Source: Bacillota bacterium (GTDB lineage: Bacteria; Bacillota; UBA5301; JAMCQP01). Taken from it: 64,000 nucleotides of DNA. Each line of letters begins with the position of its first letter. Position 1 is the first letter of the stretch. Location of the stretch: NCBI GenBank assembly GCA_023381695.1, contig JAMCQP010000039.1, positions 66,151-130,150 on the forward strand, read 5' to 3'. The notes beneath the pieces are model-generated. The model was not told the origin of the DNA. It saw only the letters and a program-made list of their open reading frames with translations, and did no database searches. Below are positions 1 to 64,000 of this stretch, piece by piece. The position numbers were made by a program, and so were the translations under genes.

Positions 1-1
1 C

Positions 2-1162
2 AGGGGATACGAGGAAGATTCCGTCCCCAGGATGGTGTTGACGCCATGGTTTGACGAACCAATTCCGTTCCAGCAGGCGGCGGAGATCGGGACGAAAAAG
101 GTGATCACCGAACATTCCACGATCGGCCTGGTGGTGACCACCGACGGCTCCATCACGGATATCCCGAGACAGGACTATGTGCAGGCGGAAGAAAGGGTGA
201 TCCGCGAGCTCAAGGAACTGAGCAAACCTTTTATCATCCTGCTGAACTCCACGCATCCCTTCAGCAGCGCCACCCGGGATCTGGCCAGGGAACTCACGGA
301 AAAGTACGGCGTGAACGTGGTGCCCGTGGATTGCCTGCAGATGGGCGATGAGGACGCCATAGAGATCCTGCACAAGGTCCTCTACGAGTTCCCGTTGCGC
401 GAGGTCAACATCCGGCTGTCCAGGTGGGTCGACGCTCTGGATTCCAATCACTGGCTGAGGGAACGGGCCTACTCTTCGGTCTATGAGATCATCGACAAGA
501 TCGAGCGGATCAAGGACGTGGAAAAGATCGTGAACGAACTGTCCGGGCTTGACTTTTCGGAGGGCGCCGTACTGCACAAGGCCGAACTTGGCACGGGCAT
601 CGTGGACATCGAACTCAAGGCCAAAGAAGAGCTCTTCTACAAGGTCCTTGCGGAGCTCACGGGCCTGGTGATCGAGGGCAATCACCACCTGGTGCAACAC
701 CTCAAAGAGATGTCAGCGATCAAGCGCAAATACGAAAAGGTGGCCAGGGCGCTGGAAGAGGTGGAGGAGAACGGTTATGGCGTAGTCGTTCCTTCCGTGG
801 ACGACATCGTCTTCGAGGAGCCGGAGAGGTTCCGGCAGGGGCCCCGTGTCGGTGTGAAGCTGAAAGCCAGTGCCCCTTCCATCCACATGATCAAGACCAA
901 TATCAATACCGAGGTCACACCATTCCTGGGAACCGAGAAGCAGGGCGAAGAGATGCTGCGATATCTCTCCGAGGAGTTCGAAAGCAATCCGGAAAAGATC
1001 TGGAACTCGGATTTCCTTGGCAAACCACTTCACGAATTGATCCAGGAGGGGATTCAGAGCAAATTGCAGCGGATACCCGAAAACGCCCACCTCAAGCTGC
1101 AGGAAACCCTGACCAAGATTGTCAACGAAGGAAGCGGCGGGTTAATCTGCATCATCCTGTGA
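2..1162 (+). CDS. spoIVA: Stage IV sporulation protein A (5' end outside window)
   Basis: Coat morphogenetic ATPase that forms the basement layer of the spore coat on the mother-cell side of the forespore membrane. The open frame runs in from the left edge (R-G-Y-E-E-D-S precedes the first internal ATG at 32), so the start lies outside. The 386 residues present are the last four fifths of a protein usually about 490 aa long; the N-terminal Walker A region is missing. The segments T-P-W-F-(D/E)-E-x-I-P-F, K-V-I-T-(E/D)-H-S-T-I-G and the C-terminal G-G-L-I-C-I-I-L are hallmarks of the family. A terminator follows directly, so the gene ends its own transcript. Identification is secure. Confidence 0.96.
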   Translation, partial: RGYEEDSVPRMVLTPWFDEPIPFQQAAEIGTKKVITEHSTIGLVVTTDGSITDIPRQDYVQAEERVIRELKELSKPFIILLNSTHPFSSATRDLARELTEKYGVNVVPVDCLQMGDEDAIEILHKVLYEFPLREVNIRLSRWVDALDSNHWLRERAYSSVYEIIDKIERIKDVEKIVNELSGLDFSEGAVLHKAELGTGIVDIELKAKEELFYKVLAELTGLVIEGNHHLVQHLKEMSAIKRKYEKVARALEEVEENGYGVVVPSVDDIVFEEPERFRQGPRVGVKLKASAPSIHMIKTNINTEVTPFLGTEKQGEEMLRYLSEEFESNPEKIWNSDFLGKPLHELIQEGIQSKLQRIPENAHLKLQETLTKIVNEGSGGLICIIL

Positions 1163-1183
1163 GCCTTTCACAAGCTGCAGCCG

Positions 1184-1211
1184 AAGATCGGTCGAAAGGG
1201 CCGATCTTTTT
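1184..1211 (+). terminator. Intrinsic terminator after spoIVA
   Basis: Perfect 8-bp stem AAGATCGG (1184-1191) / CCGATCTT (1201-1208) with a 9-nt loop, followed by a T run ending at 1211. Confidence 0.8.
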
Positions 1212-1213
1212 GC

Positions 1214-1242
1214 TTGAATTGCACCGCCGGAGCAGATATAAT
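1214..1242 (+). promoter_or_regulatory. Sigma-A promoter of the threonine operon
   Basis: TTGAAT (1214-1219), 17-nt spacer, TATAAT (1237-1242). It lies directly after the spoIVA terminator and 38 nt before the hom start. No T-box or other leader fits in the space. Confidence 0.75.
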
Positions 1243-1279
1243 GGTTTTAACTTTAGTTTAGAAGGGCAAGGGGATTCGG

Positions 1280-2572
1280 ATGGATGAGAAACCGGTCTAT
1301 CTTGGCATCCTTGGACTGGGCACGGTCGGCTCCGGCGCGGTGAAGATTCTCCAGCAAAGCTCCGCGGACATCACCCAGAGAACCGGCAGAAGGCTGGAAA
1401 TAAAAAAGGTCCTGGTGCGCAACCCGGACAAGCCGAGGCCGGTGACCCTGCCAAAGGGGGTCATCACCACCAATCCGGCGGAGGTGCTGGAAGACCCCGA
1501 GATCGACATAATAGTGGAAGTGATGGGCGGGATCTCCCCGGCCAAGGAGCACATCCTCCAGGCGATTCGCAGCGGGAAGCACGTGGTGACCGCCAACAAG
1601 GAGCTGATCGCCAAGGAAGGGCGGGAATTGCTCACCTCCGCCACCAATGCCGGCGTGAACCTGTATTTTGAGGGCAGCGTCGCCGGGGGCATCCCGATCG
1701 TAAAATCCCTTAAAGAATGCCTGGCCGCCAACATGATCCGGACCGTCATGGGGATTATCAACGGGACCACCAACTATATCCTGACGGCCATGACCGAAAA
1801 TGGGGCCGACTTCGCCCAGGTTCTCCAGGAGGCGCAAAGAATGGGGTATGCCGAAACCGACCCCACCAACGACGTGGATGGCAGGGATGCCGCCTACAAA
1901 CTGGCCATCCTGGCGTCTATCGCCTTCGGGACCAGGGTGCGGGTCGACCAGATCTACACGGAAGGAATTCGGGGGATCACCGCCGAAGATATCCGCTATG
2001 CCGGTGAACTTGGCTATGTCATCAAACTCCTGGCCGCCGGCAAGGAACACCCGGGGCGGGGTATCGAGGTCCGGGTGCAACCGGCTTTTGTGCCCCGGCT
2101 GCATCCTCTGGCCGCGGTGGGCGGCGTGTTCAACGCCGTCTTCGTGCAGGGGGATGCGGTGGGCGACATGATGTTCTACGGCCGGGGAGCGGGGGATCTT
2201 CCCACGGGCAGCGCGGTGGTGGCGGATATCATGGACATCGCCAAAAACCTGGGGGGGAAGGTCAATCCCGCCTGCTCCTGCTATACTGATAAGCCCGTGA
2301 TTCCCCTGGAAGAAACCCGGTCCAAATACTATGTGCGCACCGCGGTGTTGGACAAGCCCGGCGTTCTGGCCCAGATCGCCGGGGCCTTCGGGGAGGCCGG
2401 GGTCAGCCTGTCGTCGGTAATCCAGAAGGGTCACGGCATGCAGCCGGTGACGCTGGTCTTTGTCACCCATGAGGTAAAAGAAGGGGATCTGAGGCGCGCT
2501 ATCGAAAAGATCCGTTTCCTCCCGGTGGTGGACGCCGTCCACAACGTAATCCGGGTGGAAGAAGGCCGGTAG
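1280..2572 (+). CDS. hom: Homoserine dehydrogenase
   Basis: Reduces aspartate semialdehyde to homoserine with NAD(P)H, the branch point to threonine and methionine. The 430 aa show an N-terminal nucleotide-binding G-L-G-T-V-G-S-G (about residues 11-18), the T-A-N-K-E-L motif (about 110), the catalytic D-V-D-G-x-D-A-A-x-K-L-A-I-L-A segment (about 200-215) and a C-terminal ACT domain (from about 350), which in relatives gives feedback control by threonine. GGGGAT lies upstream of the ATG. First gene of hom-thrC-thrB. Confidence 0.96.
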   Translation: MDEKPVYLGILGLGTVGSGAVKILQQSSADITQRTGRRLEIKKVLVRNPDKPRPVTLPKGVITTNPAEVLEDPEIDIIVEVMGGISPAKEHILQAIRSGKHVVTANKELIAKEGRELLTSATNAGVNLYFEGSVAGGIPIVKSLKECLAANMIRTVMGIINGTTNYILTAMTENGADFAQVLQEAQRMGYAETDPTNDVDGRDAAYKLAILASIAFGTRVRVDQIYTEGIRGITAEDIRYAGELGYVIKLLAAGKEHPGRGIEVRVQPAFVPRLHPLAAVGGVFNAVFVQGDAVGDMMFYGRGAGDLPTGSAVVADIMDIAKNLGGKVNPACSCYTDKPVIPLEETRSKYYVRTAVLDKPGVLAQIAGAFGEAGVSLSSVIQKGHGMQPVTLVFVTHEVKEGDLRRAIEKIRFLPVVDAVHNVIRVEEGR

Positions 2573-2634
2573 ATAAAGGGTGGAGGCATCGCAGACTACC
2601 GGATCAGACTACAGGTTAAAGGGAAGATGGTGAA

Positions 2635-3714
2635 ATGACGGTGGCAATGGAAAAACAACGGCGCTGGCCGGGGCTAATTGAGCATTACCGTGAGTTTTTG
2701 CCGGTAAGCGATTCCACGCCGGTGGTCACGCTTTTAGAAGGCAACACCCCCCTGATCGAGATCACCGGGATCTCGGAGGCCATTCCCAAGGGTGTCCGGG
2801 TCTACGTCAAATACGAAGGGCTGAATCCCACCGGCTCCTTTAAGGATCGGGGAATGACCATGGCCATCTCCAAGGCCGCCGAAGAAGGGGCAAAGGCGGT
2901 AATCTGCGCCTCCACCGGCAACACCTCCGCTTCCGCCGCCGCATATGCGGCGCGGGCCGGAATGCGCTGCTACGTGGTGGTGGAGGGCGGCGCCATCGCC
3001 ATGGGAAAGCTCTCCCAGGCTCTGATTCACGGCGCGAAGATGCTCTCCGTGGATGGCAACTTTGATACCGCCCTCCGTCTGGTGCGCGAAGTCGCCCAAC
3101 GCCTTCCCGTGAAACTTGTAAACTCGGTGAATCCTTACCGCCTGGAAGGCCAGAAGACGGCCGCCTTCGAGGTGTGCGACCAGTTGGGGGAAGCGCCGGA
3201 TTTTCTGGCCATCCCCGTGGGCAACGCCGGGAATATCAGCGCTTACTGGAAAGGCTTCAAGGAATACCGTGGTGTGGGACGCATCGGCAAACTTCCGGTT
3301 ATGCTGGGGTTTCAGGCAGCCGGCGCCGCGCCCCTGGTGGAAGGGCGCGTGATTCCTTCCCCGAAGACGATTGCCACCGCCATCAAGATCGGAGATCCCG
3401 CAAGCCGGCGCCTGGCCCTGGCGGCCCGGGATGAATCCGGCGGCCGGATTGAAGCGGTATCCGACGAGGAGATTCTGGATGCCTATCAGAAGCTGGCCCG
3501 GATGGCGGGCGTTTTCTGCGAACCGGCTTCAGCCGCCTCGGTCGCGGGGGTGGTCAAGCTCGCCGGGAAAGGCTTCTTCCAGCAAGGCCAGAGAATTGTA
3601 TGCGTATTGACCGGCCATGGGTTGAAAGACCCGGACCGGGCGATCGCCTCCGCCGAACCGCCCGTCACCATTCCAGCCACCATCGAGGCGCTGACCGAGG
3701 CGATCAAAGCATGA
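2635..3714 (+). CDS. thrC: Threonine synthase
   Basis: PLP enzyme that converts O-phosphohomoserine to threonine in the cytoplasm. 359 aa, short bacterial type. The PLP lysine is K70 in [11 protein letters not shown]; the phosphate-binding glycine-rich loop P-V-G-N-A-G-N lies near residue 195. It starts 62 nt after hom and its stop overlaps the thrB start by 4 nt (ATGA), so translation of the last two genes is probably coupled. Confidence 0.96.
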
Positions 3715-4700
3715 GCAGGCAGGTGGCGGTCGCAATTCCGGCCTCCACAGCCAACCTTGGGCCCGGATTCGACTGTCTGGGGATGGCTCTGGGCATCTAT
3801 AATGAAGTTCAGATGGAAGCTGAAGAGGGCTTTGTTCCTTTCCGGCCTTTCGGCAATGATGAAGTCGAGATCGAGATTTCAGGTGAAGGCGGCGATCTCT
3901 TGAACCGTTCGCCGGAAAACCTGGTCTGCCGCTCCGCCGGCGAACTCTTCCGGATGGCCGGCAAGCGGCCGAAACGCTTGAAAATTCGGTGCGACAACCG
4001 CATTCCCCTGGCCAGGGGAATGGGAAGCAGCTCCGCGGCCATCGTCGGGGGATTGGTGGCGGCAAACGCCCTTTTGGACGAAGGTTACTGTCAGGAAGGT
4101 TACCGCCGGAACGAAATGCTGGAGGTTGCCGCGAGGTTGGAAGGGCACCCTGATAATGTGGCCAGCGCCCTTTTAGGGGGAATCACGGTGACGCTGGTCG
4201 CGGGAGAAAGGTTGCTGGTGCGCAGGATTCCCCCTCCCGAAGATCTGGCGGTGATCCTGGCGGTTCCGACCTTCGCCCTGCGCACGTCGCAAGCCCGCAA
4301 GGCGCTTCCAGCCATGATCCCTTTCAGCGATGCCGTCTTTAACATCTCCCGGACAGCCTACCTTGTCGCGCTGCTTTCCGGGGCGAACGCCCCCGACGGG
4401 GATCCGTTCTTCCTGGCGGAGCTGGCCGATGCCACCGAAGACAGGTTGCACCAGCCCTACCGCGCCCCTCTGATTCCCGGCTTTGCCGATGCCCGCCGCG
4501 CCGCCCGCGAGGCAGGCGCCATGGCTGTCGCCTTAAGCGGAGCCGGGCCGGCCGTGGCCGCATTCAGCCGCAAAACAGCCGGCGATGATCAAAACAGGGC
4601 GATCGGGGCCGCGATGCAGGAGGCTTTCTCCCGAAACGGGATATCCAGCAACATCCTGATCACCGCGCCATCGATAACCGGAGCCGAGGTAAAAAAATAA
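3711..4700 (+). CDS. thrB: Homoserine kinase
   Basis: GHMP-family kinase that phosphorylates homoserine with ATP, supplying threonine synthase. The frame is open from 3600, but the ATG at 3711, overlapping the thrC stop, begins the family N-terminus ([17 protein letters not shown]), giving 329 aa. The ATP loop [12 protein letters not shown] is near residue 100. The C-terminus carries the GHMP C domain with A-L-S-G-A-G-P-A. A terminator stem begins inside its last codons. Confidence 0.95.
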
Positions 4701-4713
4701 AGCGCCTCGGCTC
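4681..4713 (+). terminator. Probable terminator of the threonine operon
   Basis: Perfect 9-bp stem GAGCCGAGG (4681-4689) / CCTCGGCTC (4705-4713) overlapping the thrB stop, with a 15-nt loop. Only a short T-rich tail (CTTTC) follows. Three near-identical GCTCTTTC words then repeat about every 16 nt to about 4750. Confidence 0.5.
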
Positions 4714-4779
4714 TTTCAGCACCCGCTCTTTCAGTAACGGCTCTTTCCGCACGGTAACGTCTCTTTTCGCAAAAAAAAA

Positions 4780-4856
<77 letters not shown>

Positions 4857-5024
4857 ACATGTTTATATTATACCACGCTTTGCCGGAGGTGGCAAGAGAA
4901 AAGTCGCATTACCGCCATCGTTTAACGGCAGGAAAGGGTAGCCCGGTGTGGAAAATATATCCGGGTCTACATAGAAGTGTTTCAGAAGATAAAAAATAAA
5001 GCCAGGAACGGGGGAAGGAAAAGA

Positions 5025-5753
5025 GTGGAGGAGAAGGAAGGACAGTTAAACCTGTGGCCTATTCCTGACTCCCGGCCCAGATCCGGGCCACGGCCGGAGG
5101 CTAAAACAATGTCCCCGAGGGCCAAAGCAGGTCCCGATACCGGCAGCAACCTTGCCGCCGGTTTGGATATCGCCGCCGCCCCCGATCTGGATAGACTCCT
5201 GGAACTCACTCTTCAGTGCACGGGATGCGGGCTTCGGGCGGGATGCCGCCAGGTGGTATTTGGGGAGGGGAACCCCCGGGCCACCTTGATGTTGATCGGC
5301 GAAGGCCCCGGCGAACAGGAAGACCTGCAGGGCAGGCCCTTCGTGGGAGCCGCGGGGCAATTGCTGGACAAGATCCTTGCCGCCATTGGCCTTGCCAGGG
5401 AGGATGTGTACATCGCCAACATCGTCAAATGCCGCCCGCCGCATAACCGGGTCCCCACCGACGATGAGGCGGAAGCCTGTTCCCCGCACCTTGCCGCCCA
5501 GTTAAGCCTGATTCGCCCCAAAGTCATCGCCGCTCTCGGCGCCACCGCGACCCGGGCGCTGCTGGGCAAGGAATTGCGCATCACCAAAGCCCGCGGTAGC
5601 TGGATGGAAAAGGACGGCATCATGTATATGCCAACCTATCATCCAGCGGCGCTCTTGCGGGATCCCGGCAAGAAACGCGATGTCTGGGAGGACATGAAGA
5701 TGGTCAGGGATTATCTGGTTTCCCAGGGACTTTTTCCAAACCCTGGCCCCTGA
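5025..5753 (+). CDS. Uracil-DNA glycosylase, family 4 (Fe-S type)
   Basis: Excises uracil from DNA at the start of base excision repair. Family marks: four cysteines for a 4Fe-4S cluster (C-T-G-C, then C in V-K-C-R-P-P, then C in E-A-C), the active-site motif G-E-G-P-G-E-Q-E-D and the C-terminal Y-H-P-A-A-L. The frame is open from a GTG at 4977 with no good ribosome site. GTG 5025 is preceded by GGGGAAGG and gives 242 aa, so I prefer it; the start is uncertain. The first 50 residues are charged and poorly conserved. Confidence 0.9.
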   Translation: MEEKEGQLNLWPIPDSRPRSGPRPEAKTMSPRAKAGPDTGSNLAAGLDIAAAPDLDRLLELTLQCTGCGLRAGCRQVVFGEGNPRATLMLIGEGPGEQEDLQGRPFVGAAGQLLDKILAAIGLAREDVYIANIVKCRPPHNRVPTDDEAEACSPHLAAQLSLIRPKVIAALGATATRALLGKELRITKARGSWMEKDGIMYMPTYHPAALLRDPGKKRDVWEDMKMVRDYLVSQGLFPNPGP

Positions 5754-5791
5754 GAGTTTGCAGGAAAAGAGACCCGCGTCGGCGAATTTTT

Positions 5792-5811
5792 TCACAAGCT
5801 GTGACTTTTTT
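5792..5811 (+). terminator. Weak terminator after the glycosylase gene
   Basis: Short stem TCACA-AGC-TGTGA followed by CTTTTTT. Only 5 bp, so doubtful. Confidence 0.35.
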
Positions 5812-5857
5812 GGCAGCAGGGGCTGCCAATGAATGATAGACATAAGGGGGAAGGCTG

Positions 5858-7939
5858 TTGAAAAAGTATAATTCCAGTGAGCTCAGAAACGTTGCCGTCA
5901 TCGGGCACGGAGGATCCGGAAAGACTTCTCTTGTGGAAGCCATGCTTTTCGCAACCAGCGCCACCAAACGTCTGGGAAAGGTCGAGGAAGGAAACACGGT
6001 AACCGACTATGATCCGGAGGAGATCAAGCGAAAGATCTCGATCAACGCCTCCTTGGCCCCATGTGAGTGGGATAACCACAAGATCAACATCGTTGACACC
6101 CCTGGCTACTTCGACTTCGTTGGCGAGGTAATCAGCGCGCTGCGGGTTGCAGACGGGGCGCTGGTGGTTGTGGACGCGGCGTCCGGCGTGGAGGTGGGCA
6201 CGGAAAAGGTGATGGCCCATGCCGACGAAGATCATCTGCCGTGTCTGGCCATGGTGAACCGGATGGACCGGGAGAACGCCAATTTTCAAAAGGCTTACCA
6301 GGGTTTGCGGGAAACCTTCGGCAACCGGGTGGTCCCGATCCACCTTCCGATCGGTAGCGCCGAGAATTTCAAGGGCATCGTCGATCTGGTGAAGATGAAA
6401 GCTCTCCTCTTCGAGGCCGGCGGCAAATCCCACGAGGAGGAGATCCCCTCCCCACTGACCGCGGAAGCTCAGGAGATGCGCGAAGTGCTGGCCGAGGCCG
6501 TGGCTGCCAACGATGATGATTTGATGATGAAGTATCTTGAGGGGGAGCCGTTGACCCAGGCCGAAGTCGAACGGGGACTGGCCAAAGGCGTGGCGGACGG
6601 CCAGGTGATCCCCGTGCTGTGTGGATCAGCCGCAAAAGGACTGGGGATCCTGCAGCTTCTGGATGCCATCGTCGCCACGGTACCCGCCCCCACCGCCTTG
6701 CCTCCCGCCAGGGGAATCAACCCGAAGACCAGAGAAGAGATCAGCCGGAATATCGATCCGAAAGAACCCCTGTCGGTCTTTGTCTTCAAGACCATGGCCG
6801 ACCCCTATGTCGGGAAGTTGACACTCTTCAAGGTTTATTCCGGGGTACTGCGTTCGGATTCGCACGTCTACAACGCCACCCGTGACAAGGAAGAACGGCT
6901 GGGCCAGCTCTTTATCCCGCATGGGAAGGAGCAGGAAGCGGTCCCGGAGATCGTCGCGGGAGATATCGGCGCGGTGGCCAAACTCCAGGAGACCGGCACG
7001 GGGAATACCCTTTGCGATAAGGAAAAACCCGTTGTCTTTCCAAACATCGTTTTTCCAAAGCCGGTGTTGACCATGGCCGTTGAGCCAAAGACCAAGGGCG
7101 ATGAAGACAAGATCGGTTCCGGCCTGGCCAGGCTGGCGGAAGAAGACCCCACCTTCCGGGTGGAAAAGAACACGGAAACCGGCCAGACCTTGATCTCCGG
7201 CCTTGGTGAGTTGCATCTGGAGATCATCACCAGCCGCCTCCGTAAAAAATTCGGGGTCGACGTGGAGATCGCCAATCCCCGTATCCCATTCAAGGAGACC
7301 ATCCGGGGAACGGTCAAGGTGGAGGGCAAACACAAGAAGCAGAGCGGCGGCCGTGGCCAGTACGGGCATGTGTGGCTGGAACTGTCCCCCTTGCCGCCGG
7401 GCGGCAACTTTGAATTCGTGGACAAGATCTTTGGCGGGTCGGTGCCGCGCCAGTATATCCCGGCGGTGGAGAAGGGCGTCCGTGAGACAATGGCTGAAGG
7501 CGTCCTGGCCGGTTACCGGGTGGTGGACGTCAGGGTGACGCTCTATGACGGATCGTACCACAGCGTGGACTCTTCGGAAATGGCCTTCAAGATTGCGGCC
7601 TCCATGGCCTTCAAGAAAGGTTTCATGGACGCCAAACCCATCCTCCTGGAGCCGATCATGAAGATCGAGATCACTGTCCCCGACACCTATATGGGGGATG
7701 TCATGGGGGATATGAATAAGAAGCGCGGCAAGATTCTTGGCATGGAGCCAAAAGGCGGCCTGCAGATTATCCGGGCGCTGGCCCCGCTCAGCGAGATGTT
7801 CAGATACGCCATCGACCTTCGTTCCATGACCCAGGGGCGCGGTTCGTTCTCCATGGAATTCGACCATTATGAGGAAGTTCCCGCCAATGTCGCCCAACAG
7901 ATCATCGCCGCCGCAAACAGCGAGCGAAAAGAGGCCTGA
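5858..7939 (+). CDS. Elongation factor G-like GTPase (EF-G2 type)
   Basis: Translational GTPase of 693 aa with five EF-G domains. G1 is G-H-G-G-S-G-K-T (residues 16-23), G3 D-T-P-G-Y, and G4 is N-R-M-D instead of the usual N-K-M-D. The N-terminus S-E-L-R-N-V-A-V-I-G-H and the lack of str-operon neighbours mark it as the second EF-G group found in many Bacillota and Thermus rather than the essential fusA product. It starts at TTG behind AAGGGGGAAGG. Whether it translocates ribosomes, recycles them or works in another condition cannot be read from the sequence. Confidence 0.9.
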   Translation: MKKYNSSELRNVAVIGHGGSGKTSLVEAMLFATSATKRLGKVEEGNTVTDYDPEEIKRKISINASLAPCEWDNHKINIVDTPGYFDFVGEVISALRVADGALVVVDAASGVEVGTEKVMAHADEDHLPCLAMVNRMDRENANFQKAYQGLRETFGNRVVPIHLPIGSAENFKGIVDLVKMKALLFEAGGKSHEEEIPSPLTAEAQEMREVLAEAVAANDDDLMMKYLEGEPLTQAEVERGLAKGVADGQVIPVLCGSAAKGLGILQLLDAIVATVPAPTALPPARGINPKTREEISRNIDPKEPLSVFVFKTMADPYVGKLTLFKVYSGVLRSDSHVYNATRDKEERLGQLFIPHGKEQEAVPEIVAGDIGAVAKLQETGTGNTLCDKEKPVVFPNIVFPKPVLTMAVEPKTKGDEDKIGSGLARLAEEDPTFRVEKNTETGQTLISGLGELHLEIITSRLRKKFGVDVEIANPRIPFKETIRGTVKVEGKHKKQSGGRGQYGHVWLELSPLPPGGNFEFVDKIFGGSVPRQYIPAVEKGVRETMAEGVLAGYRVVDVRVTLYDGSYHSVDSSEMAFKIAASMAFKKGFMDAKPILLEPIMKIEITVPDTYMGDVMGDMNKKRGKILGMEPKGGLQIIRALAPLSEMFRYAIDLRSMTQGRGSFSMEFDHYEEVPANVAQQIIAAANSERKEA

Positions 7940-7970
7940 TTGGCGAGGCGCCGGGAAGGCATCGTTAACA

Positions 7971-8699
7971 TTGACTTGGGAGGAACTTACCACGCACGGA
8001 TCTCAAATCCACCGGCCAGACGAGCCGACGCAAAAGATACGCCAGGGAAGGCGAGAGGGAGCACTGACACTTCCCCTCGCTTTCCTTTTCGCGGCTATCT
8101 TGTGGCTTGCCGGCATCTCCTGCCTGGATCCCGATCCGGGCTTTGCCGCTCAGCCGGTAGAAATTCCGTGGAGACAGGTGGCCGCGGAGATGGAAGATCT
8201 GGTGGCGGCCGACCCCGACAACATCGAGTATGTCTTTCGGCTGGCGGTGGCCTACGCCAATCTAGGACGGATCGACGAGTCCGCCAACACTTTTATTCAC
8301 GCCGGCGAGATTGATCAGGAACGCGTTTATGCCGAAAAGCTCATCGCCCTCTACCAACCGCAATTTGAGGCAGGCCGGTTGGATCTGCGGGAGATGAACT
8401 ACCTGGCCTTCGCTTATTATTCGGAAGAGCAGTATGAGAAGGCCTGCCGGATCTTTTACAAGGTTATCGAGGCGGATCCCGCCAATGAATGGCCCCGCAA
8501 CTATCTGGGTTTCTCCCTGTTTAAAGCCGACCGCCTTGATGAGGCCATCCCCGTCCTGCAGAAAGCCGTCCGGCTTAATCCATCCAACGAGTATTCGCAT
8601 TTCCTTCTTGGTATGGCTTATTATTATAAGGGGTGGTACTTCCGGGCCGTCGGAGAAGCCGCCAGAGCTCCCCATGTGATCAAGAAATTTTTCAAGTAG
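7971..8699 (+). CDS. Secreted or membrane-anchored TPR protein
   Basis: The C-terminal 180 residues contain at least three tetratricopeptide repeats (helical pairs with A-x-A-Y-x-x-L-G, L-A-F-A-Y-Y and L-G-F-S-L-F signatures), a protein-interaction scaffold. Before them a hydrophobic segment L-P-L-A-F-L-F-A-A-I-L-W-L-A-G-I-S and then G-F-A-A suggest a signal peptide. No ATG precedes this segment. I chose TTG 7971, 12 nt after GGGAAGG; a CTG at 8061 behind GAGAGGGA is another option. The frame also extends back into the EF-G gene. Specific role unknown. Confidence 0.7.
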   Translation: MTWEELTTHGSQIHRPDEPTQKIRQGRREGALTLPLAFLFAAILWLAGISCLDPDPGFAAQPVEIPWRQVAAEMEDLVAADPDNIEYVFRLAVAYANLGRIDESANTFIHAGEIDQERVYAEKLIALYQPQFEAGRLDLREMNYLAFAYYSEEQYEKACRIFYKVIEADPANEWPRNYLGFSLFKADRLDEAIPVLQKAVRLNPSNEYSHFLLGMAYYYKGWYFRAVGEAARAPHVIKKFFK

Positions 8700-8797
8700 C
8701 AGGGATAGCAAAGCGACACCCAATTGGTCCCGCAAGCTTGCATCATGTAACGACTTCCCCTCGCATATTTTAGTCTTGACATGAGACGGGGAGGTCG

Positions 8798-9211
8798 ATG
8801 AAGATGAAACCTGCCAGGTATAACTCCGACGCCAAGAACGGCGCCCAGGAGCCGGGGCCTGTTGCGGCAACAGTTTTGGAAGGGACACTGGTAAGTCTCC
8901 TGGTGGCCGGGGCAATCCTGTTTCTCGTCAGCCTGATCTTGGCTACCACGGAGTGGATGCGACTCGGCGAAACCGGAATGCTGCTGGTGCACTACTTGAG
9001 CGTGGCCACCGGCTCCCTCCTGGCGGCAAAAAAAGCCAGGCGCAAAGGCTGGCTTATCGGCGGACTAATCGGGATGATCTATGTCCTGGCGGTGGCTTTT
9101 CTCGGCAATAGGCTCGGTATGCCATTCGCTCCCGCGGCAAGCATCATTCAGACCATCTTCACTGCATTTCTCGTCGGGCTGGTGGCCGGGATTACCGGGA
9201 TAAATATCTGA
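8798..9211 (+). CDS. Four-helix membrane protein, TIGR04086/YrzE-like
   Basis: 137 aa with a hydrophilic N-terminus of about 22 residues and four predicted transmembrane segments (about 28-50, 60-76, 85-105, 112-135). Size, helix layout and the glycine-rich last helix G-L-V-A-G-I-T-G resemble the YrzE/TIGR04086 family of unknown function. Clear start: GGGGAGG seven nucleotides before ATG 8798. No functional residues recognised. Confidence 0.7.
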   Translation: MKMKPARYNSDAKNGAQEPGPVAATVLEGTLVSLLVAGAILFLVSLILATTEWMRLGETGMLLVHYLSVATGSLLAAKKARRKGWLIGGLIGMIYVLAVAFLGNRLGMPFAPAASIIQTIFTAFLVGLVAGITGINI

Positions 9212-9248
9212 AATCATGAACAACTGACGTTACCGGAGGGCAAAAAAA

Positions 9249-9324
9249 TGGCAGGGGAGACAGGACTCGAACCCGCAGCCACCGGTTTTGGAGACCGACG
9301 CTCTACCAATTGAGCTACTCCCCT
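9249..9324 (-). tRNA. tRNA-Trp (anticodon CCA)
   Basis: 76-nt cloverleaf on the minus strand with acceptor AGGGGAG/CTCCCCT, G discriminator and encoded CCA. Anticodon loop CTCCAAA gives CCA. D-loop AATTGGTAGAG and T-loop TTCGAGT are canonical. Confidence 0.96.
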
Positions 9325-9455
9325 GCGTGCACAACTATTTTAGCACATCTTGCGCCAACGGTCAAGACGTGGAAGGACATTCGACTCCATTTGCCGAATA
9401 GAGCGGGTTAGAGGTGAAAAGCAGGCTTTCGCGCAAAGTTAAGGAGTTGACGGAC

Positions 9456-10037
9456 ATGCCAGGCACCAATGGAAAACAGGTCAGGGTAGGTATCTCAAAC
9501 AGACATGTACATCTAAGTCAAAAGGATCTGGAGGCGCTTTTCGGGCCGGGATGCGCCCTCAAAAGGGTCCGGGATCTTTCCCAGCCGGGACAATTTGTCT
9601 CCGAAGAGACGGTGACACTGGTGGGCCCCAAGGGCGTAATGCAAAATATCAGGGTTCTTGGCCCCGTCAGATCGCAGTCGCAGGTAGAGGTTTCCCGCAC
9701 TGATTCTTACCTTTTGGGCCTTAAACCCCCCGTACGCGACTCGGGTGAACTGTCGGACACACCTCCCATCGTTCTGGTCGGGCCAAAAGGAGCAATAACT
9801 CTGGAGAAAGGCGTCATCGTGGCAATGCGCCACATCCACATGACCCCGGCGGATGCCGAAGCTTTTGGGGTCAAGGACAAGGATATTGTCCGGCTCCGGG
9901 TTCCAGGCCCGCGTGCCCTGGTTTTTGATCAGGTTTTGATCAGGGTCCGGAACGATTTTGCCCTCGAAGCTCATCTGGATACCGACGAAGCCAACGCAGC
10001 ATTTCTTCAAAACGGGGATCTGGTGACGGTGGAATAA
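9456..10037 (+). CDS. pduL: Phosphate propanoyl/acetyltransferase PduL
   Basis: Interconverts acyl-CoA plus phosphate and acyl-phosphate plus CoA. It shows the zinc-binding histidine motifs N-R-H-V-H-L-S near the N-terminus and M-R-H-I-H-M-T mid-protein, and the C-terminal H-L-D-T-D-E-A-N. ATG 9456, ten nucleotides after AAGGAG, gives 193 aa; an in-frame GTG at 9414 lacks a good site. No microcompartment shell genes or encapsulation helix are visible, so a cytosolic phosphotransacetylase role, as shown for Moorella PduL, is the likelier reading. Confidence 0.92.
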   Translation: MPGTNGKQVRVGISNRHVHLSQKDLEALFGPGCALKRVRDLSQPGQFVSEETVTLVGPKGVMQNIRVLGPVRSQSQVEVSRTDSYLLGLKPPVRDSGELSDTPPIVLVGPKGAITLEKGVIVAMRHIHMTPADAEAFGVKDKDIVRLRVPGPRALVFDQVLIRVRNDFALEAHLDTDEANAAFLQNGDLVTVE

Positions 10038-10051
10038 GATGCCGCCTCAGG

Positions 10052-10082
10052 AAGGAATTCGCCAGATCCTGGCGAATTCCTT
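10052..10082. terminator. Long hairpin after pduL
   Basis: Perfect 14-bp inverted repeat (10052-10065 / 10069-10082) with a 3-nt loop, 15 nt after the pduL stop. The T tail is only TTT, so efficiency is uncertain. The symmetry could stop transcription from either side. Confidence 0.6.
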
Positions 10083-10159
10083 TGGCGGGCTAACTGTACA
10101 AAATCTATATTTTGCATAGTTAAAACCCCTTATAAACCAGCCGAAGGAGGCACCCCCAT

Positions 10160-11149
10160 ATGGCCAATGACCACCCGGCGCCGGTTGAATTCGAGGCATG
10201 CCTCAAAGACTTCGTCGATGAACTGCGTTTGACCGGTGATAAATCGGCCAGCACCATCGAAAACTACGTGAGAGACTTGATTCTCTTCAAAAAGTTTCTG
10301 TTGAACAAGGACGATTATCTTAACAGGCATCGCCGCAATAGCGACTTTCTACAGCTTAAACGCCGGGACGAAGCGGCTCTTCCTCCTTTGTACATAAAAG
10401 ACATCGGCGTCAAGGATATCAAAAGGTTCCTGCTGTATGTGCAGGATTATCGCGAAAACGCCAAATACGGGGTGGCCCGGAAGATCTCCGCCCTGCGCCG
10501 CTTTTTTTCTTTCTTGCAAAAAGAAAAGATTCAGGAAGACAACCCCATGCTGGATATCGAACGTCCCAAGATCAACCCCAGGGATGCCATCCGGAAACAC
10601 CTTACCAAAAGGGAGAGCCAGCTTCTGATCGACTTTGTAAAAAACCACGGGACAAGAGCGGACCGTAATACGGCCATGATCTGCATCTTCCTTTATGGCG
10701 GCCTCCGCATCAGCGAATTGATCAACCTGAAAGCAGCCGATGTAAAATTTGAGGAAAATTACCTGGAAGTACTGCACGGTAAGGGAAACAAGCAAAGACT
10801 TGTACCATTGCCGGACAGCGTCATGGAAACCATCCGCCGCTATCTCCAAAAGAGACCCCACAGATATGCTGAAAGCTTGTTTACGGACCGGAATGGCCGG
10901 AAGATCAGCCGTAGCAGCGTTTACTATATCGTTAAACAATTTGTGCAAGCGCTGAATCTGGATCCCCGGATCTCGCCCCACAAGCTTCGCCATACTTGCG
11001 CTACCATGCTCCTGGAAACCGGCGTGGACCTTCGCTATATCCAGGAATTATTGGGACATGCCGATATTTCCACCACGCAGATCTATGCGCACGTGAATCG
11101 CGCCAAATTAAAGGAGATCATGTTGTCGACCGATCTTTATGGGAAATAG
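10160..11149 (+). CDS. Tyrosine recombinase (XerC/D-like integrase family)
   Basis: Site-specific recombinase of 329 aa. Residues 10-120 form the SAM-like N-terminal DNA-binding domain. The catalytic set is complete: R183 (G-L-R-I-S-E-L), K208 (G-K-G-N-K), H274 and R277 (H-K-L-R-H), H300 (L-G-H-A) and the nucleophile Y309. AAGGAGG precedes ATG 10160. It is about 30 aa longer than classic XerC/XerD, mainly through a charged insert around residues 50-75. No attachment sites, phage genes or inverted repeats surround it, so a housekeeping Xer-like role is more likely than a mobile element. Confidence 0.88.
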   Translation: MANDHPAPVEFEACLKDFVDELRLTGDKSASTIENYVRDLILFKKFLLNKDDYLNRHRRNSDFLQLKRRDEAALPPLYIKDIGVKDIKRFLLYVQDYRENAKYGVARKISALRRFFSFLQKEKIQEDNPMLDIERPKINPRDAIRKHLTKRESQLLIDFVKNHGTRADRNTAMICIFLYGGLRISELINLKAADVKFEENYLEVLHGKGNKQRLVPLPDSVMETIRRYLQKRPHRYAESLFTDRNGRKISRSSVYYIVKQFVQALNLDPRISPHKLRHTCATMLLETGVDLRYIQELLGHADISTTQIYAHVNRAKLKEIMLSTDLYGK

Positions 11150-11180
11150 TGATCCATCGTCTTTTCCAGCGCAGGTCAGC

Positions 11181-11522
11181 TTACATTCCGGCAGCAGGCA
11201 CTCTCAGAAAGTCGCCGGGCCTTACGATTGGGCTTTGCAGGCGATTGACGGAACGAATCTCATAGATTAATTTACGGGGATCCCTCCCCTCTTCTAATTG
11301 CGATTGGGCAATAGACCATAATGTGTCGCCTTCTTTCACCACCACTACCTTGTATTGTATCTGATGCCCGGCAACAGCCAGCGAATAAACTTTGGGGACA
11401 AACCACCATCCCGCCGCAAACAGCAAAAGCGCCATAAGCACAAGGACTCCCCTGAACCCTTTATCTTTGGCCTTTTTCTTTTGAAGGATCTGCCGCCCCT
11501 TTGGCCCGGTCACATACAACAT
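11181..11522 (-). CDS. YneA-like membrane LysM protein (probable SOS division inhibitor)
   Basis: 113 aa: a basic N-terminus, one transmembrane helix (about 26-42) and a C-terminal LysM peptidoglycan-binding domain (about 58-108, Y-K-V-V-V-V-K-E-G-D-T-L-W-S-I-A). In Bacillus subtilis the same architecture, divergent from lexA, is YneA, which blocks division during the SOS response. Here too the gene is divergent from lexA and its promoter contains a LexA box (see 11608-11636). GGGGGAGAGG precedes the ATG. Function is inferred from architecture, position and box. Confidence 0.8.
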   Translation of the reverse strand: MLYVTGPKGRQILQKKKAKDKGFRGVLVLMALLLFAAGWWFVPKVYSLAVAGHQIQYKVVVVKEGDTLWSIAQSQLEEGRDPRKLIYEIRSVNRLQSPIVRPGDFLRVPAAGM

Positions 11523-11607
11523 CCTCTCTCCCCCTCAACGCGAATAGCCGTTCTTGGATCGCCGGTTCCCTCGGAACACCAGTTGCCGGAACCTCCGTTT
11601 GATTTGA

Positions 11608-11636
11608 ATTATATCAGGAACAGATGTTCACGTCAA
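11608..11636 (-). promoter_or_regulatory. Promoter with LexA box for the YneA-like gene
   Basis: On the minus strand TTGACG (11636-11631), 17-nt spacer, TATAAT (11613-11608). The palindrome GAACATCTGTTC (11618-11629) fills the spacer and fits GAAC-N4-GTTC, the core of the Gram-positive SOS box. Confidence 0.8.
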
Positions 11637-11662
11637 GGGGGATAAAAATTTTATTTTTTTCG

Positions 11663-11701
11663 CGAACAGGCGTTTGCAAAAACGCAAAGATGTGGTATAA
11701 T
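11663..11701 (+). promoter_or_regulatory. lexA promoter with LexA box
   Basis: CGAACAGGCGTTTG (11663-11676) matches the Bacillus SOS consensus CGAACRNRYGTTYG at every position. It overlaps a -35 of TTGCAA (11674-11679), 16 nt before TATAAT (11696-11701). Binding would block polymerase, giving lexA autoregulation. Confidence 0.85.
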
Positions 11702-11766
11702 TACCATGGGTCTTTGAAATATGAGGACGAGCCAATGCCAAAGCATTTTTAAAAAGGAGTGTTGAT

Positions 11767-12375
11767 ATGTCAGACCTTTCTTCTCGCCAGACTCAGATTA
11801 TGGAGTTCATCAAACAGGAGATCCGCAAAAAGGGATATCCGCCTTCTGTACGGGAAATCGGCCAGGCGGTCGGCCTTCGTTCAAGCTCCACGGTTCACAG
11901 TCATTTAAATAAACTCGAGGAAATGGGCGTGATCCGGCGTGATCCAACCAAGCCGAGGACCATCGAGGTTTTGGATGGAGTGGATGCCGTGCGAAAGGAT
12001 CTGATCAACGTCCCCATTGTTGGACGCGTGGCGGCGGGCCAGCCGATCCTGGCTACTGAAAACATCGAAGATTACTTCCCCTTGCCCAAAGATTTTACCT
12101 CCACGGGCGAGGCATTTATCCTCCGGGTTCGCGGTGAGAGCATGATCGAGGCTGGAATCTTTCACGGTGACTACGTTGTCGTACAGCCACAAAAGACGGC
12201 CAACAACGGCGAGATAGTCGTGGCCCTTCTGGAAGACGACGCCACGGTGAAGCGGTTCTTTAAAGAAAAGGATAAGATCCGTCTTCAACCGGAAAACTCC
12301 CGGATGGACCCGATCTACGCCGAGAGTGTAACCATCCTGGGAAAGGTTGTCGGGGTGATCCGGAAGCTGCATTAA
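11767..12375 (+). CDS. lexA: LexA repressor
   Basis: SOS repressor that self-cleaves when bound to RecA filaments. 202 aa: winged-helix DNA-binding domain (1-70, recognition helix S-S-S-T-V-H-S-H-L), cleavage site A90-G91 in V-A-A-G-Q, then the S24-type protease with S125 (G-E-S-M) and K162 (T-V-K-R-F). AAAGGAG precedes ATG 11767. Its own operator lies upstream; two further matching boxes are in this window (11618-11629 and 16758-16769). Confidence 0.97.
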
Positions 12376-12404
12376 TGTCTTCAATGTCTTCCGGGTTGGC
12401 GGTA

Positions 12405-12435
12405 AAAGAGCGCGCCTTGACGAGGCGCGCTCTTT
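12405..12435. terminator. Bidirectional terminator between lexA and the convergent gene
   Basis: Perfect 12-bp stem AAAGAGCGCGCC (12405-12416) / GGCGCGCTCTTT (12424-12435) with a 7-nt loop. A/T tails lie on both sides, so it can serve lexA and the convergent gene at 12474. Confidence 0.8.
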
Positions 12436-12473
12436 ATCATTCTCAGCTTTACCCTGCCCGGTCTGATCCGGAA

Positions 12474-12875
12474 TCAAGGCGTTGTTTGCGCCGTGGGTGT
12501 TTCGGTCCAATGCAAGAGGGGAACAGAAGACCGTGACTGCTCTTCATTTAATCGAAGGTCGGCCCTGTCAACACCAAGAATTACAAAGAACATCTCAAGA
12601 GCCTGCCTCTCGCCCCTGACCTCGGGGTAAGTCTCCCCGTCAGAATGAACAACAGGCAGTTTCGCGTAATTTCGAAGGGCTAACTCATAAGCTTCTTCGA
12701 TTCCATTACGTTCCACTGCCTGCATGAGTTCATCATAGGTTTTCCGGCGAGCCTCGGCTTGTGTGCTCCAGAAGTTGGGGTTGGAGGTCAGCGGGCTCGC
12801 CAGGATATCCTGTTTGGCCAGCCTCTTGAACTTCTTCAACCCCCTCAAGATGTCATCCTTAGCCACCTGAATCAT
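12474..12875 (-). CDS. Conserved-looking protein of unknown function
   Basis: 133 aa, soluble, mainly helical by composition, with a basic N-terminus (G-L-K-K-F-K-R-L-A-K) and a Ser/Thr/Pro-rich tail. GGGGGA lies 8 nt before the ATG and the gene ends at the shared terminator, which supports a real gene. No family recognised. It sits between the SOS genes and ddl, but nothing ties it to either. Confidence 0.6.
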   Translation of the reverse strand: MIQVAKDDILRGLKKFKRLAKQDILASPLTSNPNFWSTQAEARRKTYDELMQAVERNGIEEAYELALRNYAKLPVVHSDGETYPEVRGERQALEMFFVILGVDRADLRLNEEQSRSSVPLLHWTETPTAQTTP

Positions 12876-12991
12876 TTTCAGATTCCCCCTTTTAGGTTTT
12901 TGTAAAGGTTCGGCGTGGCTTCCAGATCAATATATGATATGCTTCGCTACTCTTTTTCTAAATCCTTTCGAACGTCCGGGATTTTCTTTTT

Positions 12992-13023
12992 ACAAAAGAG
13001 CAAACACCGGAGTGCTTGCTCTT
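12992..13023 (-). terminator. Terminator of the small gene at 13022
   Basis: Stem AAGAGCAA (12996-13003) / TTGCTCTT (13016-13023) with an inner CAC/GTG pair, overlapping the stop codon. On the minus strand it is followed by TTTTTGTAAAAAG. Confidence 0.65.
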
Positions 13024-13252
13024 AATCGCGAATGTTGAAGATGTAGGCCACTTCATTATCCAGAAGCAACCGGTAGTAATCACAGGTCTCCCCCCCACGC
13101 TGGAAACTCCCGAGGTATTCTGCTTCCCCGGAGCTCAGCTTCTGCTTCAAAATCTCTTCCGCCATCAGCGAGGAACGGGCGCGTCCTGGAAAAGGAATCA
13201 CTTTCTGGTCGAGCTCCCTCTCGTCTCCCACCAGACCTCCTCCTTCCTTCAT
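13022..13252 (-). CDS. Small protein of unknown function
   Basis: 76 aa, charged, no membrane segment. The C-terminal half (Y-Y-R-L-L-L-D-N-E-V-A-Y-I-F-N-I) looks like a small beta-rich fold. AAAGGAAA precedes the ATG and a terminator overlaps its stop, so it is a self-contained unit. No family recognised. Confidence 0.55.
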   Translation of the reverse strand: MKEGGGLVGDERELDQKVIPFPGRARSSLMAEEILKQKLSSGEAEYLGSFQRGGETCDYYRLLLDNEVAYIFNIRD

Positions 13253-13320
13253 TTTCCTTTTACTTATAGTATCGGTTTCTACCTCTACTTTTATGACCGC
13301 ATTATTGATCTTTTCTCTAA

Positions 13321-13350
13321 AACAAGAGGAGACCCAAAGAGCGTCTCCTC
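13321..13350 (-). terminator. Terminator of ddl
   Basis: Stem GAGGAGAC (13326-13333) / GTCTCCTC (13343-13350), 9-nt loop. On the minus strand TTGTTTTAG follows. Confidence 0.7.
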
Positions 13351-13369
13351 CCCGCGAGCTTTACAAGTG

Positions 13370-14317
13370 TTATCCTTCCCGCCCCAGGGCCAGCCGCAGT
13401 AGCATTTCCACCAGATCGGGAAAAGCGATTCCTTCCGCCCGGGCGGCATCCGGCACCAGGCTGGTCTCGGTCATGCCCGGCAAGGTATTGATCTCCAGCA
13501 CAAATGGTTCCCCATCCGAACTCCTGACAATCAGGTCGACGCGGGCAAAGCCGCGGCAACCGATGCTCTTGTAAGCCCGCAACGCCAGTTCCCTGGCCCT
13601 GGCCTGCGGCGCCTCCGGCAGGCGCGGCGGCATAATATGCTCGCTCATCCCTTTGGTGTATTTTGCCTCATAATCATAAAAAGCTGTCTTGGGCACAATC
13701 TCGATGAGCGGATAAACCCTGGCCTGGCTGTTGCCGATTACCGTGGCGGTTATCTCCGTACCTTTGATGTACTCTTCCACCAGGACGCTTTCGTCATAAC
13801 GAAACGCTTCTTTTAAAGCCCCCCATAGTTCATCCCGGCTCTGAACAATGGTCACCCCCACCGTGGAGCCTGAGGCATTGGGCTTAACAACCATCGGCAG
13901 GCCGACCTTTTCCAGGATTTTTCGGGTTAATGAGCCCTGGTCCTGTTTTTCCAGATCCTCCTTATAAACCACATCGTCGGCCGGTGTGGTAATCCCTTCG
14001 TAGCGGAAGAGTTTCTTGGCCATCACCTTATCCATGCCCAGCGCGCTGGCCAATACACCGGAGCCGACATAGGGAATCCCCATCAACTCCAACAGCCCCT
14101 GCATGGTGCCGTCTTCGCCGTATTTACCGTGAAGGGCTATGTAAGCCACATCCACCCTGGCCTTCTTGAGGTTCTCCACCAGGTTTTCATCCACATCAAA
14201 CTCCGTCACCTCATGGCCTCTTGAACGCAAGGCCTGGCTGACCTGCTGCCCGGTACGCAAAGACACCTCCCTTTCCGACGAACGGCCGCCCATGATCACC
14301 GCAACCCGCATCTTCAA
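13370..14317 (-). CDS. ddl: D-alanine--D-alanine ligase
   Basis: Joins two D-alanines with ATP for peptidoglycan precursors, using the product of alanine racemase (alr at 39.5 kb). 315 aa ATP-grasp enzyme: N-terminal G-G-R-S-S-E-R-E-V-S, A-L-H-G-K-Y-G-E-D-G, the ATP loop K-P-N-A-S-G-S-T-V-G and the C-terminal metal site E-I-N-T-L-P-G-M-T. It starts at TTG behind AGGAG, two codons before an ATG. It ends in its own terminator. Confidence 0.96.
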   Translation of the reverse strand: MKMRVAVIMGGRSSEREVSLRTGQQVSQALRSRGHEVTEFDVDENLVENLKKARVDVAYIALHGKYGEDGTMQGLLELMGIPYVGSGVLASALGMDKVMAKKLFRYEGITTPADDVVYKEDLEKQDQGSLTRKILEKVGLPMVVKPNASGSTVGVTIVQSRDELWGALKEAFRYDESVLVEEYIKGTEITATVIGNSQARVYPLIEIVPKTAFYDYEAKYTKGMSEHIMPPRLPEAPQARARELALRAYKSIGCRGFARVDLIVRSSDGEPFVLEINTLPGMTETSLVPDAARAEGIAFPDLVEMLLRLALGREG

Positions 14318-14362
14318 TTTGCTACACTCCTATCGACTTGATTGCTTTTATTTGAGGTAAAG

Positions 14363-14539
14363 CTATTCAATGACTTCGTAGACGATTAAACTGACCCGGC
14401 CGTCCTCCCCGGAACGGGCCATGCCAAAGATGAGGTTCTTGTCCTTGAGGATCTTGTTCAAGAAGGTCACCAGCAGGTGTACATCGCCGTTTACTGCAAA
14501 ACTTTCGGATCCCAGAACCTCGATCCGCGGCTCAGACAT
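14363..14539 (-). CDS. YpmA-like small protein (DUF4264)
   Basis: 58 aa. The pattern I-E-V-L-G-S-x-x-F near the start, then L-N-K-I-L-K-D-K-N-L-I-F-G-M-A and a C-terminal beta strand V-S-L-I-V-Y-E-V resembles the YpmA/DUF4264 family of small Bacillota proteins with no known function. GGGGGAG lies 5 nt before ATG 14539. It sits between ddl and a small membrane protein on the same strand and is probably co-transcribed with them. Confidence 0.75.
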   Translation of the reverse strand: MSEPRIEVLGSESFAVNGDVHLLVTFLNKILKDKNLIFGMARSGEDGRVSLIVYEVIE

Positions 14540-14554
14540 TTGACTCCCCCACCT

Positions 14555-14746
14555 TCACCGGAATAAAAAATATAGCAACATGCTGAAGACCAGGCTGTAA
14601 TAACCCACAATGGTCGCTTGCAGGCTCCGTACATAGGCCCTTGAAGGCCTCCAACCGTTACTGCTTAACACTATGCCAAAAGAAAGCAGAAGTATGCCTA
14701 ACATCGATAAAAGCAGGGCGCCCCACAACAGATCCCGCAGAAGCAA
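14555..14746 (-). CDS. Small two-helix membrane protein
   Basis: 63 aa with two hydrophobic helices (about 5-28 and 42-62) joined by a short basic loop N-G-W-R-P-S-R. It starts at TTG 14746, eight nucleotides after GAGGGG. It precedes the YpmA-like gene by 15 nt. No family recognised. Confidence 0.6.
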   Translation of the reverse strand: MLLRDLLWGALLLSMLGILLLSFGIVLSSNGWRPSRAYVRSLQATIVGYYSLVFSMLLYFLFR

Positions 14747-14806
14747 AGTTATCGCCCCTCTCCCCTGTGTGTACTATATCATATGACGCAGAGAGGGGAG
14801 AGGTTT

Positions 14807-15493
14807 TTATGGACTGAAGGAGCGGAGCTTCCTCCCCTCCCGGATCCAGTTCCAGTACCGTTTGGGAAGAACTCTCATGGCCCGGGAAATGTCCAGCCGC
14901 CCTTTGATGATCTGCGATTCGTAATACGCCTCCCAGAGGGTCGCATAGTAATCCCCGGCGCATTGCTCCGCGTTCCGCCCTCTGCTCTCTTTCCCGATCT
15001 CCTCCCAGAACTCCTCCTTGACCAGTCTTACGCCATAGTTCCATTCATAGATCCCCCGGCCGGTATCCAGGATAATGCGGTGCCCTGGAAAACGGCGAGC
15101 GAAATGGGCAAGCACCAGATCCACCAGGTTGTAGCGCATGGGGGCTTTGCCGATCAGTATCGGTCGCCCCTTTCCGGAATAAGGCTCCAGCCTGATCAGG
15201 CCTTTTAACCTGGAAAGTTCTCTGGAAACCGCCCTGGCCCATTGATAAACCTGGCGGGCCTCCGGGGAGGTCTTTGCGTAAACATATGGCAACCCCTCGC
15301 GCAAAGCCTGGCGAATCACCTGCGCGATCACATAGGAGGCACCTGGCGCCCCGGCCCGCAGGGCATATTCCAGAACGCCAAGGAATCTCCTCCTGGCCCT
15401 TGGATCCTCCAGCCACCCGGAATGCCGGCCGGTTTCGGCGGCAAGAACCGACGTCAGGATTGTTGAGGCATTCTTACCAGGGAAGGCCGCCAT
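14807..15493 (-). CDS. DUF4130/TIGR03915-type DNA metabolism protein, partner of radical SAM protein
   Basis: 228 aa. Matches my memory of the DUF4130 family, which is nearly always encoded beside a particular radical SAM protein and is sometimes fused to a uracil-DNA-glycosylase-like domain; its biochemistry is unproven. Visible marks: central R-L-E-P-Y-S-G-K-G-R-P-I-L-I-G and C-terminal Y-Y-x-x-L-W-x-x-Y-Y and R-M-R-V-L-P-K-R-Y-W-x-W. The frame opens at 15529, but ATG 15493, nine nucleotides after GGGGAGG, is the better start and overlaps the radical SAM stop by 20 nt. Same operon, apparently SOS-controlled. Confidence 0.85.
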   Translation of the reverse strand: MAAFPGKNASTILTSVLAAETGRHSGWLEDPRARRRFLGVLEYALRAGAPGASYVIAQVIRQALREGLPYVYAKTSPEARQVYQWARAVSRELSRLKGLIRLEPYSGKGRPILIGKAPMRYNLVDLVLAHFARRFPGHRIILDTGRGIYEWNYGVRLVKEEFWEEIGKESRGRNAEQCAGDYYATLWEAYYESQIIKGRLDISRAMRVLPKRYWNWIREGRKLRSFSP

Positions 15494-16700
15494 CGGCAGG
15501 CACCTCCCCGTCCAAAACCGATAAATCAAAGAGCCCGAGCTGTTTCGGCGCCGTTTCCGGTTTTTTTGAACGCCCGTCCAGCAATAAAAATGGCGCGGCC
15601 CTCCCTGTCACCACTCCCAGGTTCTTCAACTCCTCCAAATCCCGGATCCGGTAGGTGCGCCTCAGGCTCAAGATCCGCCTGGCGGATAAAGGCCCGATGC
15701 CCGGCACCCGCAGCAACTGACCCAGGGAAGCCTTATTCACCTCCACCGGGAAGGCTTCCGGACGGCGTAAAGCCGCGGCGGCCTTGGGGTCAATCTCCAT
15801 GGGCAGGTTGCCATCGCGGCCAAAAGGGATCTCCTCATAGGCAAAGCCGTAGGTGCGCATCAAAAATTCGCTCTGGTAGAGCCGGTGCTCGCGCAAGATC
15901 GGCACCACCGGCCCGTTTTCCAGCGGGGTCCCGGCGATTGGCTGGAAGGCGCTGAAGTACGCGCGCTTCAGGCTGACTTCCCGGTAAAGGCGGCTGACGG
16001 CGCCCAGGATCTCCGCATCATTCTCGCCGGCGGCGCCCACGATGAATTGAGTGGTCTGCCCCGCCGACAGCCGGACCTTTCCTTCTCTCCTGCCGGCCTG
16101 CACCTTGCTTACCCAGCGCATCCGCTCCAGAAGGTCCTTTTCAAAGTCCTTCCTGCGAGACAGGTTCTTCAACCGGCCGGCGCTGGGCGCTTCCAGGTTG
16201 ATGGAGAGCCGGTCGGCAAGTTCCGCGGCCCGCTGAATATAATCCTCGCCGGATCCCGGCAAGATCTTGAGGTGGATATAACCGCCGAACCGGTAACGTT
16301 CCCGCAGGATCTCCGTGGTCTTGAGAAGATCCTCCATGGTGGCCGCCGTGTTTTTGGCCACCCCGGAACTCAAGAAGAGCCCCTCCACATAATTTCGCTT
16401 GTAGAACTCCAGAAAGAGCCCGGCCAATTCTTCAGGCTGGAAGCTGGTCCGGGGAACATCGCGGCTGCTGCGGTTCGGGCAGTAAAAACAGTCGTTCACG
16501 CACTCGTTCGTCAAAAGAACCTTGAAAAGGGAGATGCAACGTCCGTCTGGCAGGAAACTGTGACAGCAACCGGCCGGGGACAAATTGCCGATCCGGCCCC
16601 GTCCAGCCCCTCCGGCGCCCGAACCGGAGGTGGCCGACGAGGCGCAAACATCGTACTTGGCGGCCTCACCAAGGATCGCAAGTTTGGCCAGGGTGTCCAT
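15474..16700 (-). CDS. Radical SAM protein, putative DNA modification/repair (TIGR03916 type)
   Basis: 408 aa. The radical SAM cluster motif C-V-N-D-C-F-Y-C (CX3CX2C) lies near residue 70, with further cysteines just before it (C-C-H, R-C). The TIM-barrel core follows, with L-F-L-S-S-G-V. The C-terminus carries helix-hairpin-helix DNA-binding motifs (L-L-R-V-P-G-I-G-P-L-S-A-R-R-I, about 325-340). Family knowledge: it pairs with DUF4130, suspected in DNA repair, reaction unknown. ATG 16700 behind GAGG is preferred to GTG 16709. The promoter at 16750-16778 contains a LexA-type palindrome. Confidence 0.9.
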   Translation of the reverse strand: MDTLAKLAILGEAAKYDVCASSATSGSGAGGAGRGRIGNLSPAGCCHSFLPDGRCISLFKVLLTNECVNDCFYCPNRSSRDVPRTSFQPEELAGLFLEFYKRNYVEGLFLSSGVAKNTAATMEDLLKTTEILRERYRFGGYIHLKILPGSGEDYIQRAAELADRLSINLEAPSAGRLKNLSRRKDFEKDLLERMRWVSKVQAGRREGKVRLSAGQTTQFIVGAAGENDAEILGAVSRLYREVSLKRAYFSAFQPIAGTPLENGPVVPILREHRLYQSEFLMRTYGFAYEEIPFGRDGNLPMEIDPKAAAALRRPEAFPVEVNKASLGQLLRVPGIGPLSARRILSLRRTYRIRDLEELKNLGVVTGRAAPFLLLDGRSKKPETAPKQLGLFDLSVLDGEVPADGGLPW

Positions 16701-16749
16701 CCCGCTCACCTCTTGTTACCCCGCTTGAACCCCAACCATCTTGCCCCTG

Positions 16750-16778
16750 ATTATATAGAACCCCAGTTCGTTTGTCAA
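16750..16778 (-). promoter_or_regulatory. Strong promoter with LexA-type box for the radical SAM/DUF4130 operon
   Basis: TTGACA (16778-16773), exactly 17 nt, TATAAT (16755-16750): a full sigma-A consensus. The spacer contains GAACTGGGGTTC (16769-16758), fitting GAAC-N4-GTTC; the four central bases do not fit the stricter RNRY. Confidence 0.8.
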
Positions 16779-16818
16779 CCACTTATTTACTAACTACTGC
16801 GCTGGCCAACGCCGGGAA

Positions 16819-17589
16819 CTAATTCTCCAACGGCCAGGTCCAGCTCTCCAATTCCTGTATCAGAGCGTGCTTGGTCAGATCAAAATGGATCGGCGTCACC
16901 GAGATCAGATTGTTCCTGATGGCCACTGTGTCCGTATCAGGGTCTTCGTCAAGATCGATTACTTCCCCCGCCAGCCAGTAATAGACCTTCCCACGGGGGT
17001 CGGTGCGCCGGTCGAAGACATCCTTGTAGCGCCGGATGCCCAGCCGGGTAATCTGCACCCCGGCGATATCCTTCTCTTCCAGGGAGGGTATGTTGATATT
17101 CAGCAAGGTATCCGGGGGAAGCCCCCGGGTGACAATGTTGATAGAGGCGATCCGGGTGAATTTGGCGGCAAAAGCGTAATCGGCTTCCTCCACCGTGGCC
17201 AGCGATACCGCAATGGACGGTATCCCCAGGATCACCCCTTCCAACGCCGCGGATACCGTCCCCGAATAAAGAACATCGGTTCCCAGATTGGGGCCGCGAT
17301 TGATACCGGAAACCACCAGGGCCGGCTTCTTCTTGAGAACCACCTCCGCCCCCAGCTTAACGCAATCAGAAGGCGTGCCATCCACCGAATAGGCTTTTAC
17401 GCAGCTGTCATCGCCAAATTCCATCTCTTGCACCCGCAACGGGTGGTGTACGGTAATCGCATGGCCGGTGGCGCTCTGCTCCCGGTCCGGCGCCAGAATA
17501 GTCACGTTCCCGATCTTGCAGAGTTCGTGCGTGAGCGCCCTGATTCCGGGAGCAAAGATGCCATCATCATTGGTCAAAAGGATCTCCAT
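16819..17589 (-). CDS. surE: 5'-nucleotidase SurE
   Basis: Metal-dependent phosphatase that removes phosphate from nucleoside monophosphates and survival-related substrates. 256 aa. The family start L-L-T-N-D-D-G-I (metal-binding D8-D9) is followed by A-P-D-R-E-Q-S-A-T-G-H and S-G-I-N-R-G-P-N-L-G with Y-S-G-T-V-S-A-A-L-E-G. Downstream of the radical SAM promoter region but on the same strand; its own promoter was not identified. Confidence 0.96.
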   Translation of the reverse strand: MEILLTNDDGIFAPGIRALTHELCKIGNVTILAPDREQSATGHAITVHHPLRVQEMEFGDDSCVKAYSVDGTPSDCVKLGAEVVLKKKPALVVSGINRGPNLGTDVLYSGTVSAALEGVILGIPSIAVSLATVEEADYAFAAKFTRIASINIVTRGLPPDTLLNINIPSLEEKDIAGVQITRLGIRRYKDVFDRRTDPRGKVYYWLAGEVIDLDEDPDTDTVAIRNNLISVTPIHFDLTKHALIQELESWTWPLEN

Positions 17590-17673
17590 CTACACACCTC
17601 ATCTAGTGTAATCAGCTCCCTCCGAAAGGCGGAACTCGATGCGGTTGAGGTCCAGCGTTATTCTTCCCCGGGA

Positions 17674-17705
17674 TAAAAATAATACGTGGGTCGCCTGTTC
17701 CCACG
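17674..17705 (-). terminator. Terminator of the HEAT-repeat gene
   Basis: Stem CGTGGG (17685-17690) / CCCACG (17700-17705), 9-nt loop; on the minus strand TATTATTTTTATCC follows. Confidence 0.6.
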
Positions 17706-17735
17706 CAAATCGGCCGATCCACCTTTTTTTATAAG

Positions 17736-18650
17736 CTAGTTTTCCACCCGGGCGGGTTCCCAATCCCAAAGGCTTGGAACCCTCTGATGGCCGAGGGAGC
17801 CGCTGGAGAGGGCCTGGGCAATGCGCTGGGCCTGGAGATCTATCTCGCGTAAAGCTTCATGGATCGGCAACACCGCCTGTGGACCGCAGATGGCCATCAG
17901 CGTTTCCAACGCGTAATTGCGCTGTTCCTCACTGGTCAAGATGATCCGCACCAGCGGTTCAATGGCCATCTCGTCTCCGATCTTCTGCAATCCCTTTATG
18001 GCGGCCAGCCGTACATCGCGGTCCTCGTCGTTGAGCGCGCAAAGCAGGATTCTGCTCGCCCTGGGGTCTGCGATTTGTCCCAGGGCTTCCACCACCTCGT
18101 AGCGCACCGCCGAAGCCTCATCGACAAAAGCGAAGATCAGCGCGTCAACCGCCCGGGAATCCTTCAAACTGGCGAGAAGTTTTGCCGCCCGCTGCCGGAC
18201 CAGCGTATCGGAAGAGCGAAGAGCCTCCACCAGCGGCCAGACGATCAGGTCGTTGGAGAACTTCCTCAAGGCCAGGACGGTATTATAATATACAAATGCG
18301 TCGGAGTCTCCCAGGGCGCCGATCAGGTAACGAATCTCCGTGGGCTCCGCAAACTTCGCCAGGCCGGCGACCGCCCAGGCGCGGACCACCGCGTCGGGAT
18401 CGGCCAACCCCTCGATAAAAGCCTCGATATCCTCCCGCTCCCCAATCTTGCCAAGGCCGTAGACCGAGCAACGGCGGATGTCGGCGTTTGGGCCGTGGGC
18501 CCCCGTTAAAAGCAACTGCCGCAAAGAAATTTGAATCTCATGCAGGGACATCACCGCCTCCCCGTATGAGATACCATCACCTTCGAGATCGTTAGCCAGG
18601 CTATTTATGGTTTGGAGGAGCTGGTCGACCATTTTGACCTCCAGATGCAT
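17736..18650 (-). CDS. HEAT-repeat (PBS lyase-like) protein
   Basis: 304 aa made mostly of six to seven HEAT-like repeats of about 31 residues between positions 45 and 270 (R-x-x-A-x-x-G-L-x-K-x-x-x-x-x-x-x-x-L-I-x-A-L-x-D patterns), an all-helical interaction surface. The N-terminal 40 residues are a separate helical segment. GGAGGAGGGG precedes ATG 18650. It lies 86 bp downstream of sigH on the same strand. Partner unknown. Confidence 0.82.
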   Translation of the reverse strand: MHLEVKMVDQLLQTINSLANDLEGDGISYGEAVMSLHEIQISLRQLLLTGAHGPNADIRRCSVYGLGKIGEREDIEAFIEGLADPDAVVRAWAVAGLAKFAEPTEIRYLIGALGDSDAFVYYNTVLALRKFSNDLIVWPLVEALRSSDTLVRQRAAKLLASLKDSRAVDALIFAFVDEASAVRYEVVEALGQIADPRASRILLCALNDEDRDVRLAAIKGLQKIGDEMAIEPLVRIILTSEEQRNYALETLMAICGPQAVLPIHEALREIDLQAQRIAQALSSGSLGHQRVPSLWDWEPARVEN

Positions 18651-18736
18651 TTTACCCCTCCTCCGTCATTTAACCTGCGTCATTTAACCTGTAAGCATAG
18701 AATGATTTTCGACAGGCGCCACTCCATTCCTGCCAG

Positions 18737-19378
18737 TCAGCAAAGTTGTTTTTCAATCTTGTTTTTGATACGGCACAAGGCATTGTCAATGGATTTGGTG
18801 TGGGTTTGAAGCCGCAGGGCCATCTCCTTGTAGGAGTGCCCGTTGATGTAGAGCTGGAAGACCTGGTACTCAAATTTGCTGAGCACCTCGCGGATAAACT
18901 GCTGGGTGTGATGGAGCTTTTCCCGGTCGATCACCAGGCTTTCGGGGTCATCCACCTTGTTGTTCCCCAGCACCTCCATCAGGGTCCGGTCCCCGTCGAG
19001 GTCGAAGACCGGCTTGTGAAGGGAGGTATACGAATTGAGCGGGATATGCTTTTGCCGGGTGGTTCCCTTGATGGCGCTGATGATGTTGCGGGTGATGCAG
19101 AGCTTGGCGAACGACCAGAAGCTTGAACCACCGGGGGTAAAATCCCTGATGGCTTTGTAAAGGCCGATCATTCCTTCCTGGATGAGGTCGTCATCCTCCG
19201 CTCCCTGCAAAAAATAAGGTCTTGTCCACACCTGAACAAGTTTTTGATACTTGTTGAGCAAAAAATCGGTGGCCGCCTCATTACCGGACTGTGCAAGTTT
19301 GACGACCTCTTCGTCGGGCATTTCGGCATAAACTGGCTTCTTGGAGATTAAGCGTTCATCTGGCACTGCACAGTCCAT
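18737..19378 (-). CDS. sigH: RNA polymerase sporulation sigma factor SigH
   Basis: Sigma factor for the transition to stationary phase and early sporulation. 213 aa: region 2 (about 20-100, with D-D-L-I-Q-E-G-M-I-G-L-Y-K-A-I-R-D-F and F-x-S-F-A-x-L-C-I-T-R-N-I-I) and region 4 (about 150-210, Y-K-E-M-A-L-R-L-Q-T-H-T-K-S-I-D-N-A-L-C-R-I-K). GGAGGG precedes ATG 19378. A sigma-H-like promoter lies 49-75 nt upstream, suggesting autoregulation. No rlmB/yacP or ribosomal-protein genes, its usual neighbours, are present here. Confidence 0.93.
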   Translation of the reverse strand: MDCAVPDERLISKKPVYAEMPDEEVVKLAQSGNEAATDFLLNKYQKLVQVWTRPYFLQGAEDDDLIQEGMIGLYKAIRDFTPGGSSFWSFAKLCITRNIISAIKGTTRQKHIPLNSYTSLHKPVFDLDGDRTLMEVLGNNKVDDPESLVIDREKLHHTQQFIREVLSKFEYQVFQLYINGHSYKEMALRLQTHTKSIDNALCRIKNKIEKQLC

Positions 19379-19426
19379 ACCAACACCCTCCAGGAAATAT
19401 ATGCCAATATGTGTTTCCGATATAGC

Positions 19427-19453
19427 ATTCGACAGCAGGATCTAAAATCCTGC
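19427..19453 (-). promoter_or_regulatory. Possible sigma-H promoter upstream of sigH
   Basis: On the minus strand GCAGGATTT (19453-19445), 11 nt, GTCGAAT (19433-19427), matching RNAGGAWWW-N11-RNNGAAT. It overlaps a 9-bp inverted repeat (19433-19441 / 19447-19455) that might instead end the upstream peptidase transcript, although no T run follows. Confidence 0.5.
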
Positions 19454-19462
19454 TGCATTTGA

Positions 19463-20536
19463 TCACTCGTAAAAGCTTTCTACCGTCCTGGCATCGAGCT
19501 TTTGGAGCACCCGAACCAGGAGTTCCACCGCCTGATCATAGTCGTCCCGGCTGATGATGCCCGCGTGGCAGTGAATATATCTGGTGGGCATGGCTAAGAC
19601 CACGGAAGCCACGCCGTGCTGGTTGAACTGAATCTTTCCGGCGTCGGTGCCCCCACCCTCCATCACATCAAACTGCAACGGCAATCCGGCCTCCCTGGCG
19701 GTATCCACGATGAGGTCCCGCAGCCGTAGATTGGGAATCAGGGAATGATCGAGCACCAAAAGGGCCGGCCCGCGTCCAAGCCTCTCCATAACCCTCTCCT
19801 TTTCCAGCCCGGGGGTGTCGGCGGCAACCCCCACATCCACCGCGATTCCCACATCGGGATAGATGCTCTGCACGCTGGTCTGGGCTCCCCTGAGCCCCAC
19901 CTCTTCCTGAACGGTTCCCGCCCCGTAAACGGTGTTGGGGTGCGGCGCTCCTCCCAACCGCCGGAAGATGTCGATCAGCATCGCGCAACCCAGCCGGTCG
20001 TCCCAGGCCTTGGCCAGGTAACGGCGGCCATCGCCCAGGGTGGCGAAGTCGCTTACCGGGATGACGGGATCGCCGGGCCGGACGCCGAACTTTTCCGAGG
20101 CCTCCTTCTCGTCAGCCGCGCCGATGTCAATGAACATGTCCTTCTTGGCGACGACCTTCTTGCGTTCCTCATCGGTGAGGATATGGGGGGGAAGCGAACC
20201 GATCACCCCTATGTAGTCGCCCTTGACGGTCTTCACGCGCACGCGCTGCGCCAGCATCACCTGCTCCCACCAGCCGCCCAGGGCGGAAAACCGCAGGAAG
20301 CCATCCTCGGTGATCTGCTTGACCATGAAACCGATCTCGTCCATGTGAGCCGCCAGCATGATCTTCGGCGTCTTGGCGGAACCATCCTTCCTGGCGATGA
20401 GGGATCCCAACCGGTCTGTTTCAATGGCCGCCAGCGGTTCGAGATGCTTGCGCATGATCGCCCGCACCTCCCGCTCATAACCCGAAACACCCGAGGCGTC
20501 GGTGAGCTCTTTGAACAACTGAACCGTTTCATCCAT
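19463..20536 (-). CDS. M42-family aminopeptidase
   Basis: Cytosolic dinuclear-metal aminopeptidase/deblocking enzyme that forms large tetrahedral assemblies. 357 aa with the metal ligands and catalytic residues in A-A-H-M-D-E-I-G-F (about 65), K-A-W-D-D-R-L-G (about 180), V-Q-E-E-V-G-L-R-G (about 213), the Asp of V-D-V-G, and the C-terminal H of I-H-C-H-A-G. Some relatives are annotated as endoglucanases, which I consider wrong. GGAGGAGAG lies upstream of the start. Confidence 0.93.
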   Translation of the reverse strand: MDETVQLFKELTDASGVSGYEREVRAIMRKHLEPLAAIETDRLGSLIARKDGSAKTPKIMLAAHMDEIGFMVKQITEDGFLRFSALGGWWEQVMLAQRVRVKTVKGDYIGVIGSLPPHILTDEERKKVVAKKDMFIDIGAADEKEASEKFGVRPGDPVIPVSDFATLGDGRRYLAKAWDDRLGCAMLIDIFRRLGGAPHPNTVYGAGTVQEEVGLRGAQTSVQSIYPDVGIAVDVGVAADTPGLEKERVMERLGRGPALLVLDHSLIPNLRLRDLIVDTAREAGLPLQFDVMEGGGTDAGKIQFNQHGVASVVLAMPTRYIHCHAGIISRDDYDQAVELLVRVLQKLDARTVESFYE

Positions 20537-20556
20537 GGAAATAATCTCTCCTCCTG

Positions 20557-20600
20557 AAAAAAATAATGTCCCGTGATAACCTTTGCCGTTATCACAGGAC
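20557..20600 (-). terminator. Terminator of speD
   Basis: Stem 20568-20580 / 20588-20600 (13 bp with one mismatch, 7-nt loop), followed on the minus strand by ATTATTTTTTT. Confidence 0.8.
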
Positions 20601-20673
20601 TATTATGACACACAACACGGCGATAAACTCGCTTCAAATAACATAAAAAACTGTTTCACCCCTTTGACCCGTT

Positions 20674-21057
20674 TTACGAGATCTTCTGGAGCACCTCTTC
20701 ATGCGTTTCAAACACGCCTCTTTTTACCTCGGTCGCTGTCAACTGTTGCGCCTTGAATTTCCGTTTGATGTAGTTACAGGCATCCCACGGGTCGACCCGC
20801 TCCCCGCAGGTAAAGACGTCAACAGCAGCGTACCCTAACTCAGGCCAGGTGTGGATAGCTAAATGTGATTCGGAGATCACAACAACCCCACTAACCCCCT
20901 GGGGACTGAACTTGTGGAATGCCACTTCCCGGACTTCCGCGCCGGCTTCCAAAGCGGCATCAACCATGATCTGTTCGATCCGTTTCCGATTGTTCAGCAC
21001 CTCAGGGTCACACCCGTTTAACTCGCACAAGATATGACGGCCCAAAGCTTGCTCCAT
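20674..21057 (-). CDS. speD: S-adenosylmethionine decarboxylase proenzyme
   Basis: Makes decarboxylated SAM, the aminopropyl donor for spermidine. 127 aa, the short bacterial class. The chain self-cleaves between E63 and S64 in [13 protein letters not shown], turning S64 into the pyruvoyl cofactor; downstream H and C (F-T-C-G-E) of the active site are present. It has its own promoter (21121-21148) and terminator. No spermidine synthase is nearby. Confidence 0.95.
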
Positions 21058-21120
21058 CTACCATCTTTGCCCCCTTTTTTCAGATTGGTTGAACAACTGG
21101 AGCGCTGTCCAACCCATTAA

Positions 21121-21148
21121 ATTGTAGCAGATTCCCGCGGAAAGTCAA
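21121..21148 (-). promoter_or_regulatory. Promoter of speD
   Basis: TTGACT (21148-21143), 16-nt spacer, TACAAT (21126-21121), 64 nt upstream of the speD start. Confidence 0.6.
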
Positions 21149-21224
21149 GGCATTGGGGAAAAAATCTGGTGGGGGCCTAAGACAAGCTATTTATCTTGAA
21201 AATCCTTTAGTTAGCTACTGCCTG

Positions 21225-22517
21225 TTAGATTAAACCTTCGTTGGCTAACCGGGCCGCGGCCAATAAAATCCCCACTTTCACCTGTTCCCTGGCCAGGCCG
21301 CCCTGAAGATAGCCTATGTAAGGAGGGCGAATGGGGGCGTCGGCGCTCAACTCAATGGAAGCCCCCTGCACGAAACCGCTGCCGGCCATGATCACCTCAT
21401 CGGCGTATCCCGGCATGGGAGCCGGGTAAGGAACCGCGTGGGCATCCACCACCGCTCCCCCTTGCAACCCCCGGCAGAAGGCGCTCAGGGGTTCCGGCGC
21501 ACCAAACCGGATCGCCTGGATGAGATCCACCCGCCGTTCATCCACGCCCGGTGAAACCTCAAAACCCAGGGCCGAAAAGAACCCCGCCGCGAAGATCGCC
21601 CCGGCCAGGGCTTCTCCCACCACATGGGGCGCCAGAAAGAGCCCCTGAAACAACGGACGCAAAAGATCCAGGGTGGCCCCCACCCTGGATCCGATTCCCG
21701 GCGCCAGAAGCCGGTTGGCGGCCTGCTCAACCAGGTTCCTCTTCCCCGCCACATAACCGCCCATGGGCGCCAGCCCGCCGCCGGGATTCTTGATGAGCGA
21801 TCCCGCCGCCAGATCGGCGCCAACCTGGGTGGGTTCCAAAAGCTCCACAAATTCCCCGTAACAATTGTCCACGAAACAAACGATCTCCGGGCGCCTGGCC
21901 TTGACCAGGCGAATCAGATCCCCCAGTTCTTCCACGGATAAGGAAGGCCGCCAGGCGTAACCCCGCGACCGTTGAAAGGCCACCATCCGGGTGGGCGGGT
22001 CCAGGGCTTCCAGGAGCCGCTCCCGATCCACCTTGCCGTCGGCGGCCAGCGGCACCTCCAGGTAGTCCACCCCCAGATCCCGCAGGCTTCCGGGCGAATC
22101 CGGCGAGTCCCCCCCGGCGCCGATGACCCCCAGCAGGGTGTCATAGGGTTTGCCCGTCGCCGCCACCAGGCGGTCTCCGGGGCGCAATACCCCATAGAGA
22201 CAGGAGGCGATGGCATGGGTCCCCGAAGCAATCTGCGGCCTGACCAGAGCGGCTTCCGCGCCGAAAACAGTGGTATAAGCCCGCTCCAGCGTTTCCCTCC
22301 CGCTGTCGCCGTAACCGTACCCGGTGGTGCCGGCAAAATGGTGCTCACCCAGGCCGACGTCCTGCAACGCCTTGAGCACTTTTAGCTGGTTATGGGCCTT
22401 GATCGCCTCCCGCCCGGCCACAAGCGGAGCCGTCCGCCTGTCCACTTCCCGGCCAAGCTCCAGGAGTCGCTGCGGGATACCATATTCCTTGAGAAAAGGG
22501 CTGTCCCACATCTTCAA
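21225..22517 (-). CDS. Methionine gamma-lyase family protein (YnbB / 'aluminum resistance' type)
   Basis: 430 aa PLP fold-type I enzyme of the Cys/Met-metabolism superfamily. Marks: [11 protein letters not shown] near residue 62, S-G-T-H-A-I near 98 and the probable PLP lysine in S-L-I-K-N-P-G-G-G (about 245). Family members are annotated 'aluminum resistance protein' with no proven reaction. It starts at TTG inside the dapL stop (4-nt overlap), so it is translated from the dap operon. A role in lysine or wall metabolism is possible from context only. Confidence 0.88.
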
Positions 22518-23704
22518 AACGCCGCCCTGGTTGGCAAGTTAAAGCGAATCCCGCTCTCTTCCATGCGCCGGAGCGCTTCCCTGATCCGGTCCTCCTCCAG
22601 GCACAGCGAGATGCGGAAGTAACCCTCTCCGTACGTACCGTAGCCGTTGCCGGGAACCACCACCACCCCGGCCTTCTCCAGGAGCATCGCGGTGAACTCG
22701 GTGGCGGTCATGCCGGCGGGAACCGGGCACCAGAGGTAGAAGGTTCCCTTTGGCTTCTCGAGCCGCCACCCCAGAGCGTTCAACCCGTCGACCATCAGAT
22801 CCCGTCGCCGGCGGTAAACCTCACTGATCTCCTTCACGCTCTCCTGGGAACCGTTGAGAGCTTCAATCCCGGCATATTGAATCGCCTGGAAGACCCCGGA
22901 GTCGATATTGGTCTTGATCCGCCCCAGAGCCTCGATGACGAACGGATTCCCCGCCGCCCAGCCGATGCGCCAGCCGGTCATGTTAAAGGGCTTGGACAGG
23001 GAATGAAACTCGATGCCCACCTCCCTGGCGCCCGGGGTCTCCAGAAAGCTCGGCGCCCGGTAGCCGTCGAAGGTAAGCTCCGAGTAGGCCGCATCATGGC
23101 AGACGATGATCTCATATTCCCGGGCAAAAGCCACCACTTCCTCGAAGAATCTCCGATCCGCCACCGCTCCCGTGGGATTGTTGGGGTAGTTCAAAAACAT
23201 CAATCTGGCCTTTTTGGCCACCTCGGCGGGAATATCCCGGAGCTGGGGAAGGTAGCCGTTCTTCTCCAGAAGCGGCATTCGATAGGATTCTCCCCCCGCA
23301 AAGAGGGTGCCGACGCCGTACACCGGGTAGCCCGGGTCCGGGATCAGATTGACGTCCCCGGGGTCCACAAAGCAGAGCGAGATGTGGGCAATGCCCTCCT
23401 TGGAACCGATCAGGGAGACCACCTCGGTATCGGGGTCCAGCTCCACGCCGAACCGCCTGGCGTACCAGCCGGCCACGGCGGCGCGAAACTCCCGCAGCCC
23501 TTCATAGCTGGGGTAACGGTGGTTGGCGGGGTTGTAAGCCTCTTCCGCCAGCTTGTCGATGATGTGGGTGGGCGTCGGCCGGTCCGGGTCGCCGATCCCA
23601 AGGCTGATCACGTCCACCCCCTCCGCCCTGGCCCTGGCCATCTTTCTGTCAATCTCGGCAAACAAGTAGGGCGGGAGCTTCTTGATTCTCTGCGCGGTTT
23701 CCAT
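22514..23704 (-). CDS. dapL: LL-diaminopimelate aminotransferase
   Basis: Converts tetrahydrodipicolinate directly to LL-diaminopimelate with glutamate, a short cut in lysine and peptidoglycan synthesis. 396 aa class I/II aminotransferase: N-terminal [17 protein letters not shown] near 165, and the PLP lysine in [13 protein letters not shown] (about 232). The next gene upstream is dapF, which uses the product, supporting DapL over a generic aspartate aminotransferase. Confidence 0.9.
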
Positions 23705-23763
23705 GGCATCTCTTCCCTTTCATAAATAAAATCATCGCTTTTTAGCGCAAAGGGGTAAACCTT

Positions 23764-24639
23764 TCAGCGAGGACCACCTATGAAATTCCAGGGGTCCAAC
23801 TCCCCCTGAAATACCTCCACCGCCGGGCCGGTCATATAGACATGGTCGCCGGCTGGATCCCAGAAGATTTCCAGAACCCCACCCCGCAACTGGATCGTGA
23901 CCCGGCGCTGGCTGTACCCATTTAATACGCCGGCCACCGCCGTGGCACAGGATCCGGTGCCGCAGGCCAGGGTCTCCCCGGACCCGCGCTCCCAGACCCG
24001 CAGCGCCAGGTGGTTTTCGTCAATCACCCGGCAAAATTCCACGTTGGTTCTGGCGGGAAAAGCCGGATGCCTCTCGATCTTCGGGCCGAGTTCGAGCACC
24101 GGCGCGGTTTCCGTATCCTCCACAAAGAGCACGCAGTGGGGGTTGCCCATGGAGACGCCGGTAATCTTCAGGGTCTGGCCGTCCACCACCAGCGGCTCTC
24201 CCACCACCTGAGCGGTGGGATCGGCCTCCGGGCTTAACGCCATCGGGATCTCCGCCCTGCTCAAATGCGGCCGGCCCATATCCACGCGGATCATCTCCGC
24301 CTTGCCCTCCTTGATCTCCACCAGATCCAGGGTCTTGATCCCCGCCAGGGTCTCCACGGTAATCCGCTCTTTTCTGGCCAGGCCGTGGTCGTAACCGTAC
24401 TTGGCCACGCAGCGGATCCCGTTGCCGCACATCTCGCTCTCGCTGCCGTCGGCGTTGAACATCCGCATCCGTAAATCAGCCTTTTGCGACGGCAAGATCA
24501 GGATCAGGCCGTCGGACCCGACGCCGAAATGGCGATCGCTGACCCTGCGGGACAACTCCCCTGGGTTTTCCACTTTTTCCCTGAAACCATCGATATAAAC
24601 GTAATCGTTCCCGATGCCGTGCATCTTCACAAAACGCAT
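23764..24639 (-). CDS. dapF: Diaminopimelate epimerase
   Basis: Epimerises LL- to meso-diaminopimelate without a cofactor. 291 aa with the two catalytic cysteines in M-C-G-N-G-I-R-C (C71) and in L-A-C-G-T-G-S-C-A (about 222). N-terminal M-H-G-I-G-N-D-Y is standard. GAGGGG lies 6 nt before the ATG. Acts just before dapL's product enters the wall pathway. Confidence 0.96.
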
Positions 24640-24657
24640 GACAAACCCCTCTTCAGG

Positions 24658-24936
24658 CTACTCGGGCCGGCCAATCGCCGCCAACTTCGTTTGATCATAA
24701 CATACCTGCAAATTCCTGTCAAATAAGGAAGAATCGTCGTTTTGGCGCCCACAGAGCCGGCACTGTCCCTCCAACAGGCTCAGGCGGCGTAATTCTAACG
24801 GAGCATAAGAAAATCCCAGGCGAAACCCCTCTTCTTTTCCGATCCGGCGCCCCGCGACATAACCCAACAGGATACCGGTTAAAAACAGGATCGCTAGCCA
24901 TTGCAGCAGAATACGGCATTCCCCCCCTCTTTCCAA
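24658..24936 (-). CDS. Membrane protein with C-terminal cysteine pair, unknown function
   Basis: About 92 aa: one transmembrane helix near the N-terminus (W-L-A-I-L-F-L-T-G-I-L-L-G-Y-V-A-G), a basic stretch, then C-R-L-C-G-R and a third Cys, possibly a small metal site. The frame is open back to 25092, inside the next gene, but the residues there are only the shadow of that gene. I chose TTG 24936 behind GGGGGG; start uncertain. It ends 19 nt before dapF. Confidence 0.5.
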   Translation of the reverse strand: MERGGECRILLQWLAILFLTGILLGYVAGRRIGKEEGFRLGFSYAPLELRRLSLLEGQCRLCGRQNDDSSLFDRNLQVCYDQTKLAAIGRPE

Positions 24937-24980
24937 GATCGCCCCCCAGGCGCTCAGGAGCCCATCATGCGACCAGGCCG

Positions 24981-25586
24981 TCAGACAGCCGGGTCCGCCG
25001 GCCGGCCGGTCCCCAGCCGGCCGGTGGAAACGCGCGCCGCCCAAAAGCCCACCAGCCAGGCCCCCGGAATGCTTGCCGCCAGCCGCATCCAATCCAGGCT
25101 CAAACCGATGATCAGCCAGATCACCGCCATCAGCGCCACCTCAAATTTGCCGGTGGCCGTAACCCAGTTGCGCCGGCCGGCCTGCAGATCGCGCCGGTAG
25201 TCCACCAGATCGTCGAGAGCCTGGATCACCACCATGCAGGCCAGCGAGGCCAGCGCGGAACGCCATCCATATGCCAAAATCCCGATCAGAACCGTCAGGA
25301 AAGATTCCACGCCCGCGGGCAAGCGCGACGGCAGCCGCCGCCATGGGTTGTCAAGCATCCCCACCGCGTAAGCGGCCAAAAAGAGGGATACCGCCCATTC
25401 CGTGTTCAAAGCGGCGGCCACCATTCCAAGAAAAAGGGCGTAAGCGGCCGCTCCTCCCGCCCCGAGCACGGCTTCGGCCCCGTCTTTGTCCACCCGGCCG
25501 AGATCCCCGTCCAGCAGATCGTCCATGAGTTTGACGGCCAGCGCCATGCACAGCACCGCGCCAAGCCTAGATATGCTGGGCCACAA
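24981..25586 (-). CDS. Polytopic membrane protein with UbiA-like Asp motifs
   Basis: 201 aa, about six hydrophobic helices. Two aspartate clusters, M-D-D-L-L-D-G-D (about 21-28) and L-D-D-L-V-D-Y-R-R-D (about 124-133), sit at helix ends and recall the D-x-x-D-type Mg2+/diphosphate motifs of UbiA prenyltransferases, though the protein is shorter than that family (about 280-300 aa). It overlaps the GTPase stop by 20 nt. Likely a lipid-acting or lipid-binding protein, by inference only. Confidence 0.65.
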   Translation of the reverse strand: MWPSISRLGAVLCMALAVKLMDDLLDGDLGRVDKDGAEAVLGAGGAAAYALFLGMVAAALNTEWAVSLFLAAYAVGMLDNPWRRLPSRLPAGVESFLTVLIGILAYGWRSALASLACMVVIQALDDLVDYRRDLQAGRRNWVTATGKFEVALMAVIWLIIGLSLDWMRLAASIPGAWLVGFWAARVSTGRLGTGRPADPAV

Positions 25587-26169
25587 AGCGCTTCACCTCC
25601 CGGAAGCCCTGGCGGCGCAACGCGGAAATGGGAAAGATCGGGAGCTCCTGAAATCTCTGCTGCAGGACCGCCAGCCCTTCCTGCGCCGGAGGGAGATCCA
25701 TCTTGTTGGCCAGGATGGCGTACCCCGGCCGCATCCGGGCGTAGTTCGCCAGTTCAAGATCCACTTCCCCGATCTCGGGATGATCCCGGCGGATCGCCGA
25801 GGCATCCATCATATGCAGGATGACCGCCGCATCGCGGATTACTCCCAGGGTCTGCGCCATGGCGCGGCGGATCTGCGTATTTGGATGTATCCCCTCGGAA
25901 AGGCCGGTGGTATCCACCAGATAAAATGGCTTCCGCCCTTTTCCCACGCCCATTTCCAGATTTTGGCCCAGCAGGTTGCGGGTCTTGTGCACTTCCGGGC
26001 CGGTCAGCGTTAAAATGGCCTCATCCACGTTGTAGGTACGGGCGCCGTCCGGCCCATCCGCCGCCTTGATGGCGATAGCCAGTTCTTGCCGGCCCAGAAA
26101 AGCCGCAAAATTGACGGCAAACATCGTCTTGCCCACATTGCTCTGGCCGATTACCACACAGGATTTCAC
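25567..26169 (-). CDS. Small P-loop GTPase, unknown target
   Basis: 200 aa Era/TrmE-like G domain: G1 G-Q-S-N-V-G-K-T (8-15), G3 D-T-T-G-L, G4 N-K-M-D, G5 I-S-A-L. No extra RNA-binding or membrane domain. It overlaps spoVK by 4 nt (ATGA) and the membrane protein behind it by 20 nt, so the three are translated as one block, which hints at a sporulation role. Confidence 0.8.
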   Translation of the reverse strand: MKSCVVIGQSNVGKTMFAVNFAAFLGRQELAIAIKAADGPDGARTYNVDEAILTLTGPEVHKTRNLLGQNLEMGVGKGRKPFYLVDTTGLSEGIHPNTQIRRAMAQTLGVIRDAAVILHMMDASAIRRDHPEIGEVDLELANYARMRPGYAILANKMDLPPAQEGLAVLQQRFQELPIFPISALRRQGFREVKRFVAQHI

Positions 26170-27215
26170 GGCGTCGTTTCTCCCCCCGCGACCGCCTTTT
26201 CCAGGGCCCTGACCCTCGCCCTGAACAACTCCTCCGGCCGGCGCTTGAACTGGCTCTTCGGCGGAAGATCCTCCTCAACGAGCAACATCAGTTCTTCACG
26301 GCCGACCTGCCCTTTGTGGAGCAGGCGCACCGCCTGTTGCCGCAAGGCCCTTTCGATCAGGTTCCGGACCAGCCTGGCGTTCCCGCTGTTTTTATCACCG
26401 TTGAGACTCACCTGGAGCAGGATCTCGTGCAGACGCGCCCGGGCGCCTTCTGAAAAACGGTACTGGCGCTTTTTAATCATCAGTTCGGCAATCTGAAGCA
26501 GCTCCCGGATGGTGTAATCCGGAAAATCGATCTGAATCGGGAACCTGGAGACAAGGCCCGGGTTGGTCTCCAGAAAGTCCTCCATCTCATGCGGATAACC
26601 GGCCAGGATCAGGATCAACTCGTCCTTGTGGTCCTCCATGGCCTTGACCATTGTGTCGATGGCTTCCTTGCCGAAGTCCTTGTGCCCCCCTCTGGCCAAA
26701 GAATATGCCTCATCGATGAACAGAATTCCACCTAACGCGCGTTTGATCTGTTCCCTGGTCTTCTGGGCCGTGTGCCCGATGTACTCCCCCACCAGATCCG
26801 CGCGTTCCACCTCGATGCTGTGCCCTTTGGGCAAAACTCCGAGTTCCTTGAACATCCGGCCCAGGATCCGGGCCACGGTGGTCTTGCCCGTTCCCGGATT
26901 TCCCTTGAAGATCATGTGCAGGGCCAGAGGCTCGGTGGCCAGATTTTCCCTGGCCCGCCACTTCTGGACCTCCACGAAGGCCACCATCTCGCCGACCAGC
27001 TTCTTCACGCCGTCCAACCCGATCAAGCCATTTAGCTCCGCGCGGGCCTCTTCCAGACGCCGGCGCCTTTCGGCGGCCTCATCCTCCCGGGGGCCGCCGG
27101 TTCCCTTGTCCATGGCCACAAGCTGGGACAGGGCCTTTGCCGCGGTGATCCGGCCGGTTTCCAACGCCAGCAGCACCTCACCGGGTGCTTTTGCCGGATT
27201 CTGTACCTCCACCAA
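26166..27215 (-). CDS. spoVK: Stage V sporulation protein K (AAA+ ATPase)
   Basis: CbbX/SpoVK-family AAA+ ATPase, needed for spore maturation in Bacillus. 349 aa: N-terminal helical part to about residue 60, then the AAA core with Walker A G-N-P-G-T-G-K-T-T (about 108), Walker B L-F-I-D-E-A-Y (about 168) and the arginine finger region R-F-P (about 228). It starts at TTG 27215 (GTG one codon later) behind GGGGGG. The following two genes overlap head to tail. Confidence 0.9.
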   Translation of the reverse strand: MVEVQNPAKAPGEVLLALETGRITAAKALSQLVAMDKGTGGPREDEAAERRRRLEEARAELNGLIGLDGVKKLVGEMVAFVEVQKWRARENLATEPLALHMIFKGNPGTGKTTVARILGRMFKELGVLPKGHSIEVERADLVGEYIGHTAQKTREQIKRALGGILFIDEAYSLARGGHKDFGKEAIDTMVKAMEDHKDELILILAGYPHEMEDFLETNPGLVSRFPIQIDFPDYTIRELLQIAELMIKKRQYRFSEGARARLHEILLQVSLNGDKNSGNARLVRNLIERALRQQAVRLLHKGQVGREELMLLVEEDLPPKSQFKRRPEELFRARVRALEKAVAGGETTP

Positions 27216-27236
27216 CCACGAGCCCCCCTCAACAGA

Positions 27237-28808
27237 TCACGGAATCGCTTCCAAAGGTTCCAAGGTCATCCCCGGCGCCGGTTTTACCTCGCGCGGGGCG
27301 CAAAGGAGTTGCCGGGCAATTCGGATGCCGGCGTCCATCCCCTGCGCTCCCAGCAGAACCAGAAGATCCGCTTTGCCGAGATCCGCCAGAGCCACCCTCA
27401 GGGCAACGGCGAGATCTTTAAAGTGCAAGAAGCGGGTCCTGGCCTGGTTCAGAGCCTCTATAAAGGCTTCTTCCTCCTGCTTGGTCACCAGATCTTCATC
27501 GCCCACGTCCCCCGTGCTGGTGGTGGTCACCAGCAAAAAGCCGAGCCTTCCGGCCCATTCGGCCAGAGCCTGGGCGTTAAGCCTGTTCACCTCCGCGCCC
27601 CGATTGCCCCGGAGCGCGTTGACCACCACCAACCGTTCATATGGCAGAGTCCTGATCACCTGAAAGACACTGTGGATGCTGGCCGGATTTAAAGCGGTAT
27701 CGTCCAGGATCAGGGGGCCATTGGTTTCCACGAGCTCCATGCGCCTCTCCACACACCGGAAAGAGGCCAGCGCCCAGGCAATCACCGCCGGAGAGACCCC
27801 GGCCATCAGCGCCGTGGAGGACGCCACCAGGGCGTTATAGACATTATGCTTACCAGGCAGGTAAAGTTCCAGAGACCACCTGCTCCGGGGGAGCATCCGC
27901 CCCGCCAGGGTAGGAACGGGTTTATTCAGGCAGAGGGTGAACCTGGTCCCGCCCCGGTGGTAGACAAGATCACGGGCGGTGATGTCCGCTTCGGAATCAA
28001 TGGCGTAAGTAACCGGTCGCGCCTTCGTCCACGCCACGCTGCGCGCCACAATCGGATCGTCGTTGTTCAAAACGGCGATTCCCTGGGAGGGCAACCTCTC
28101 GATAAAACGCTTCTTGGCGGCCACGTAGTGCTCGAAGGTCCCATGGAAGTCCAGATGATCCGGGGTCATATTGGTAAAAACCCCGATTTGAAAATCAATT
28201 CCCCGGATCCGTTCCTGTACCACACCCTGGGAGGAGATCTCCATGGTGGCAAATCGGGCGCCCTGATCCGCCATCTCGCGCAGATAACGCTGGATCTCCA
28301 GGGCGTCGGGCGTGGTAAGCCTCGCCGGGTAGACGCCGGCGCCGGTTTTGACCAGAACTGTCCCGATCAGCCCTGACTTGAAGCCCGCAGCCTCCAGGAT
28401 CGCGTCGATCATGAAGGTCGAGGTGGTCTTCCCGTTAGTGCCCGTCACACCGATCATCTTCATCCGCCGGGTTGGAAAACCGTAAAAAGCGCAGGCCAGG
28501 TCTGCCAGAGCCCTGCGCCCCGACCGGACCTTGATCACCGACACGCTCAGTCCTTCCAGCAAGCCGGGGGTGACCCTCTCGGCCACCACCGCCACGGCGC
28601 CCCTGGCAATCGCCACCCTTATGTAATCATGCCCATCCTGTTTATTCCCGTTGATGGCCACAAAGATAAACCCGGGCTCAACCAGCCTGGAATCGGCCGC
28701 GATGCCCATAACTTCGCATTTCGCGGGGTTATAGACCGCCTGGATGGCGATACCGGCCAAAAGATCGCCGAGGAGCGGACGTCGATTCCTGCCGGGGTTC
28801 TGGTTCAT
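27237..28808 (-). CDS. Divergent MurE-like Mur ligase
   Basis: 523 aa. The N-terminal and middle domains look like MurE: D-S-R-L-V-x-P-G near residue 37, ATP loop G-V-T-G-T-N-G-K-T-T, E-I-S-S-Q-G, F-T-N-M-T-P-D-H-L-D-F-H-G-T. The C-terminal domain departs: D-Y-A-H-T-P is replaced by D-D-T-A-L-N-P, and D-N-P-R-x-E, which reads the third amino acid, is absent. So this is probably a paralog with another acceptor or amino acid, not the housekeeping enzyme. ATG 28808 behind GGGGG is preferred to ATG 28853. It sits 21 nt before spoVK. Confidence 0.82.
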   Translation of the reverse strand: MNQNPGRNRRPLLGDLLAGIAIQAVYNPAKCEVMGIAADSRLVEPGFIFVAINGNKQDGHDYIRVAIARGAVAVVAERVTPGLLEGLSVSVIKVRSGRRALADLACAFYGFPTRRMKMIGVTGTNGKTTSTFMIDAILEAAGFKSGLIGTVLVKTGAGVYPARLTTPDALEIQRYLREMADQGARFATMEISSQGVVQERIRGIDFQIGVFTNMTPDHLDFHGTFEHYVAAKKRFIERLPSQGIAVLNNDDPIVARSVAWTKARPVTYAIDSEADITARDLVYHRGGTRFTLCLNKPVPTLAGRMLPRSRWSLELYLPGKHNVYNALVASSTALMAGVSPAVIAWALASFRCVERRMELVETNGPLILDDTALNPASIHSVFQVIRTLPYERLVVVNALRGNRGAEVNRLNAQALAEWAGRLGFLLVTTTSTGDVGDEDLVTKQEEEAFIEALNQARTRFLHFKDLAVALRVALADLGKADLLVLLGAQGMDAGIRIARQLLCAPREVKPAPGMTLEPLEAIP

Positions 28809-28920
28809 CTGCTGCACCCCCACACTTTGCCCCGCCTGGCCCCAAATGGGCATTGATGAACTTCCAGGAAGCTACAGTCACTATATGTGGGTTCCCAAAG
28901 GCGCGGTGCGTGTCTACACA

Positions 28921-28957
28921 GTAAGAAAAGGAATGCATCCAGGCATTCCTTTCGCTT
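28921..28957 (-). terminator. Terminator of the Pro/Thr-rich lipoprotein gene
   Basis: Long stem with AAGGAATGC/GCATTCCTT and an outer GTAAG/CTTAC; T-rich TTCCTTTTC on the minus strand side. Confidence 0.65.
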
Positions 28958-28988
28958 ACGGAAGATATGGCAGGTAAATCAGCCGGAT

Positions 28989-29603
28989 CTATTTGAATTT
29001 CCCGGACAATCGCATTAATGTACTTATGTCCCGATCCGCCGCTGTTTTGTTCTTGGTCTTGATGTCCGCTTTCAATTTGGTGTAAGCGGCCTCAAATTGC
29101 GCGACGTCCGAAGAAGCTGTACCCACTCTGGTCGTCCGTGGCTTGAAATTGGTCCACGCTCGCCCCATCCTGGTCGCTTCCCGGTCCGCGGTGGCCCATT
29201 GCTTCTTGTCGACCGCCAACTTCACAGCCTGAACCGCATTTCGCAGATCCGCCCGGGTGGTTACCGTCCGGCCCGTCGTTCTGGTCGGAGCCGGAGCGGC
29301 TGGTGAAGGCCGGGTCGGAGCTGGGCGGGTCGGCGTCGGCGCGACATTGCTGGTACCAGTCGTTCCCCTGGTGACGCCCGGCTTGGTCGGCGCCGGCGTG
29401 GTCGGAGTCGGGCTGACCGGCGCTGGCCTGGTTGGAGCTGGCCGGGTTGGCGTTGTCCTGGTTGGCGCCGGCTTCTTTTTTGAGGGAGCAGGCCTGGTCG
29501 TTCCTCCCGGACCAACGCACCCGACCGCCAGGGTGATCAGCATGACGATCGCCACAATGCTTGCCAGCAAGGATGTCAGCCATTTTTTGGTCCTTCGCAT
29601 CAT
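28989..29603 (-). CDS. Lipoprotein with Pro-Thr-Arg repeat linker
   Basis: 204 aa. Lipoprotein signal ending L-A-V-G-C29. Residues 35-115 are low complexity with repeated P-T-R-P-A-P / T-P-A-P units, likely a stiff extended wall-spanning linker. Residues 116-204 form a small helical domain (A-V-Q-A-V-K-L-A-V-D-K-K-Q-W). The repeats are also visible as 15-nt near-repeats at about 29290-29490. Own terminator. Function unknown. Confidence 0.75.
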   Translation of the reverse strand: MMRRTKKWLTSLLASIVAIVMLITLAVGCVGPGGTTRPAPSKKKPAPTRTTPTRPAPTRPAPVSPTPTTPAPTKPGVTRGTTGTSNVAPTPTRPAPTRPSPAAPAPTRTTGRTVTTRADLRNAVQAVKLAVDKKQWATADREATRMGRAWTNFKPRTTRVGTASSDVAQFEAAYTKLKADIKTKNKTAADRDISTLMRLSGKFK

Positions 29604-29683
29604 CTATCACCTCCTGCCGTTTAGCATACCTCCTTTACCAGGAAATATGATCACGGAAAAAGGCAGTGATGGGAAAAAGAGTA

Positions 29684-30952
29684 TTAAAGTGCCTGGCCCC
29701 GTTGGGCCTGACTCCTCCGCGCTTGACCTCTCTGTGTTCGTCCCCGCCGCCTGGCAAACCGGGCGCCGGCCACGCCCAGACCGGCGGCCGCCAAAATCGA
29801 AGCCGCAATGGGCCACCCGCGGCCCTCCCCGCCTCCTCCCACCACATGATGAAGCTCGCTCTTCAAAAGATCGTATGCATCGTTGCGCCGCGCGTAAGCC
29901 CAGGGATCCTCCACGGGCCAGCCCGGCCCGGACTCACCCAGGGAGAGGATGAACTTTTCAACCGCCTGGCGCATGCCAGGATCCGATCTGGGGTTTGTAT
30001 AGGCGGAATCATAAAAATCCGCGACCGCCCTTTTGGAACCGAATAAGACCCGCACATCCTCGGCAAAGGTCTCTTCGGGCGAAAGCGACCAGTCCCTGGT
30101 CTGCACCTCGCCGTCGTTGCGCCAGCCGGGAATCTTCCGGATCGCCATATATTCATCCCACAGGCCGGGGTTATCCTGGTAGGACCCCCCCAGGTAGCGC
30201 AGTTCGAGATGATGCCCGAATTCGTGGGTCAAAGTGACAAAGACATGATCGTCAATGAGATCCGTCGCCGCCGGCTCGGCGCTGATAAAGCTGTAGCCGT
30301 TGCCCCCTTCCCCGCCGATCTCCCCCAGCGAATAGGGAAGAAGATACACCCGGTAGTCATTGAAGAAACGATCGGGCAATCGAATCTCCTGCAGCGTCTC
30401 AATGGCTTGCGCCACCGACGGGTATTTTTCCGCGGTGGTGGGATACAGGCGGAAGCTGCCCAACTGGTACAGATCCTCAAAGCGCGGCAGATTGGCCGAC
30501 GACCAGGCGGCCAGCAGCCTGCCCCGATTCTGAATCGCCAAAAACAGCACGTGGAGCTTTCCCGTCACCTCCGGCGGATAAACCCGGAATTTACGCACCG
30601 GGTCCAGATAGCCCTCCGTCTCCTGGATCCGTCGCATCTCGGCGTCAATGGCTTTTATCTCCCCGTCCAGCAACCTTTTCCCGCCCGCAGGATCCGGCGC
30701 GTAATCCGCCTCGATCTCTTTCAAGCGCCCCACATCCCACCGGAACCACTCTTCAAACCCCATGGGCTGGGGCGCTAAAATCCGGATCTTGCCGTCGGCT
30801 TGCTGCCAACCGGCAGCCTGAACAGAGCCGAAACGAGTTGGAGCATCGCCCGTGCCAAACGAACCGCCCAAAACCCAGCCGCCAAAAACCCAAAACAAAA
30901 GCGTTAACCCGGCCGCCAAAACGGCATAGCGAAGCTTTGGCAGGTTAAACAA
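29684..30952 (-). CDS. Membrane-anchored zinc metallopeptidase (HEXXH)
   Basis: 422 aa: N-terminal signal/anchor helix (about 9-30), extracellular domain with the zinc motif H243-E-F-G-H247 and a downstream E-E-T-F-A-E-D (about 287) that can give the third ligand, then a glycine-rich spacer, a C-terminal helix (about 380-398) and an Arg-rich tail with R-G-Q-A repeats. The glycine-helix-arginine ending looks like an exosortase or rhombosortase sorting tail. It starts at TTG 30952 after GGGGGAA. Exact peptidase family not identified. Confidence 0.75.
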   Translation of the reverse strand: MFNLPKLRYAVLAAGLTLLFWVFGGWVLGGSFGTGDAPTRFGSVQAAGWQQADGKIRILAPQPMGFEEWFRWDVGRLKEIEADYAPDPAGGKRLLDGEIKAIDAEMRRIQETEGYLDPVRKFRVYPPEVTGKLHVLFLAIQNRGRLLAAWSSANLPRFEDLYQLGSFRLYPTTAEKYPSVAQAIETLQEIRLPDRFFNDYRVYLLPYSLGEIGGEGGNGYSFISAEPAATDLIDDHVFVTLTHEFGHHLELRYLGGSYQDNPGLWDEYMAIRKIPGWRNDGEVQTRDWSLSPEETFAEDVRVLFGSKRAVADFYDSAYTNPRSDPGMRQAVEKFILSLGESGPGWPVEDPWAYARRNDAYDLLKSELHHVVGGGGEGRGWPIAASILAAAGLGVAGARFARRRGRTQRGQARRSQAQRGQAL

Positions 30953-31136
30953 CGTTCTTCCCCCTTAGAAAAGCCCACAGCCAGGTCCAGGCCCACCATC
31001 AGACCCAGGCCCACTTCAAACTCTAGCCCACCGTCAGGCCAGCGCCTTATTCATCAAGCGCCCCATTTATTATGTTAACATGGAATGCCTCCCATTAGAA
31101 GACTCGGTTTTTGCCACGAAAGTAAAAATATTCCTG

Positions 31137-32165
31137 CTAATGGTATCGGCGGGCTCCCAGATAACGTTTCCGGTAGTACGGATCCTGCAGGGAAGTAATC
31201 ACCACTGCTTTCTGCCCCTGTGAGGCTTCGATGAACCGGCCGCCTCCGGCATAGATCCCCACATGGGAGACACCTTCGCCGGTGGTGTCAAAGAAGACCA
31301 GATCCCCGGGGGCAAGTTCCTCGCGGGAAACCTTGCGGCCGGCTTGAAATTGCTCCTCGGCGTCCCGCGGGATCCTGATCCCCTCCACCAGCAAAGCCAG
31401 ATAGGTGAGCCCTGAACAATCGATCCCCCGCGGCGTCCTTCCCCCCCACAGGTATGGAATGCCCAACAACTGGAGCGCGTGTCGCACCACTTGTTGGCCG
31501 GTAATCTTATCCTGCCCGTCTGCCTGTCCCGGCTCCCCGGGATCATATTTTTTTACGGAGCGGGCGGCCATCCAGGCGGTACCACCGTCGGCAAGCCTGA
31601 CCCTGTACCACCCCGGCCTTTCTCCCAGCACAGGGAGACCCGTGCCCATGACCACCTGTAAAAGGGGCTCCCCCGAGGAAGCAGGCTCTCCGAAAAGGCT
31701 GGCCGTGCGTGCGGCGACAATCACCCGGGCCGTTTGCCCGGCCGATCCATTGCCCTGATCGGGCACAACAGGCCTAACGCGTTGTCTCTCGACCCATCCC
31801 TCGTAACCATCCGGCACCCTGACCCTCAGCCAGTCCCCGGCGGTTTCCAGGATCTTTACCGGATCATTGTACACCACCTGGGTGACCCGTTCCGATTGGC
31901 TGGTTGGTCTGGCCCGGACGTTGACCACCAACCCGGTGACTATTCCGGCCCCTGGAACGGCGCTTCTCTTCTGCGCTTTCTCCTTCTTCCGGGAACTGTC
32001 GGTCCCATCAGCTTCCGGTTTGGCCGGAAGAGCCTGGGGCTTTTTTGCCGGATTTTGGCTGCGGCCGGGCCGGCCGTTGCACCCCGGGACGGCGATCAGC
32101 AATGCCAGGAAGATTGCACAGAGCCAGAACAGCTTATGCAGGCGGGCGGTTTTTTGGCAGTTCAT
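31137..32165 (-). CDS. Lipoprotein with SH3 domains and NlpC/P60 peptidoglycan endopeptidase
   Basis: 342 aa. Lipobox A-V-P-G-C29. Two bacterial SH3 domains (about 58-120 and 128-195), then an NlpC/P60 cysteine peptidase (about 215-342) with nucleophile Cys in G-I-D-C-S-G-L, His in V-S-H-V-G-I-Y and a polar third residue. It cuts D-Glu/mDAP-type stem-peptide bonds at the outer membrane face. It overlaps the VanW gene by 4 nt. Confidence 0.92.
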   Translation of the reverse strand: MNCQKTARLHKLFWLCAIFLALLIAVPGCNGRPGRSQNPAKKPQALPAKPEADGTDSSRKKEKAQKRSAVPGAGIVTGLVVNVRARPTSQSERVTQVVYNDPVKILETAGDWLRVRVPDGYEGWVERQRVRPVVPDQGNGSAGQTARVIVAARTASLFGEPASSGEPLLQVVMGTGLPVLGERPGWYRVRLADGGTAWMAARSVKKYDPGEPGQADGQDKITGQQVVRHALQLLGIPYLWGGRTPRGIDCSGLTYLALLVEGIRIPRDAEEQFQAGRKVSREELAPGDLVFFDTTGEGVSHVGIYAGGGRFIEASQGQKAVVITSLQDPYYRKRYLGARRYH

Positions 32166-33007
32166 GGCCGTCTCTCCAAAATGGCGATGTTTATCCGGTA
32201 ATCGACCACTTTGCTCCGGATCATCACCGGGTTGGCGCGATTATTGCGGAAACGAAAATCCTTGTCGTCGTACACCGTGGCATCCCGCCCCGGCGGCACA
32301 TAAGAAACCGGCCTGGAGTGCTTGTGGCGCTCCAGAATCGGAAGCCGGGCTTCCAGAACGGCGTTGTAGAGGGTGGAAGAAACCTGGCACATTCCGCCCC
32401 CGAGCTCGATCTTCGGGGTGCCGTCGTCCTCGAATACGATCCCGGGCTTGTATCCCCTGGCCCTGGTAGGCATTCCAACCACCCGGTTGAAGGAAAATAC
32501 CTCCCCCGGCCGCACAATGGCGTAGTTCAAGTTTTTGACGGTGATCCGGATATTCTCCGTACGGTCGGGCTTGTCCTCATTGATGGTGGTTGTAAAACTA
32601 CTTATCGTCTGGATCTTGCCCTGCAAGTCCTCTCTGGTAACGCCAGGCCTGGCCGGACGGGTGATCAGCCGCAATTTTTCGCCCGGATTCGCCGCCATGA
32701 CCCGCCGGAGAGTTTCCGCCACATCAGGGGCGACACCCGGCCTTTCAGGCATAATTTCCCATGTTTTCTCGTCGAATCGTGCGTTTTGGGGGGCGCGCCT
32801 TTTGTCGCCAGCTATCCTGTTCAACTGCTCGTAAGCCTGCTTTTGCGTAAGACCAGCCAGGCGGACCCCTTCAACGGTTACTCCCTTCTCCACCCGATCC
32901 AGGCTAATCTCCTGAGCCTTTTTACCGCCACAACCCGCAAGCAGGGACCCCAAAGCCATAACGCCCGCCAGGGCCAGGATTGCCGCCCGATAACAGCCTC
33001 TCATCAC
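32162..33007 (-). CDS. VanW-family lipoprotein
   Basis: 281 aa with a lipoprotein signal (S-L-L-A-G-C26). A peptidoglycan-binding-like N-terminal domain (about 45-130) is followed by the VanW domain (about 140-275) with F-S-F-N-R-V-V-G, G-G-G-M-C-Q-V-S-S-T-L-Y-N-A and F-R-N-N-R. VanW function is unsettled; members occur with wall enzymes, as here with NlpC/P60 in the same operon. Confidence 0.9.
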   Translation of the reverse strand: MMRGCYRAAILALAGVMALGSLLAGCGGKKAQEISLDRVEKGVTVEGVRLAGLTQKQAYEQLNRIAGDKRRAPQNARFDEKTWEIMPERPGVAPDVAETLRRVMAANPGEKLRLITRPARPGVTREDLQGKIQTISSFTTTINEDKPDRTENIRITVKNLNYAIVRPGEVFSFNRVVGMPTRARGYKPGIVFEDDGTPKIELGGGMCQVSSTLYNAVLEARLPILERHKHSRPVSYVPPGRDATVYDDKDFRFRNNRANPVMIRSKVVDYRINIAILERRP

Positions 33008-33055
33008 GGATTCTTCCTTTGCCTGCCTTTAAAATGCAGGATCAGTTTTCCCCCC

Positions 33056-33087
33056 AAAAAAATAATCACCCGGAGTTTTCCGGGTGA
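33056..33087 (-). terminator. Terminator of spoVD
   Basis: Perfect 9-bp stem TCACCCGGA (33066-33074) / TCCGGGTGA (33079-33087), 4-nt loop, followed on the minus strand by TTATTTTTTT. It separates the dacF-spoVB-spoVD run from the VanW operon. Confidence 0.85.
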
Positions 33088-33270
33088 AAAGATCTCCCGC
33101 TGATCCGGAGACCCCAAACCAGGGCAAGGTCGAGGGAGGTTGGAGCGGGTGGGGGGGTTAACCTCCACCTCCCGGTCGGAAACCGGGCGTCCTTCTTGGA
33201 CCACACCCGCATGGGCTCTGTATTTGTAGTATATGCAAGAGTTTCAAAATGATACACCAGGTGGAGACAA

Positions 33271-35286
33271 TTATGGTGGAGATGATTCAGGAGGGGGCGG
33301 GACATCTTGCTTCTCTTTGCCCGTGGGAGACATCTTCTCCTTGTTCAGGGGAGGCACCAGGTCCTGATCGAGCATGGCCAGGGGGCCGGTATAAAGGATG
33401 ACCGCCGTTCCCAACGCCACCTCCGCGCCGCCTTTGGGTGTCTGATCGATGATGATCTCCCCTCCGCCCACCTGTTTGATCCGCAAGCCCGCGGCCGTCA
33501 GGGCAGCCAGCGCGTCAGGGGTGTTATAATAGCGCACATTGGGAACCAAAACCTTTTTTTCGCCATTGGCGCCAGCGACGGTTTTGGCTTTGGGCTCGAA
33601 CTTCGGCGGGATCTTCAGGTACGGAAAGAGGTCGGCGCCCAGCCGTGCGAAGACCGGCGCCACGATTACCCCGCCAAAGTACTCACCCTGAGGTTCACGC
33701 AGGGTGATGATCCCTACCATCCGGGGATCGTCGGCCGGAGCGACACCCGCAAACGAGGAGAGCATCTTGGAATGGCTGTATGCCCCCCCTTCCACCAACT
33801 GGGAGGTGCCGGTCTTGCCTCCCACCCTGTAACCGGGAACATCCGCCCTTTTGCCGGAACCATTGGCTATGGCGGAGCGCAGCATAAACCGCATGGTATC
33901 CGAGGTCTTCTTGGAGATCACCTGCCGGATTACCTCCCGCCCGAACTGTTTCACCAGAGTCCCGTCGGCCTTGCGGATCTCCTTGACCAGATGGGGGCGG
34001 AGCAGATACCCGCCATTGACAATGGCGGCATAGGCGTTCAACAATTGGAGGGGGGTCAGGGTCATGCCCTGGCCGAACCCGATATTCGCCCAGGTTACCA
34101 GACCAACTGTGCCTGGCTCCCGGACGCTGCCGGGAGCTTCCCCTGGAAAACCAACTCCGGTGAGCTCGCCGAATCCAAAGGCGCGGATGTAGCGGTAAAA
34201 TCGTTTGTCTCCCAGTTCCATGCCCAGCATGGCAAAGACCGGGTTGCAGGAGTTTTGCAGGGTTTCCACAAAGCTCTGGCTGCCGTGGCCGCCCCCGGCC
34301 CAGCAGTAGATGGTCCAGCCTCCGACGACGATGAAACCGGGATCAAAAAAGTGGCGTTCCAGCGACGTGATTCCCTCTTCCAACGCCACTGCGGCGGTAA
34401 CGGCCTTCCAGGTGGAACCCGGCTCATACTCGTCGGTCACCGCGATATTCCGCCGGTTCTGCAGTGGGTAATCCTCAAAGGAATTCGGGTTGTATCCAGG
34501 TTGTACGGCCATGGCCAGGATCTCACCACTATTGGGGTCCATGACTACCACGGTGCCGTTCCTGGATCCCGTGTCGGCCAGAGCCTTGGCCAGCTCCCGC
34601 TCGGCGATCAGCTGGATTCGCTTGTCGATGGTCAGTGTCAAGGAGTCTCCCTCCTGGGCGGGCAGGTACTTCTGCGTTCCTCCCTTGATCCGGTACCCGG
34701 TGGCGTCGCGTTCGGTGATCACCATTCCCGATTTCCCCCGGAGGTACTCGTCGTACCACAGTTCCAGCCCTTCCAGGCCCTGGTTGTCGATGCCGGAGAT
34801 CCCGATCACCTGGGCCGCCAGGCTGCCATTGGGATAGTAACGCTGGGGATTTTCGACCACGCCGATACCGGGCAGGCCCAGGTAGCGCACCGCCCTGGCC
34901 TCCTCGGGCGTGACCCTCTTCTTGATCCATTCCGCGGCGGAGAATCTGGTGATCCGCTTGTAGATAAACTCCTTGCGCAAATCCAGGACTTCGGCCAGTT
35001 TCCGCGCGGTCTCCTCCGGGTCATGGATCTCGGCGGGAACGGCATAGATCGCCTCCGCGCTCACACTTACCGCCATCTCAATTCCATTGCGGTCGTAGAT
35101 CGTGCCGCGTTTGGCATCCACCTGAATCGGCCGCATCCGCTGATCCCAGGCCTTGGAGGAGAGCCAGTCCGTCCGGTAGATCTGAAGGAAGGCCATCCGG
35201 AAAGCCAGAAAGACCACGATGGCCGTTGCCGCAAGAAACAGGACGGCAATCCGTTTTTTCACCGCCAGGTAGGTGATCTTCGCCAT
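33271..35286 (-). CDS. spoVD: Sporulation-type penicillin-binding protein with PASTA domain (SpoVD-like)
   Basis: Class B transpeptidase for septal or cortex peptidoglycan. 671 aa: membrane anchor (about 12-35), dimerisation domain, transpeptidase with S291-T-W-K294 (usually S-T-F-K), S-C-N (about 348) and K-T-G-T (about 492), one PASTA domain (about 570-635) and a Pro/Glu tail. Its start directly abuts the spoVB stop. Neighbour spoVB and dacF-type genes favour SpoVD over the division protein FtsI, but the two are close relatives. Confidence 0.88.
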   Translation of the reverse strand: MAKITYLAVKKRIAVLFLAATAIVVFLAFRMAFLQIYRTDWLSSKAWDQRMRPIQVDAKRGTIYDRNGIEMAVSVSAEAIYAVPAEIHDPEETARKLAEVLDLRKEFIYKRITRFSAAEWIKKRVTPEEARAVRYLGLPGIGVVENPQRYYPNGSLAAQVIGISGIDNQGLEGLELWYDEYLRGKSGMVITERDATGYRIKGGTQKYLPAQEGDSLTLTIDKRIQLIAERELAKALADTGSRNGTVVVMDPNSGEILAMAVQPGYNPNSFEDYPLQNRRNIAVTDEYEPGSTWKAVTAAVALEEGITSLERHFFDPGFIVVGGWTIYCWAGGGHGSQSFVETLQNSCNPVFAMLGMELGDKRFYRYIRAFGFGELTGVGFPGEAPGSVREPGTVGLVTWANIGFGQGMTLTPLQLLNAYAAIVNGGYLLRPHLVKEIRKADGTLVKQFGREVIRQVISKKTSDTMRFMLRSAIANGSGKRADVPGYRVGGKTGTSQLVEGGAYSHSKMLSSFAGVAPADDPRMVGIITLREPQGEYFGGVIVAPVFARLGADLFPYLKIPPKFEPKAKTVAGANGEKKVLVPNVRYYNTPDALAALTAAGLRIKQVGGGEIIIDQTPKGGAEVALGTAVILYTGPLAMLDQDLVPPLNKEKMSPTGKEKQDVPPPPESSPP

Positions 35287-36894
35287 CTATCCCCTCCCCT
35301 TCCACAAAAGGGCCAGCCGCTCCCCCACCCGGCCAAAGACCTTCAGATCCCGTTCTTTGAGGACGCCGGATACCGCAATCCCCAAAAGATACACGACGGC
35401 CCCCGCCATTACCGCTCCCAGGGTGCTGACGGCGCTGTTCCCCTGCGAGTTGTAGATAATCCCCATCGCGCTCAGAAAATTGTAAACCGAATTTACCACC
35501 ACGACCATCAAGATGAGGCTGAAGGCTGGTTTGGCCACCAGATCCCCCAGGTTGAACCTCGTTCCGGTATGGCGGCAAACCGCGCGAAGGTTGAGCATGG
35601 CTGTGACGGAAAACCCGACGGCGGTGGCCAGCGCCGCCCCGCGCACCCCCAGGGATGGGATCCCGGTGAGCAGATACGTAAGAACCCCCTTCGCCAACGC
35701 GCCGTAGAAAAGATACCACACCGGTTCCCGCACATGGCCCATTCCTTGGAGGATGCCCACGGTGGCGTCCTGCAGGCAGAGAAAAGGTGTGCCGAGCGCC
35801 AGATAGACCAGCGGGATTGCGGCGCCGGGATCGGTGAAGAGAAAAGTACAGATGGGTTCGGCCAGGATGACCAGCCCGGCGGCGGCGGGCAGGCCCACCA
35901 GAATGCTCAGGCGAACGGCGTCCTCCACCCGCTCTTTCAAGAGCCCGCGGTCTTTTACCACCATCGCTCCCGCCACGGCGGGAACCAGGCTGACCGCCAA
36001 CGCCTGGGTCAAAAGCGAGGGAAAGATCGCCAAAACCATCGCCATGCCGTTCAACTCTCCAAAAAGGCGCCGGACAATCTCCATGGCCATCCCGATCTTC
36101 TGCAACTGCCTGGGGACAATCACCGCATCCAGCAGGGTCATCACCGGTGCAATCAATGCTCCAATCACGATGGGGACCGCAAGGTAAAGTACCCGGAAGA
36201 GGATCCGGCCGGTGCTTGCTCCCGCCGGGGGCCGCGCGGGGCCGATCTCGGCCCGCAACTTTTTCCGGCTGCGCAGGTAGATCGCCACCAAAACCATGGA
36301 CCCGGCGGCAGCCCCGATCGCCCCGCCCAGGGCCGCCCCCGCCGCGCCGTATTCCACCCCGGAGGGCAGCCATATGACCGCCAGAAGCAGCATCATCGGC
36401 ACCCGGACCACTTGCTCCGCAATCTGGGACAGAGCGCTGGGAATCATGTCCTGGAGCCCCTGAAAAAACCCCCGGAGCGCGGCCGCCACCGATAAAAAGA
36501 GGATGGCGGGCGCAAAGACCACGATGGAATAAAACGCGCCAAAGTCCCCGAGCACCCGGCTCGCCAGCCCATGAGCCGAGATCACCAGCAAAAAGGAGAG
36601 GGTGATCCCCACCAGCAAAAAGAAAGCGGTGGCCACGTGGAAGACCCGGAAGACGCCTTCGCTGCTGCGCAAGGTGGCTTGTTCGGCCACCAGCTTGGAG
36701 ACCGTCACCGGAAGGCCGGCGACGGCAACCACCGTAAACAGTGTGTAAACGGGGGTAGCCATCTCCAAAACCCCGATTACTTCCGCCCCCAACAGGCGCG
36801 GCAAAAGGATGCGCAAGATCGCCCCCAAAAGACGGCTGGCAAAGCCGGCCACTGCAAGGATTGCGGCTCCTTGCAGGAAATTTTGTTTGCGCAC
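35287..36894 (-). CDS. spoVB: Stage V sporulation protein B / MurJ-like flippase
   Basis: 535 aa, about 14 transmembrane helices, MOP-superfamily polysaccharide/lipid II flippase. The start (L-Q-G-A-A-I-L-A-V-A-G-F-A-S-R-L-L-G) and L-P-R-L-L-G-A-E are typical of SpoVB. It starts at GTG 36894. It supplies lipid-linked precursor across the membrane for the synthase encoded next to it. Confidence 0.9.
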   Translation of the reverse strand: MRKQNFLQGAAILAVAGFASRLLGAILRILLPRLLGAEVIGVLEMATPVYTLFTVVAVAGLPVTVSKLVAEQATLRSSEGVFRVFHVATAFFLLVGITLSFLLVISAHGLASRVLGDFGAFYSIVVFAPAILFLSVAAALRGFFQGLQDMIPSALSQIAEQVVRVPMMLLLAVIWLPSGVEYGAAGAALGGAIGAAAGSMVLVAIYLRSRKKLRAEIGPARPPAGASTGRILFRVLYLAVPIVIGALIAPVMTLLDAVIVPRQLQKIGMAMEIVRRLFGELNGMAMVLAIFPSLLTQALAVSLVPAVAGAMVVKDRGLLKERVEDAVRLSILVGLPAAAGLVILAEPICTFLFTDPGAAIPLVYLALGTPFLCLQDATVGILQGMGHVREPVWYLFYGALAKGVLTYLLTGIPSLGVRGAALATAVGFSVTAMLNLRAVCRHTGTRFNLGDLVAKPAFSLILMVVVVNSVYNFLSAMGIIYNSQGNSAVSTLGAVMAGAVVYLLGIAVSGVLKERDLKVFGRVGERLALLWKGRG

Positions 36895-36950
36895 GGGCGT
36901 TGTGTCCTCTCTCTTTGCTTTCTGGCAGGGTATGGAGAGATCTGACTAAA

Positions 36951-38126
36951 CTAGGGACTGACCAGACCGGATAACCACCGCCAGAGCTTAAACAACAAGC
37001 CCGCCCGTGGCACCCGTTGCCCGGCGATCAGTTCGGTCCGGCCTACCTCTTTTCCATTCTTTTTCACGATGAGGCGACCGATAATCTGACCCTTCTTGAT
37101 GGGCGCCGCCGGGGTTTTGCCGATCATCACCACTTTTTCAAAGAGCCCGTCATCATCCTTGTGGGTGAGCGTCGCCACCGATTGCCTGGCAACCAGGGGA
37201 ACCCCGTCGTAACGTCCATTGTCCACCTGGGAACGGGCGACCGTCTCGCCCTCCCGGACCACCACATTTATGAAATGCTCAAAACCATAGGTAAGCAGCC
37301 TTTTGGCATCGTTCCAGCGGTCCGTGCGGGTGTCTTCATCCAGAACCACGGCGATCAGGCGCCGGCCTTCCCTGGTGGCGCTCCCCACAAAGGCATGCCC
37401 GGCCTCGCTGGTAAAGCCGGTCTTCACGCCGTCCGCGCCCTTGAAGGTCCCCAGAAGAAGGTTGGAGTTGGAAAGCGAGACGTCCTGGTACGCCAGTTTC
37501 GCCTGTCTGGTGGAGACCAGACGGGCAAAGAGCGGGTGTTGCAGGGCGATGCGGGTAAGCTGGGCCACATCGTAGGCCGTCGAATGGGAACCGGACCAGG
37601 AACCCAGAATACCTGTGGCGTCGCGGAACTGTGTGTTCTTGAGGCCCAGTTCCTTGGCCCGTTGCGTCATCATGTTGGCGAAGGCCGACTCGCTGCCCGC
37701 GATATATTCGGACAGGGCCACCGCGGAGTCATTCGCCGAGATCAGCGCCGCGGAGTAGAGGAGATCCCGCACGGAGATCCGGTCGCCTGCCTTGACTTCC
37801 AGGATGGTTCCGTCCATGGAAGCGGCATAATCGCTGATCGTGACCACATCCGTGAGGCGAATCTTCTTATTTTCGATCATCTCCACTACCAGAAGCAAGG
37901 TTATGAGCTTGGTCAGGCTGGCGATTCCCATGCGCCGGTAGGCGTCCTTTTCGAAGAGAACCTGCCCGGACCGGTAGTCAACCAGAATAGCCGACCCGGC
38001 CCGGATCTCCCGTGAAAGGTCCACGGCTGCAAGAGCAGGGCTGGCGGTCAGGAGGAAGACCGCCAGCGCGGTAACCAGCCAGACAACCTTCCCGGACCGC
38101 GGCCATCCTCTTCCCCCACGTTCCAT
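36951..38126 (-). CDS. D-alanyl-D-alanine carboxypeptidase (DacF/DacB type)
   Basis: 391 aa secreted serine D,D-carboxypeptidase that trims pentapeptides. Signal peptide ending A-L-A near residue 33; catalytic S70-L-T-K73, S-A-N-D (about 131) and K-T-G-F-T (about 230); then the C-terminal PBP5-type domain and a membrane-binding helix at the end (L-F-K-L-W-R-W-L). ATG 38126, eight nucleotides after GAGG, is preferred to GTG 38135. First gene of the run with spoVB and spoVD. Confidence 0.92.
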   Translation of the reverse strand: MERGGRGWPRSGKVVWLVTALAVFLLTASPALAAVDLSREIRAGSAILVDYRSGQVLFEKDAYRRMGIASLTKLITLLLVVEMIENKKIRLTDVVTISDYAASMDGTILEVKAGDRISVRDLLYSAALISANDSAVALSEYIAGSESAFANMMTQRAKELGLKNTQFRDATGILGSWSGSHSTAYDVAQLTRIALQHPLFARLVSTRQAKLAYQDVSLSNSNLLLGTFKGADGVKTGFTSEAGHAFVGSATREGRRLIAVVLDEDTRTDRWNDAKRLLTYGFEHFINVVVREGETVARSQVDNGRYDGVPLVARQSVATLTHKDDDGLFEKVVMIGKTPAAPIKKGQIIGRLIVKKNGKEVGRTELIAGQRVPRAGLLFKLWRWLSGLVSP

Positions 38127-38312
38127 CGAATTCACCTCATCTTTGCGCCCGTCTGGGGCTTAAAGCTCTCCACAAAGATCTATTACCGTCCCCCCCGTAA
38201 TATTCGTGCGTCCAGGCATTCGGGAGGATGCCGCGGCATTGCAAAGCCCGGCATGGGGGGAAATGGCGATGGGCTGGGTGCGGTAACTGCACCAAAACCG
38301 CGGGAGAAAAAT

Positions 38313-39482
38313 ATGCTACTTCTGTTGGGAGGTGCTCCGTCCTTGAGAATCATCCATAATCCGCCGCCCAGGGATTTCAACGCCTTTGTGGCCGGTTCGC
38401 CCAAGGGGCATATCCTGCAATCCCACGAGTGGGGAGAGGTCAAAAGATTCACCGGCTGGGAGCCGCTGCGCCTGGCGGTATCCGATAGGGGAACCTACCG
38501 GGCCACCGCCCTGATCTTAAAACGCAGGTTGCCCATCTTCGGCCGTTCGCTCTTTTACGCCCCCCGCGGGCCGGTGATCGACTTCCGGGACAAGACCACC
38601 CTGGACTTTTTAACGGACGAGGCACGGAAACTGGCCAGAAGCCACCGGGCCATCTTCCTGAAGATCGATCCCGACCTGCCGGCCAAAGAGTTTGCCGATG
38701 TCACCAAATTTCTCAAGACCAGAGGCTTTCGGAAGATTGACAAAGGACTCAGTTTTGAGGGCGTTCAACCCAGGTTCGTCTTTCGCCTGGACATCACCCG
38801 TTCCCCCGAGGAGCTTCTCAAACAGATGGAGGGGAAGACCAGATACAATATCCGGCTGGCGGAGCGGAAGGGGGTCGTCATCAACGACAACTGCACCAAA
38901 GAAGACCTCAAAGCCTTTTATCTGCTGCTTCAGGAGACGACGAAACGGGATAAATTCCTGGTGCGTTCCTACGACTACTTTGAAAAGCTCTGGGATCTCC
39001 TGGTGTCAAAGGGCATGGCCAAACTCTTCATGGCCCACTATCAAGGGGAATTCATCGCCGGCACCCTGGCCTTTCTCTTTGGGGACAAGTGCTGGTACAT
39101 CTACGGCGCCTCGGCCAACCAGCACCGCGGGGTGATGCCCAACTACGCCCTCCAGTGGCGGATGATCCTCTGGGCTCAAAGCCAGGGATGCCGGATGTAC
39201 GATCTCCGGGGCGTCTCCGGCGATCTCCACCCGGCCAACCCTCTCTACGGCCTCTACCGTTTCAAGAAGGGTTTCGGGGCGGAATTCACCGAGTTCATCG
39301 GGGAGTTCGACCTGCCTTTTTCAACCGGCTGGTACTGGTTGTGGGTGGGAATGGAGACCATGCAGGCCAGGTTCTATGAGGGCAAGCAGGCCATCCGGCG
39401 GTTGCCGGGGCTTCCCGTCCGGCTCCTGTCGGCGGCCAAACGCCGTTTAAAAGCCACACCGGGCAGCGCACAACAAAAATGA
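38313..39482 (+). CDS. FemAB/FemX-type aminoacyltransferase
   Basis: Adds an amino acid from aminoacyl-tRNA to the stem peptide of lipid II, making or starting the interpeptide bridge. 389 aa with two GNAT-like halves: S-H-E-W-G-E-V-K-R near the start, F-L-K-I-D-P (about 110), M-E-G-K-T-R-Y-N-I-R-L-A (about 170-185), and Y-D-L-R-G-V and G-L-Y-R-F-K-K-G-F in the second half. ATG 38313 has GGGAG 6 nt upstream; TTG 38343 behind GGGAGG is equally plausible. Followed by alr, which also feeds wall synthesis. Confidence 0.88.
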   Translation: MLLLLGGAPSLRIIHNPPPRDFNAFVAGSPKGHILQSHEWGEVKRFTGWEPLRLAVSDRGTYRATALILKRRLPIFGRSLFYAPRGPVIDFRDKTTLDFLTDEARKLARSHRAIFLKIDPDLPAKEFADVTKFLKTRGFRKIDKGLSFEGVQPRFVFRLDITRSPEELLKQMEGKTRYNIRLAERKGVVINDNCTKEDLKAFYLLLQETTKRDKFLVRSYDYFEKLWDLLVSKGMAKLFMAHYQGEFIAGTLAFLFGDKCWYIYGASANQHRGVMPNYALQWRMILWAQSQGCRMYDLRGVSGDLHPANPLYGLYRFKKGFGAEFTEFIGEFDLPFSTGWYWLWVGMETMQARFYEGKQAIRRLPGLPVRLLSAAKRRLKATPGSAQQK

Positions 39483-39494
39483 GGGTACAACAAG

Positions 39495-40781
39495 ATGATC
39501 GACCTTTCAGAGCTTGGCAGGTTTCTCGGCCCCATATGGGTAGAAGTGGACCTTGACGCTATCGCCCATAATCTCCGGATGACCCGCCGCCTTCTCTCGC
39601 CGGCCACTACACTTATCGCGGTGGTCAAAGCCGATGCCTATGGATACGGCGCCGTGGAAGTCGCCAGAGTAGCGCTGGCCAATGGCGCAAGCATGCTGGC
39701 GGTCAGCACCGTCGACGAGGGTCTGGAACTGCGCCAGGCCGGCATTTTGGCCCCAATCCTGATCTTTACGCCCGCCTTGCCCGAGCAGGCGCCCGATGTT
39801 ATAAAATACGATCTGGTCCAGACCGTCTGCGATCTGAAACTGGCTCAAGCCCTGGCGCAGGTGGCCAGATCCGCAGAGCGCGCCAGAAAACCGCCCAAAG
39901 TCCATGCCAAGGTAGATACCGGAATGGGCCGAATCGGCATTCGCCCTGAAGAAACCGTTCCATTTATCAGGCGGCTTTCAGAAATGGGGCTGGCGGTTGA
40001 GGGGGTATATACCCACTTTGCCGCCGCCCACAGCCACAACTCGCGCTATACCCGGGCGCAGTTTGAACAATTCTTGACGGTTTCAAGGGAGATCCGGGCT
40101 GCCCAACTCCGGGTTCCCATGCTGCATGCGGCAAACAGCGCCGCACTCGTGGATTTCCCCGAAACGCACCTGGATGCGGTACGGCCGGGAAACCTGCTGT
40201 ACGGACAGTACCCGTCGGCTTCGGCCCGGCGGCGGTTTGCCCTGAAAGAGGCCTGGACCTTCAAGGCAAGGGTAATCCAAGTCAAGGAGGTCCCGGCGGG
40301 AACCCGGATCGGCTACGGCGCCACCTTCGTCACCCACCGGCCCACGACGGTCGCCACCCTCCCCATCGGCTACGCCGACGGTTTTAACCTTGAACCGGTG
40401 CACGGCCCCATTCGCCCGGGGGACCTGCCGGAACTTCTGCGCAAGGGTTTAAAAACCGTTGCCGCCACCCTGCACCTCCCGCTGGACCACGGCTCGATCT
40501 TCGTCAAAGGAGTCAAGGCTGAACTCGTGGGGAAGGTCTCCATGGGCCTGGCCACCATCGACGTCACGGCGGTGAAAAAAGCCAAACCGGGCAAGGAAGT
40601 CGCGATAGGCGACGAGGTGGAGCTCCTGGTCCGGCAACCGGTGGTAAACCGCTGGATCCCGCGGCTCTACCTGAAAGACGGCCGCCCCTGGCGCATCAGG
40701 CACAAAAATATTATCCACCAGATCGGCGGATTTGCCCGTCATGCTGATTCAATCAGCAGTATATATTTTACCCAGAGGTAA
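39495..40781 (+). CDS. alr: Alanine racemase
   Basis: PLP enzyme making D-alanine for peptidoglycan and spore germination control. 428 aa, about 40 longer than average through its C-terminus. PLP lysine K45 in V-V-K-A-D-A-Y-G-Y-G; the catalytic tyrosine is in R-I-G-Y-G-A-T-F (about 277). It starts 12 nt after the FemAB-type gene. Confidence 0.96.
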   Translation: MIDLSELGRFLGPIWVEVDLDAIAHNLRMTRRLLSPATTLIAVVKADAYGYGAVEVARVALANGASMLAVSTVDEGLELRQAGILAPILIFTPALPEQAPDVIKYDLVQTVCDLKLAQALAQVARSAERARKPPKVHAKVDTGMGRIGIRPEETVPFIRRLSEMGLAVEGVYTHFAAAHSHNSRYTRAQFEQFLTVSREIRAAQLRVPMLHAANSAALVDFPETHLDAVRPGNLLYGQYPSASARRRFALKEAWTFKARVIQVKEVPAGTRIGYGATFVTHRPTTVATLPIGYADGFNLEPVHGPIRPGDLPELLRKGLKTVAATLHLPLDHGSIFVKGVKAELVGKVSMGLATIDVTAVKKAKPGKEVAIGDEVELLVRQPVVNRWIPRLYLKDGRPWRIRHKNIIHQIGGFARHADSISSIYFTQR

Positions 40782-40811
40782 AGCGTTAAGAAAGACGCAG
40801 AGGTGAGGAAG

Positions 40812-41384
40812 ATGCTCAACACCGTCTGGGTAGCCCTGATAGCCATTGGAATGATCGCCGCGGTTTTTACCGGCAAGCTGGATCAAACAACCAACGCCGC
40901 CTTGAACTCCGGCGAATCCGCTGTCGGCATCGCGTTGAGCCTTCTCGGTGCTTTGGCCATGTGGTCGGGAATCATGAAGATTGCCGAGGAAGCCGGTTTA
41001 ATCCGGGTAATCGGGAGGATCATCGCGCCGGTCACCCGGCGTCTCTTCCCGAGCATTCCGCCGGATCACCCGGCCATGGGCGCCATCGTAATGGCCTACA
41101 GCGCCAACCTCCTCGGCCTGGGGAACGCCTGCACGCCATTATCCATCAAGGCCATGCAGGAGATGGACAAATTGAACAAGGCGCCGGGTCGCGCCACCGA
41201 CGCCATGTGCACATTTGTGGCCCTGACCATGTCCAGCCTGACCATCTTGCCGACCACCATCATTTCCATCCGAGCCAGCGCCGGCAGCGCCAACCCCGCC
41301 GGGGTGGTGGGGCCCATCTTCTTCTCCACGGCCGTCGCCACCCTGGTTGCGTTGATCACCGACCGGCTCCTGCGTAAGAGGTAA
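40812..41384 (+). CDS. spmA: Spore maturation protein A
   Basis: 190 aa membrane protein with nucleoside-recognition (Gate) domain; needed with SpmB for spore core dehydration in Bacillus. Typical segments: A-M-W-S-G-I-M-K-I-A-E, N-L-L-G-L-G-N-A-C-T-P-L and T-I-L-P-T-T. ATG 40812 after AGGTGAGG is preferred to GTG 40803. It follows alr by 30 nt and precedes spmB by 5. Confidence 0.93.
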   Translation: MLNTVWVALIAIGMIAAVFTGKLDQTTNAALNSGESAVGIALSLLGALAMWSGIMKIAEEAGLIRVIGRIIAPVTRRLFPSIPPDHPAMGAIVMAYSANLLGLGNACTPLSIKAMQEMDKLNKAPGRATDAMCTFVALTMSSLTILPTTIISIRASAGSANPAGVVGPIFFSTAVATLVALITDRLLRKR

Positions 41385-41389
41385 ATCAG

Positions 41390-41926
41390 ATGCTGATCGC
41401 CATTTTTAAGGAGATCTCCGGGTGGACGATCCCCTTGATGCTGGTGGCCATTCCGGTGTACGGGTACCTGAAAGGGATAAACGTTTACAACACATTCATC
41501 AAGGGAGCCAGAGAAGGCGTGATGACCGGGGTGAGGATCATCCCTTACCTGGTGGCTATCTTTGTGGCCATCGCGATCTTCAGGACCTCCGGTGTCCTGG
41601 AGTGGGCCACCAACGCCATCGCTCCCTTCACCCGCCTTTTGCACGTACCGGCGGAGGTTATGCCGCTGGTCTTGATCCGCCCCCTCTCCGGAAACGGAGC
41701 CATGGGAGTGATGATCGAACTCTTGAAGGTCCACGGCCCGGACTCGTTGATCGGCCGCATGGCCTCCGTCTTGCAGGGCAGCACCGAAACCACCTTTTAC
41801 GTCCTCACGGTCTACTTCGGGGCCATCGGGGTGAAGAACACCCGGCATACCCTGGCCGTGGGGCTGCTGGCGGACCTGGCCGCCTTCCTGGGCGCCGCCT
41901 GGGCCACCTACCGCCTCTTTGGATAG
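41390..41926 (+). CDS. spmB: Spore maturation protein B
   Basis: 178 aa, partner of SpmA with the same Gate fold: G-A-R-E-G-V-M-T-G-V-R-I-I-P-Y-L, P-L-S-G-N-G-A-M-G and Q-G-S-T-E-T-T-F-Y-V-L. GAGG lies 8 nt before the ATG. Last gene of the plus-strand run femX-alr-spmA-spmB. Confidence 0.94.
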   Translation: MLIAIFKEISGWTIPLMLVAIPVYGYLKGINVYNTFIKGAREGVMTGVRIIPYLVAIFVAIAIFRTSGVLEWATNAIAPFTRLLHVPAEVMPLVLIRPLSGNGAMGVMIELLKVHGPDSLIGRMASVLQGSTETTFYVLTVYFGAIGVKNTRHTLAVGLLADLAAFLGAAWATYRLFG

Positions 41927-41956
41927 TTCTCCGCCGCCTGATCATGAATATGTTAA

Positions 41957-41982
41957 GAGCCACCAGAAGAACCTGGTGGCTC
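41957..41982. terminator. Hairpin between spmB and hfq
   Basis: Perfect 10-bp stem GAGCCACCAG / CTGGTGGCTC with a 6-nt loop between convergent genes. A T run (CTGTTTTTACG) lies 16 nt further on the plus side, so it may act for either strand. Confidence 0.6.
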
Positions 41983-42013
41983 CGCGTTGCCTCTGTTTTT
42001 ACGTTTTGCCGGC

Positions 42014-42262
42014 TTATTCTTCACGCTTGGATTCACCAAAATTAAAGCTCATGGGGCGAAGGGGTGAAATGGTGGATACTGCGTGTTTATAGACCATCTC
42101 CTGCTTCCCGTCGCTCTCCAGGATCACCGTGAAGTTGTCAAACCCCTTCACAACCCCTTTAAGTTGAAAGCCGTTTACCAGATAGATTGTGACCGGTACA
42201 TTATCTTTGCGTACCTGGTTGAGGAAGCCGTCCTGAAGGTTAAGTTGAGGCTTCGTGTTCAA
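42014..42262 (-). CDS. hfq: RNA chaperone Hfq
   Basis: 82 aa Sm-fold protein forming a hexameric ring that binds U-rich and ARN RNA. Sm1 ([23 protein letters not shown]) and Sm2 (Y-K-H-A-V-S-T-I) motifs are complete. It starts at TTG behind GGAGGG, 19 nt after miaA, the standard miaA-hfq order. Confidence 0.96.
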
Positions 42263-42281
42263 AACTATCCCTCCAAAAAGA

Positions 42282-43271
42282 TCAATTAAGACATTTTACA
42301 GTCCCGTTGCCTAGTCTAGATCTATTCGCCAAGTCCGGCCATCTTCCTTCAATTATTTGTGAAAGATAACCAGAAGCTTCTGTTTTAGAAGAAAAGCTCC
42401 CAAGGTCTACCCAGATCACTCTTTTATCCCGGCGAAACCAGGTGTACTGCCGCTTGGCATAACGGCGGGTCTCCCGTTTGAGGATTTCGATGGCTTCGTC
42501 AAGGGTGTACCGGCCGGCCAGGTACCCCTGGATCTCCTTGTAACCCAGCGCCTGCATGGCCGTCAAACCCGGCGGGTAACGTTCAAGCAAGGCGCGCACT
42601 TCATCCACCAGCCCGGCGGCAATCATCCGGTCCACACGGAGATCGATCCGCCGATAGAGTTCCTGGCGATCACCGGTCAGGCCGATGATCAACAGATCAT
42701 ACCTGGGGGGTTTGTTGCGGCTGGCGGCCTGCAGTGCCGAGATCGGCGTCCCGGTTCGGGTGTACACCTCCAGAGCTCGAATCACCCGCCGCAGATCATT
42801 GGGATGTAGTCTGGCCGCCGCCTCCGGATCAACCCCGGCCAACCGGCGATGCAGATATTCGTTTCCGTGCCGGGCCGCCTCCTGTTGCAGCTCTCTTCGC
42901 AGCTCCCAGTCCGCCCCCGGATCGGGAAAGAGCATGTCCTCCAGCAGCGTCCGGATGTAAAGGCCGGTTCCTCCCACCACAACAGGCAGACACCCTCGCG
43001 CCAAAATTGCATCGATCGCCGCCTCGGCGTATTTCTGATACTCCGCCACGCTGAACTCTTGATCCGGATCCACCACGTCAACAAGGTGATGCGGCACACC
43101 CCGCATCTCTTCCGGCGAGAGCTTGGCGGTCCCGATGTCCATTCCCCGGTAGACCTGCATGGAATCCGCCGAGATCACCTCACCGTCATAGCGCAAAGCA
43201 AGCTCCACACCAAAATCAGACTTGCCGACCCCGGTAGGCCCCACGATGGCCAGAAGCTTTTCCACCGTCAA
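42282..43271 (-). CDS. miaA: tRNA dimethylallyltransferase
   Basis: Transfers dimethylallyl to A37 of UNN-reading tRNAs; MiaB (48.9 kb) then methylthiolates it. 329 aa: P-loop G-P-T-G-V-G-K-S (11-18), [15 protein letters not shown] and [10 protein letters not shown]. It overlaps the methyltransferase gene by 4 nt. Confidence 0.96.
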
Positions 43272-44104
43272 TCGTTCCTTTCGATGTACCCATAGGCAAT
43301 ATGGTTGGAACGGCCACCCGCAAGGTTCGTGAACCCCAGCCGGGCAAATTCCGCGCTCCCCCGCCGTTCTTTTAAGACCACCCGCCGCCGGGCCGCCCGC
43401 CTGGCCTGAGCGACCAGTTCTTTCGTAACCCGGCCGGGGTTCCCCAGTTCCCGCAGGGGAACCATTCCCTGGGATGTATTGACAGTAACCCGGAACATGG
43501 GATCAAAGTATACCACGTCGAAGCTGCGATCCGGCAGGCGCGCCAGGTAGTCATGGTTTGAGGCATGATGAGCCGTCACCCGCCGCATGGCCTCGTCGAT
43601 CTCCCGATAACCGAAATGATAGTGGGCCAGCCCCTCTTTAACCAGGATCGCCAGGGACAGGACACTCTCCAGCCCCACCACCCGTCCGGCGTCGCCCACC
43701 GCGTGGCCGGCTACAATGGCATCGCCGCCCAGGCCAAGAGTGCAGTCCAGCACGGCATCTCCCGGACGGAGTCCCATGGCGCTGACCATGGTGTCGGTTT
43801 CTCCGGCCACCAGCCTTTTGACGCGCAAGGCCGCCATTCCCGGATGGAAATGGTATTTGCCGGAAGGGGTTTGCAAGAAAAGCTGCTCATTCCCGACGAT
43901 CAAAAAAAGCGGCGGGGAGATCTCCTGCAAATTGGAAAAAGCATTGACGCCGGATCCGGCACCACCGTTGTCCGTGATTTTGACGCTCTCCCGGGAGACA
44001 AAGCGCAACCCATAACGCGCCGCAAGAGCATGTGCGGCATCTACGGCCTCCCTATTCGCTTTGTTGGTGGTGGTCACGATCAGTTCGGGCGTTTCCAGTC
44101 TCAA
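43268..44104 (-). CDS. SAM-dependent methyltransferase, RsmJ-like
   Basis: 278 aa. A 70-residue N-terminal segment precedes a class I methyltransferase: SAM-binding V-L-D-C-T-L-G-L-G-G-D-A (about 118-129), acidic end of strand 2 (V-V-G-L-E-S), and V-V-Y-F-D-P-M-F (about 203), the D-P-M-F motif of the DUF548/RsmJ group that methylates guanine in 16S rRNA. Whether the substrate is the same is open. Translationally coupled to miaA and 11 nt after mutL. Confidence 0.78.
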   Translation of the reverse strand: MRLETPELIVTTTNKANREAVDAAHALAARYGLRFVSRESVKITDNGGAGSGVNAFSNLQEISPPLFLIVGNEQLFLQTPSGKYHFHPGMAALRVKRLVAGETDTMVSAMGLRPGDAVLDCTLGLGGDAIVAGHAVGDAGRVVGLESVLSLAILVKEGLAHYHFGYREIDEAMRRVTAHHASNHDYLARLPDRSFDVVYFDPMFRVTVNTSQGMVPLRELGNPGRVTKELVAQARRAARRRVVLKERRGSAEFARLGFTNLAGGRSNHIAYGYIERND

Positions 44105-44115
44105 TTTATGGCCCC

Positions 44116-45996
44116 TTATTTGCGGAAAAACTGCCGGTGCAAATCATCAAGAGAGAATTGCAACATGGTCGGCCGCCCATGAGGACAGGTGAATGGCTGG
44201 TCGGTGGCCGCCAGGTCTGCGATCAACACCTTCGCCTCCGGCGGAGACAATGGCTGGCCGGCCTTGATGGCGGCCTTGCAGGCCACTGTCATGCGAAGAC
44301 GCTCCAGGCGGTTGGCGACCGGGGGGTGTTCGTCCGGGGCGGCCACCAGTTCCGAGATCAGGTCACGCAACAGGGCCTCCTCCTGCAGGCGCCTCAGAGT
44401 CCGGGGGACCGCCCTGACCAGGTAGGTATTCCCGCCGAAAGGTTCGACTTCAAACCCCATCTCCCGTAAAAGCCCGGCGCTGCCGGCCATGATCTGGCTT
44501 TCCGCCGGTGAGAGATTCACGGTGATCGGCATCAGCAGGCGCTGGCTTACCACCTGCCCCAGCGTTTTGGAGAGGGCTTCGTAAAGGATTCGTTCATGTG
44601 CGGCATGCTGATCGATGAGCCAGATCGCCCCGCTGGATTCACCCACCAGGTACATCCTGTGCACCTGCCCCAGTAGAGTGAGTTCCGGGAAACGCGCCGG
44701 CCCGTGCCTTTCACCTGTGGCAGTGCCGCTCCTGGTGAAGGGCTTGTCTGTAATGAATTCCCCGGCCGTGCCGATGACACCGGTTTCCATGGCAAGGAGC
44801 CCTCCGGTTTCCCCGAAGCCGTCGAGTTTCCCCTGGTGCAGCTCCGGATCCAGCCGGTGGTCCTCCCGCACTACAAAAACCGTCCCGCCGCCCGGCGTCT
44901 CTTCCACCCCAACCACTTCAACCGTCTCAACGTCTTCAACCGCCTTCACCGCCTCCGAGGCGGCCCCGGCCAGCCCCCTGTCGTAAAACTTCCCTTCCGC
45001 CGCCAATGAAGCCCCGGCCAGGGTGCTCCGGACCACCCCATGCAGGATCCGGTGGACCTCGTCCTCCCGTGAGAAACGGACCTCCCGCTTCCCCGGATGG
45101 ACATTGACATCCACCATGCTGGTGTCGATCGTCAGCGCGAGAAACGCCACCGGATGCCTTTTGGCCGGCAACAGGGTCATATACGGGCGTTCCAATGCGT
45201 TTTGCAACATCCGGCTCTGGATCGCCCGGCCGTTCAAGGAGAAGTACTGGTATCCGCGCGTCCCGCGGGTAAGTTGCGGTTTCGAAATATAACCGGAGAC
45301 CCCCAGCCACTGGCCGGGGCTGGCCACCGGCAATAGCTGCCTGGCCACCTCTTTCCCGAAGATCGAAGTGATCGCCGTCAAAAGATCCCCGTTGCCGGAG
45401 GTCTGAAGCAGATCACGGCCGTCCTGCCGCAAGACAAACGCCACGCCGGGATGCGCCAGGGCCAGAGCGGTCACCACCTCGGTAATTTGCCCGGCTTCCG
45501 CCTGATCCGACTTCAGATACTTCAAACGGGCGGGGGTGTTGAAGAAGAGGTCCCGCACCATGATCGCGGTTCCCGCCGGACAGCCGGCTTCTCTCGGCGG
45601 TAGAAGCCGCCCGCCCTCCACCTCCAGTTCTTTGCCGGAAAGAAGTTCCCGCGGCCGGCTGATCAGTTGCACCCTGGCCACACTGCCGATGCTGGGCAGA
45701 GCTTCGCCCCGGAAACCCAGCGTGGTGATCCGGAAGAGATCCTCCGCCGTCTTCACCTTGCTGGTGGCGTGCCTCTCAAAGGCCAGGGGAATATCCTCCG
45801 GGACTATCCCCTCGCCGTCGTCGGTGACCCGGATGAGCTCCTTGCCGCCGCCCCGCGCCTCGATCTCAATCCGGCGCGCGCCGGCATCCAGCGAATTTTC
45901 CACCAGTTCCTTCACCACCGAAGCCGGCCGCTCGATCACCTCGCCAGCCGCAATCCGGTTGGCCAGTTCTTCGGTAAGAACCTGGATCTTCCCCAT
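44116..45996 (-). CDS. mutL: DNA mismatch repair protein MutL
   Basis: 626 aa GHKL ATPase/endonuclease acting with MutS. N-terminal N-x-x-D-A-G-A (E-N-S-L-D-A-G-A, about 33-40), D-D-G-E-G-I and the H-A-T-S-K loop; C-terminal dimerisation domain with the endonuclease motif D-Q-H-A-A-H-E-R-I (about 475), so the nicking activity lost in E. coli MutL is expected here. The linker (350-440) is low complexity. Confidence 0.96.
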   Translation of the reverse strand: MGKIQVLTEELANRIAAGEVIERPASVVKELVENSLDAGARRIEIEARGGGKELIRVTDDGEGIVPEDIPLAFERHATSKVKTAEDLFRITTLGFRGEALPSIGSVARVQLISRPRELLSGKELEVEGGRLLPPREAGCPAGTAIMVRDLFFNTPARLKYLKSDQAEAGQITEVVTALALAHPGVAFVLRQDGRDLLQTSGNGDLLTAITSIFGKEVARQLLPVASPGQWLGVSGYISKPQLTRGTRGYQYFSLNGRAIQSRMLQNALERPYMTLLPAKRHPVAFLALTIDTSMVDVNVHPGKREVRFSREDEVHRILHGVVRSTLAGASLAAEGKFYDRGLAGAASEAVKAVEDVETVEVVGVEETPGGGTVFVVREDHRLDPELHQGKLDGFGETGGLLAMETGVIGTAGEFITDKPFTRSGTATGERHGPARFPELTLLGQVHRMYLVGESSGAIWLIDQHAAHERILYEALSKTLGQVVSQRLLMPITVNLSPAESQIMAGSAGLLREMGFEVEPFGGNTYLVRAVPRTLRRLQEEALLRDLISELVAAPDEHPPVANRLERLRMTVACKAAIKAGQPLSPPEAKVLIADLAATDQPFTCPHGRPTMLQFSLDDLHRQFFRK

Positions 45997-46010
45997 TTAT
46001 CCGCCTCTTT

Positions 46011-48866
46011 TCAAGTTTTCGCGGCGGAAGCGCGCCGTTTTGATTTGCCCGTTTCGGCCAGCGCTTTCTGCTGCAGCTGGTGCAACGTGTTGATGGCCTC
46101 GATGGGAGTCAGGTTGGCCACGTCCAGACGGCACAACTCCTCAACCACCGCGCTGTGCCCGCGGTCAAAGAGCGCCAGTTGGACAAGGTTTGACTTCTCC
46201 GGGCCCGCGGCCGCCACCGCATCATATGCCAGCCCGGCTTCCAGGCCGGCCTCCCGGATCCCGGCCTCCTGGATTCCCGCCTCCAGGGTTCCGGCAGCCT
46301 GTACCACCGCGCCCCCGGCCTCCTGGCGGCCTTCCAGCTCGCTCAAAACCTCCTTGGCGCGCTGGAGGATCTCCCCTGGCAGCCCGGCCAGCCGGGCCAC
46401 TTCAATCCCGTAGCTGCGATCCGTTCCACCGGCGATAATCCGGCGGAGAAAGACGATGGATTCCCCCTCCTCCTCCACGGCCACGCTGTAATTGCGGGCG
46501 TGCGGCAACCGTTCCACCATATCCGTCAGTTCATGATAATGGGTGGCAAAGAGCGTCTTGGCCCCCACCTTGACGGGATCGTGCAAATATTCGGTGACCG
46601 CCCAGGCGATGCTGAGGCCGTCAAACGTGCTGGTGCCCCGGCCGATCTCGTCGAGAATCACCAGGCTTTTGCGGGTGGCGTTGTTCAGGATGTTGGCCAC
46701 CTCGTTCATCTCCACCATAAAGGTGCTCTGACCGGTGGCCAGGTCATCCGCCGCCCCCACCCTGGTGAAGACCCGATCCACCACCCCGATCCGGGCCTCC
46801 GCCGCCGGGACAAAAGAACCCACCTGCGCCATCAGGACGATCAGCGCCACCTGGCGCATAAAGGTGGACTTGCCGGCCATATTGGGCCCGGTGATGAGCA
46901 AAAACTGGTTCTCCTCATGATCCAGAAGACAGTCGTTGGGGACAAAGAGACCGTTCTGCAGCATCTTCTCCACCACCGGGTGGCGCCCCTCGACAATCTT
47001 GATCTCATCGGAATCGTCCAGCACCGGCCGCACGTAACCGTTGGCCACCGCCACCGTGGCCAGCGCCGCCAGCACATCCAGTTGCGCCAGCACACCCGCC
47101 GTTTGCTGAATGCGGGGCGCGGCTTTGGCCACCGTCTGCCTGACCTCCACAAAGAGCTGGTATTCCAGTTCCACCAGCCGCTCTTCAGCGCCCAGAATCC
47201 GGTTCTCATATTCTTTCAATTCGGGCGTGATGAAGCGTTCCGCATTGGCCAGGGTCTGCTTGCGAAGATACCGGTCCGGGATCAGGGAGCGGTTGGCATT
47301 GGTCACCTCGAGATAGTAGCCAAAGACCTTATTAAATCCTACCTTCAGCGACTTGATCCCGGTGGCTTCCCGTTCCCTGGCCTCCAGCTCCGCAATCCAG
47401 CTCTTGCCGGAAGTGCTTGCCTCCCGGAGCTGGTCGACCTCCGCGTTATAACCGGCCTTGATCAGATCACCCTCCCGGACCGAGATGGGAGGGTTGTCCG
47501 TGATCGCCGCCCGCAAAAGTTCGGCAATATCCGCCAGAGCATCCAGGGAATCTTCCAGCCGGCCCAGCCAGGGATCCTTCACCCCGCCGGCCGCGGAAGC
47601 GTTGGCCGTCCGCAGCACCTCTTTGATTCCGGGCAGTACGGCGCAGGAGTCGCGCAGGGCGACGAGATCCCGGCCGTTGGCCACGCCGTAGGTCACGCGG
47701 CTTACCAGCCGCTCCAGGTCGTAAACGGCCGCCAGCAGTTCCCGCAACTCCTCCCGAAACAGAATATCGTCAACCAGGGTCTGCACGGCGCTCAGACGCC
47801 GCCGGACGGCCTCGGGATCCACCAGAGGGCGTTCCACCCAGTCTCGCAGCATCCGGCCGCCCATGGACGTCACCGTGCGGTCCAGCACCCAGAGGAGCGA
47901 CCCTTTCCGGTTTCCATCCCGGATGGTCTGGGTGAGTTCCAGATTGCGGCGGGTAGCCACATCCAGGGTCATGAACTGATCGGTGGTATAGGTGGCCAAC
48001 CGGTTGATATGGCCCAGATTGGTCTTCTGGGTCTCCTGGAGGTAGGCGATCACCGCCCCGGCGGCGCCGATGGCCAGCGGCAGGGACTCACAGCCGAACC
48101 CCTCCAGGGAAACCGTCCCCAGGTGCCGGGTCAAACCCCGGTAAGCTCTATCCCTCGAAAAAGCCTGCGGATCGTATCTGGTCACAAAAAGCCTGGGCAA
48201 GACGCGCGTGACGGCGGGTAAGACGGCATCCGCACCGGGGAAATCTTCTTCCGACGCCGCAACAGACGCGCCCGCGGGCATCGCCACGGGCTCCGCCCCC
48301 TCCGCGTCCGCCTGCCCGGACGGCCAGAGGCATTCCGACGGCTGCAGCCGGACAAACTCGTTGACCAGCCGCTCCAGGGCCTTCGCCCCGCGGATCTCCG
48401 CGGCGGCAAAGGCGCCGGTCGAGACATCCGCATAGGCCAGCCCGAAATTCCCGTGATCATCCGGGTTGATCGCCACCAGGAAGTTGTTCCGCTTCTCCTC
48501 CAGACTGGCCCGTTCAATCACCGTTCCCGGGGTAATCACCCGGGTGACCTCGCGCTTGACCACTCCCTTGGCCAGCCTGGGATCCTCCATCTGGTCACAA
48601 ATGGCCACCTTGAACCCATTGGCCAGAAGCTGCGCGATATACCCTTCCACCGCATGGTAGGGCACGCCGCACATGGGAATGCGCTCCGCCTTGCCGGCAT
48701 CCCGGGAAGTCAGGGTAATCTCCAGGACCCTGGACGCCACCTGGGCATCCGCATCGAACATCTCATAGAAGTCGCCCAATCTGAAGAGCACTATGGCATC
48801 GCGGTACTGTTCCTTTACCGCGTAATACTGCTGCAACATCGGCGTTAATTGCTCGTTCACCGGCAT
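46011..48866 (-). CDS. mutS: DNA mismatch repair protein MutS
   Basis: Recognises mismatches. 951 aa, about 80 longer than usual. N-terminal F-R-L-G-D-F-Y-E-M-F carries the mismatch-wedging Phe; the ATPase shows G-P-N-M-A-G-K-S-T (Walker A) and I-L-D-E-I-G-R-G-T (Walker B) and a downstream helix-turn-helix. The extra length comes from an Ala/Gly/Glu-rich insert in the connector region (about 180-215) and a repeat-containing insert (E-A-G-I/L units, about 870-900) between ATPase and C-terminal dimer helices. Confidence 0.96.
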   Translation of the reverse strand: MPVNEQLTPMLQQYYAVKEQYRDAIVLFRLGDFYEMFDADAQVASRVLEITLTSRDAGKAERIPMCGVPYHAVEGYIAQLLANGFKVAICDQMEDPRLAKGVVKREVTRVITPGTVIERASLEEKRNNFLVAINPDDHGNFGLAYADVSTGAFAAAEIRGAKALERLVNEFVRLQPSECLWPSGQADAEGAEPVAMPAGASVAASEEDFPGADAVLPAVTRVLPRLFVTRYDPQAFSRDRAYRGLTRHLGTVSLEGFGCESLPLAIGAAGAVIAYLQETQKTNLGHINRLATYTTDQFMTLDVATRRNLELTQTIRDGNRKGSLLWVLDRTVTSMGGRMLRDWVERPLVDPEAVRRRLSAVQTLVDDILFREELRELLAAVYDLERLVSRVTYGVANGRDLVALRDSCAVLPGIKEVLRTANASAAGGVKDPWLGRLEDSLDALADIAELLRAAITDNPPISVREGDLIKAGYNAEVDQLREASTSGKSWIAELEAREREATGIKSLKVGFNKVFGYYLEVTNANRSLIPDRYLRKQTLANAERFITPELKEYENRILGAEERLVELEYQLFVEVRQTVAKAAPRIQQTAGVLAQLDVLAALATVAVANGYVRPVLDDSDEIKIVEGRHPVVEKMLQNGLFVPNDCLLDHEENQFLLITGPNMAGKSTFMRQVALIVLMAQVGSFVPAAEARIGVVDRVFTRVGAADDLATGQSTFMVEMNEVANILNNATRKSLVILDEIGRGTSTFDGLSIAWAVTEYLHDPVKVGAKTLFATHYHELTDMVERLPHARNYSVAVEEEGESIVFLRRIIAGGTDRSYGIEVARLAGLPGEILQRAKEVLSELEGRQEAGGAVVQAAGTLEAGIQEAGIREAGLEAGLAYDAVAAAGPEKSNLVQLALFDRGHSAVVEELCRLDVANLTPIEAINTLHQLQQKALAETGKSKRRASAAKT
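46246..46290. repeat. 15-nt tandem repeat inside mutS
   Basis: Three adjacent 15-nt units (46246-46260, 46261-46275, 46276-46290) differing at a few bases and encoding E-A-G-L/I-x repeats in the linker before the C-terminal domain. Confidence 0.75.
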
Positions 48867-48913
48867 CCGCCTCCCTGCCGTGGTCCCTCGCCGTTTGGTC
48901 TCCCGCGCCGTTC

Positions 48914-50260
48914 TTAAACGCCGGCGTCGACCAAATTTCCAAATAAGCTCCAGGTATGGACATTGGTAATCTTTACCCGGACTAATTCGCCGGTGAGCGC
49001 GGGATCCCCTGCAAAATGCACCAGTTTGTTGGTGCGGGTCCGGCCGGTGAGTATCTCCGGATCGGTCTTGCTCCCGCCTTCCACCAGCACCTCCACGGTT
49101 TGGCCGTCGTACTCCTCGTTCTTTTCCCGGCTGATCCCCTGCTGCAACTCGATCAGCCGGTAGATCCTCTCCCGCTTCACATCCTCCGGGACCTGATCCG
49201 GCATCCCGGCCGCGGGAGTTCCTTTACGGGGGGAATAGATGAAGGTGAAAGCGCCGTCATACCGGACCTCCCGCACCACGCGCAGGGTTTCCTCAAAGTC
49301 CTCTTCGGTCTCGCCGGGAAAACCGACGATCAGGTCGGTGGTCAGGCTGATCTCCGGAATGGCCTGCCTTAATTTCCCCACCAGTTCCAGGTACATTTCG
49401 GCGGTGTACCCCCGGTTCATCCGCTGCAAAATCCGGTTGCCGCCGGCCTGCAGGGGCAGGTGCAGGTGCTCGCAGACCTTGTCCAACTCTTTCATGGCGG
49501 AGATCATCTTGTCGGAAAGGTCCTTGGGATGCGAGGTGGTAAAACGGATCCGCTCAATGCCCGGGACCGGGTTGAGCCTCCGCAGCAGATCCGCGAAGTC
49601 CACCCGCCGGTCGGCGGGAAGATCCCTCCCGTAGGAGTTGACATTCTGGCCTAAAAGGGTAATCTCCTTGCACCCATCCTCGCCAAGCGCGGTCACCTCC
49701 GCCAGGATCTGCTCCGGATCCCGGCTCTTCTCCCGCCCGCGCACATAGGGAACTATGCAGTACGTGCAGAAATTGTTGCAGCCGTAGGTGATATTCACCC
49801 AGGCTTTGAGCCGGCTCTCGCGCCTGACCGGCACCCCCTCCACAATCTCCTCGCTGTCCTCCTCCACGGCAATCACCGGCCCCTCGCCGACGGCCACCTT
49901 TTGCAGGAGTTCGGGCAGCTCATGAATATTGTGGGTGCCAAAGACCAGATCCACCTGGGGCAATTTGGCCTTGATTCCAGCCAGCTCCTCCGGCTGCTGG
50001 ACCATGCAACCGCAGATCCCGATCTTTAGATCCGGCTTGCGCTGCTTTAAGCCCTTCAGGCCGGCGACCTGGCCGTAGACCTTCCGTTCGGGATTGTCGC
50101 GGACGCTGCAGGTGTTGAAGAGGATCAGGTCCGCCTCCTCCCGGTCCCCGGCCGGTTGATAACCCATGGCCTCCAGAAGGCCGGCGATCTTCTCCGAGTC
50201 GTGCTCGTTCATCTGGCACCCGAAGGTGTTGATCAGGTACTTTGGCTTTGCTGCAGGCAT
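48914..50260 (-). CDS. miaB: tRNA-2-methylthio-N6-isopentenyladenosine synthase
   Basis: Radical SAM methylthiotransferase acting on i6A37 made by MiaA. 448 aa: UPF0004 domain with three cluster cysteines (T-F-G-C-Q-M-N, F-N-T-C-S-V-R, G-C-M), radical SAM motif C-N-N-F-C-T-Y-C (about 155-162) and a C-terminal TRAM domain. ATG 50260, preceded by GGGGTG, is preferred to ATG 50278. First gene of the run miaB-mutS-mutL-methyltransferase-miaA-hfq. Confidence 0.96.
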
Positions 50261-50292
50261 TCTTTTCACCCCACGCATTGTGTTCAGAGTTT

Positions 50293-50321
50293 ATTATATC
50301 CCAACCCGTGGACGCGGGCAA
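50293..50321 (-). promoter_or_regulatory. Promoter of the miaB-mutSL operon
   Basis: TTGCCC (50321-50316), 17-nt spacer, TATAAT (50298-50293), immediately after the terminator of the upstream small gene. The predicted transcript start is about 25 nt before the miaB ATG at 50260. Confidence 0.6.
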
Positions 50322-50348
50322 TAAAAAGCCCGGACAAGATCGCCGGGC
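50321..50348 (-). terminator. Terminator of the DUF1540 gene
   Basis: Stem GCCCGG (50328-50333) / CCGGGC (50343-50348), followed on the minus strand by TTTTTATT. Confidence 0.75.
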
Positions 50349-50391
50349 CAAAGAAAAGCATCGTAGCGGGGAAACTTCCTGGGGGTTATTT

Positions 50392-50583
50392 CTACTTTTT
50401 GGGTTTAAAGGTCTTGCAGGCCGTCCTTGCAGATGTGTGGGAGGGCGTTTTGCCGATGGCGCCCATCTCCATCATCGTGTTGTCGGTGGCTGCGTCACTG
50501 GTCACCGTAATCTCGCCGGCGTCGCAAATGTTGCCCTTGCCCCAGTAACTGCAGTCGCTGACAGTGCAATTGACCGATGTCAT
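50392..50583 (-). CDS. Small cysteine-rich DUF1540 protein
   Basis: 63 aa. Pattern C-T-V-S-D-C-S-Y-W-G-x-G-N-x-C-D-A-G-E-I-x-V with a fourth Cys near the C-terminus matches DUF1540, a small family common in spore formers, probably metal-binding, of unknown function. Three ATGs are in frame; ATG 50583, nine nucleotides after AAGGAG, is chosen, since the earlier ones abut their Shine-Dalgarno sequence. Monocistronic. Confidence 0.82.
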   Translation of the reverse strand: MTSVNCTVSDCSYWGKGNICDAGEITVTSDAATDNTMMEMGAIGKTPSHTSARTACKTFKPKK

Positions 50584-50719
50584 CTTGCCCATCTCCTTTG
50601 CCATCTCCTTTTCTGTTTCAGAATACTTCGGCCTGGTAATGCAGGGAGGCCGTCTCTAGGTTGGCCAAGTTCTCCCGGCACTATACGCGCTCAAAGAGAC
50701 CGCGAAGGAATCTCCGGGC

Positions 50720-50754
50720 AAGGCTCATTTATCCCCCGGAGTAAGGCTCATTTA
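50720..50754. repeat. Short direct repeat at the end of the Nramp gene
   Basis: The 12-nt word AAGGCTCATTTA occurs at 50720-50731 and 50743-50754; the second copy covers the stop codon. CTCCGGG and CCCGGAG nearby can form a hairpin that may terminate the transcript. Confidence 0.45.
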
Positions 50755-51986
50755 AACAAGCCCGGGAGGCTGGTAGCCGCCCACACCACGGTAAGAACCG
50801 CCATTCCCACGGTCGTCGCCCAGGCCACGCCGTTAAAGAAGCGGCTGTTTACGTATTCCCCCATCAACCGGCGGTTGTTGATCAGGATCAGGATAAAGAT
50901 CAGAATTACCGGGAGGAGGATGCCGTTTACCACCTGGGATAACAGCATCAAGAGCAACAGCGGCGCCCTGGGAATCAGGACAATCGCCACCCCGGCGATA
51001 ATCAAGCCGGTGTACAGCCCAAAAAACTGCGGCGCCTCCCGGAATCGCTTGCTAATGCCGGTTTCCCACCCCATGCCCTCGCACACGGAATAGGCGGTGG
51101 AAAGGGGCAAGATCGAAGCCGAAAAGACCGAGGCGTTATACAGCCCGAACGCGAAGAGCGCCGCCGCAAACCGGCCGGCTAGAGGCTGAAGCGCGATAGC
51201 CGCATCCGCCGCGGTTTCTATGCTGATTCCCCTGGCAAAGAGGGTGGCGGCGCAGGTAACCACGATAAAAAACGCCACCAGATCCGTGACAAAACTACCC
51301 ACAATTACATCCAGCCGCGAGTATCTGTAATCCCGGATCTTGATCCCCTTTTCCACCACGGCCGATTGCAGGTAGAACTGCATCCAGGGCGCGATGGTGG
51401 TCCCCACCAGGCCGATGACCATCATCAGATAGTCCGGTTTGAAGCTCAAACTGGGGGAAACCGCCTGGCGAAAGACCAGCCCCCAGTCCGGCCTGGCCAG
51501 AAAACCGGAGATCACGTAGGTGGCATAGAAGGCCGAGGCCGTCAAAAAGACCTTCTCCACCAGATCATAAGTCCCGCCCACCACCAGCCACCAGACCAGA
51601 AGGGCGCTGATCGGCACGGAGACATACCTGGGAATTCCAAAGATCTCCCCGCTGGCCGCCACGCCGGCAAACTCCGCCACAATATTGCCCAGGTTGGCAA
51701 AGAGCAGCCCCACCATCAGATAGAAGGTGACCTTCACCCCGAAGTTCTCCCGGATCAGGTCCGCCAGCCCCTGGCCGGTCACCACGCCCATCCTGGCTGA
51801 CATCTCCTGAACCACGATGAGCGCCATGGTAATCGGGATCAATGTCCACAACAGGCTGTATCCGAAATGCGCCCCGGCCACCGAATAGGTGGTGATGCCG
51901 CCGGCGTCGTTATCCACGCTGGCGGTGACAATGCCCGGGCCAATTACCGCCAGGATGACCAGCAAATTTTTGAACCTGGCATTCAT
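50748..51986 (-). CDS. Nramp-family metal transporter, probably Mg2+ type
   Basis: 412 aa, about 11 transmembrane helices, LeuT-like fold. In helix 1 the usual D-P-G-N reads D27-A-G-G30, and in helix 6 M-P-H reads A-P-W, so the Asn and Met that bind Mn/Fe are replaced. The Nramp-related magnesium transporters (described from Eggerthella lenta) have likewise lost these ligands. ATG 51986 behind GGGGTG is chosen; TTG 52040 is possible. It follows the MgtE_N/CBS gene at once, supporting Mg2+. Confidence 0.85.
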   Translation of the reverse strand: MNARFKNLLVILAVIGPGIVTASVDNDAGGITTYSVAGAHFGYSLLWTLIPITMALIVVQEMSARMGVVTGQGLADLIRENFGVKVTFYLMVGLLFANLGNIVAEFAGVAASGEIFGIPRYVSVPISALLVWWLVVGGTYDLVEKVFLTASAFYATYVISGFLARPDWGLVFRQAVSPSLSFKPDYLMMVIGLVGTTIAPWMQFYLQSAVVEKGIKIRDYRYSRLDVIVGSFVTDLVAFFIVVTCAATLFARGISIETAADAAIALQPLAGRFAAALFAFGLYNASVFSASILPLSTAYSVCEGMGWETGISKRFREAPQFFGLYTGLIIAGVAIVLIPRAPLLLLMLLSQVVNGILLPVILIFILILINNRRLMGEYVNSRFFNGVAWATTVGMAVLTVVWAATSLPGLFK

Positions 51987-52043
51987 TCTCTTCACCCCGC
52001 TCTCAACGCGTGCGGCCCTGGAAAAGGCGATGCGCGCCAATCG

Positions 52044-53315
52044 CTAATCCTTGCTCTGCAGCTTCTTGAGCCATTTGGGCGTGAGCACCGAGTCGACCAC
52101 GTCGTATATCGACACTATTCCCTGGAGCACGCCCTTTTCATCCACCACGGGTATCGCCAGAAGATCGTATTTGGTGATCACGTTGGCAATCTGCTGCTTG
52201 CCCATGTCCACGGGGACGCTCACCACCTTGGTAATCATGATCCTGGAAAGGGACGTATCCGAGGGGGCGACGATCAGATCCCGAAGCGCGACTACCCCGC
52301 ACAGCCGGCTCATCTTATCAACCACGTAAACGTAATAGATGCTCTCCGCCGACGGTTGTTGCCGCCGCAACTCCCTGATGGTCTCATCGGTGGTAAGCTG
52401 CGCCGGGAAGGCGATGAACTCGGTATTCATCAGGCCTCCGGCCGTATTTTCGTCGTAGTCCAGAAGTTCCCGGACCTCTTCCGCGTCCTCCTTTTCCATC
52501 AGGTTCAGCAGCTCTTCGGCCTTCTCCTCCGGAAGTTCCCCCAGCGCGTCGGCGGCGTCATCCGGCGCCATCTCCTCCAGGATATCCGAGGCCCGTTCGC
52601 TGCCCAGATCTTCGAGGATCAATGCCTGCAGGCGAGGGTCCACCTCGCTTAAAGCATCGGCGGCGGTCTCATCGTCCAGCGACTGGAAGACCGCTCTTCT
52701 CTCCCTGGTATCCAGATCGCTGACAATATCCGCGATCTCCGCCGGGTGAAGTTTGGCCAGCTTCTGGTGCGGCACGGAGAGCTTGACCCGGCTGAGATCC
52801 GTGGCCAACGGATCCACCAGTTCCCAGCTTACCAGTTGATCGGAGATCCGGAAACCCAGCGCCCGCCCCAGGCCGTCCACCGCCCGCTCAAAGCCCAGCC
52901 GGCGGAACAACCCCCGGGTCCCGATGTCCACGGCGATCAGCCTCACGGCGCCATGGACATTCTCCAGAAGAAGATCGTTAACCCGGACCACCTTCGCGCC
53001 GTGGGTATCCACAATCTGTTTGTCCAGAAGGTCTTTGCGCAGGTAGATCTCCTGGTCACTGGCCTTGGAGGTGGCCACCTCGTTGGTGTTCAGGTGAATC
53101 TTCAACGAATCAAGGGAAGAGAGCTCCAGTTGGCCCCATGGAACAAGAACCGGCGTTTTGCGCCGTCCGGCGGTAATCTCCACGCTGGTGACCCTGGGAA
53201 ACGTGTCTCCCAGCTCCACAAGCACGTCGGTCACCCTGCCCAGCGTCTTGAACCCCGGAACAAGGACCGATCTATCCAATATTTCGCTGACATACAGCCC
53301 GCCTTTTGTGACCAT
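52044..53315 (-). CDS. PRC-barrel / MgtE_N / CBS regulatory protein
   Basis: 423 aa, soluble: PRC-barrel-like region (about 5-165), MgtE N-terminal superhelical domain (about 205-300, repeated A-D-I/A-L-x-x-L and D-D-A-A-D-A-L-G-E-L-P) and a CBS pair (about 310-420). It is MgtE without the membrane channel; in MgtE these parts sense Mg2+ and gate the pore. With the transporter gene next to it, it probably gates or senses for that Nramp protein. ATG 53315, eight nucleotides after GGAGG, is preferred to GTG 53324. Confidence 0.88.
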   Translation of the reverse strand: MVTKGGLYVSEILDRSVLVPGFKTLGRVTDVLVELGDTFPRVTSVEITAGRRKTPVLVPWGQLELSSLDSLKIHLNTNEVATSKASDQEIYLRKDLLDKQIVDTHGAKVVRVNDLLLENVHGAVRLIAVDIGTRGLFRRLGFERAVDGLGRALGFRISDQLVSWELVDPLATDLSRVKLSVPHQKLAKLHPAEIADIVSDLDTRERRAVFQSLDDETAADALSEVDPRLQALILEDLGSERASDILEEMAPDDAADALGELPEEKAEELLNLMEKEDAEEVRELLDYDENTAGGLMNTEFIAFPAQLTTDETIRELRRQQPSAESIYYVYVVDKMSRLCGVVALRDLIVAPSDTSLSRIMITKVVSVPVDMGKQQIANVITKYDLLAIPVVDEKGVLQGIVSIYDVVDSVLTPKWLKKLQSKD

Positions 53316-53342
53316 TCGACTCACCTCCAGTTGTAAAAAGGC

Positions 53343-53375
53343 AAAAAAATACGAGGACCCTTGCGAAGGTCCTCG
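53343..53375 (-). terminator. Leader terminator (attenuator) before the Mg2+ transport operon
   Basis: Stem CGAGGACC/GGTCCTCG (53375-53368 / 53359-53352) with extra T-A pairs in the loop, then TATTTTTTT. It lies 28 nt before the coding start and downstream of the structured leader, the layout of transcription attenuation. Confidence 0.85.
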
Positions 53376-53417
53376 CAGCCAGCAAAAATTTCCTGTCAGG
53401 AAAGGGAAAATTCACTG

Positions 53418-53536
53418 GCGGGTGTCAAAATGGACCTCCCCAAGTTCAATTCCGCTATCCGGGCAACCACAAAAAACAGCCTGGCATCGCCACGTTTACT
53501 ACTAGGGCTACCGTCCATTTTACCACCCCCACCCGC
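53418..53536 (-). ncRNA. Structured 5' leader, possible riboswitch of unknown class
   Basis: The ends of this 119-nt stretch pair: GCGGGTG (minus, 53536-53530 side) with CACCCGC (53424-53418 side), and then AAAATGGAC (53521-53513) with GTCCATTTT (53435-53427), 16 pairs round one internal loop. Smaller hairpins (TGGC-GAT-GCCA) lie inside. A promoter precedes it and a terminator follows. I do not see the conserved M-box, ydaO or yybP-ykoY words. Confidence 0.6.
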
Positions 53537-53591
53537 TGCATATTCTTAGAATAAGCGTAAGAAATGGAAGAATGCTATGCACCTAAAATTA

Positions 53592-53621
53592 ATAATAAAC
53601 CTTGTTGAGCCTGTTTGTCAA
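53592..53621 (-). promoter_or_regulatory. Promoter of the leader and Mg2+ transport operon
   Basis: TTGACA (53621-53616), 18-nt spacer, TATTAT (53597-53592). Predicted transcript start near 53585, giving a leader of about 270 nt before ATG 53315. Confidence 0.65.
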
Positions 53622-53701
53622 GTGTTTATGGCCAATAGGAATGCCATAGGTCGTCCTGCCTCCCTGGCCCGCTCACTTGCCCGCCATCCACTCAGAACAG
53701 A

Positions 53702-53920
53702 TCAGATCGGCGTTCGCAGCACGACCTTGCCGTCCTTGTCAAAGAGTGTAGCCGTAATCTTGCCCTCGAAGGTCTTCTCCCGTTCAAACCTGGTGCCATC
53801 GGTGAAAACCAGGTGCACCGTGCCCCGGCTGAGGTCGGCGGCCTTGATTACTTTCCCCTGCAATAATTGCTGAAGTTTATCCCTTTCCATCCCGGCGCCT
53901 GCCTTCCGAAACCCGTCCAT
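53702..53920 (-). CDS. Small protein after the SLH gene, unknown function
   Basis: 72 aa or, from ATG 53890, 62 aa. Beta-rich by pattern (V-H-L-V-F-T-D-G-T-R-F, K-I-T-A-T-L-F-D-K-D-G-K-V-V-L). It starts 5 nt after the SLH gene stop and is surely co-transcribed with it. No family recognised. Confidence 0.55.
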   Translation of the reverse strand: MDGFRKAGAGMERDKLQQLLQGKVIKAADLSRGTVHLVFTDGTRFEREKTFEGKITATLFDKDGKVVLRTPI

Positions 53921-53924
53921 TCCA

Positions 53925-54746
53925 CTACCTGACCTTGATTACCGCCAGGACCGCGGCCAATACCACTCCTCCCAGCAAAAGCCGGTTGGTGGACTTTAAA
54001 TTCTCCATCTCCTGATCCGTATTGCGCCTGTAACTGGTCATCTCCGACTGGAGTTCAGCCACCCGGTCTTCCAGCCCTTTTTGCCGGAGCATGTTGACGG
54101 TCTGCTGCGCCGCCAGCACATCTCCAATCTGGTTTTCCAGAGAAGCAACCCGGTTGCTGGTGGCCTTGACCTCCGCCTCCAAGCGGTCCAATCGCTGCCG
54201 GAGATCGCCCTGGTCGGCCTTGAGACCGTCAACCTTGGCCATGTCCTGGCGCAAGGCGTATGTTTCCCCCGTTACCCGGGTCAGATCCTCGCGCAGCACC
54301 ACCAGATTCCGGTTGGCCTTGCCCAGATCCGCGGCCAGGGCGTCGGTTTGCCCGGCCAAAGAGACCAACTCCTCGCGAAACTCCGTGGAGAGCTTCCGCA
54401 AGAGCTTCATGTCCTCGTCGCTCAACGTTACCTGCCCCGCCTGGACATCGTTCAGCAGCTTGGCGATCACCGTCGCCAGGGTAAACCGATCCACGGCCTT
54501 TGTCCCCTGAAAAGTCCCATCCTGGTAGAGGCCCAGATAACCCTTTTCCACCAGAGTGACTACCGCCTTGTAGGCCCAGTGATCCGACGGCACATCCTGA
54601 ACCTGCACCGGCGCAGCCTGTGCCAGAACCGGGGTCGTCCCCGCCAAACCCATCAAAACCGCCGCCAGTGCCAAACCCAGGGAAAGCACGCGTAGATATC
54701 TCCCCCGCAACAGTAATCTCTCCCTCTGATTCAAAAAATAGTGCAT
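53925..54746 (-). CDS. Single-SLH, coiled-coil, membrane-anchored envelope protein (copy 1)
   Basis: 273 aa: signal peptide ending V-L-A-Q-A (about 44), one SLH domain (V-P-S-D-H-W-A-Y-K-A-V, about 50-105), a coiled coil of about 120 residues with heptads (L-R-Q-R-L-D-R-L-E-A-E-V), and a C-terminal hydrophobic helix (L-L-L-G-G-V-V-L-A-A-V-L-A-V-I). SLH would hold the wall polymer and the helix the membrane, the coiled coil bridging them. ATG 54746 behind GAGGAGGG is chosen; GTG 54797, five nucleotides after AGGAGG, is possible. A paralog is at 59152. Confidence 0.85.
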   Translation of the reverse strand: MHYFLNQRERLLLRGRYLRVLSLGLALAAVLMGLAGTTPVLAQAAPVQVQDVPSDHWAYKAVVTLVEKGYLGLYQDGTFQGTKAVDRFTLATVIAKLLNDVQAGQVTLSDEDMKLLRKLSTEFREELVSLAGQTDALAADLGKANRNLVVLREDLTRVTGETYALRQDMAKVDGLKADQGDLRQRLDRLEAEVKATSNRVASLENQIGDVLAAQQTVNMLRQKGLEDRVAELQSEMTSYRRNTDQEMENLKSTNRLLLGGVVLAAVLAVIKVR

Positions 54747-54786
54747 TAACCCTTCCCTCCTCTGGCCGCTCCCGTCCTTCCCTGGA

Positions 54787-54817
54787 CTCCGCGGCACCTT
54801 GACCTCCTGTCAAATGC
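54787..54817. repeat. Leader repeat, copy 1 (upstream of SLH gene 1)
   Basis: 31 nt shared, with 3 differences, with 60126-60156. On the minus strand it contains TTGAC-AGGAG-GTCAA, a hairpin whose loop holds a Shine-Dalgarno sequence. Confidence 0.75.
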
Positions 54818-54831
54818 AAAGACCCGGTCGC

Positions 54832-56937
54832 TTATTTGATCACCAATTCCCCATCCGTCACCGCTATCGCAGGAAGCAGAGCCTCCCCCGGCCCGGTAAT
54901 CTTGACGTCCTTGAGCACCAGCGCGGATTTTCCCGCCGCCCTGGCCCGGAAATGAACACTCATCACAACCTCCTGATCCACATCAAAAGGCGCGGTACGG
55001 CGGCCCACCGCCCCGGATACCGTCCCTTTCTGGTTGTCCCAGCGGGGCATCTGCCAGAAAGCCAGTTCCTCGTTTTCCACAAAGAGGCTTCCCCGGGAGA
55101 CGCCAATCACCTCGAGGACCGCCGGATCAAACTTCATTCCGAGTTCAACCCCGGCAACGCCATCCAGATTGGTGGCCAGCACATTTACCGTCACCAGTTC
55201 GCCAGGCGCCACCGCGGGTTTATCCGGCGCCACGGCAATGCGTGGTTTAAACGCCGGGATCTCCAGGGCGCCCTTTGCGCTAACCGCCTGAAAGTTGGAA
55301 CCCTCCGCTTTAACCACAAAAGCCGGGACGCCCTTCGGCCGGGTCGATCTAGCTGTGCCGGCGCCCTGTTCATTTGGCTGGCGGCTTTTTGCGGAAAACC
55401 GCCAGAGCACCTCCACGCTGCCGCCGGGCTCCAGAGTCCCCAGAAAGCGTTCCGCTTTGTCCAGTTCGGCCAGACTCAGGCCGGTTGACGGTTCCACGGT
55501 TGCTTCAAGCAGATAGGCAGGCGCTCCGCCCGTGTTCGTGAAGGTGGCCAAAAAGCCGGGAGCGGCGGGTGCAGCAGCGGGTGCAGCAGCTGTAGCAGGC
55601 GCATCCTTTTCGGGGGCCGGCCCGGCCAGTTTGATGGAGATCCTGGGCGGGGCGACCACCCGCACGGTTCGCTCCACATTATTGAGCTCCACATTGGCGG
55701 CCTCCACCTGAACCTGGTAACGCAGAAGGCCGGTGACTTCCCCCGTGGCGACCACCCGCCACGTGATCTGGGAAGAGTTATGCCCGGCCAGATTGCCGAC
55801 AACCCGGCGGGATTGCTGCCCGGAAGCCAGCGTCAATCCCTTGGGGAGGCTGATCGCGGCGACCACGTTTCTGGCCTCAACTTCATCGGTGTTTTCAATG
55901 TAGACCACCACCGGCAGGTAACTTTTTTTGCCGGCGCCCGCATCGGCGTAGACCTCGCCCGGAGAGCTTACCCCCACGGAGAGCGCCCCGGGAGCGATGG
56001 TGATCCCTCCCAGGCCGTACCAGGTCACATAGACCCGCTTTTCGCCGGGCGGCAAGGGAATAGGGTCCCAGTAAAGCGCCACGGCGCTGTCCAGTTCAAA
56101 CTCTCCCTGGCGCAAAAAATCCCGTCCCGGGCGAAAATCAAAGTCCCAGGGCCCGTCGGCCAGTGCCCCCCAGTTGCTCACATAAACCTTGTCCGGTCGG
56201 GTAACGCCCGGCCCCTGCAAGGTTCCCTGAGCCACCACCTTTGGGTCGCTCAGGCTGTCAAAAGCCTGCCAGAACTCCGGCATCCTACTGGCCTGGATTA
56301 CTGTATCCTCCACCAGAGCCCGCTCGCCAAAGCGAAAGGGCGCCCCGTCATTTCCACCCAGCATGGTGTCGAGCATGATGCGCAACCCCACCAGGTGGGG
56401 TTTCTTGTCCGTGTTCTGGACCGTGTACATGATCTGGGCTGTATCCGATAACCCGGTGGTGCTGCTCTTTACAATACTCAGGTCCTGCGCCACCTCTAAA
56501 GGCCCCAAAAGCCAGGCGCTGTCCATTGCTGAGCCGCCGGTGATCTCCGGCAAACGAAGCGCCGGGCCATAGACCCCTTCCCGGCCGGCCCGTTTTTGGG
56601 TCGGGCCGCCGTAGACGTAATCTTTTCCGTCCACACGCACGGTAGTATACGAGGTCCAGGGTTGCGGCCGCCCATAAATCAGAGGGAGGTTTTCGTCCCC
56701 GGTGCGGTTTGGATCGCCCCCCGTGGTATCCACGGCAAAGCGTCCGGTATCGTGAACGCCTGCATTCACCGAAATGGCGATATAATCGTTGTGAACCGAG
56801 AGCACCCTTGGCCCGCCGGCGGCTTCGCCAACCTCACCCGCCACTGGTTTGTCCGCCGGTTGGGACCCAGCCGGTGTTGCCATTGCCAAAAGCCCGAATA
56901 CGCAAAGACTGATGATCTTCGTTCCTGCTTTTTGCAC
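54832..56937 (-). CDS. Secreted protein with C-terminal cohesin-like domain
   Basis: 701 aa. Signal peptide (I-I-S-L-C-V-F-G-L-L-A-M-A). The first half (about 40-330) is a beta-rich region with no family I know; residues 330-560 contain Ig-like/CARDB-type strands split by an Ala/Pro linker; residues about 575-701 resemble a cohesin (V-A-P-D-K-P-A-V-A-P-G-E-L-V-T-V-N-V, G-V-A-G-V-E-L-G-M-K-F-D-P-A-V-L-E-V). GTG 56937, eight nucleotides after GGAGGG, gives a normal signal peptide; ATG 56991 does not. Between tonB and an SLH gene. Confidence 0.82.
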   Translation of the reverse strand: MQKAGTKIISLCVFGLLAMATPAGSQPADKPVAGEVGEAAGGPRVLSVHNDYIAISVNAGVHDTGRFAVDTTGGDPNRTGDENLPLIYGRPQPWTSYTTVRVDGKDYVYGGPTQKRAGREGVYGPALRLPEITGGSAMDSAWLLGPLEVAQDLSIVKSSTTGLSDTAQIMYTVQNTDKKPHLVGLRIMLDTMLGGNDGAPFRFGERALVEDTVIQASRMPEFWQAFDSLSDPKVVAQGTLQGPGVTRPDKVYVSNWGALADGPWDFDFRPGRDFLRQGEFELDSAVALYWDPIPLPPGEKRVYVTWYGLGGITIAPGALSVGVSSPGEVYADAGAGKKSYLPVVVYIENTDEVEARNVVAAISLPKGLTLASGQQSRRVVGNLAGHNSSQITWRVVATGEVTGLLRYQVQVEAANVELNNVERTVRVVAPPRISIKLAGPAPEKDAPATAAAPAAAPAAPGFLATFTNTGGAPAYLLEATVEPSTGLSLAELDKAERFLGTLEPGGSVEVLWRFSAKSRQPNEQGAGTARSTRPKGVPAFVVKAEGSNFQAVSAKGALEIPAFKPRIAVAPDKPAVAPGELVTVNVLATNLDGVAGVELGMKFDPAVLEVIGVSRGSLFVENEELAFWQMPRWDNQKGTVSGAVGRRTAPFDVDQEVVMSVHFRARAAGKSALVLKDVKITGPGEALLPAIAVTDGELVIK

Positions 56938-57002
56938 AAAAGCCACCCTCCACGTCCACCTCGTATCGAAATCAGTCCTCTTGATCCTCATGAGAATTGC
57001 CC

Positions 57003-57890
57003 TTATTCGTAATTGCTCGCGGAAACTACGCCGCCCTCTTCGAAAGCGATCTTCAAGAAGAAGATGTAGTTTTTGGCCGCCGGCCGGAAAGACTGGCCCG
57101 CCACCGTCTTAACCGCCTGGGTGTCCAGGCGCGCGTCCCCGGAGGACTTCTCCACGGTTACTTTTTCCGTGGCGCCGCCGGTTGTGACAAAAACCTTCAA
57201 GATCACCGTGCCGGTAACCCCTTCGTTCTGGGCATTCTTGGGGTAAACAATCGCCTTTCCCAGAGCCAGCAACTCCTGCCCGCCGAGCACCCCAAAACCG
57301 CCTTTGCCGGTCCCGGAACCATCCCCGGAGCCGGCGCCCATCCCCGGACCGGCGCCGGCTCCCGGACCTGATCCGGATCCCAGGCCTTTGCCTCCCGGCT
57401 GGCCGGCCATCCCCTTGCTTTCCTCCGCCCCTTTGGAATCCGGCGGCTGGCTGCCCGCCGCTGCTTCTTGCCCCTGGGATTCCTTTTCAACCGGTTTTTT
57501 CGCGGGCTTTTTCGTGGGTTTTTCCCCCGGTTTTTTCGCGGGTTTTTCAGCCAGCTTTTCGAGCCCCCTGGCGCTGGTGATCACCTCTGATCTCGTACCC
57601 GCCTGTTTCTTCTCCAGTTTCTTCTCCACCCGCGCCTTCTCCGCCGGCTTGGCGGAAGCGGTCATCGCCTTGGCGGCATGGGAGATCTTTCCCGTCGTCT
57701 CTCCCGCGGTTTCCGCCATCATATCGATGACCCCGCCCTCGATCATATAAAGCCCACCCGGATGGCCGGGACCCCAGAAAGGCGCCACGGACAAAAAAAG
57801 GAGATGGATTGCCACAGAAACAAGCAGCGCCAACCAAAAGGCGTGCTCTTTCCGGCTGACATTAATCTCCTGCTCAAAACCGATTTTCAC
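57003..57890 (-). CDS. tonB: TonB-family energy transducer
   Basis: 295 aa: N-terminal transmembrane helix with the S25-V-A-I-H29 (SxxxH) motif that contacts ExbB/D, a Lys/Pro/Glu-rich rod (K-K-P-x-E-K-P repeats, about 115-140), a Gly-rich stretch (170-205), and the TonB C-terminal domain (about 215-295, I-V-Y-P-K-N-A-Q-N-E-G-V-T-G-T-V). It starts at GTG behind GGAGG. TonB normally powers outer-membrane receptors, which makes it notable in a spore-forming Bacillota genome. Confidence 0.9.
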   Translation of the reverse strand: MKIGFEQEINVSRKEHAFWLALLVSVAIHLLFLSVAPFWGPGHPGGLYMIEGGVIDMMAETAGETTGKISHAAKAMTASAKPAEKARVEKKLEKKQAGTRSEVITSARGLEKLAEKPAKKPGEKPTKKPAKKPVEKESQGQEAAAGSQPPDSKGAEESKGMAGQPGGKGLGSGSGPGAGAGPGMGAGSGDGSGTGKGGFGVLGGQELLALGKAIVYPKNAQNEGVTGTVILKVFVTTGGATEKVTVEKSSGDARLDTQAVKTVAGQSFRPAAKNYIFFLKIAFEEGGVVSASNYE

Positions 57891-57916
57891 CGGCCATTCC
57901 TCCTGCCAGGGAGCCT

Positions 57917-58324
57917 TTAGGGAGCCTTGCGGTCCACCGCCAGGGCGATACGGTAGCCGCCGGCTTGACGCACCGCGTCCATCGCCGCCACCAGATGCTT
58001 GTAAAGGACCGCCTCATCCGCCTCAATGACCACCACGGCATCGCCGTTACTTCCCAGCGCCCTGTGGAGTTCGGCCTTCAACCGCTGCTCGTCCACCTGC
58101 TGGCGCCCGAGGTAAAAGGCGCCGTCTCGCGCCACGGTGACCACCACCTTGCTCTGTTCCTGGGCGGTTACGGTCACCGCCCTGGGAAGATTGATATTCA
58201 GGCCAGTAACATTGGTCTTGAAGGTGCTGAAGAGCATGAAGAAGACCAGCAAAAAGAAGAGGACATCAATCATCGGAATGATCTCCAGGCGCATCTTCTT
58301 TCGCTTTGCCCGTTCAATATTCAT
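57917..58324 (-). CDS. exbD: ExbD/TolR-type biopolymer transport protein
   Basis: 135 aa: single N-terminal helix with the proton-carrying aspartate D20 in I-I-P-M-I-D-V-L-F-F-L, then the periplasmic ExbD/TolR domain. Overlaps exbB by 4 nt and precedes tonB by 26 nt. Confidence 0.93.
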   Translation of the reverse strand: MNIERAKRKKMRLEIIPMIDVLFFLLVFFMLFSTFKTNVTGLNINLPRAVTVTAQEQSKVVVTVARDGAFYLGRQQVDEQRLKAELHRALGSNGDAVVVIEADEAVLYKHLVAAMDAVRQAGGYRIALAVDRKAP

Positions 58325-58956
58325 CGGACCTCACTCCGTCTTGCCACCGTCTCTTTTTTAACCGCCATGCTCAAGATCTGGGTCGCCGCGCGGTTCAGCT
58401 CCAGGATCCGCCGATCCACCAGGCTTGACAGATAGGCGTAAAAGGCCATGGCGGGAATGGCGATGATCAGGCCCATCGCCGTGGTCAGCAAAGCCTCGGC
58501 GATACCGGAACTCAGCACGCTGGGGGTGGCCAGCCCCTGCAAGGCGGCCAGCACATTGAAGCTTCTGATGATCCCGGTGACCGTACCCAGAAGGCCCAAA
58601 AGCGGGGCGATAGTGACGATCGCATCCAGGACCGGCAGCCGCCGTTCCAGCTTGTATACTTCTTGCCTGGCCGCATCTTCGAGGGCGGTTTCGACAACCT
58701 TTTCATCCTTGCCGTACTGGCTCAGGCCGGCCATGACCAGGGCCGCCACCGGCCCCCGGGAACGTTTGGCAATCTGCATGGCCTCCAGCACCCGATCCTG
58801 CAACAGGGCCGTCTTCACATCCGCCAGAAGATCATCCACGTCGATGCGCGACCGCAATAGATAGTACCACCGCTCCAGGCTTATCGCCAGCGCAAAAACC
58901 GAGCATAAGAGGAGGGGGTACATCACCGGCCCGCCTTTGGTAAAAAGATCAAACAC
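58321..58956 (-). CDS. exbB: ExbB/TolQ/MotA-type proton channel protein
   Basis: 211 aa with three transmembrane helices (about 8-28, 108-130, 150-175) and the family segment A-P-L-L-G-L-L-G-T-V-T-G-I-I-R-S-F. Forms the pentameric channel round ExbD. GTG start nine nucleotides after AGGAGG. First gene of exbB-exbD-tonB. Confidence 0.93.
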   Translation of the reverse strand: MFDLFTKGGPVMYPLLLCSVFALAISLERWYYLLRSRIDVDDLLADVKTALLQDRVLEAMQIAKRSRGPVAALVMAGLSQYGKDEKVVETALEDAARQEVYKLERRLPVLDAIVTIAPLLGLLGTVTGIIRSFNVLAALQGLATPSVLSSGIAEALLTTAMGLIIAIPAMAFYAYLSSLVDRRILELNRAATQILSMAVKKETVARRSEVR

Positions 58957-59082
58957 CGCAAAATACCTCCTGCCATGGAAGAGCTTCCTAAGGCTATAAG
59001 GCTATCTTCGACAGAATACCGGCATATCCTGCAACAGAATAGGACGTATTCCTGGAAGAAAGAGGGATTTACCGGAGCCAAG

Positions 59083-59111
59083 AAAAAAGGCACAGCGTTA
59101 CCCACTGCGCC
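59083..59111 (-). terminator. Terminator of SLH gene 2
   Basis: Stem GGCGCAG (minus, 59111-59105) / CTGTGCC (59095-59089) with one G-U pair, followed by TTTTTTC. Confidence 0.7.
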
Positions 59112-59151
59112 CTTCGATCTGTCTTTGCACTGTTCACCATATGCTCGCTTG

Positions 59152-59844
59152 CTACTTTACGGCCGCCAACACTCCGATCAACGCGCCAATAATGTACACC
59201 CAGGTCATCTGCTTGTTTTGTTTCTCCACCTGAGCCTTCAGGACGCGGACATCGTTCTCCAGGCCGTCGATATTTCCGCCGCCGGATCCTTGTGGACGGG
59301 CCTTCAGGGCTTCAATATCCGCGTTCGCCTGCTGCATCTGCTGTTTGAGGGAAGAGATATCGGTTTTCATCCCGTCCACATCCGTCCGGAGGCCGGAAAC
59401 CGAATCCTCCAGCGTCTTCAGGCGCTGGCCAATGGCCGCCATCTCCTGCGGGGAAACGTCGGATTGGCCCTGACCCTCTCCCAGTTTTGATTCCAGTACC
59501 CCCAGCCGGTCGCCGATCGCCCGCAATTCACCTTGAAATTCCTGCCGCAACTGATCCAGGCTGGCTTTCTGGTCCTGGCTGAGCTGTCCGGCGGGGAAGG
59601 TCCCCAGGTAGCGGGCGATGACCATCGCCGCCTCATAACGGGTAATCGGTTTATCTCCGCCGAAAGTCTTATCAGGGTAGCCAATCATCAAGCCGGCTTT
59701 AAGAAGTTTGTTTACCGCATCATACGCCCAATGCCCGGGAGGTACGTCCGGGAACGATGCGGGAGCTTCAGCAGCAGCCAGGGCTGGAACAGCCATCGCC
59801 AAAACAAGCAACACCGCAAGCAAACCAGATCTGAGTCTCATCAT
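59152..59844 (-). CDS. Single-SLH, coiled-coil, membrane-anchored envelope protein (copy 2)
   Basis: 230 aa with the same layout as the protein at 53925: signal peptide ending A-L-A-A-A (about 24), SLH domain (F-P-D-V-P-P-G-H-W-A-Y-D-A-V, about 30-80), coiled coil (85-205) interrupted by a Gly-rich break, and a C-terminal helix (W-V-Y-I-I-G-A-L-I-G-V-L-A-A-V). GGAGG lies 4 nt before the ATG. Own terminator. The two copies enclose the exbB-exbD-tonB-cohesin run. Confidence 0.87.
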   Translation of the reverse strand: MMRLRSGLLAVLLVLAMAVPALAAAEAPASFPDVPPGHWAYDAVNKLLKAGLMIGYPDKTFGGDKPITRYEAAMVIARYLGTFPAGQLSQDQKASLDQLRQEFQGELRAIGDRLGVLESKLGEGQGQSDVSPQEMAAIGQRLKTLEDSVSGLRTDVDGMKTDISSLKQQMQQANADIEALKARPQGSGGGNIDGLENDVRVLKAQVEKQNKQMTWVYIIGALIGVLAAVK

Positions 59845-60309
59845 ACTTCCTCCTTATTTCAGTTTATCCAACTGTCGCCACTCCGTAAAGAGCGGCTGAT
59901 CTTAATCCTTCGACACAAGGCATTGATCTCCTCTCAAAAAAACCAAATTAGCTCAAAAAAGTCAAACCATGCCATCACCTCGCCAATATGCTTTGTATTA
60001 AGAGTTATTCGCGCGAGACTCTAAATATCTGTCTCTCAGGAGCAGATAAAGTGGCTCAGGAGAAAAAACGGCGCAAAATTAAAAGCCTCCGCCTGGAGAA
60101 ATCACCGTTCTCGCCCTTCCATGGGCTCCACGGTGCCTTGACCTCCTGTCAAATGCGGCCTGGAGTGCACGATGCACGGAGCCGGCCTCATTCTAAGGAA
60201 AGTATGTGGTCAGGAAGGCCGATTTCGACCGAGATCGAGCCATCTTTGGTCGGCAAGAAACTTCTGAAGCAGCGGGAGACTTTTTCAGGTGGAACCAGAT
60301 AACTTTTGC
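59845..60309. other. 465-bp gap without a convincing gene
   Basis: Contains a degenerate copy (about 60055-60156) of the leader and first codons of SLH gene 1, A/T-rich sequence next to SLH gene 2 that could hold its promoter, and a small inverted repeat near 60225-60245. No open frame with a ribosome site and codon bias like the neighbours. Confidence 0.6.
60126..60156. repeat. Leader repeat, copy 2
   Basis: 28 of 31 positions match 54787-54817, with weaker similarity continuing for about 70 nt downstream on the minus strand. The GTG of copy 1 is GCA here and the ATG is lost, so it does not start a gene. Confidence 0.7.
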
Positions 60310-61050
60310 TTAGATAACCAGTCCTCCGTCTACCCCCAGAACCGCTCCGTTGATGAAGCTGCTCTCGTCCGAAGCCAGGAAAAGATAAGCAAAGGCTACA
60401 TCCCGAGGGGCGCCGAGCCTTCCCAGGGGAGTCCTCTCCTTCATCATCTCCAGCACCTTTTCCGGCACTTTAGCCGTCATGTCGCTGAGAATAAATCCCG
60501 GCGCGACCGCGTTGGCCCGTATGCCCTTCTTGCCCAGTTCCTTGGCCCAGCTTTTGGTCATGCCGATCACCCCCGCTTTGGAGGCGGCGTAATTAGTTTG
60601 GCCCAGATTGCCGTAAACGCCGACCACCGAGGAGGCCGAAATAATGCTCCCACTCCCCTGTTGCATCATGATGGGGACAACCGCCTGGGTGCAATTAAAC
60701 ACACCCGTCAGGTTAATATTAATCACTGTATTCCATGAAGCTTCATCCATCCTGGTCAAAAAGCCATCCCGCGTCACGCCTGAATTGTTCAGCAGAACGT
60801 CAACCCGCCCGAATCTCTGAACGGCGCTCTGCGCCATCGCCTGAACCTCCGCCCGGTTGGAAACATCCACCCGGCAGAAGATCGCTTCCCTTCCGAGCCG
60901 GATAACCTCCGCGACGGTCGTCTCTCCGGCGGCGGCGTCAACGTCCGCAATCACCAGATTTGCACCCTCCCGGGCAAAAAGGAGCGCCGTTTCCCGCCCG
61001 ATCCCCTTGCCGCCCCCGGTAATCAAAGCCACTTTACCCGCTAACCGCAT
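60310..61050 (-). CDS. Short-chain dehydrogenase, FabG/3-hydroxyacyl type
   Basis: 246 aa SDR: G-G-G-K-G-I-G nucleotide loop (12-18), N-N-S-G, S140-region serine (S-A-S-S-V-V-G) and Y-A-A-S-K catalytic pair (about 153-157). Sequence is FabG/PhaB-like, reducing or oxidising the 3-position of acyl-ACP or acyl-CoA. Last gene of the acyl-CoA mutase run, so it may act on the mutase product rather than in fatty-acid synthesis. Confidence 0.88.
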   Translation of the reverse strand: MRLAGKVALITGGGKGIGRETALLFAREGANLVIADVDAAAGETTVAEVIRLGREAIFCRVDVSNRAEVQAMAQSAVQRFGRVDVLLNNSGVTRDGFLTRMDEASWNTVININLTGVFNCTQAVVPIMMQQGSGSIISASSVVGVYGNLGQTNYAASKAGVIGMTKSWAKELGKKGIRANAVAPGFILSDMTAKVPEKVLEMMKERTPLGRLGAPRDVAFAYLFLASDESSFINGAVLGVDGGLVI

Positions 61051-61102
61051 ACCCTTTCACCGCCTTGAATTATCTTGCAAAACGCTCGCCGAACGGCCGC
61101 AA

Positions 61103-61510
61103 CTAACTGGCCGCGGAAGCCTTTTTCAAATTGGCATGGATAAAATCCACAATCTCCTGAATCTGGGTTTCCGGCCCGAACACCTCGGCGATTCCCGCCT
61201 TTTTGAGCGCCGGCATGTCGTCTCTGGGAATCACGCCGCCCATCAAGACCAAAACGTCGCCCATCCCCTTCTCCCTTAACAGGCGGACGACCTTTGGGCC
61301 GAGCACGGCATGATTCCCACCCAGAGTACTCAACCCCACCACATCCGCGTCTTCCTGGATGGCGGCATTGATAATCTCCTCCGGAAACTGGTTGCCCAGG
61401 TAAACAACCTCCATCCCCGCATCCCGCAGCATCCGGGATACCGCCACCGCGCCCCTCCAGTGGATATCCAGCCCCAACTTGGCCATCAGGACCTTGATCT
61501 TTCTGCTCAT
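61103..61510 (-). CDS. B12-binding subunit of acyl-CoA mutase
   Basis: 135 aa Rossmann-like cobalamin domain with D15-I-H17-W-R-G (D-x-H-x-x-G, His is the lower Co ligand), G-L-S-T-L and L-M-G-G. It is a separate chain, as in archaeal-type and 2-hydroxyisobutyryl-CoA mutases. ATG 61510, nine nucleotides after AAAGGAG, is preferred to the upstream ATGs. It follows the large subunit by 41 nt. Confidence 0.92.
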   Translation of the reverse strand: MSRKIKVLMAKLGLDIHWRGAVAVSRMLRDAGMEVVYLGNQFPEEIINAAIQEDADVVGLSTLGGNHAVLGPKVVRLLREKGMGDVLVLMGGVIPRDDMPALKKAGIAEVFGPETQIQEIVDFIHANLKKASAAS

Positions 61511-61551
61511 CCGCCGCATCTCCTTTCGAAGTTCAATTAAACAAAATTGTT

Positions 61552-63147
61552 TTAGGCTAAGGGAAACTGCCACAAACCGAACTCCTCGCGAAAGACCTTT
61601 TCAATTTCCCCCAGGGTCGCGTTGGCCCTTACCGCCTCCATCACATGGGGCATGATATTCTCGTTGGTCTTACACCCGGTTCTCAGCGAAATCATGGCTT
61701 CCGCCAGCCTCTTGCCGTCGCGCCGTTCTCTCAACGCCCGTAATTTGGCTTTCTGGCGCTCCTCCGTATCCGGGTAACGAAATACTTCAATTTCCCCCGA
61801 GTGGGCGTGATCGGCCTTCAGGTAGTTAACGCCAACGATCTTTCTTTCCCCGCTTTCAATCGCCTTTTGCTGCTGGTAGGCGTAGTTGGAGATCTCCCGG
61901 TGCAGCCAGCCGCTTTCCACGCAGGCCACCAGGCCGCCCCGTTTCTCGATCTCCGCCACGTAATCCCGGATTCTCCGCGCCATCTCCATGGTCAGGTACT
62001 CCACAAAGTACGAGCCGGCCAGGGGATCGACGGTATTGACCACATTGGTTTCCACCTGCAAGATTTGCTGGGTTCGCAGCGAGATCAGAGCCGCCTGCTC
62101 GGTCGGAGCGGAATAGGCCTCGTCATATGAATCAATGTGCAGGGACTGGGCGCCGCCAAAAATCGCGGCCAGCCCCTGGATCGCCGAGCGGGCGACATTG
62201 TTGAAGGGCTCGACGGCGGTCAAGGTGATCCCGGCGGTCTGAACATGGAAACGCATATGGCAGGAACGTTCGTCCTGGGCATGGAAGCGTTCCTTCATCA
62301 CTTCATGAAAAACCTTGCGGGAAGCCCGGCATTTGGCGATCTCCTCAAAGAAATCGTTGCAGAGATCCCAGAAGAAAGACATGCGGCGAGCAAAAGAATC
62401 CACGGGCAATCCCCTGCGAATCAACTCTTCCGCCGTGGCGATGGCGTTGGCGATGGCGACCGCCACCTCTTGAACCGCATTTGTCCCTGCCTCACGCAGG
62501 TTATAGCCGTTGTAGCTGACCGGGTTCCACCTTGGCAGATTCTTGGTGGCAAACTCAATGGCATCGCACTGCAGCCGGAAGGACGCCTGCGGGGGCAAGA
62601 TCTCCGGACCGCTCCCCACGGTAGTTTCCATGATGAAATCGTTCTGGTTTGTCCCCGAGAGTTTATCGAATGAAATCCCGCGGTTTTCGGCCATGACCAT
62701 GTACATGGCCATGAGAACAACCGTAGTGCTCGGCAGGTGCGTGACCACCGACGCGGAAACCTGATCAATGGGCACGTCCTGGAAGAGGCGCTCCATGTCT
62801 TCCAGGGAGTCGATGGCCACGCCGCAGGCGCCGACGTTGCCTTCCGCTTCGGGGGAATCCGAATCATATCCTCGCACGGTCGGCAGATCGAAAACAATGT
62901 TTACTCCCGTGGCGCCGTGACGCAGCAAAAATTTGATCCGTTCATTGCAATCCTCGGGGGCGCCGAATCCCGCCAACTGCCGGACGGTAAACAGGCGGCC
63001 GCGATACATGTTTGGGTACACCCCGCGGACAAACGGCGGTTTTCCGGGAAACCCGATCTCCTTTTCGTAGTCGTACCCGGCGATATCCTCGGGGGCATAG
63101 AGAAGTTTGACGGGAATTCCGGATTCCGTGTAATACTCATCAGTCAT
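61552..63147 (-). CDS. Acyl-CoA mutase large subunit, atypical active site
   Basis: 531 aa TIM-barrel catalytic subunit of the methylmalonyl-CoA mutase family. Core motifs are present (V-F-D-L-P-T-V-R-G-Y-D-S-D, G-V-A-I-D-S, R-F-H-V-Q-T-A-G, G-G-A-Q-S-L-H). The residues that define methylmalonyl-CoA mutase are not: the Tyr of R-Q-Y-A-G is L58, the Arg of V-R-N-T is lost (V-G-S-G, 177-180), and the His of G-Y-H is N216. The frame is open to 63345 but ATG 63147, eight nucleotides after AAGGAGG, is the start. Substrate unknown. Confidence 0.9.
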   Translation of the reverse strand: MTDEYYTESGIPVKLLYAPEDIAGYDYEKEIGFPGKPPFVRGVYPNMYRGRLFTVRQLAGFGAPEDCNERIKFLLRHGATGVNIVFDLPTVRGYDSDSPEAEGNVGACGVAIDSLEDMERLFQDVPIDQVSASVVTHLPSTTVVLMAMYMVMAENRGISFDKLSGTNQNDFIMETTVGSGPEILPPQASFRLQCDAIEFATKNLPRWNPVSYNGYNLREAGTNAVQEVAVAIANAIATAEELIRRGLPVDSFARRMSFFWDLCNDFFEEIAKCRASRKVFHEVMKERFHAQDERSCHMRFHVQTAGITLTAVEPFNNVARSAIQGLAAIFGGAQSLHIDSYDEAYSAPTEQAALISLRTQQILQVETNVVNTVDPLAGSYFVEYLTMEMARRIRDYVAEIEKRGGLVACVESGWLHREISNYAYQQQKAIESGERKIVGVNYLKADHAHSGEIEVFRYPDTEERQKAKLRALRERRDGKRLAEAMISLRTGCKTNENIMPHVMEAVRANATLGEIEKVFREEFGLWQFPLA

Positions 63148-63169
63148 CTCAGGGACCTCCTTTTGTCGG

Positions 63170-64000
63170 TCATGTTCTGTTCGCCAAAAAATACTCCGAG
63201 ATAAACAGCGCGGCGGTGTAAGGATCCAGGCTGCCTTCGTCAACCCGCCGGCGCATGCCCAACAGCAGTTCATCCTTCTCCAGTTCCCGTTGAAATTTTT
63301 CCAGGACATGTTCCTTGCTGTTTTCCAGTAAAATGGTGTTGGCACGGTTACGGCGCTGTGCCATCCATTGCCCCGACTGTTCCAGAAGCCGCCGGTGCTC
63401 CTGGAGCGATTCCCACAGTTCCTCCAGGCCTTCCTTGCGTAAAGCGCAGGTTTTGAGAACCCTCGGTCTCCACTTTTTTGGTTCCACCTCGCTGAGCATC
63501 ATTTCAAGATCTCTGACGGTTTCGTCGGCGCCCTCCCGTTCCGCCTTATTGACGATAAAAATATCCGCAATTTCCATGATCCCGGCTTTGAAAGTCTGGA
63601 TACCGTCACCGAGACCGGGAACCGTTACGAGGACGGTGGTGTCCGCCAGTTTCTTGATTTCATCGCCCACCTGGCCCATGCCCACGGTTTCAATCAAGAC
63701 AACATCCTTGCCGGCGGCATCCAGAAGTTGAACAACATCCTTCGCGGCGGCGGACAACCCGCCCAGACTGCCTCTACTGGCCAAACTACGGATGAACACA
63801 CCCGGTTTGGCGTCGAGGCTGGTCATGCGAATCCTGTCCCCCAGAAACGCCCCCCCGCTGAAAGGGCTTGATGGATCGACACAGACTACCCCCACCTTCA
63901 ACCCCTTTTCCGCCAACAACTCCACAAGCCCGTTGGTGATTGTACTCTTTCCCGCTCCGGGCGGCCCGGTCAACCCGACAATATAAGCCTTCCCGGTCCA
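63170..64000 (-). CDS. MeaB/ArgK-type GTPase (5' end outside window)
   Basis: G-protein chaperone that loads and protects B12 mutases. The frame runs off the right edge (W-T-G-K-A-Y-I-V-G precedes the P-loop), so about 40-50 N-terminal residues are missing. Present: G-P-P-G-A-G-K-S-T, D-P-S-S-P, E-T-V-G-M-G-Q and N-K-A-E, all typical. It ends 22 nt before the mutase start, so it heads or sits early in the operon. Confidence 0.93.
   Translation of the reverse strand, partial: WTGKAYIVGLTGPPGAGKSTITNGLVELLAEKGLKVGVVCVDPSSPFSGGAFLGDRIRMTSLDAKPGVFIRSLASRGSLGGLSAAAKDVVQLLDAAGKDVVLIETVGMGQVGDEIKKLADTTVLVTVPGLGDGIQTFKAGIMEIADIFIVNKAEREGADETVRDLEMMLSEVEPKKWRPRVLKTCALRKEGLEELWESLQEHRRLLEQSGQWMAQRRNRANTILLENSKEHVLEKFQRELEKDELLLGMRRRVDEGSLDPYTAALFISEYFLANRT

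Follow-up and report, generated by a model that had tools for sequence, protein, structure and literature searches.

A radical SAM/DUF4130 gene pair with a conserved LexA-type operator: a predicted SOS operon of Bacillota

A radical SAM gene and a DUF4130 gene lie together in the genome of a Bacillota bacterium, on a 64,000-nucleotide stretch of DNA (the whole stretch analysed, here called the window) that also carries lexA, and the question raised by this locus is whether the pair is controlled by LexA. We report that the two genes are predicted to form a two-gene operon of the host LexA (SOS) regulon, a reading to which we give a probability of roughly 0.86. The original prediction had placed the pair in this regulon, and it is upheld here by the occurrence of LexA-type boxes upstream of 59 of 91 orthologues, by the fixed register of the operator and by its co-occurrence with LexA in the genomes compared.

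COG4277 is presumably the radical SAM/HHH family of the operon. SOS control has been predicted for a COG1573-COG4277 operon in Bacteroidetes (PMC8565304) and, as cited in the same paper, reported for Verrucomicrobia and Alphaproteobacteria. For the same gene pair as in the window, CAC3343-CAC3344 of Clostridium acetobutylicum, LexA control was independently predicted earlier, in a study of one species under butanol and butyrate stress where the neighbour was termed a protein of unknown function (PMC3828012). Moreover, an SOS gene-neighbourhood analysis, the only paper in the literature searched that mentions DUF4130 by name, lists it as a predicted mutagenesis-related enzyme and describes its partners as SplB-like radical SAM repair enzymes (PMC3765255). 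Since SOS control has already been predicted or reported in several phyla, the present result extends an existing idea and opens no new one.

The features of the locus are collected in Table 1. The radical SAM gene probably starts at ATG 16700 (AGAGGTG, then 6 nt) rather than at GTG 16709, and the DUF4130 gene probably at ATG 15493 (GGGGAGGTG, then 7 nt), where it would overlap the 3' end of the radical SAM gene. The upstream neighbour of the operon is surE, which has the same orientation, so the promoter region is shared with no divergent gene. Directly downstream of the DUF4130 gene there is a 63-aa hydrophobic reading frame (14555-14746, minus strand) that could share the transcript.

Table 1. 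Features of the window related to the predicted LexA control of the radical SAM/DUF4130 pair
Feature	Position	Strand	Remarks
YneA-like LysM gene, divergent from lexA	11181-11522	-	LysM; PRK14125 47.1 bits, below the cut-off of 60
LexA-type box GGAACAGATGTTCA in the promoter spacer of the YneA-like gene	11617-11630	.	12.6 bits; promoter 11636-11608
LexA-type box CGAACAGGCGTTTG upstream of lexA, touching its -35	11663-11676	+	14.1 bits; 0 mismatches to CGAACRNRYGTTYG
lexA, proposed regulator	11767-12375	+	TIGR00498 252.8 bits, cut-off 110.95; LexA_DNA_bind and Peptidase_S24
DUF4130 gene, short TIGR03915 form	14807-15529	-	PF13566, 76 bits, gathering cut-off 27
Radical SAM gene, TIGR03916 with C-terminal HHH_3	15474-16709	-	420.9 bits, cut-off 343.5; PF04055, PF12836
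Promoter TTGACA-17-TATAAT of the predicted operon	16750-16778	-	12/12 matches
Predicted LexA-type operator CGAACTGGGGTTCT (14-mer)	16757-16770	-	Perfect GAAC-N4-GTTC core, in the promoter spacer

Membership of the radical SAM protein in TIGR03916 is supported by its score above the curated cut-off, by its CX3CX2C motif and by its HHH domain. Six of its cysteines are invariant, C70-C74-C77, which form the CX3CX2C motif of the SAM cluster, together with C22, C49 and C58; some gene starts extrapolated from BLAST ran into a stop codon, and these genes were omitted from the radical SAM alignment and their "gaps" of ≈1250 disregarded. The three additional cysteines precede the motif, in a stretch where the structure model has low confidence (≈60) and where a second Fe-S cluster is possible. 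The model as a whole has a pTM of 0.85 and its best PDB fold matches are HydE, BioB, HydG, LIAS and ThiH. With SplB-like enzymes the protein shares the CX3CX2C motif and the link of a radical SAM enzyme to DNA damage, but an identity as SplB spore photoproduct lyase was rejected: the family matches are TIGR03916, ThiH and LipS2, and SplB is absent among the best 50 fold matches listed.

The DUF4130 protein scores 80.1 bits against TIGR03915, below the curated cut-off of 112.25, with the N-terminal 66 profile positions unmatched, and it is assigned to the wider Pfam family PF13566 alone. It is a short form (14810-15493, minus strand) that lacks the YDGSF N-terminus and several variable stretches of most Bacillota relatives. 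The structure model has a pTM of 0.83 and a fold search of the PDB gave no significant match; the DHH-phosphoesterase look-alikes are non-significant (8a8k, E = 0.027; RecJ, E = 0.21; TM ≈0.35), and we make no claim of a nuclease. Of the 91 Bacillota genomes analysed (see below), 83 have a DUF4130 gene after the radical SAM gene, and the partner varies between 242 and 372 aa, a short length that speaks for a pair independent of a fused uracil-DNA glycosylase (UDG).

The full-consensus promoter with a palindrome in its spacer that had been proposed for the operon is present, and it is the sole promoter-like site found in the region 14300-17000. Its -35 (TTGACA, 16778-16773) and -10 (TATAAT, 16755-16750) are separated by 17 nt on the minus strand, and GAACTGGGGTTC at 16769-16758 lies inside this spacer, i.e., the putative operator overlaps the core promoter of its target. 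Compared to the Bacillus-type consensus CGAACRNRYGTTYG the core is perfect and there are three mismatches in 14 positions: the centre TGGG breaks the central RNRY at two, and the third is the last base. On a motif learned solely from 70 lexA upstreams the box scores 7.6 bits, with the loss located in the four central bases.

The LexA of the host is intact, carrying both the DNA-binding and the S24 domain. Boxes had also been claimed for lexA and the YneA-like gene, and we located CGAACAGGCGTTTG and GGAACAGATGTTCA between these two genes, the latter ≈5.1 kb from the operon box; the lexA promoter is at 11673, and a third, weak box, CGAATAGCCGTTCT, is present at 11541. Elsewhere in the host genome SOS-type boxes were found at recA (AGAACATCAGTTTG), at uvrB (CGAATACCTGTTCG) and between the divergent dinB and ku genes (AGAACGTATGTTCC). 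The recA box scores 14.5 bits against 7.6 for the radical SAM box, yet it too shows three mismatches to CGAACRNRYGTTYG and likewise breaks RNRY, which means that a non-RNRY centre occurs elsewhere in the host regulon. The box between dinB and ku (L191:1500-1513; host contig C87, about 34956; 14.6 bits) suggests that in this host SOS control may extend to Ku as well as to polymerase IV.

By motif score alone the operon box is unremarkable, as 7.6 bits are reached by approximately 3% of control upstreams. A perfect core is expected by chance in ≈0.0012 of 150-nt upstream regions, and at one fixed position with a probability of ≈8e-6. There is no genome-wide excess of perfect GAAC-N4-GTTC cores in the 3.76-Mb host genome (30 occurrences compared to 52 for the control pattern), and the case for the box consequently rests on its position and on the orthologues. 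Taken by itself the box is only modestly above chance; it is the comparative evidence, read from the genomes described below, that makes LexA control very likely.

The class-level sample comprised seven genomes, of which the host alone passes the TIGR03916 cut-off, the others having fragments, marginal matches or none, and conservation was therefore examined at the phylum level. Of 399 genomes drawn, 90 exceeded the cut-off, and 91 were analysed, including one (G050) just below it. In 59 of these, representing 31 of 43 families, the radical SAM gene is preceded by a box of at least 13 bits, compared to one of 268 upstreams of other long reading frames from these loci; among dinucleotide shuffles the proportion is 0.9%. 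In many genomes the box sequence is CGAACATATGTTTG or close to it. Conservation of the palindrome among relatives had been suggested as a check, and the prediction survived it, with the register fixed as well. Specifically, the arrangement TTGAC-N4-GAAC-N4-GTTC-N2-TATAAT is exact in the window and in five relatives (L052, L053, L054, L056 and L060) and nearly so in L062 and L063, where TTTAC and GTTT are the sole differences. No perfect GAAC-N4-GTTC core was found upstream in the relative L017.

Nearly all of the nearest homologues, and the majority of the sampled Bacillota, retain the operator in position and half-sites. In a comparison of seven representatives, identity is 100% and 88% in the half-sites and 100% in the -10 box, against 42% in the four central bases and 29-32% in the 40-nt flanks. 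A fixed register with unrelated flanks is a phylogenetic footprint, and within it the window box takes exactly the place expected of a functional operator.

Two groups of genomes show other arrangements. In family f87 (L099-L105) a AGAATATATATTCG-like palindrome is conserved ≈53-64 nt ahead of the radical SAM gene instead of the standard box; as the f87 lexA promoters also deviate, it may be a variant LexA site. No DUF4130 gene was detected just downstream of the radical SAM gene in L038, L040, L066 and L070 (family f54), L064, L081 and L110; the f54 members, L064 and L081 are also without a box of at least 13 bits, and L110, where a contig end is nearby, has a box of 19.2 bits. Loss of the DUF4130 partner and loss of LexA control may thus go together.

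LexA was searched for in 79 of the genomes, and a full LexA was found in 73 and was missing from six (three incomplete assemblies and three at least 98% complete). A box of at least 13 bits is present in 52 of the 73 genomes with full LexA compared to none of the six without (Fisher p = 0.001; 0.018 by family), and the 21 genomes that have full LexA and no such box include the host. In the genomes sampled, the occurrence of the box tracks the presence of LexA.

The relative weakness of the window box raises the possibility that LexA controlled the operon in an ancestor and that the window copy has decayed, binding LexA too weakly and leaving expression constitutive from the consensus promoter. 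With 7.6 bits it is the weakest recognisable box among the nearest homologues (13.9-20.7 bits in those having one), and the central bases are off consensus in both half-sites. The concern of the original prediction about a centre that departs from RNRY is therefore partly borne out, but the host recA box departs from RNRY as well, with as many mismatches, and the window box has lost none of its eight core bases and keeps the exact register, as it would not under drift. We regard decay as unlikely, though it is the strongest of the alternatives considered.

That the palindrome is a chance match within a strong promoter, read by no regulator, would agree with its low motif score and with the lack of a genome-wide excess of the core, but hardly with a register that is fixed and half-sites that are conserved between unrelated flanks, with the contrast between orthologous and control upstreams, or with the small probability of a perfect core at one fixed position; we consider it very improbable. 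Conservation by itself does not identify the binding protein, and the palindrome could in principle be read by another repressor of similar site preference. The motif, however, was trained on lexA promoters only and nevertheless matches 59 of the 91 radical SAM upstreams, and none of the six genomes that lack a full LexA has the box, leaving this the least probable explanation. Control by LexA is accordingly the reading that we retain.

The promoter, the operator, its register, the wide conservation and the co-occurrence with LexA are all properties of the sequences compared, and they are consistent with the following mechanism. LexA dimers would bind CGAACTGGGGTTCT between the -35 and the -10 and bar RNA polymerase from a strong promoter; upon DNA damage, RecA filaments on the damaged DNA would trigger LexA self-cleavage, and the operon would be derepressed. 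Since the two genes overlap, their translation is probably coupled, and the HHH-bearing radical SAM enzyme may then process a lesion with the DUF4130 protein as its partner.

Viewed against known systems, the operon box has the palindromic GAAC-N4-GTTC core and the overlap with the core promoter in common with Bacillus-type LexA boxes, but differs from these in its three mismatches, mainly in the central RNRY. In relation to CAC3343-CAC3344 of C. acetobutylicum, the box in the window lies in the promoter spacer and has an off-consensus centre, and conservation has been followed over 43 families. The COG1573-COG4277 operon is likewise a predicted or reported two-gene SOS operon, presumably with a radical SAM/HHH member; its partner, however, is a uracil-DNA glycosylase protein whereas here it is DUF4130 alone, and the LexA motifs differ. 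Judged from its sequence, the window operon is a further case, with an off-consensus box, of a type of SOS operon that was already known. What is new is the breadth over Bacillota families, together with the fixed register of the operator, its link to the presence of LexA and the independence from a fused UDG.

The SOS link of the pair adds to the existing support for a role in DNA repair and is not the first such support (PMC3828012, PMC8565304). We favour, by a small margin over even odds, the broader view that in much of Bacillota the pair belongs to the core of the SOS response independently of UDG, with an operator register fixed in the group nearest the window, that DNA damage is its native signal, and that its reaction likely repairs one specific kind of DNA lesion. 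The finding of a LexA-type box in 31 of 43 Bacillota families, with no UDG fused to the pair, narrows the search for the substrate to DNA damage, and suggests mitomycin C or UV for inducing these widespread enzymes in assays.

Follow-up and report, generated by a model that had tools for sequence, protein, structure and literature searches.

The acyl-CoA mutase encoded in the window (the whole 64,000-nucleotide stretch of DNA analysed) is probably an RcmAB-type, AdoCbl-dependent enzyme catalysing the interconversion of (R)-3-hydroxybutyryl-CoA with either 2-hydroxyisobutyryl-CoA or a closely related tertiary 2-hydroxyacyl-CoA. It is mostly a known enzyme in a new setting rather than new chemistry, and that setting looks like an uptake-and-degradation operon. 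We infer the substrate, direction, stereochemistry and role in the window organism, where the operon would allow 2-hydroxyisobutyrate, or a tertiary 2-hydroxy acid close to it, to be used.

The MeaB chaperone, B12 subunit and 3-hydroxyacyl-type SDR that a preliminary description had placed beside the mutase were all found, the four genes lying on the same strand with agreeing profile matches (Table 1). The MeaB gene is cut by the window edge and extends 123 bases beyond it (full gene L003:5321-6274). The large subunit starts at the ATG after AAAGGAGG, and approximately 30 N-terminal residues of its homologues are missing from it. The SDR is 59-63% identical to the mutase-adjacent SDRs of Kyrpidia tusciae and of loci L008 and L066.

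Table 1. Mutase operon genes in the window and codons of the large-subunit pocket residues.
Feature	Position	Strand	Assignment or matching residue
SDR, FabG/PhaB-like; proposed (R)-3-hydroxyacyl-CoA dehydrogenase	60310-61050	minus	TIGR01830 above cut-off; adh_short_C2
B12-binding small subunit, 135 aa, motif DIHWRG	61103-61510	minus	TIGR00640 above cut-off; PF02310
Mutase large subunit, RcmA type, 531 aa	61552-63147	minus	TIGR00641, 601 bits, above cut-off
MeaB G-protein chaperone, C-terminal 276 of 317 aa	63170-64000	minus	TIGR00750 above cut-off
L58 codon	62974..62976	minus	P. shermanii MCM Y89; HCM I90
V85 codon	62893..62895	minus	HCM D117; Val in K. tusciae RcmA also
H137 codon	62737..62739	minus	Asn in MCM/ICM/HCM
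V177-G180 (VGSG)	62608..62619	minus	MCM R207 region; one-residue insertion
N216 codon	62500..62502	minus	MCM H244

Pocket residues of the large subunit were matched using HMMER alignments to solved structures, P. shermanii MCM and HCM among them. The alignments agree with the earlier by-eye matches of L58, VGSG and N216 to MCM Y89, R207 and H244, and do not restore Tyr, Arg or His at these positions; the Ile and Asp that had been ascribed to HCM at the L58 and V85 positions are likewise recovered, as I90 and D117. The 5REQ chain has Phe at the L58 position (Y89F). H137, which the earlier matches did not include, is the last residue of a barrel strand (predicted as E131-137) and is followed by a two-residue insertion (THLPSTT, compared with TINAPA in canonical enzymes), while the one-residue insertion at V177-G178-S179-G180 is common to the window clade. 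The predicted model of the large subunit has a mean pLDDT of 87.8, with HCM (4r3u) as the best PDB match (TM 0.95). Leu or Ile at 58 combined with Asn at 216 occurs in 26/26 of the mutases that we term N-type, compared with retention of the His in 46 MCM/ICM/HcmA-type sequences, and close relatives at approximately 71-83% identity have these pocket residues too. Judged from the alignments, the pocket residues are thus conserved features of a family as opposed to chance substitutions.

N216 is present in all three groups of N-type mutases: A, which includes the window mutase; the sister clade B, with Cys or Ser at 137; and C, with THYPS or THFPR. A maximum-likelihood tree was built from 72 large subunits, 46 of them canonical (MCM, ICM and HcmA types). 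Each group forms one clade in it, apart from the canonical enzymes, with strong support; the tree is unrooted and its bootstrap values had not fully settled. The window mutase and that of K. tusciae share a 12-row clade with support of 100/99. Clade A mutases occur in three further genomes found by searching a related class. A plasmid collection gave no match above 47% identity and supplied HcmA-type references, and a phage collection searched with L010 returned only two weak, different mutases.

In MCM, the thioester of the substrate is contacted by His244, the residue replaced by Asn in N-type enzymes. We hypothesise that its role could pass, in clades A and C, to a His that ends a different barrel strand; clade B has neither. 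A reciprocal His/Asn swap was not upheld for the N-type mutases as a whole: in clade B, position 216 is still Asn although 137 is Cys or Ser. A broader proposal is made tentatively, and we hold it to be somewhat less probable than its negation: that N-type mutases are a distinct B12 branch in which the catalytic MCM His is always Asn, a His is gained on a neighbouring barrel strand (A and C) and thioester activation is unlike that of MCM, and that the window in addition holds an unrecognised TRAP/CoA-transferase route for 2-hydroxyisobutyrate-like acids.

The link to a characterised enzyme comes from one of these three genomes, G598, in which an operon has the order GntR-MeaB-mutase-B12 subunit-SDR-CoA ligase. 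According to PMC7176365, the operons of rcmAB with hcl have this gene set, and it is near certain, on this ground among others, that G598 is K. tusciae and its mutase RcmA. The same paper gives (R)-3-hydroxybutyryl-CoA as the preferred product of K. tusciae RcmAB. The window subunits are both 71% identical to those of RcmAB from K. tusciae DSM 2912, and the two large subunits share Val at the HCM D117 position, THLPS with H137, and N216. The preliminary description had read the pocket as being of no described type, and had named placement inside a characterised clade as grounds for refutation. That reading fails: the mutase sits in the clade of the characterised RcmA and shares its pocket, with Val at the HCM D117 position and Asn at the MCM H244 position.

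Inspection of the full contig (L003) reveals that the operon is larger than the four genes. Upstream of MeaB are CoA-transferase subunits B and A, an M24-family protein, and the DctM, DctQ and DctP components of a TRAP transporter; beyond DctP, and likewise on the operon strand, is the gene of a PAS-domain sigma-54 activator. Intergenic gaps from DctP to the SDR are at most ~55 bases, or the genes overlap, and DctP through SDR is therefore likely a single transcription unit. A perfect match to the sigma-54 promoter pattern, TGGCACAGGTTTTGCA, is present 109 bases before DctP, in the gap following the activator gene. Taken alone, this match is weak evidence for a candidate promoter, as the scan, allowing one mismatch, is expected to yield 2.9 matches by chance.

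Both CoA-transferase subunits have glutaconate CoA-transferase (1POI) as their best match and the catalytic Glu position is retained. Close homologues occur near N-type mutases in G115, G079, G084, G120, G400 and G534 (the last of clade C), while none was found in K. tusciae, G625 or G809 at E<=1e-40. The window operon contains no HCL-type CoA ligase, the glutaconate-type pair being in its place. This is a difference of the operon and not of the mutase: HCL is the usual companion of RcmAB and no part of its definition. No homologue of the acetone TDP lyase was found in the window genome (~90% complete) at E<=1e-60, disfavouring acetone as the source in this organism; the CoA ester is therefore more likely to come from an imported acid.

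In the proposed route, the TRAP transporter would import the 2-hydroxy acid, and the glutaconate-type CoA-transferase pair would convert it to the CoA ester for the MeaB-matured mutase, which would shift the thioester group by radical chemistry, yielding an (R)-3-hydroxyacyl-CoA for oxidation by the SDR to acetoacetyl-CoA, which a thiolase could cleave. The partner genes fit a 3-hydroxyacyl-CoA product: besides the SDR, which the window operon shares with L008, L066 and K. tusciae, L008 carries a thiolase, and L009 and L041 each carry a MaoC/PhaJ-like hydratase. In a published mutase assay, (R)-3-hydroxybutyryl-CoA is the compound on which PhaJ acts (PMC11599936). The earlier suggestion that a branched (hydroxy)acyl-CoA is converted to a straight product on which the SDR acts is regarded as likely, for a hydroxyacyl-CoA and with the SDR as the oxidising enzyme.

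Clade C extends the comparison to acetone degradation. Between G343 and G497, the TDP enzyme, mutase large subunit, mutase small subunit and dehydrogenase are 88.757, 84.354, 73.881 and 57.778% identical, and PMC8084838 prints 88.76, 84.35, 73.88 and 57.78% for Desulfotomaculum arcticum versus D. geothermicum. The equality of all four values identifies these clusters as those of the acetone-induced mutases of the two species, which were assigned from proteomics and proposed to act on 2-hydroxyisobutyryl-CoA (PMC8084838). Clade A members L009 and L041 are surrounded by the kinds of partner seen in the acetone mutase clusters: a MaoC-type hydratase, an HMG-CoA lyase-like protein, 2-hydroxyacyl-CoA dehydratase components or activators, and M24. 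In G008, the source of L041, a TDP enzyme homologue is located ~11 kb from the mutase.

The anaerobe subgroup containing the window mutase differs from K. tusciae RcmA close to the substrate. At position 58 the K. tusciae enzyme has Ile compared with L58 in the subgroup, around V85 it has S-V-V-L versus N-I-V-F, and it has GSSLE versus GSGPE; a somewhat different acyl group is therefore possible. The missing HCL ligase and the missing N-terminal residues of the large subunit also count against the RcmAB-type assignment. RcmA chemistry might then act on a larger or otherwise different tertiary 2-hydroxyacyl-CoA, for example 2-hydroxy-2-methylbutyryl-CoA, to which L58 and N-I-V-F would be tuned. 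These first-shell differences are common to most anaerobe members, and butanone also induces the D. arcticum mutase cluster (PMC8084838). However, most pocket residues and partner genes are common with RcmAB, and the tree unites acetone-type and acid-type members in a single clade, and we regard the larger substrate as improbable.

Substrates that lack the hydroxyl, as in a pivalyl-CoA/isovaleryl-CoA or isobutyryl-CoA/butyryl-CoA mutase, are less probable again. Val at the HCM D117 position speaks for such a substrate, since the D117V mutant of HCM reportedly gains pivalyl-CoA activity, but the last gene of the operon encodes a 3-hydroxyacyl-type SDR rather than an acyl-CoA dehydrogenase, a thiolase is present in L008 as well, and the genome has a separate, second mutase carrying the Phe/Gln pair. 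ICM is marked by Phe at the Y89 position and Gln at the R207 position; the window mutase, with L58 and VGSG, lacks both, and the tree also argues against its being an isobutyryl-CoA mutase. A wholly new acyl-CoA substrate is equally hard to credit: although the residues are unlike those of MCM, ICM and Aquincola-type HCM, they are common to the characterised RcmA clade. The RcmAB-type assignment thus remains the preferred reading.

On this assignment, one pocket ties together aerobic 2-hydroxyisobutyrate use by RcmAB, acetone degradation in Desulfotomaculum and uptake operons of unassigned substrate. It predicts that the D. arcticum and D. geothermicum mutases work like RcmA, and widens the choice of candidate (R)-selective mutases for producing 2-hydroxyisobutyrate. 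With Asn consistently at the MCM H244 position, the N-type enzymes furthermore allow the function of that His to be tested directly.

A comparison with other B12 mutases confirms the preliminary view that the window enzyme is not an MCM, ICM or Aquincola-type HCM, residues and tree being in agreement. With methylmalonyl-CoA mutase it shares the fold and most barrel residues, while Y89, R207 and H244 are all absent (L58, VGSG and N216) and the tree also argues against this identity. HcmAB of Aquincola and Methylibium, the 2-hydroxyisobutyryl-CoA/(S)-3-hydroxybutyryl-CoA mutase (cited via PMC7176365), resembles it in fold, two-subunit organisation, a MeaB gene in the operon and the proposed carbon rearrangement. 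Methylibium HcmA is nevertheless 41% identical to the window mutase, and its residues opposite L58, V85, VGSG and N216 are Ile, Asp, Gln and His. The S-type identity is rejected on the lack of the Ile90/Asp117 pair and on the tree, in which HcmA groups with canonical mutases outside the N-type clades.

The Desulfotomaculum acetone mutases, from a sister clade, share L58, H137, N216 and identical insertions with the window mutase, and their cluster likewise has an M24 gene; they are 49% identical to it, with Leu at 85 and Asn near the R207 position. Their CoA ester is proposed to arise from acetone via the TDP enzyme, and, unlike in the window, a CoA-transferase is not adjacent. The K. tusciae locus resembles that of the window in having MeaB, SDR and M24 genes nearby and a separate B12 subunit, and differs in having a CoA ligase and GntR in contrast to the CoA-transferase, TRAP transporter and sigma-54 activator of the window. 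The less ordinary feature is the CoA-transferase, which stands in place of the CoA ligase of aerobes and of the TDP lyase used with acetone. This suggests three CoA-ester entries to one core: by CoA ligase in aerobes, by TDP lyase from acetone, and, as proposed for the window, by CoA-transferase with uptake.

A substrate new to this enzyme family is most likely to be found among the clade B mutases, the N-type enzymes with Asn at position 216 and Cys or Ser at position 137 (numbering of the window's mutase large subunit). No characterised member was found among the clade B mutases, including those tabulated, and their neighbourhoods are mixed, with genes of the beta-oxidation type at one locus (L065). 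The N-type mutase of clade C on a contig from a viral collection adjoins a MaoC-like gene as well as acyltransferase, aminotransferase-like and glycosyltransferase-like genes, and no B12 subunit was seen among its neighbours on this contig.

Features of the window, its genome and the compared loci
Feature	Location	Remarks
Clade B N-type mutases	L049, L062, L083, L117, L118	Asn216; Cys or Ser at 137
M24 creatinase/prolidase-type protein	L003:8126-9379 (whole contig)	Upstream of the window's MeaB, past the window edge
TonB-, ExbD-, ExbB-like genes and two SLH-domain coiled-coil proteins	53925-59844	
Second mutase	L005:11043-13088 (G000:C43, window's own genome)	Pocket positions Phe and Gln; ICM-like
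N-type clade C mutase large subunit	L010:2992-4539	Contig from viral collection

The pocket pair of the second mutase is the one typical of ICM. This enzyme has its own MeaB and an adjoining acyl-CoA ligase; its two subunits are joined by a short masked run in the sequence record. The window's mutase starts (63147) approximately 30 residues downstream of the point where its homologues begin; the stretch separating MeaB from the start codon lacks their N-terminal extension, nor is this extension encoded in the upstream frame. The TonB/ExbD/ExbB-like and SLH-domain coiled-coil genes hint that this Bacillota bacterium may possess an outer membrane.

The window operon also places an M24 creatinase/prolidase-type gene together with the mutase, and the metal-ligand positions of this copy appear intact. 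An M24 gene likewise lies close to the mutase in K. tusciae, in three further genomes (G809, G400 and G008), in clade B (L065) and in the acetone clusters of Desulfotomaculum arcticum and D. geothermicum, the D. arcticum M24 protein itself being induced by acetone (PMC8084838).
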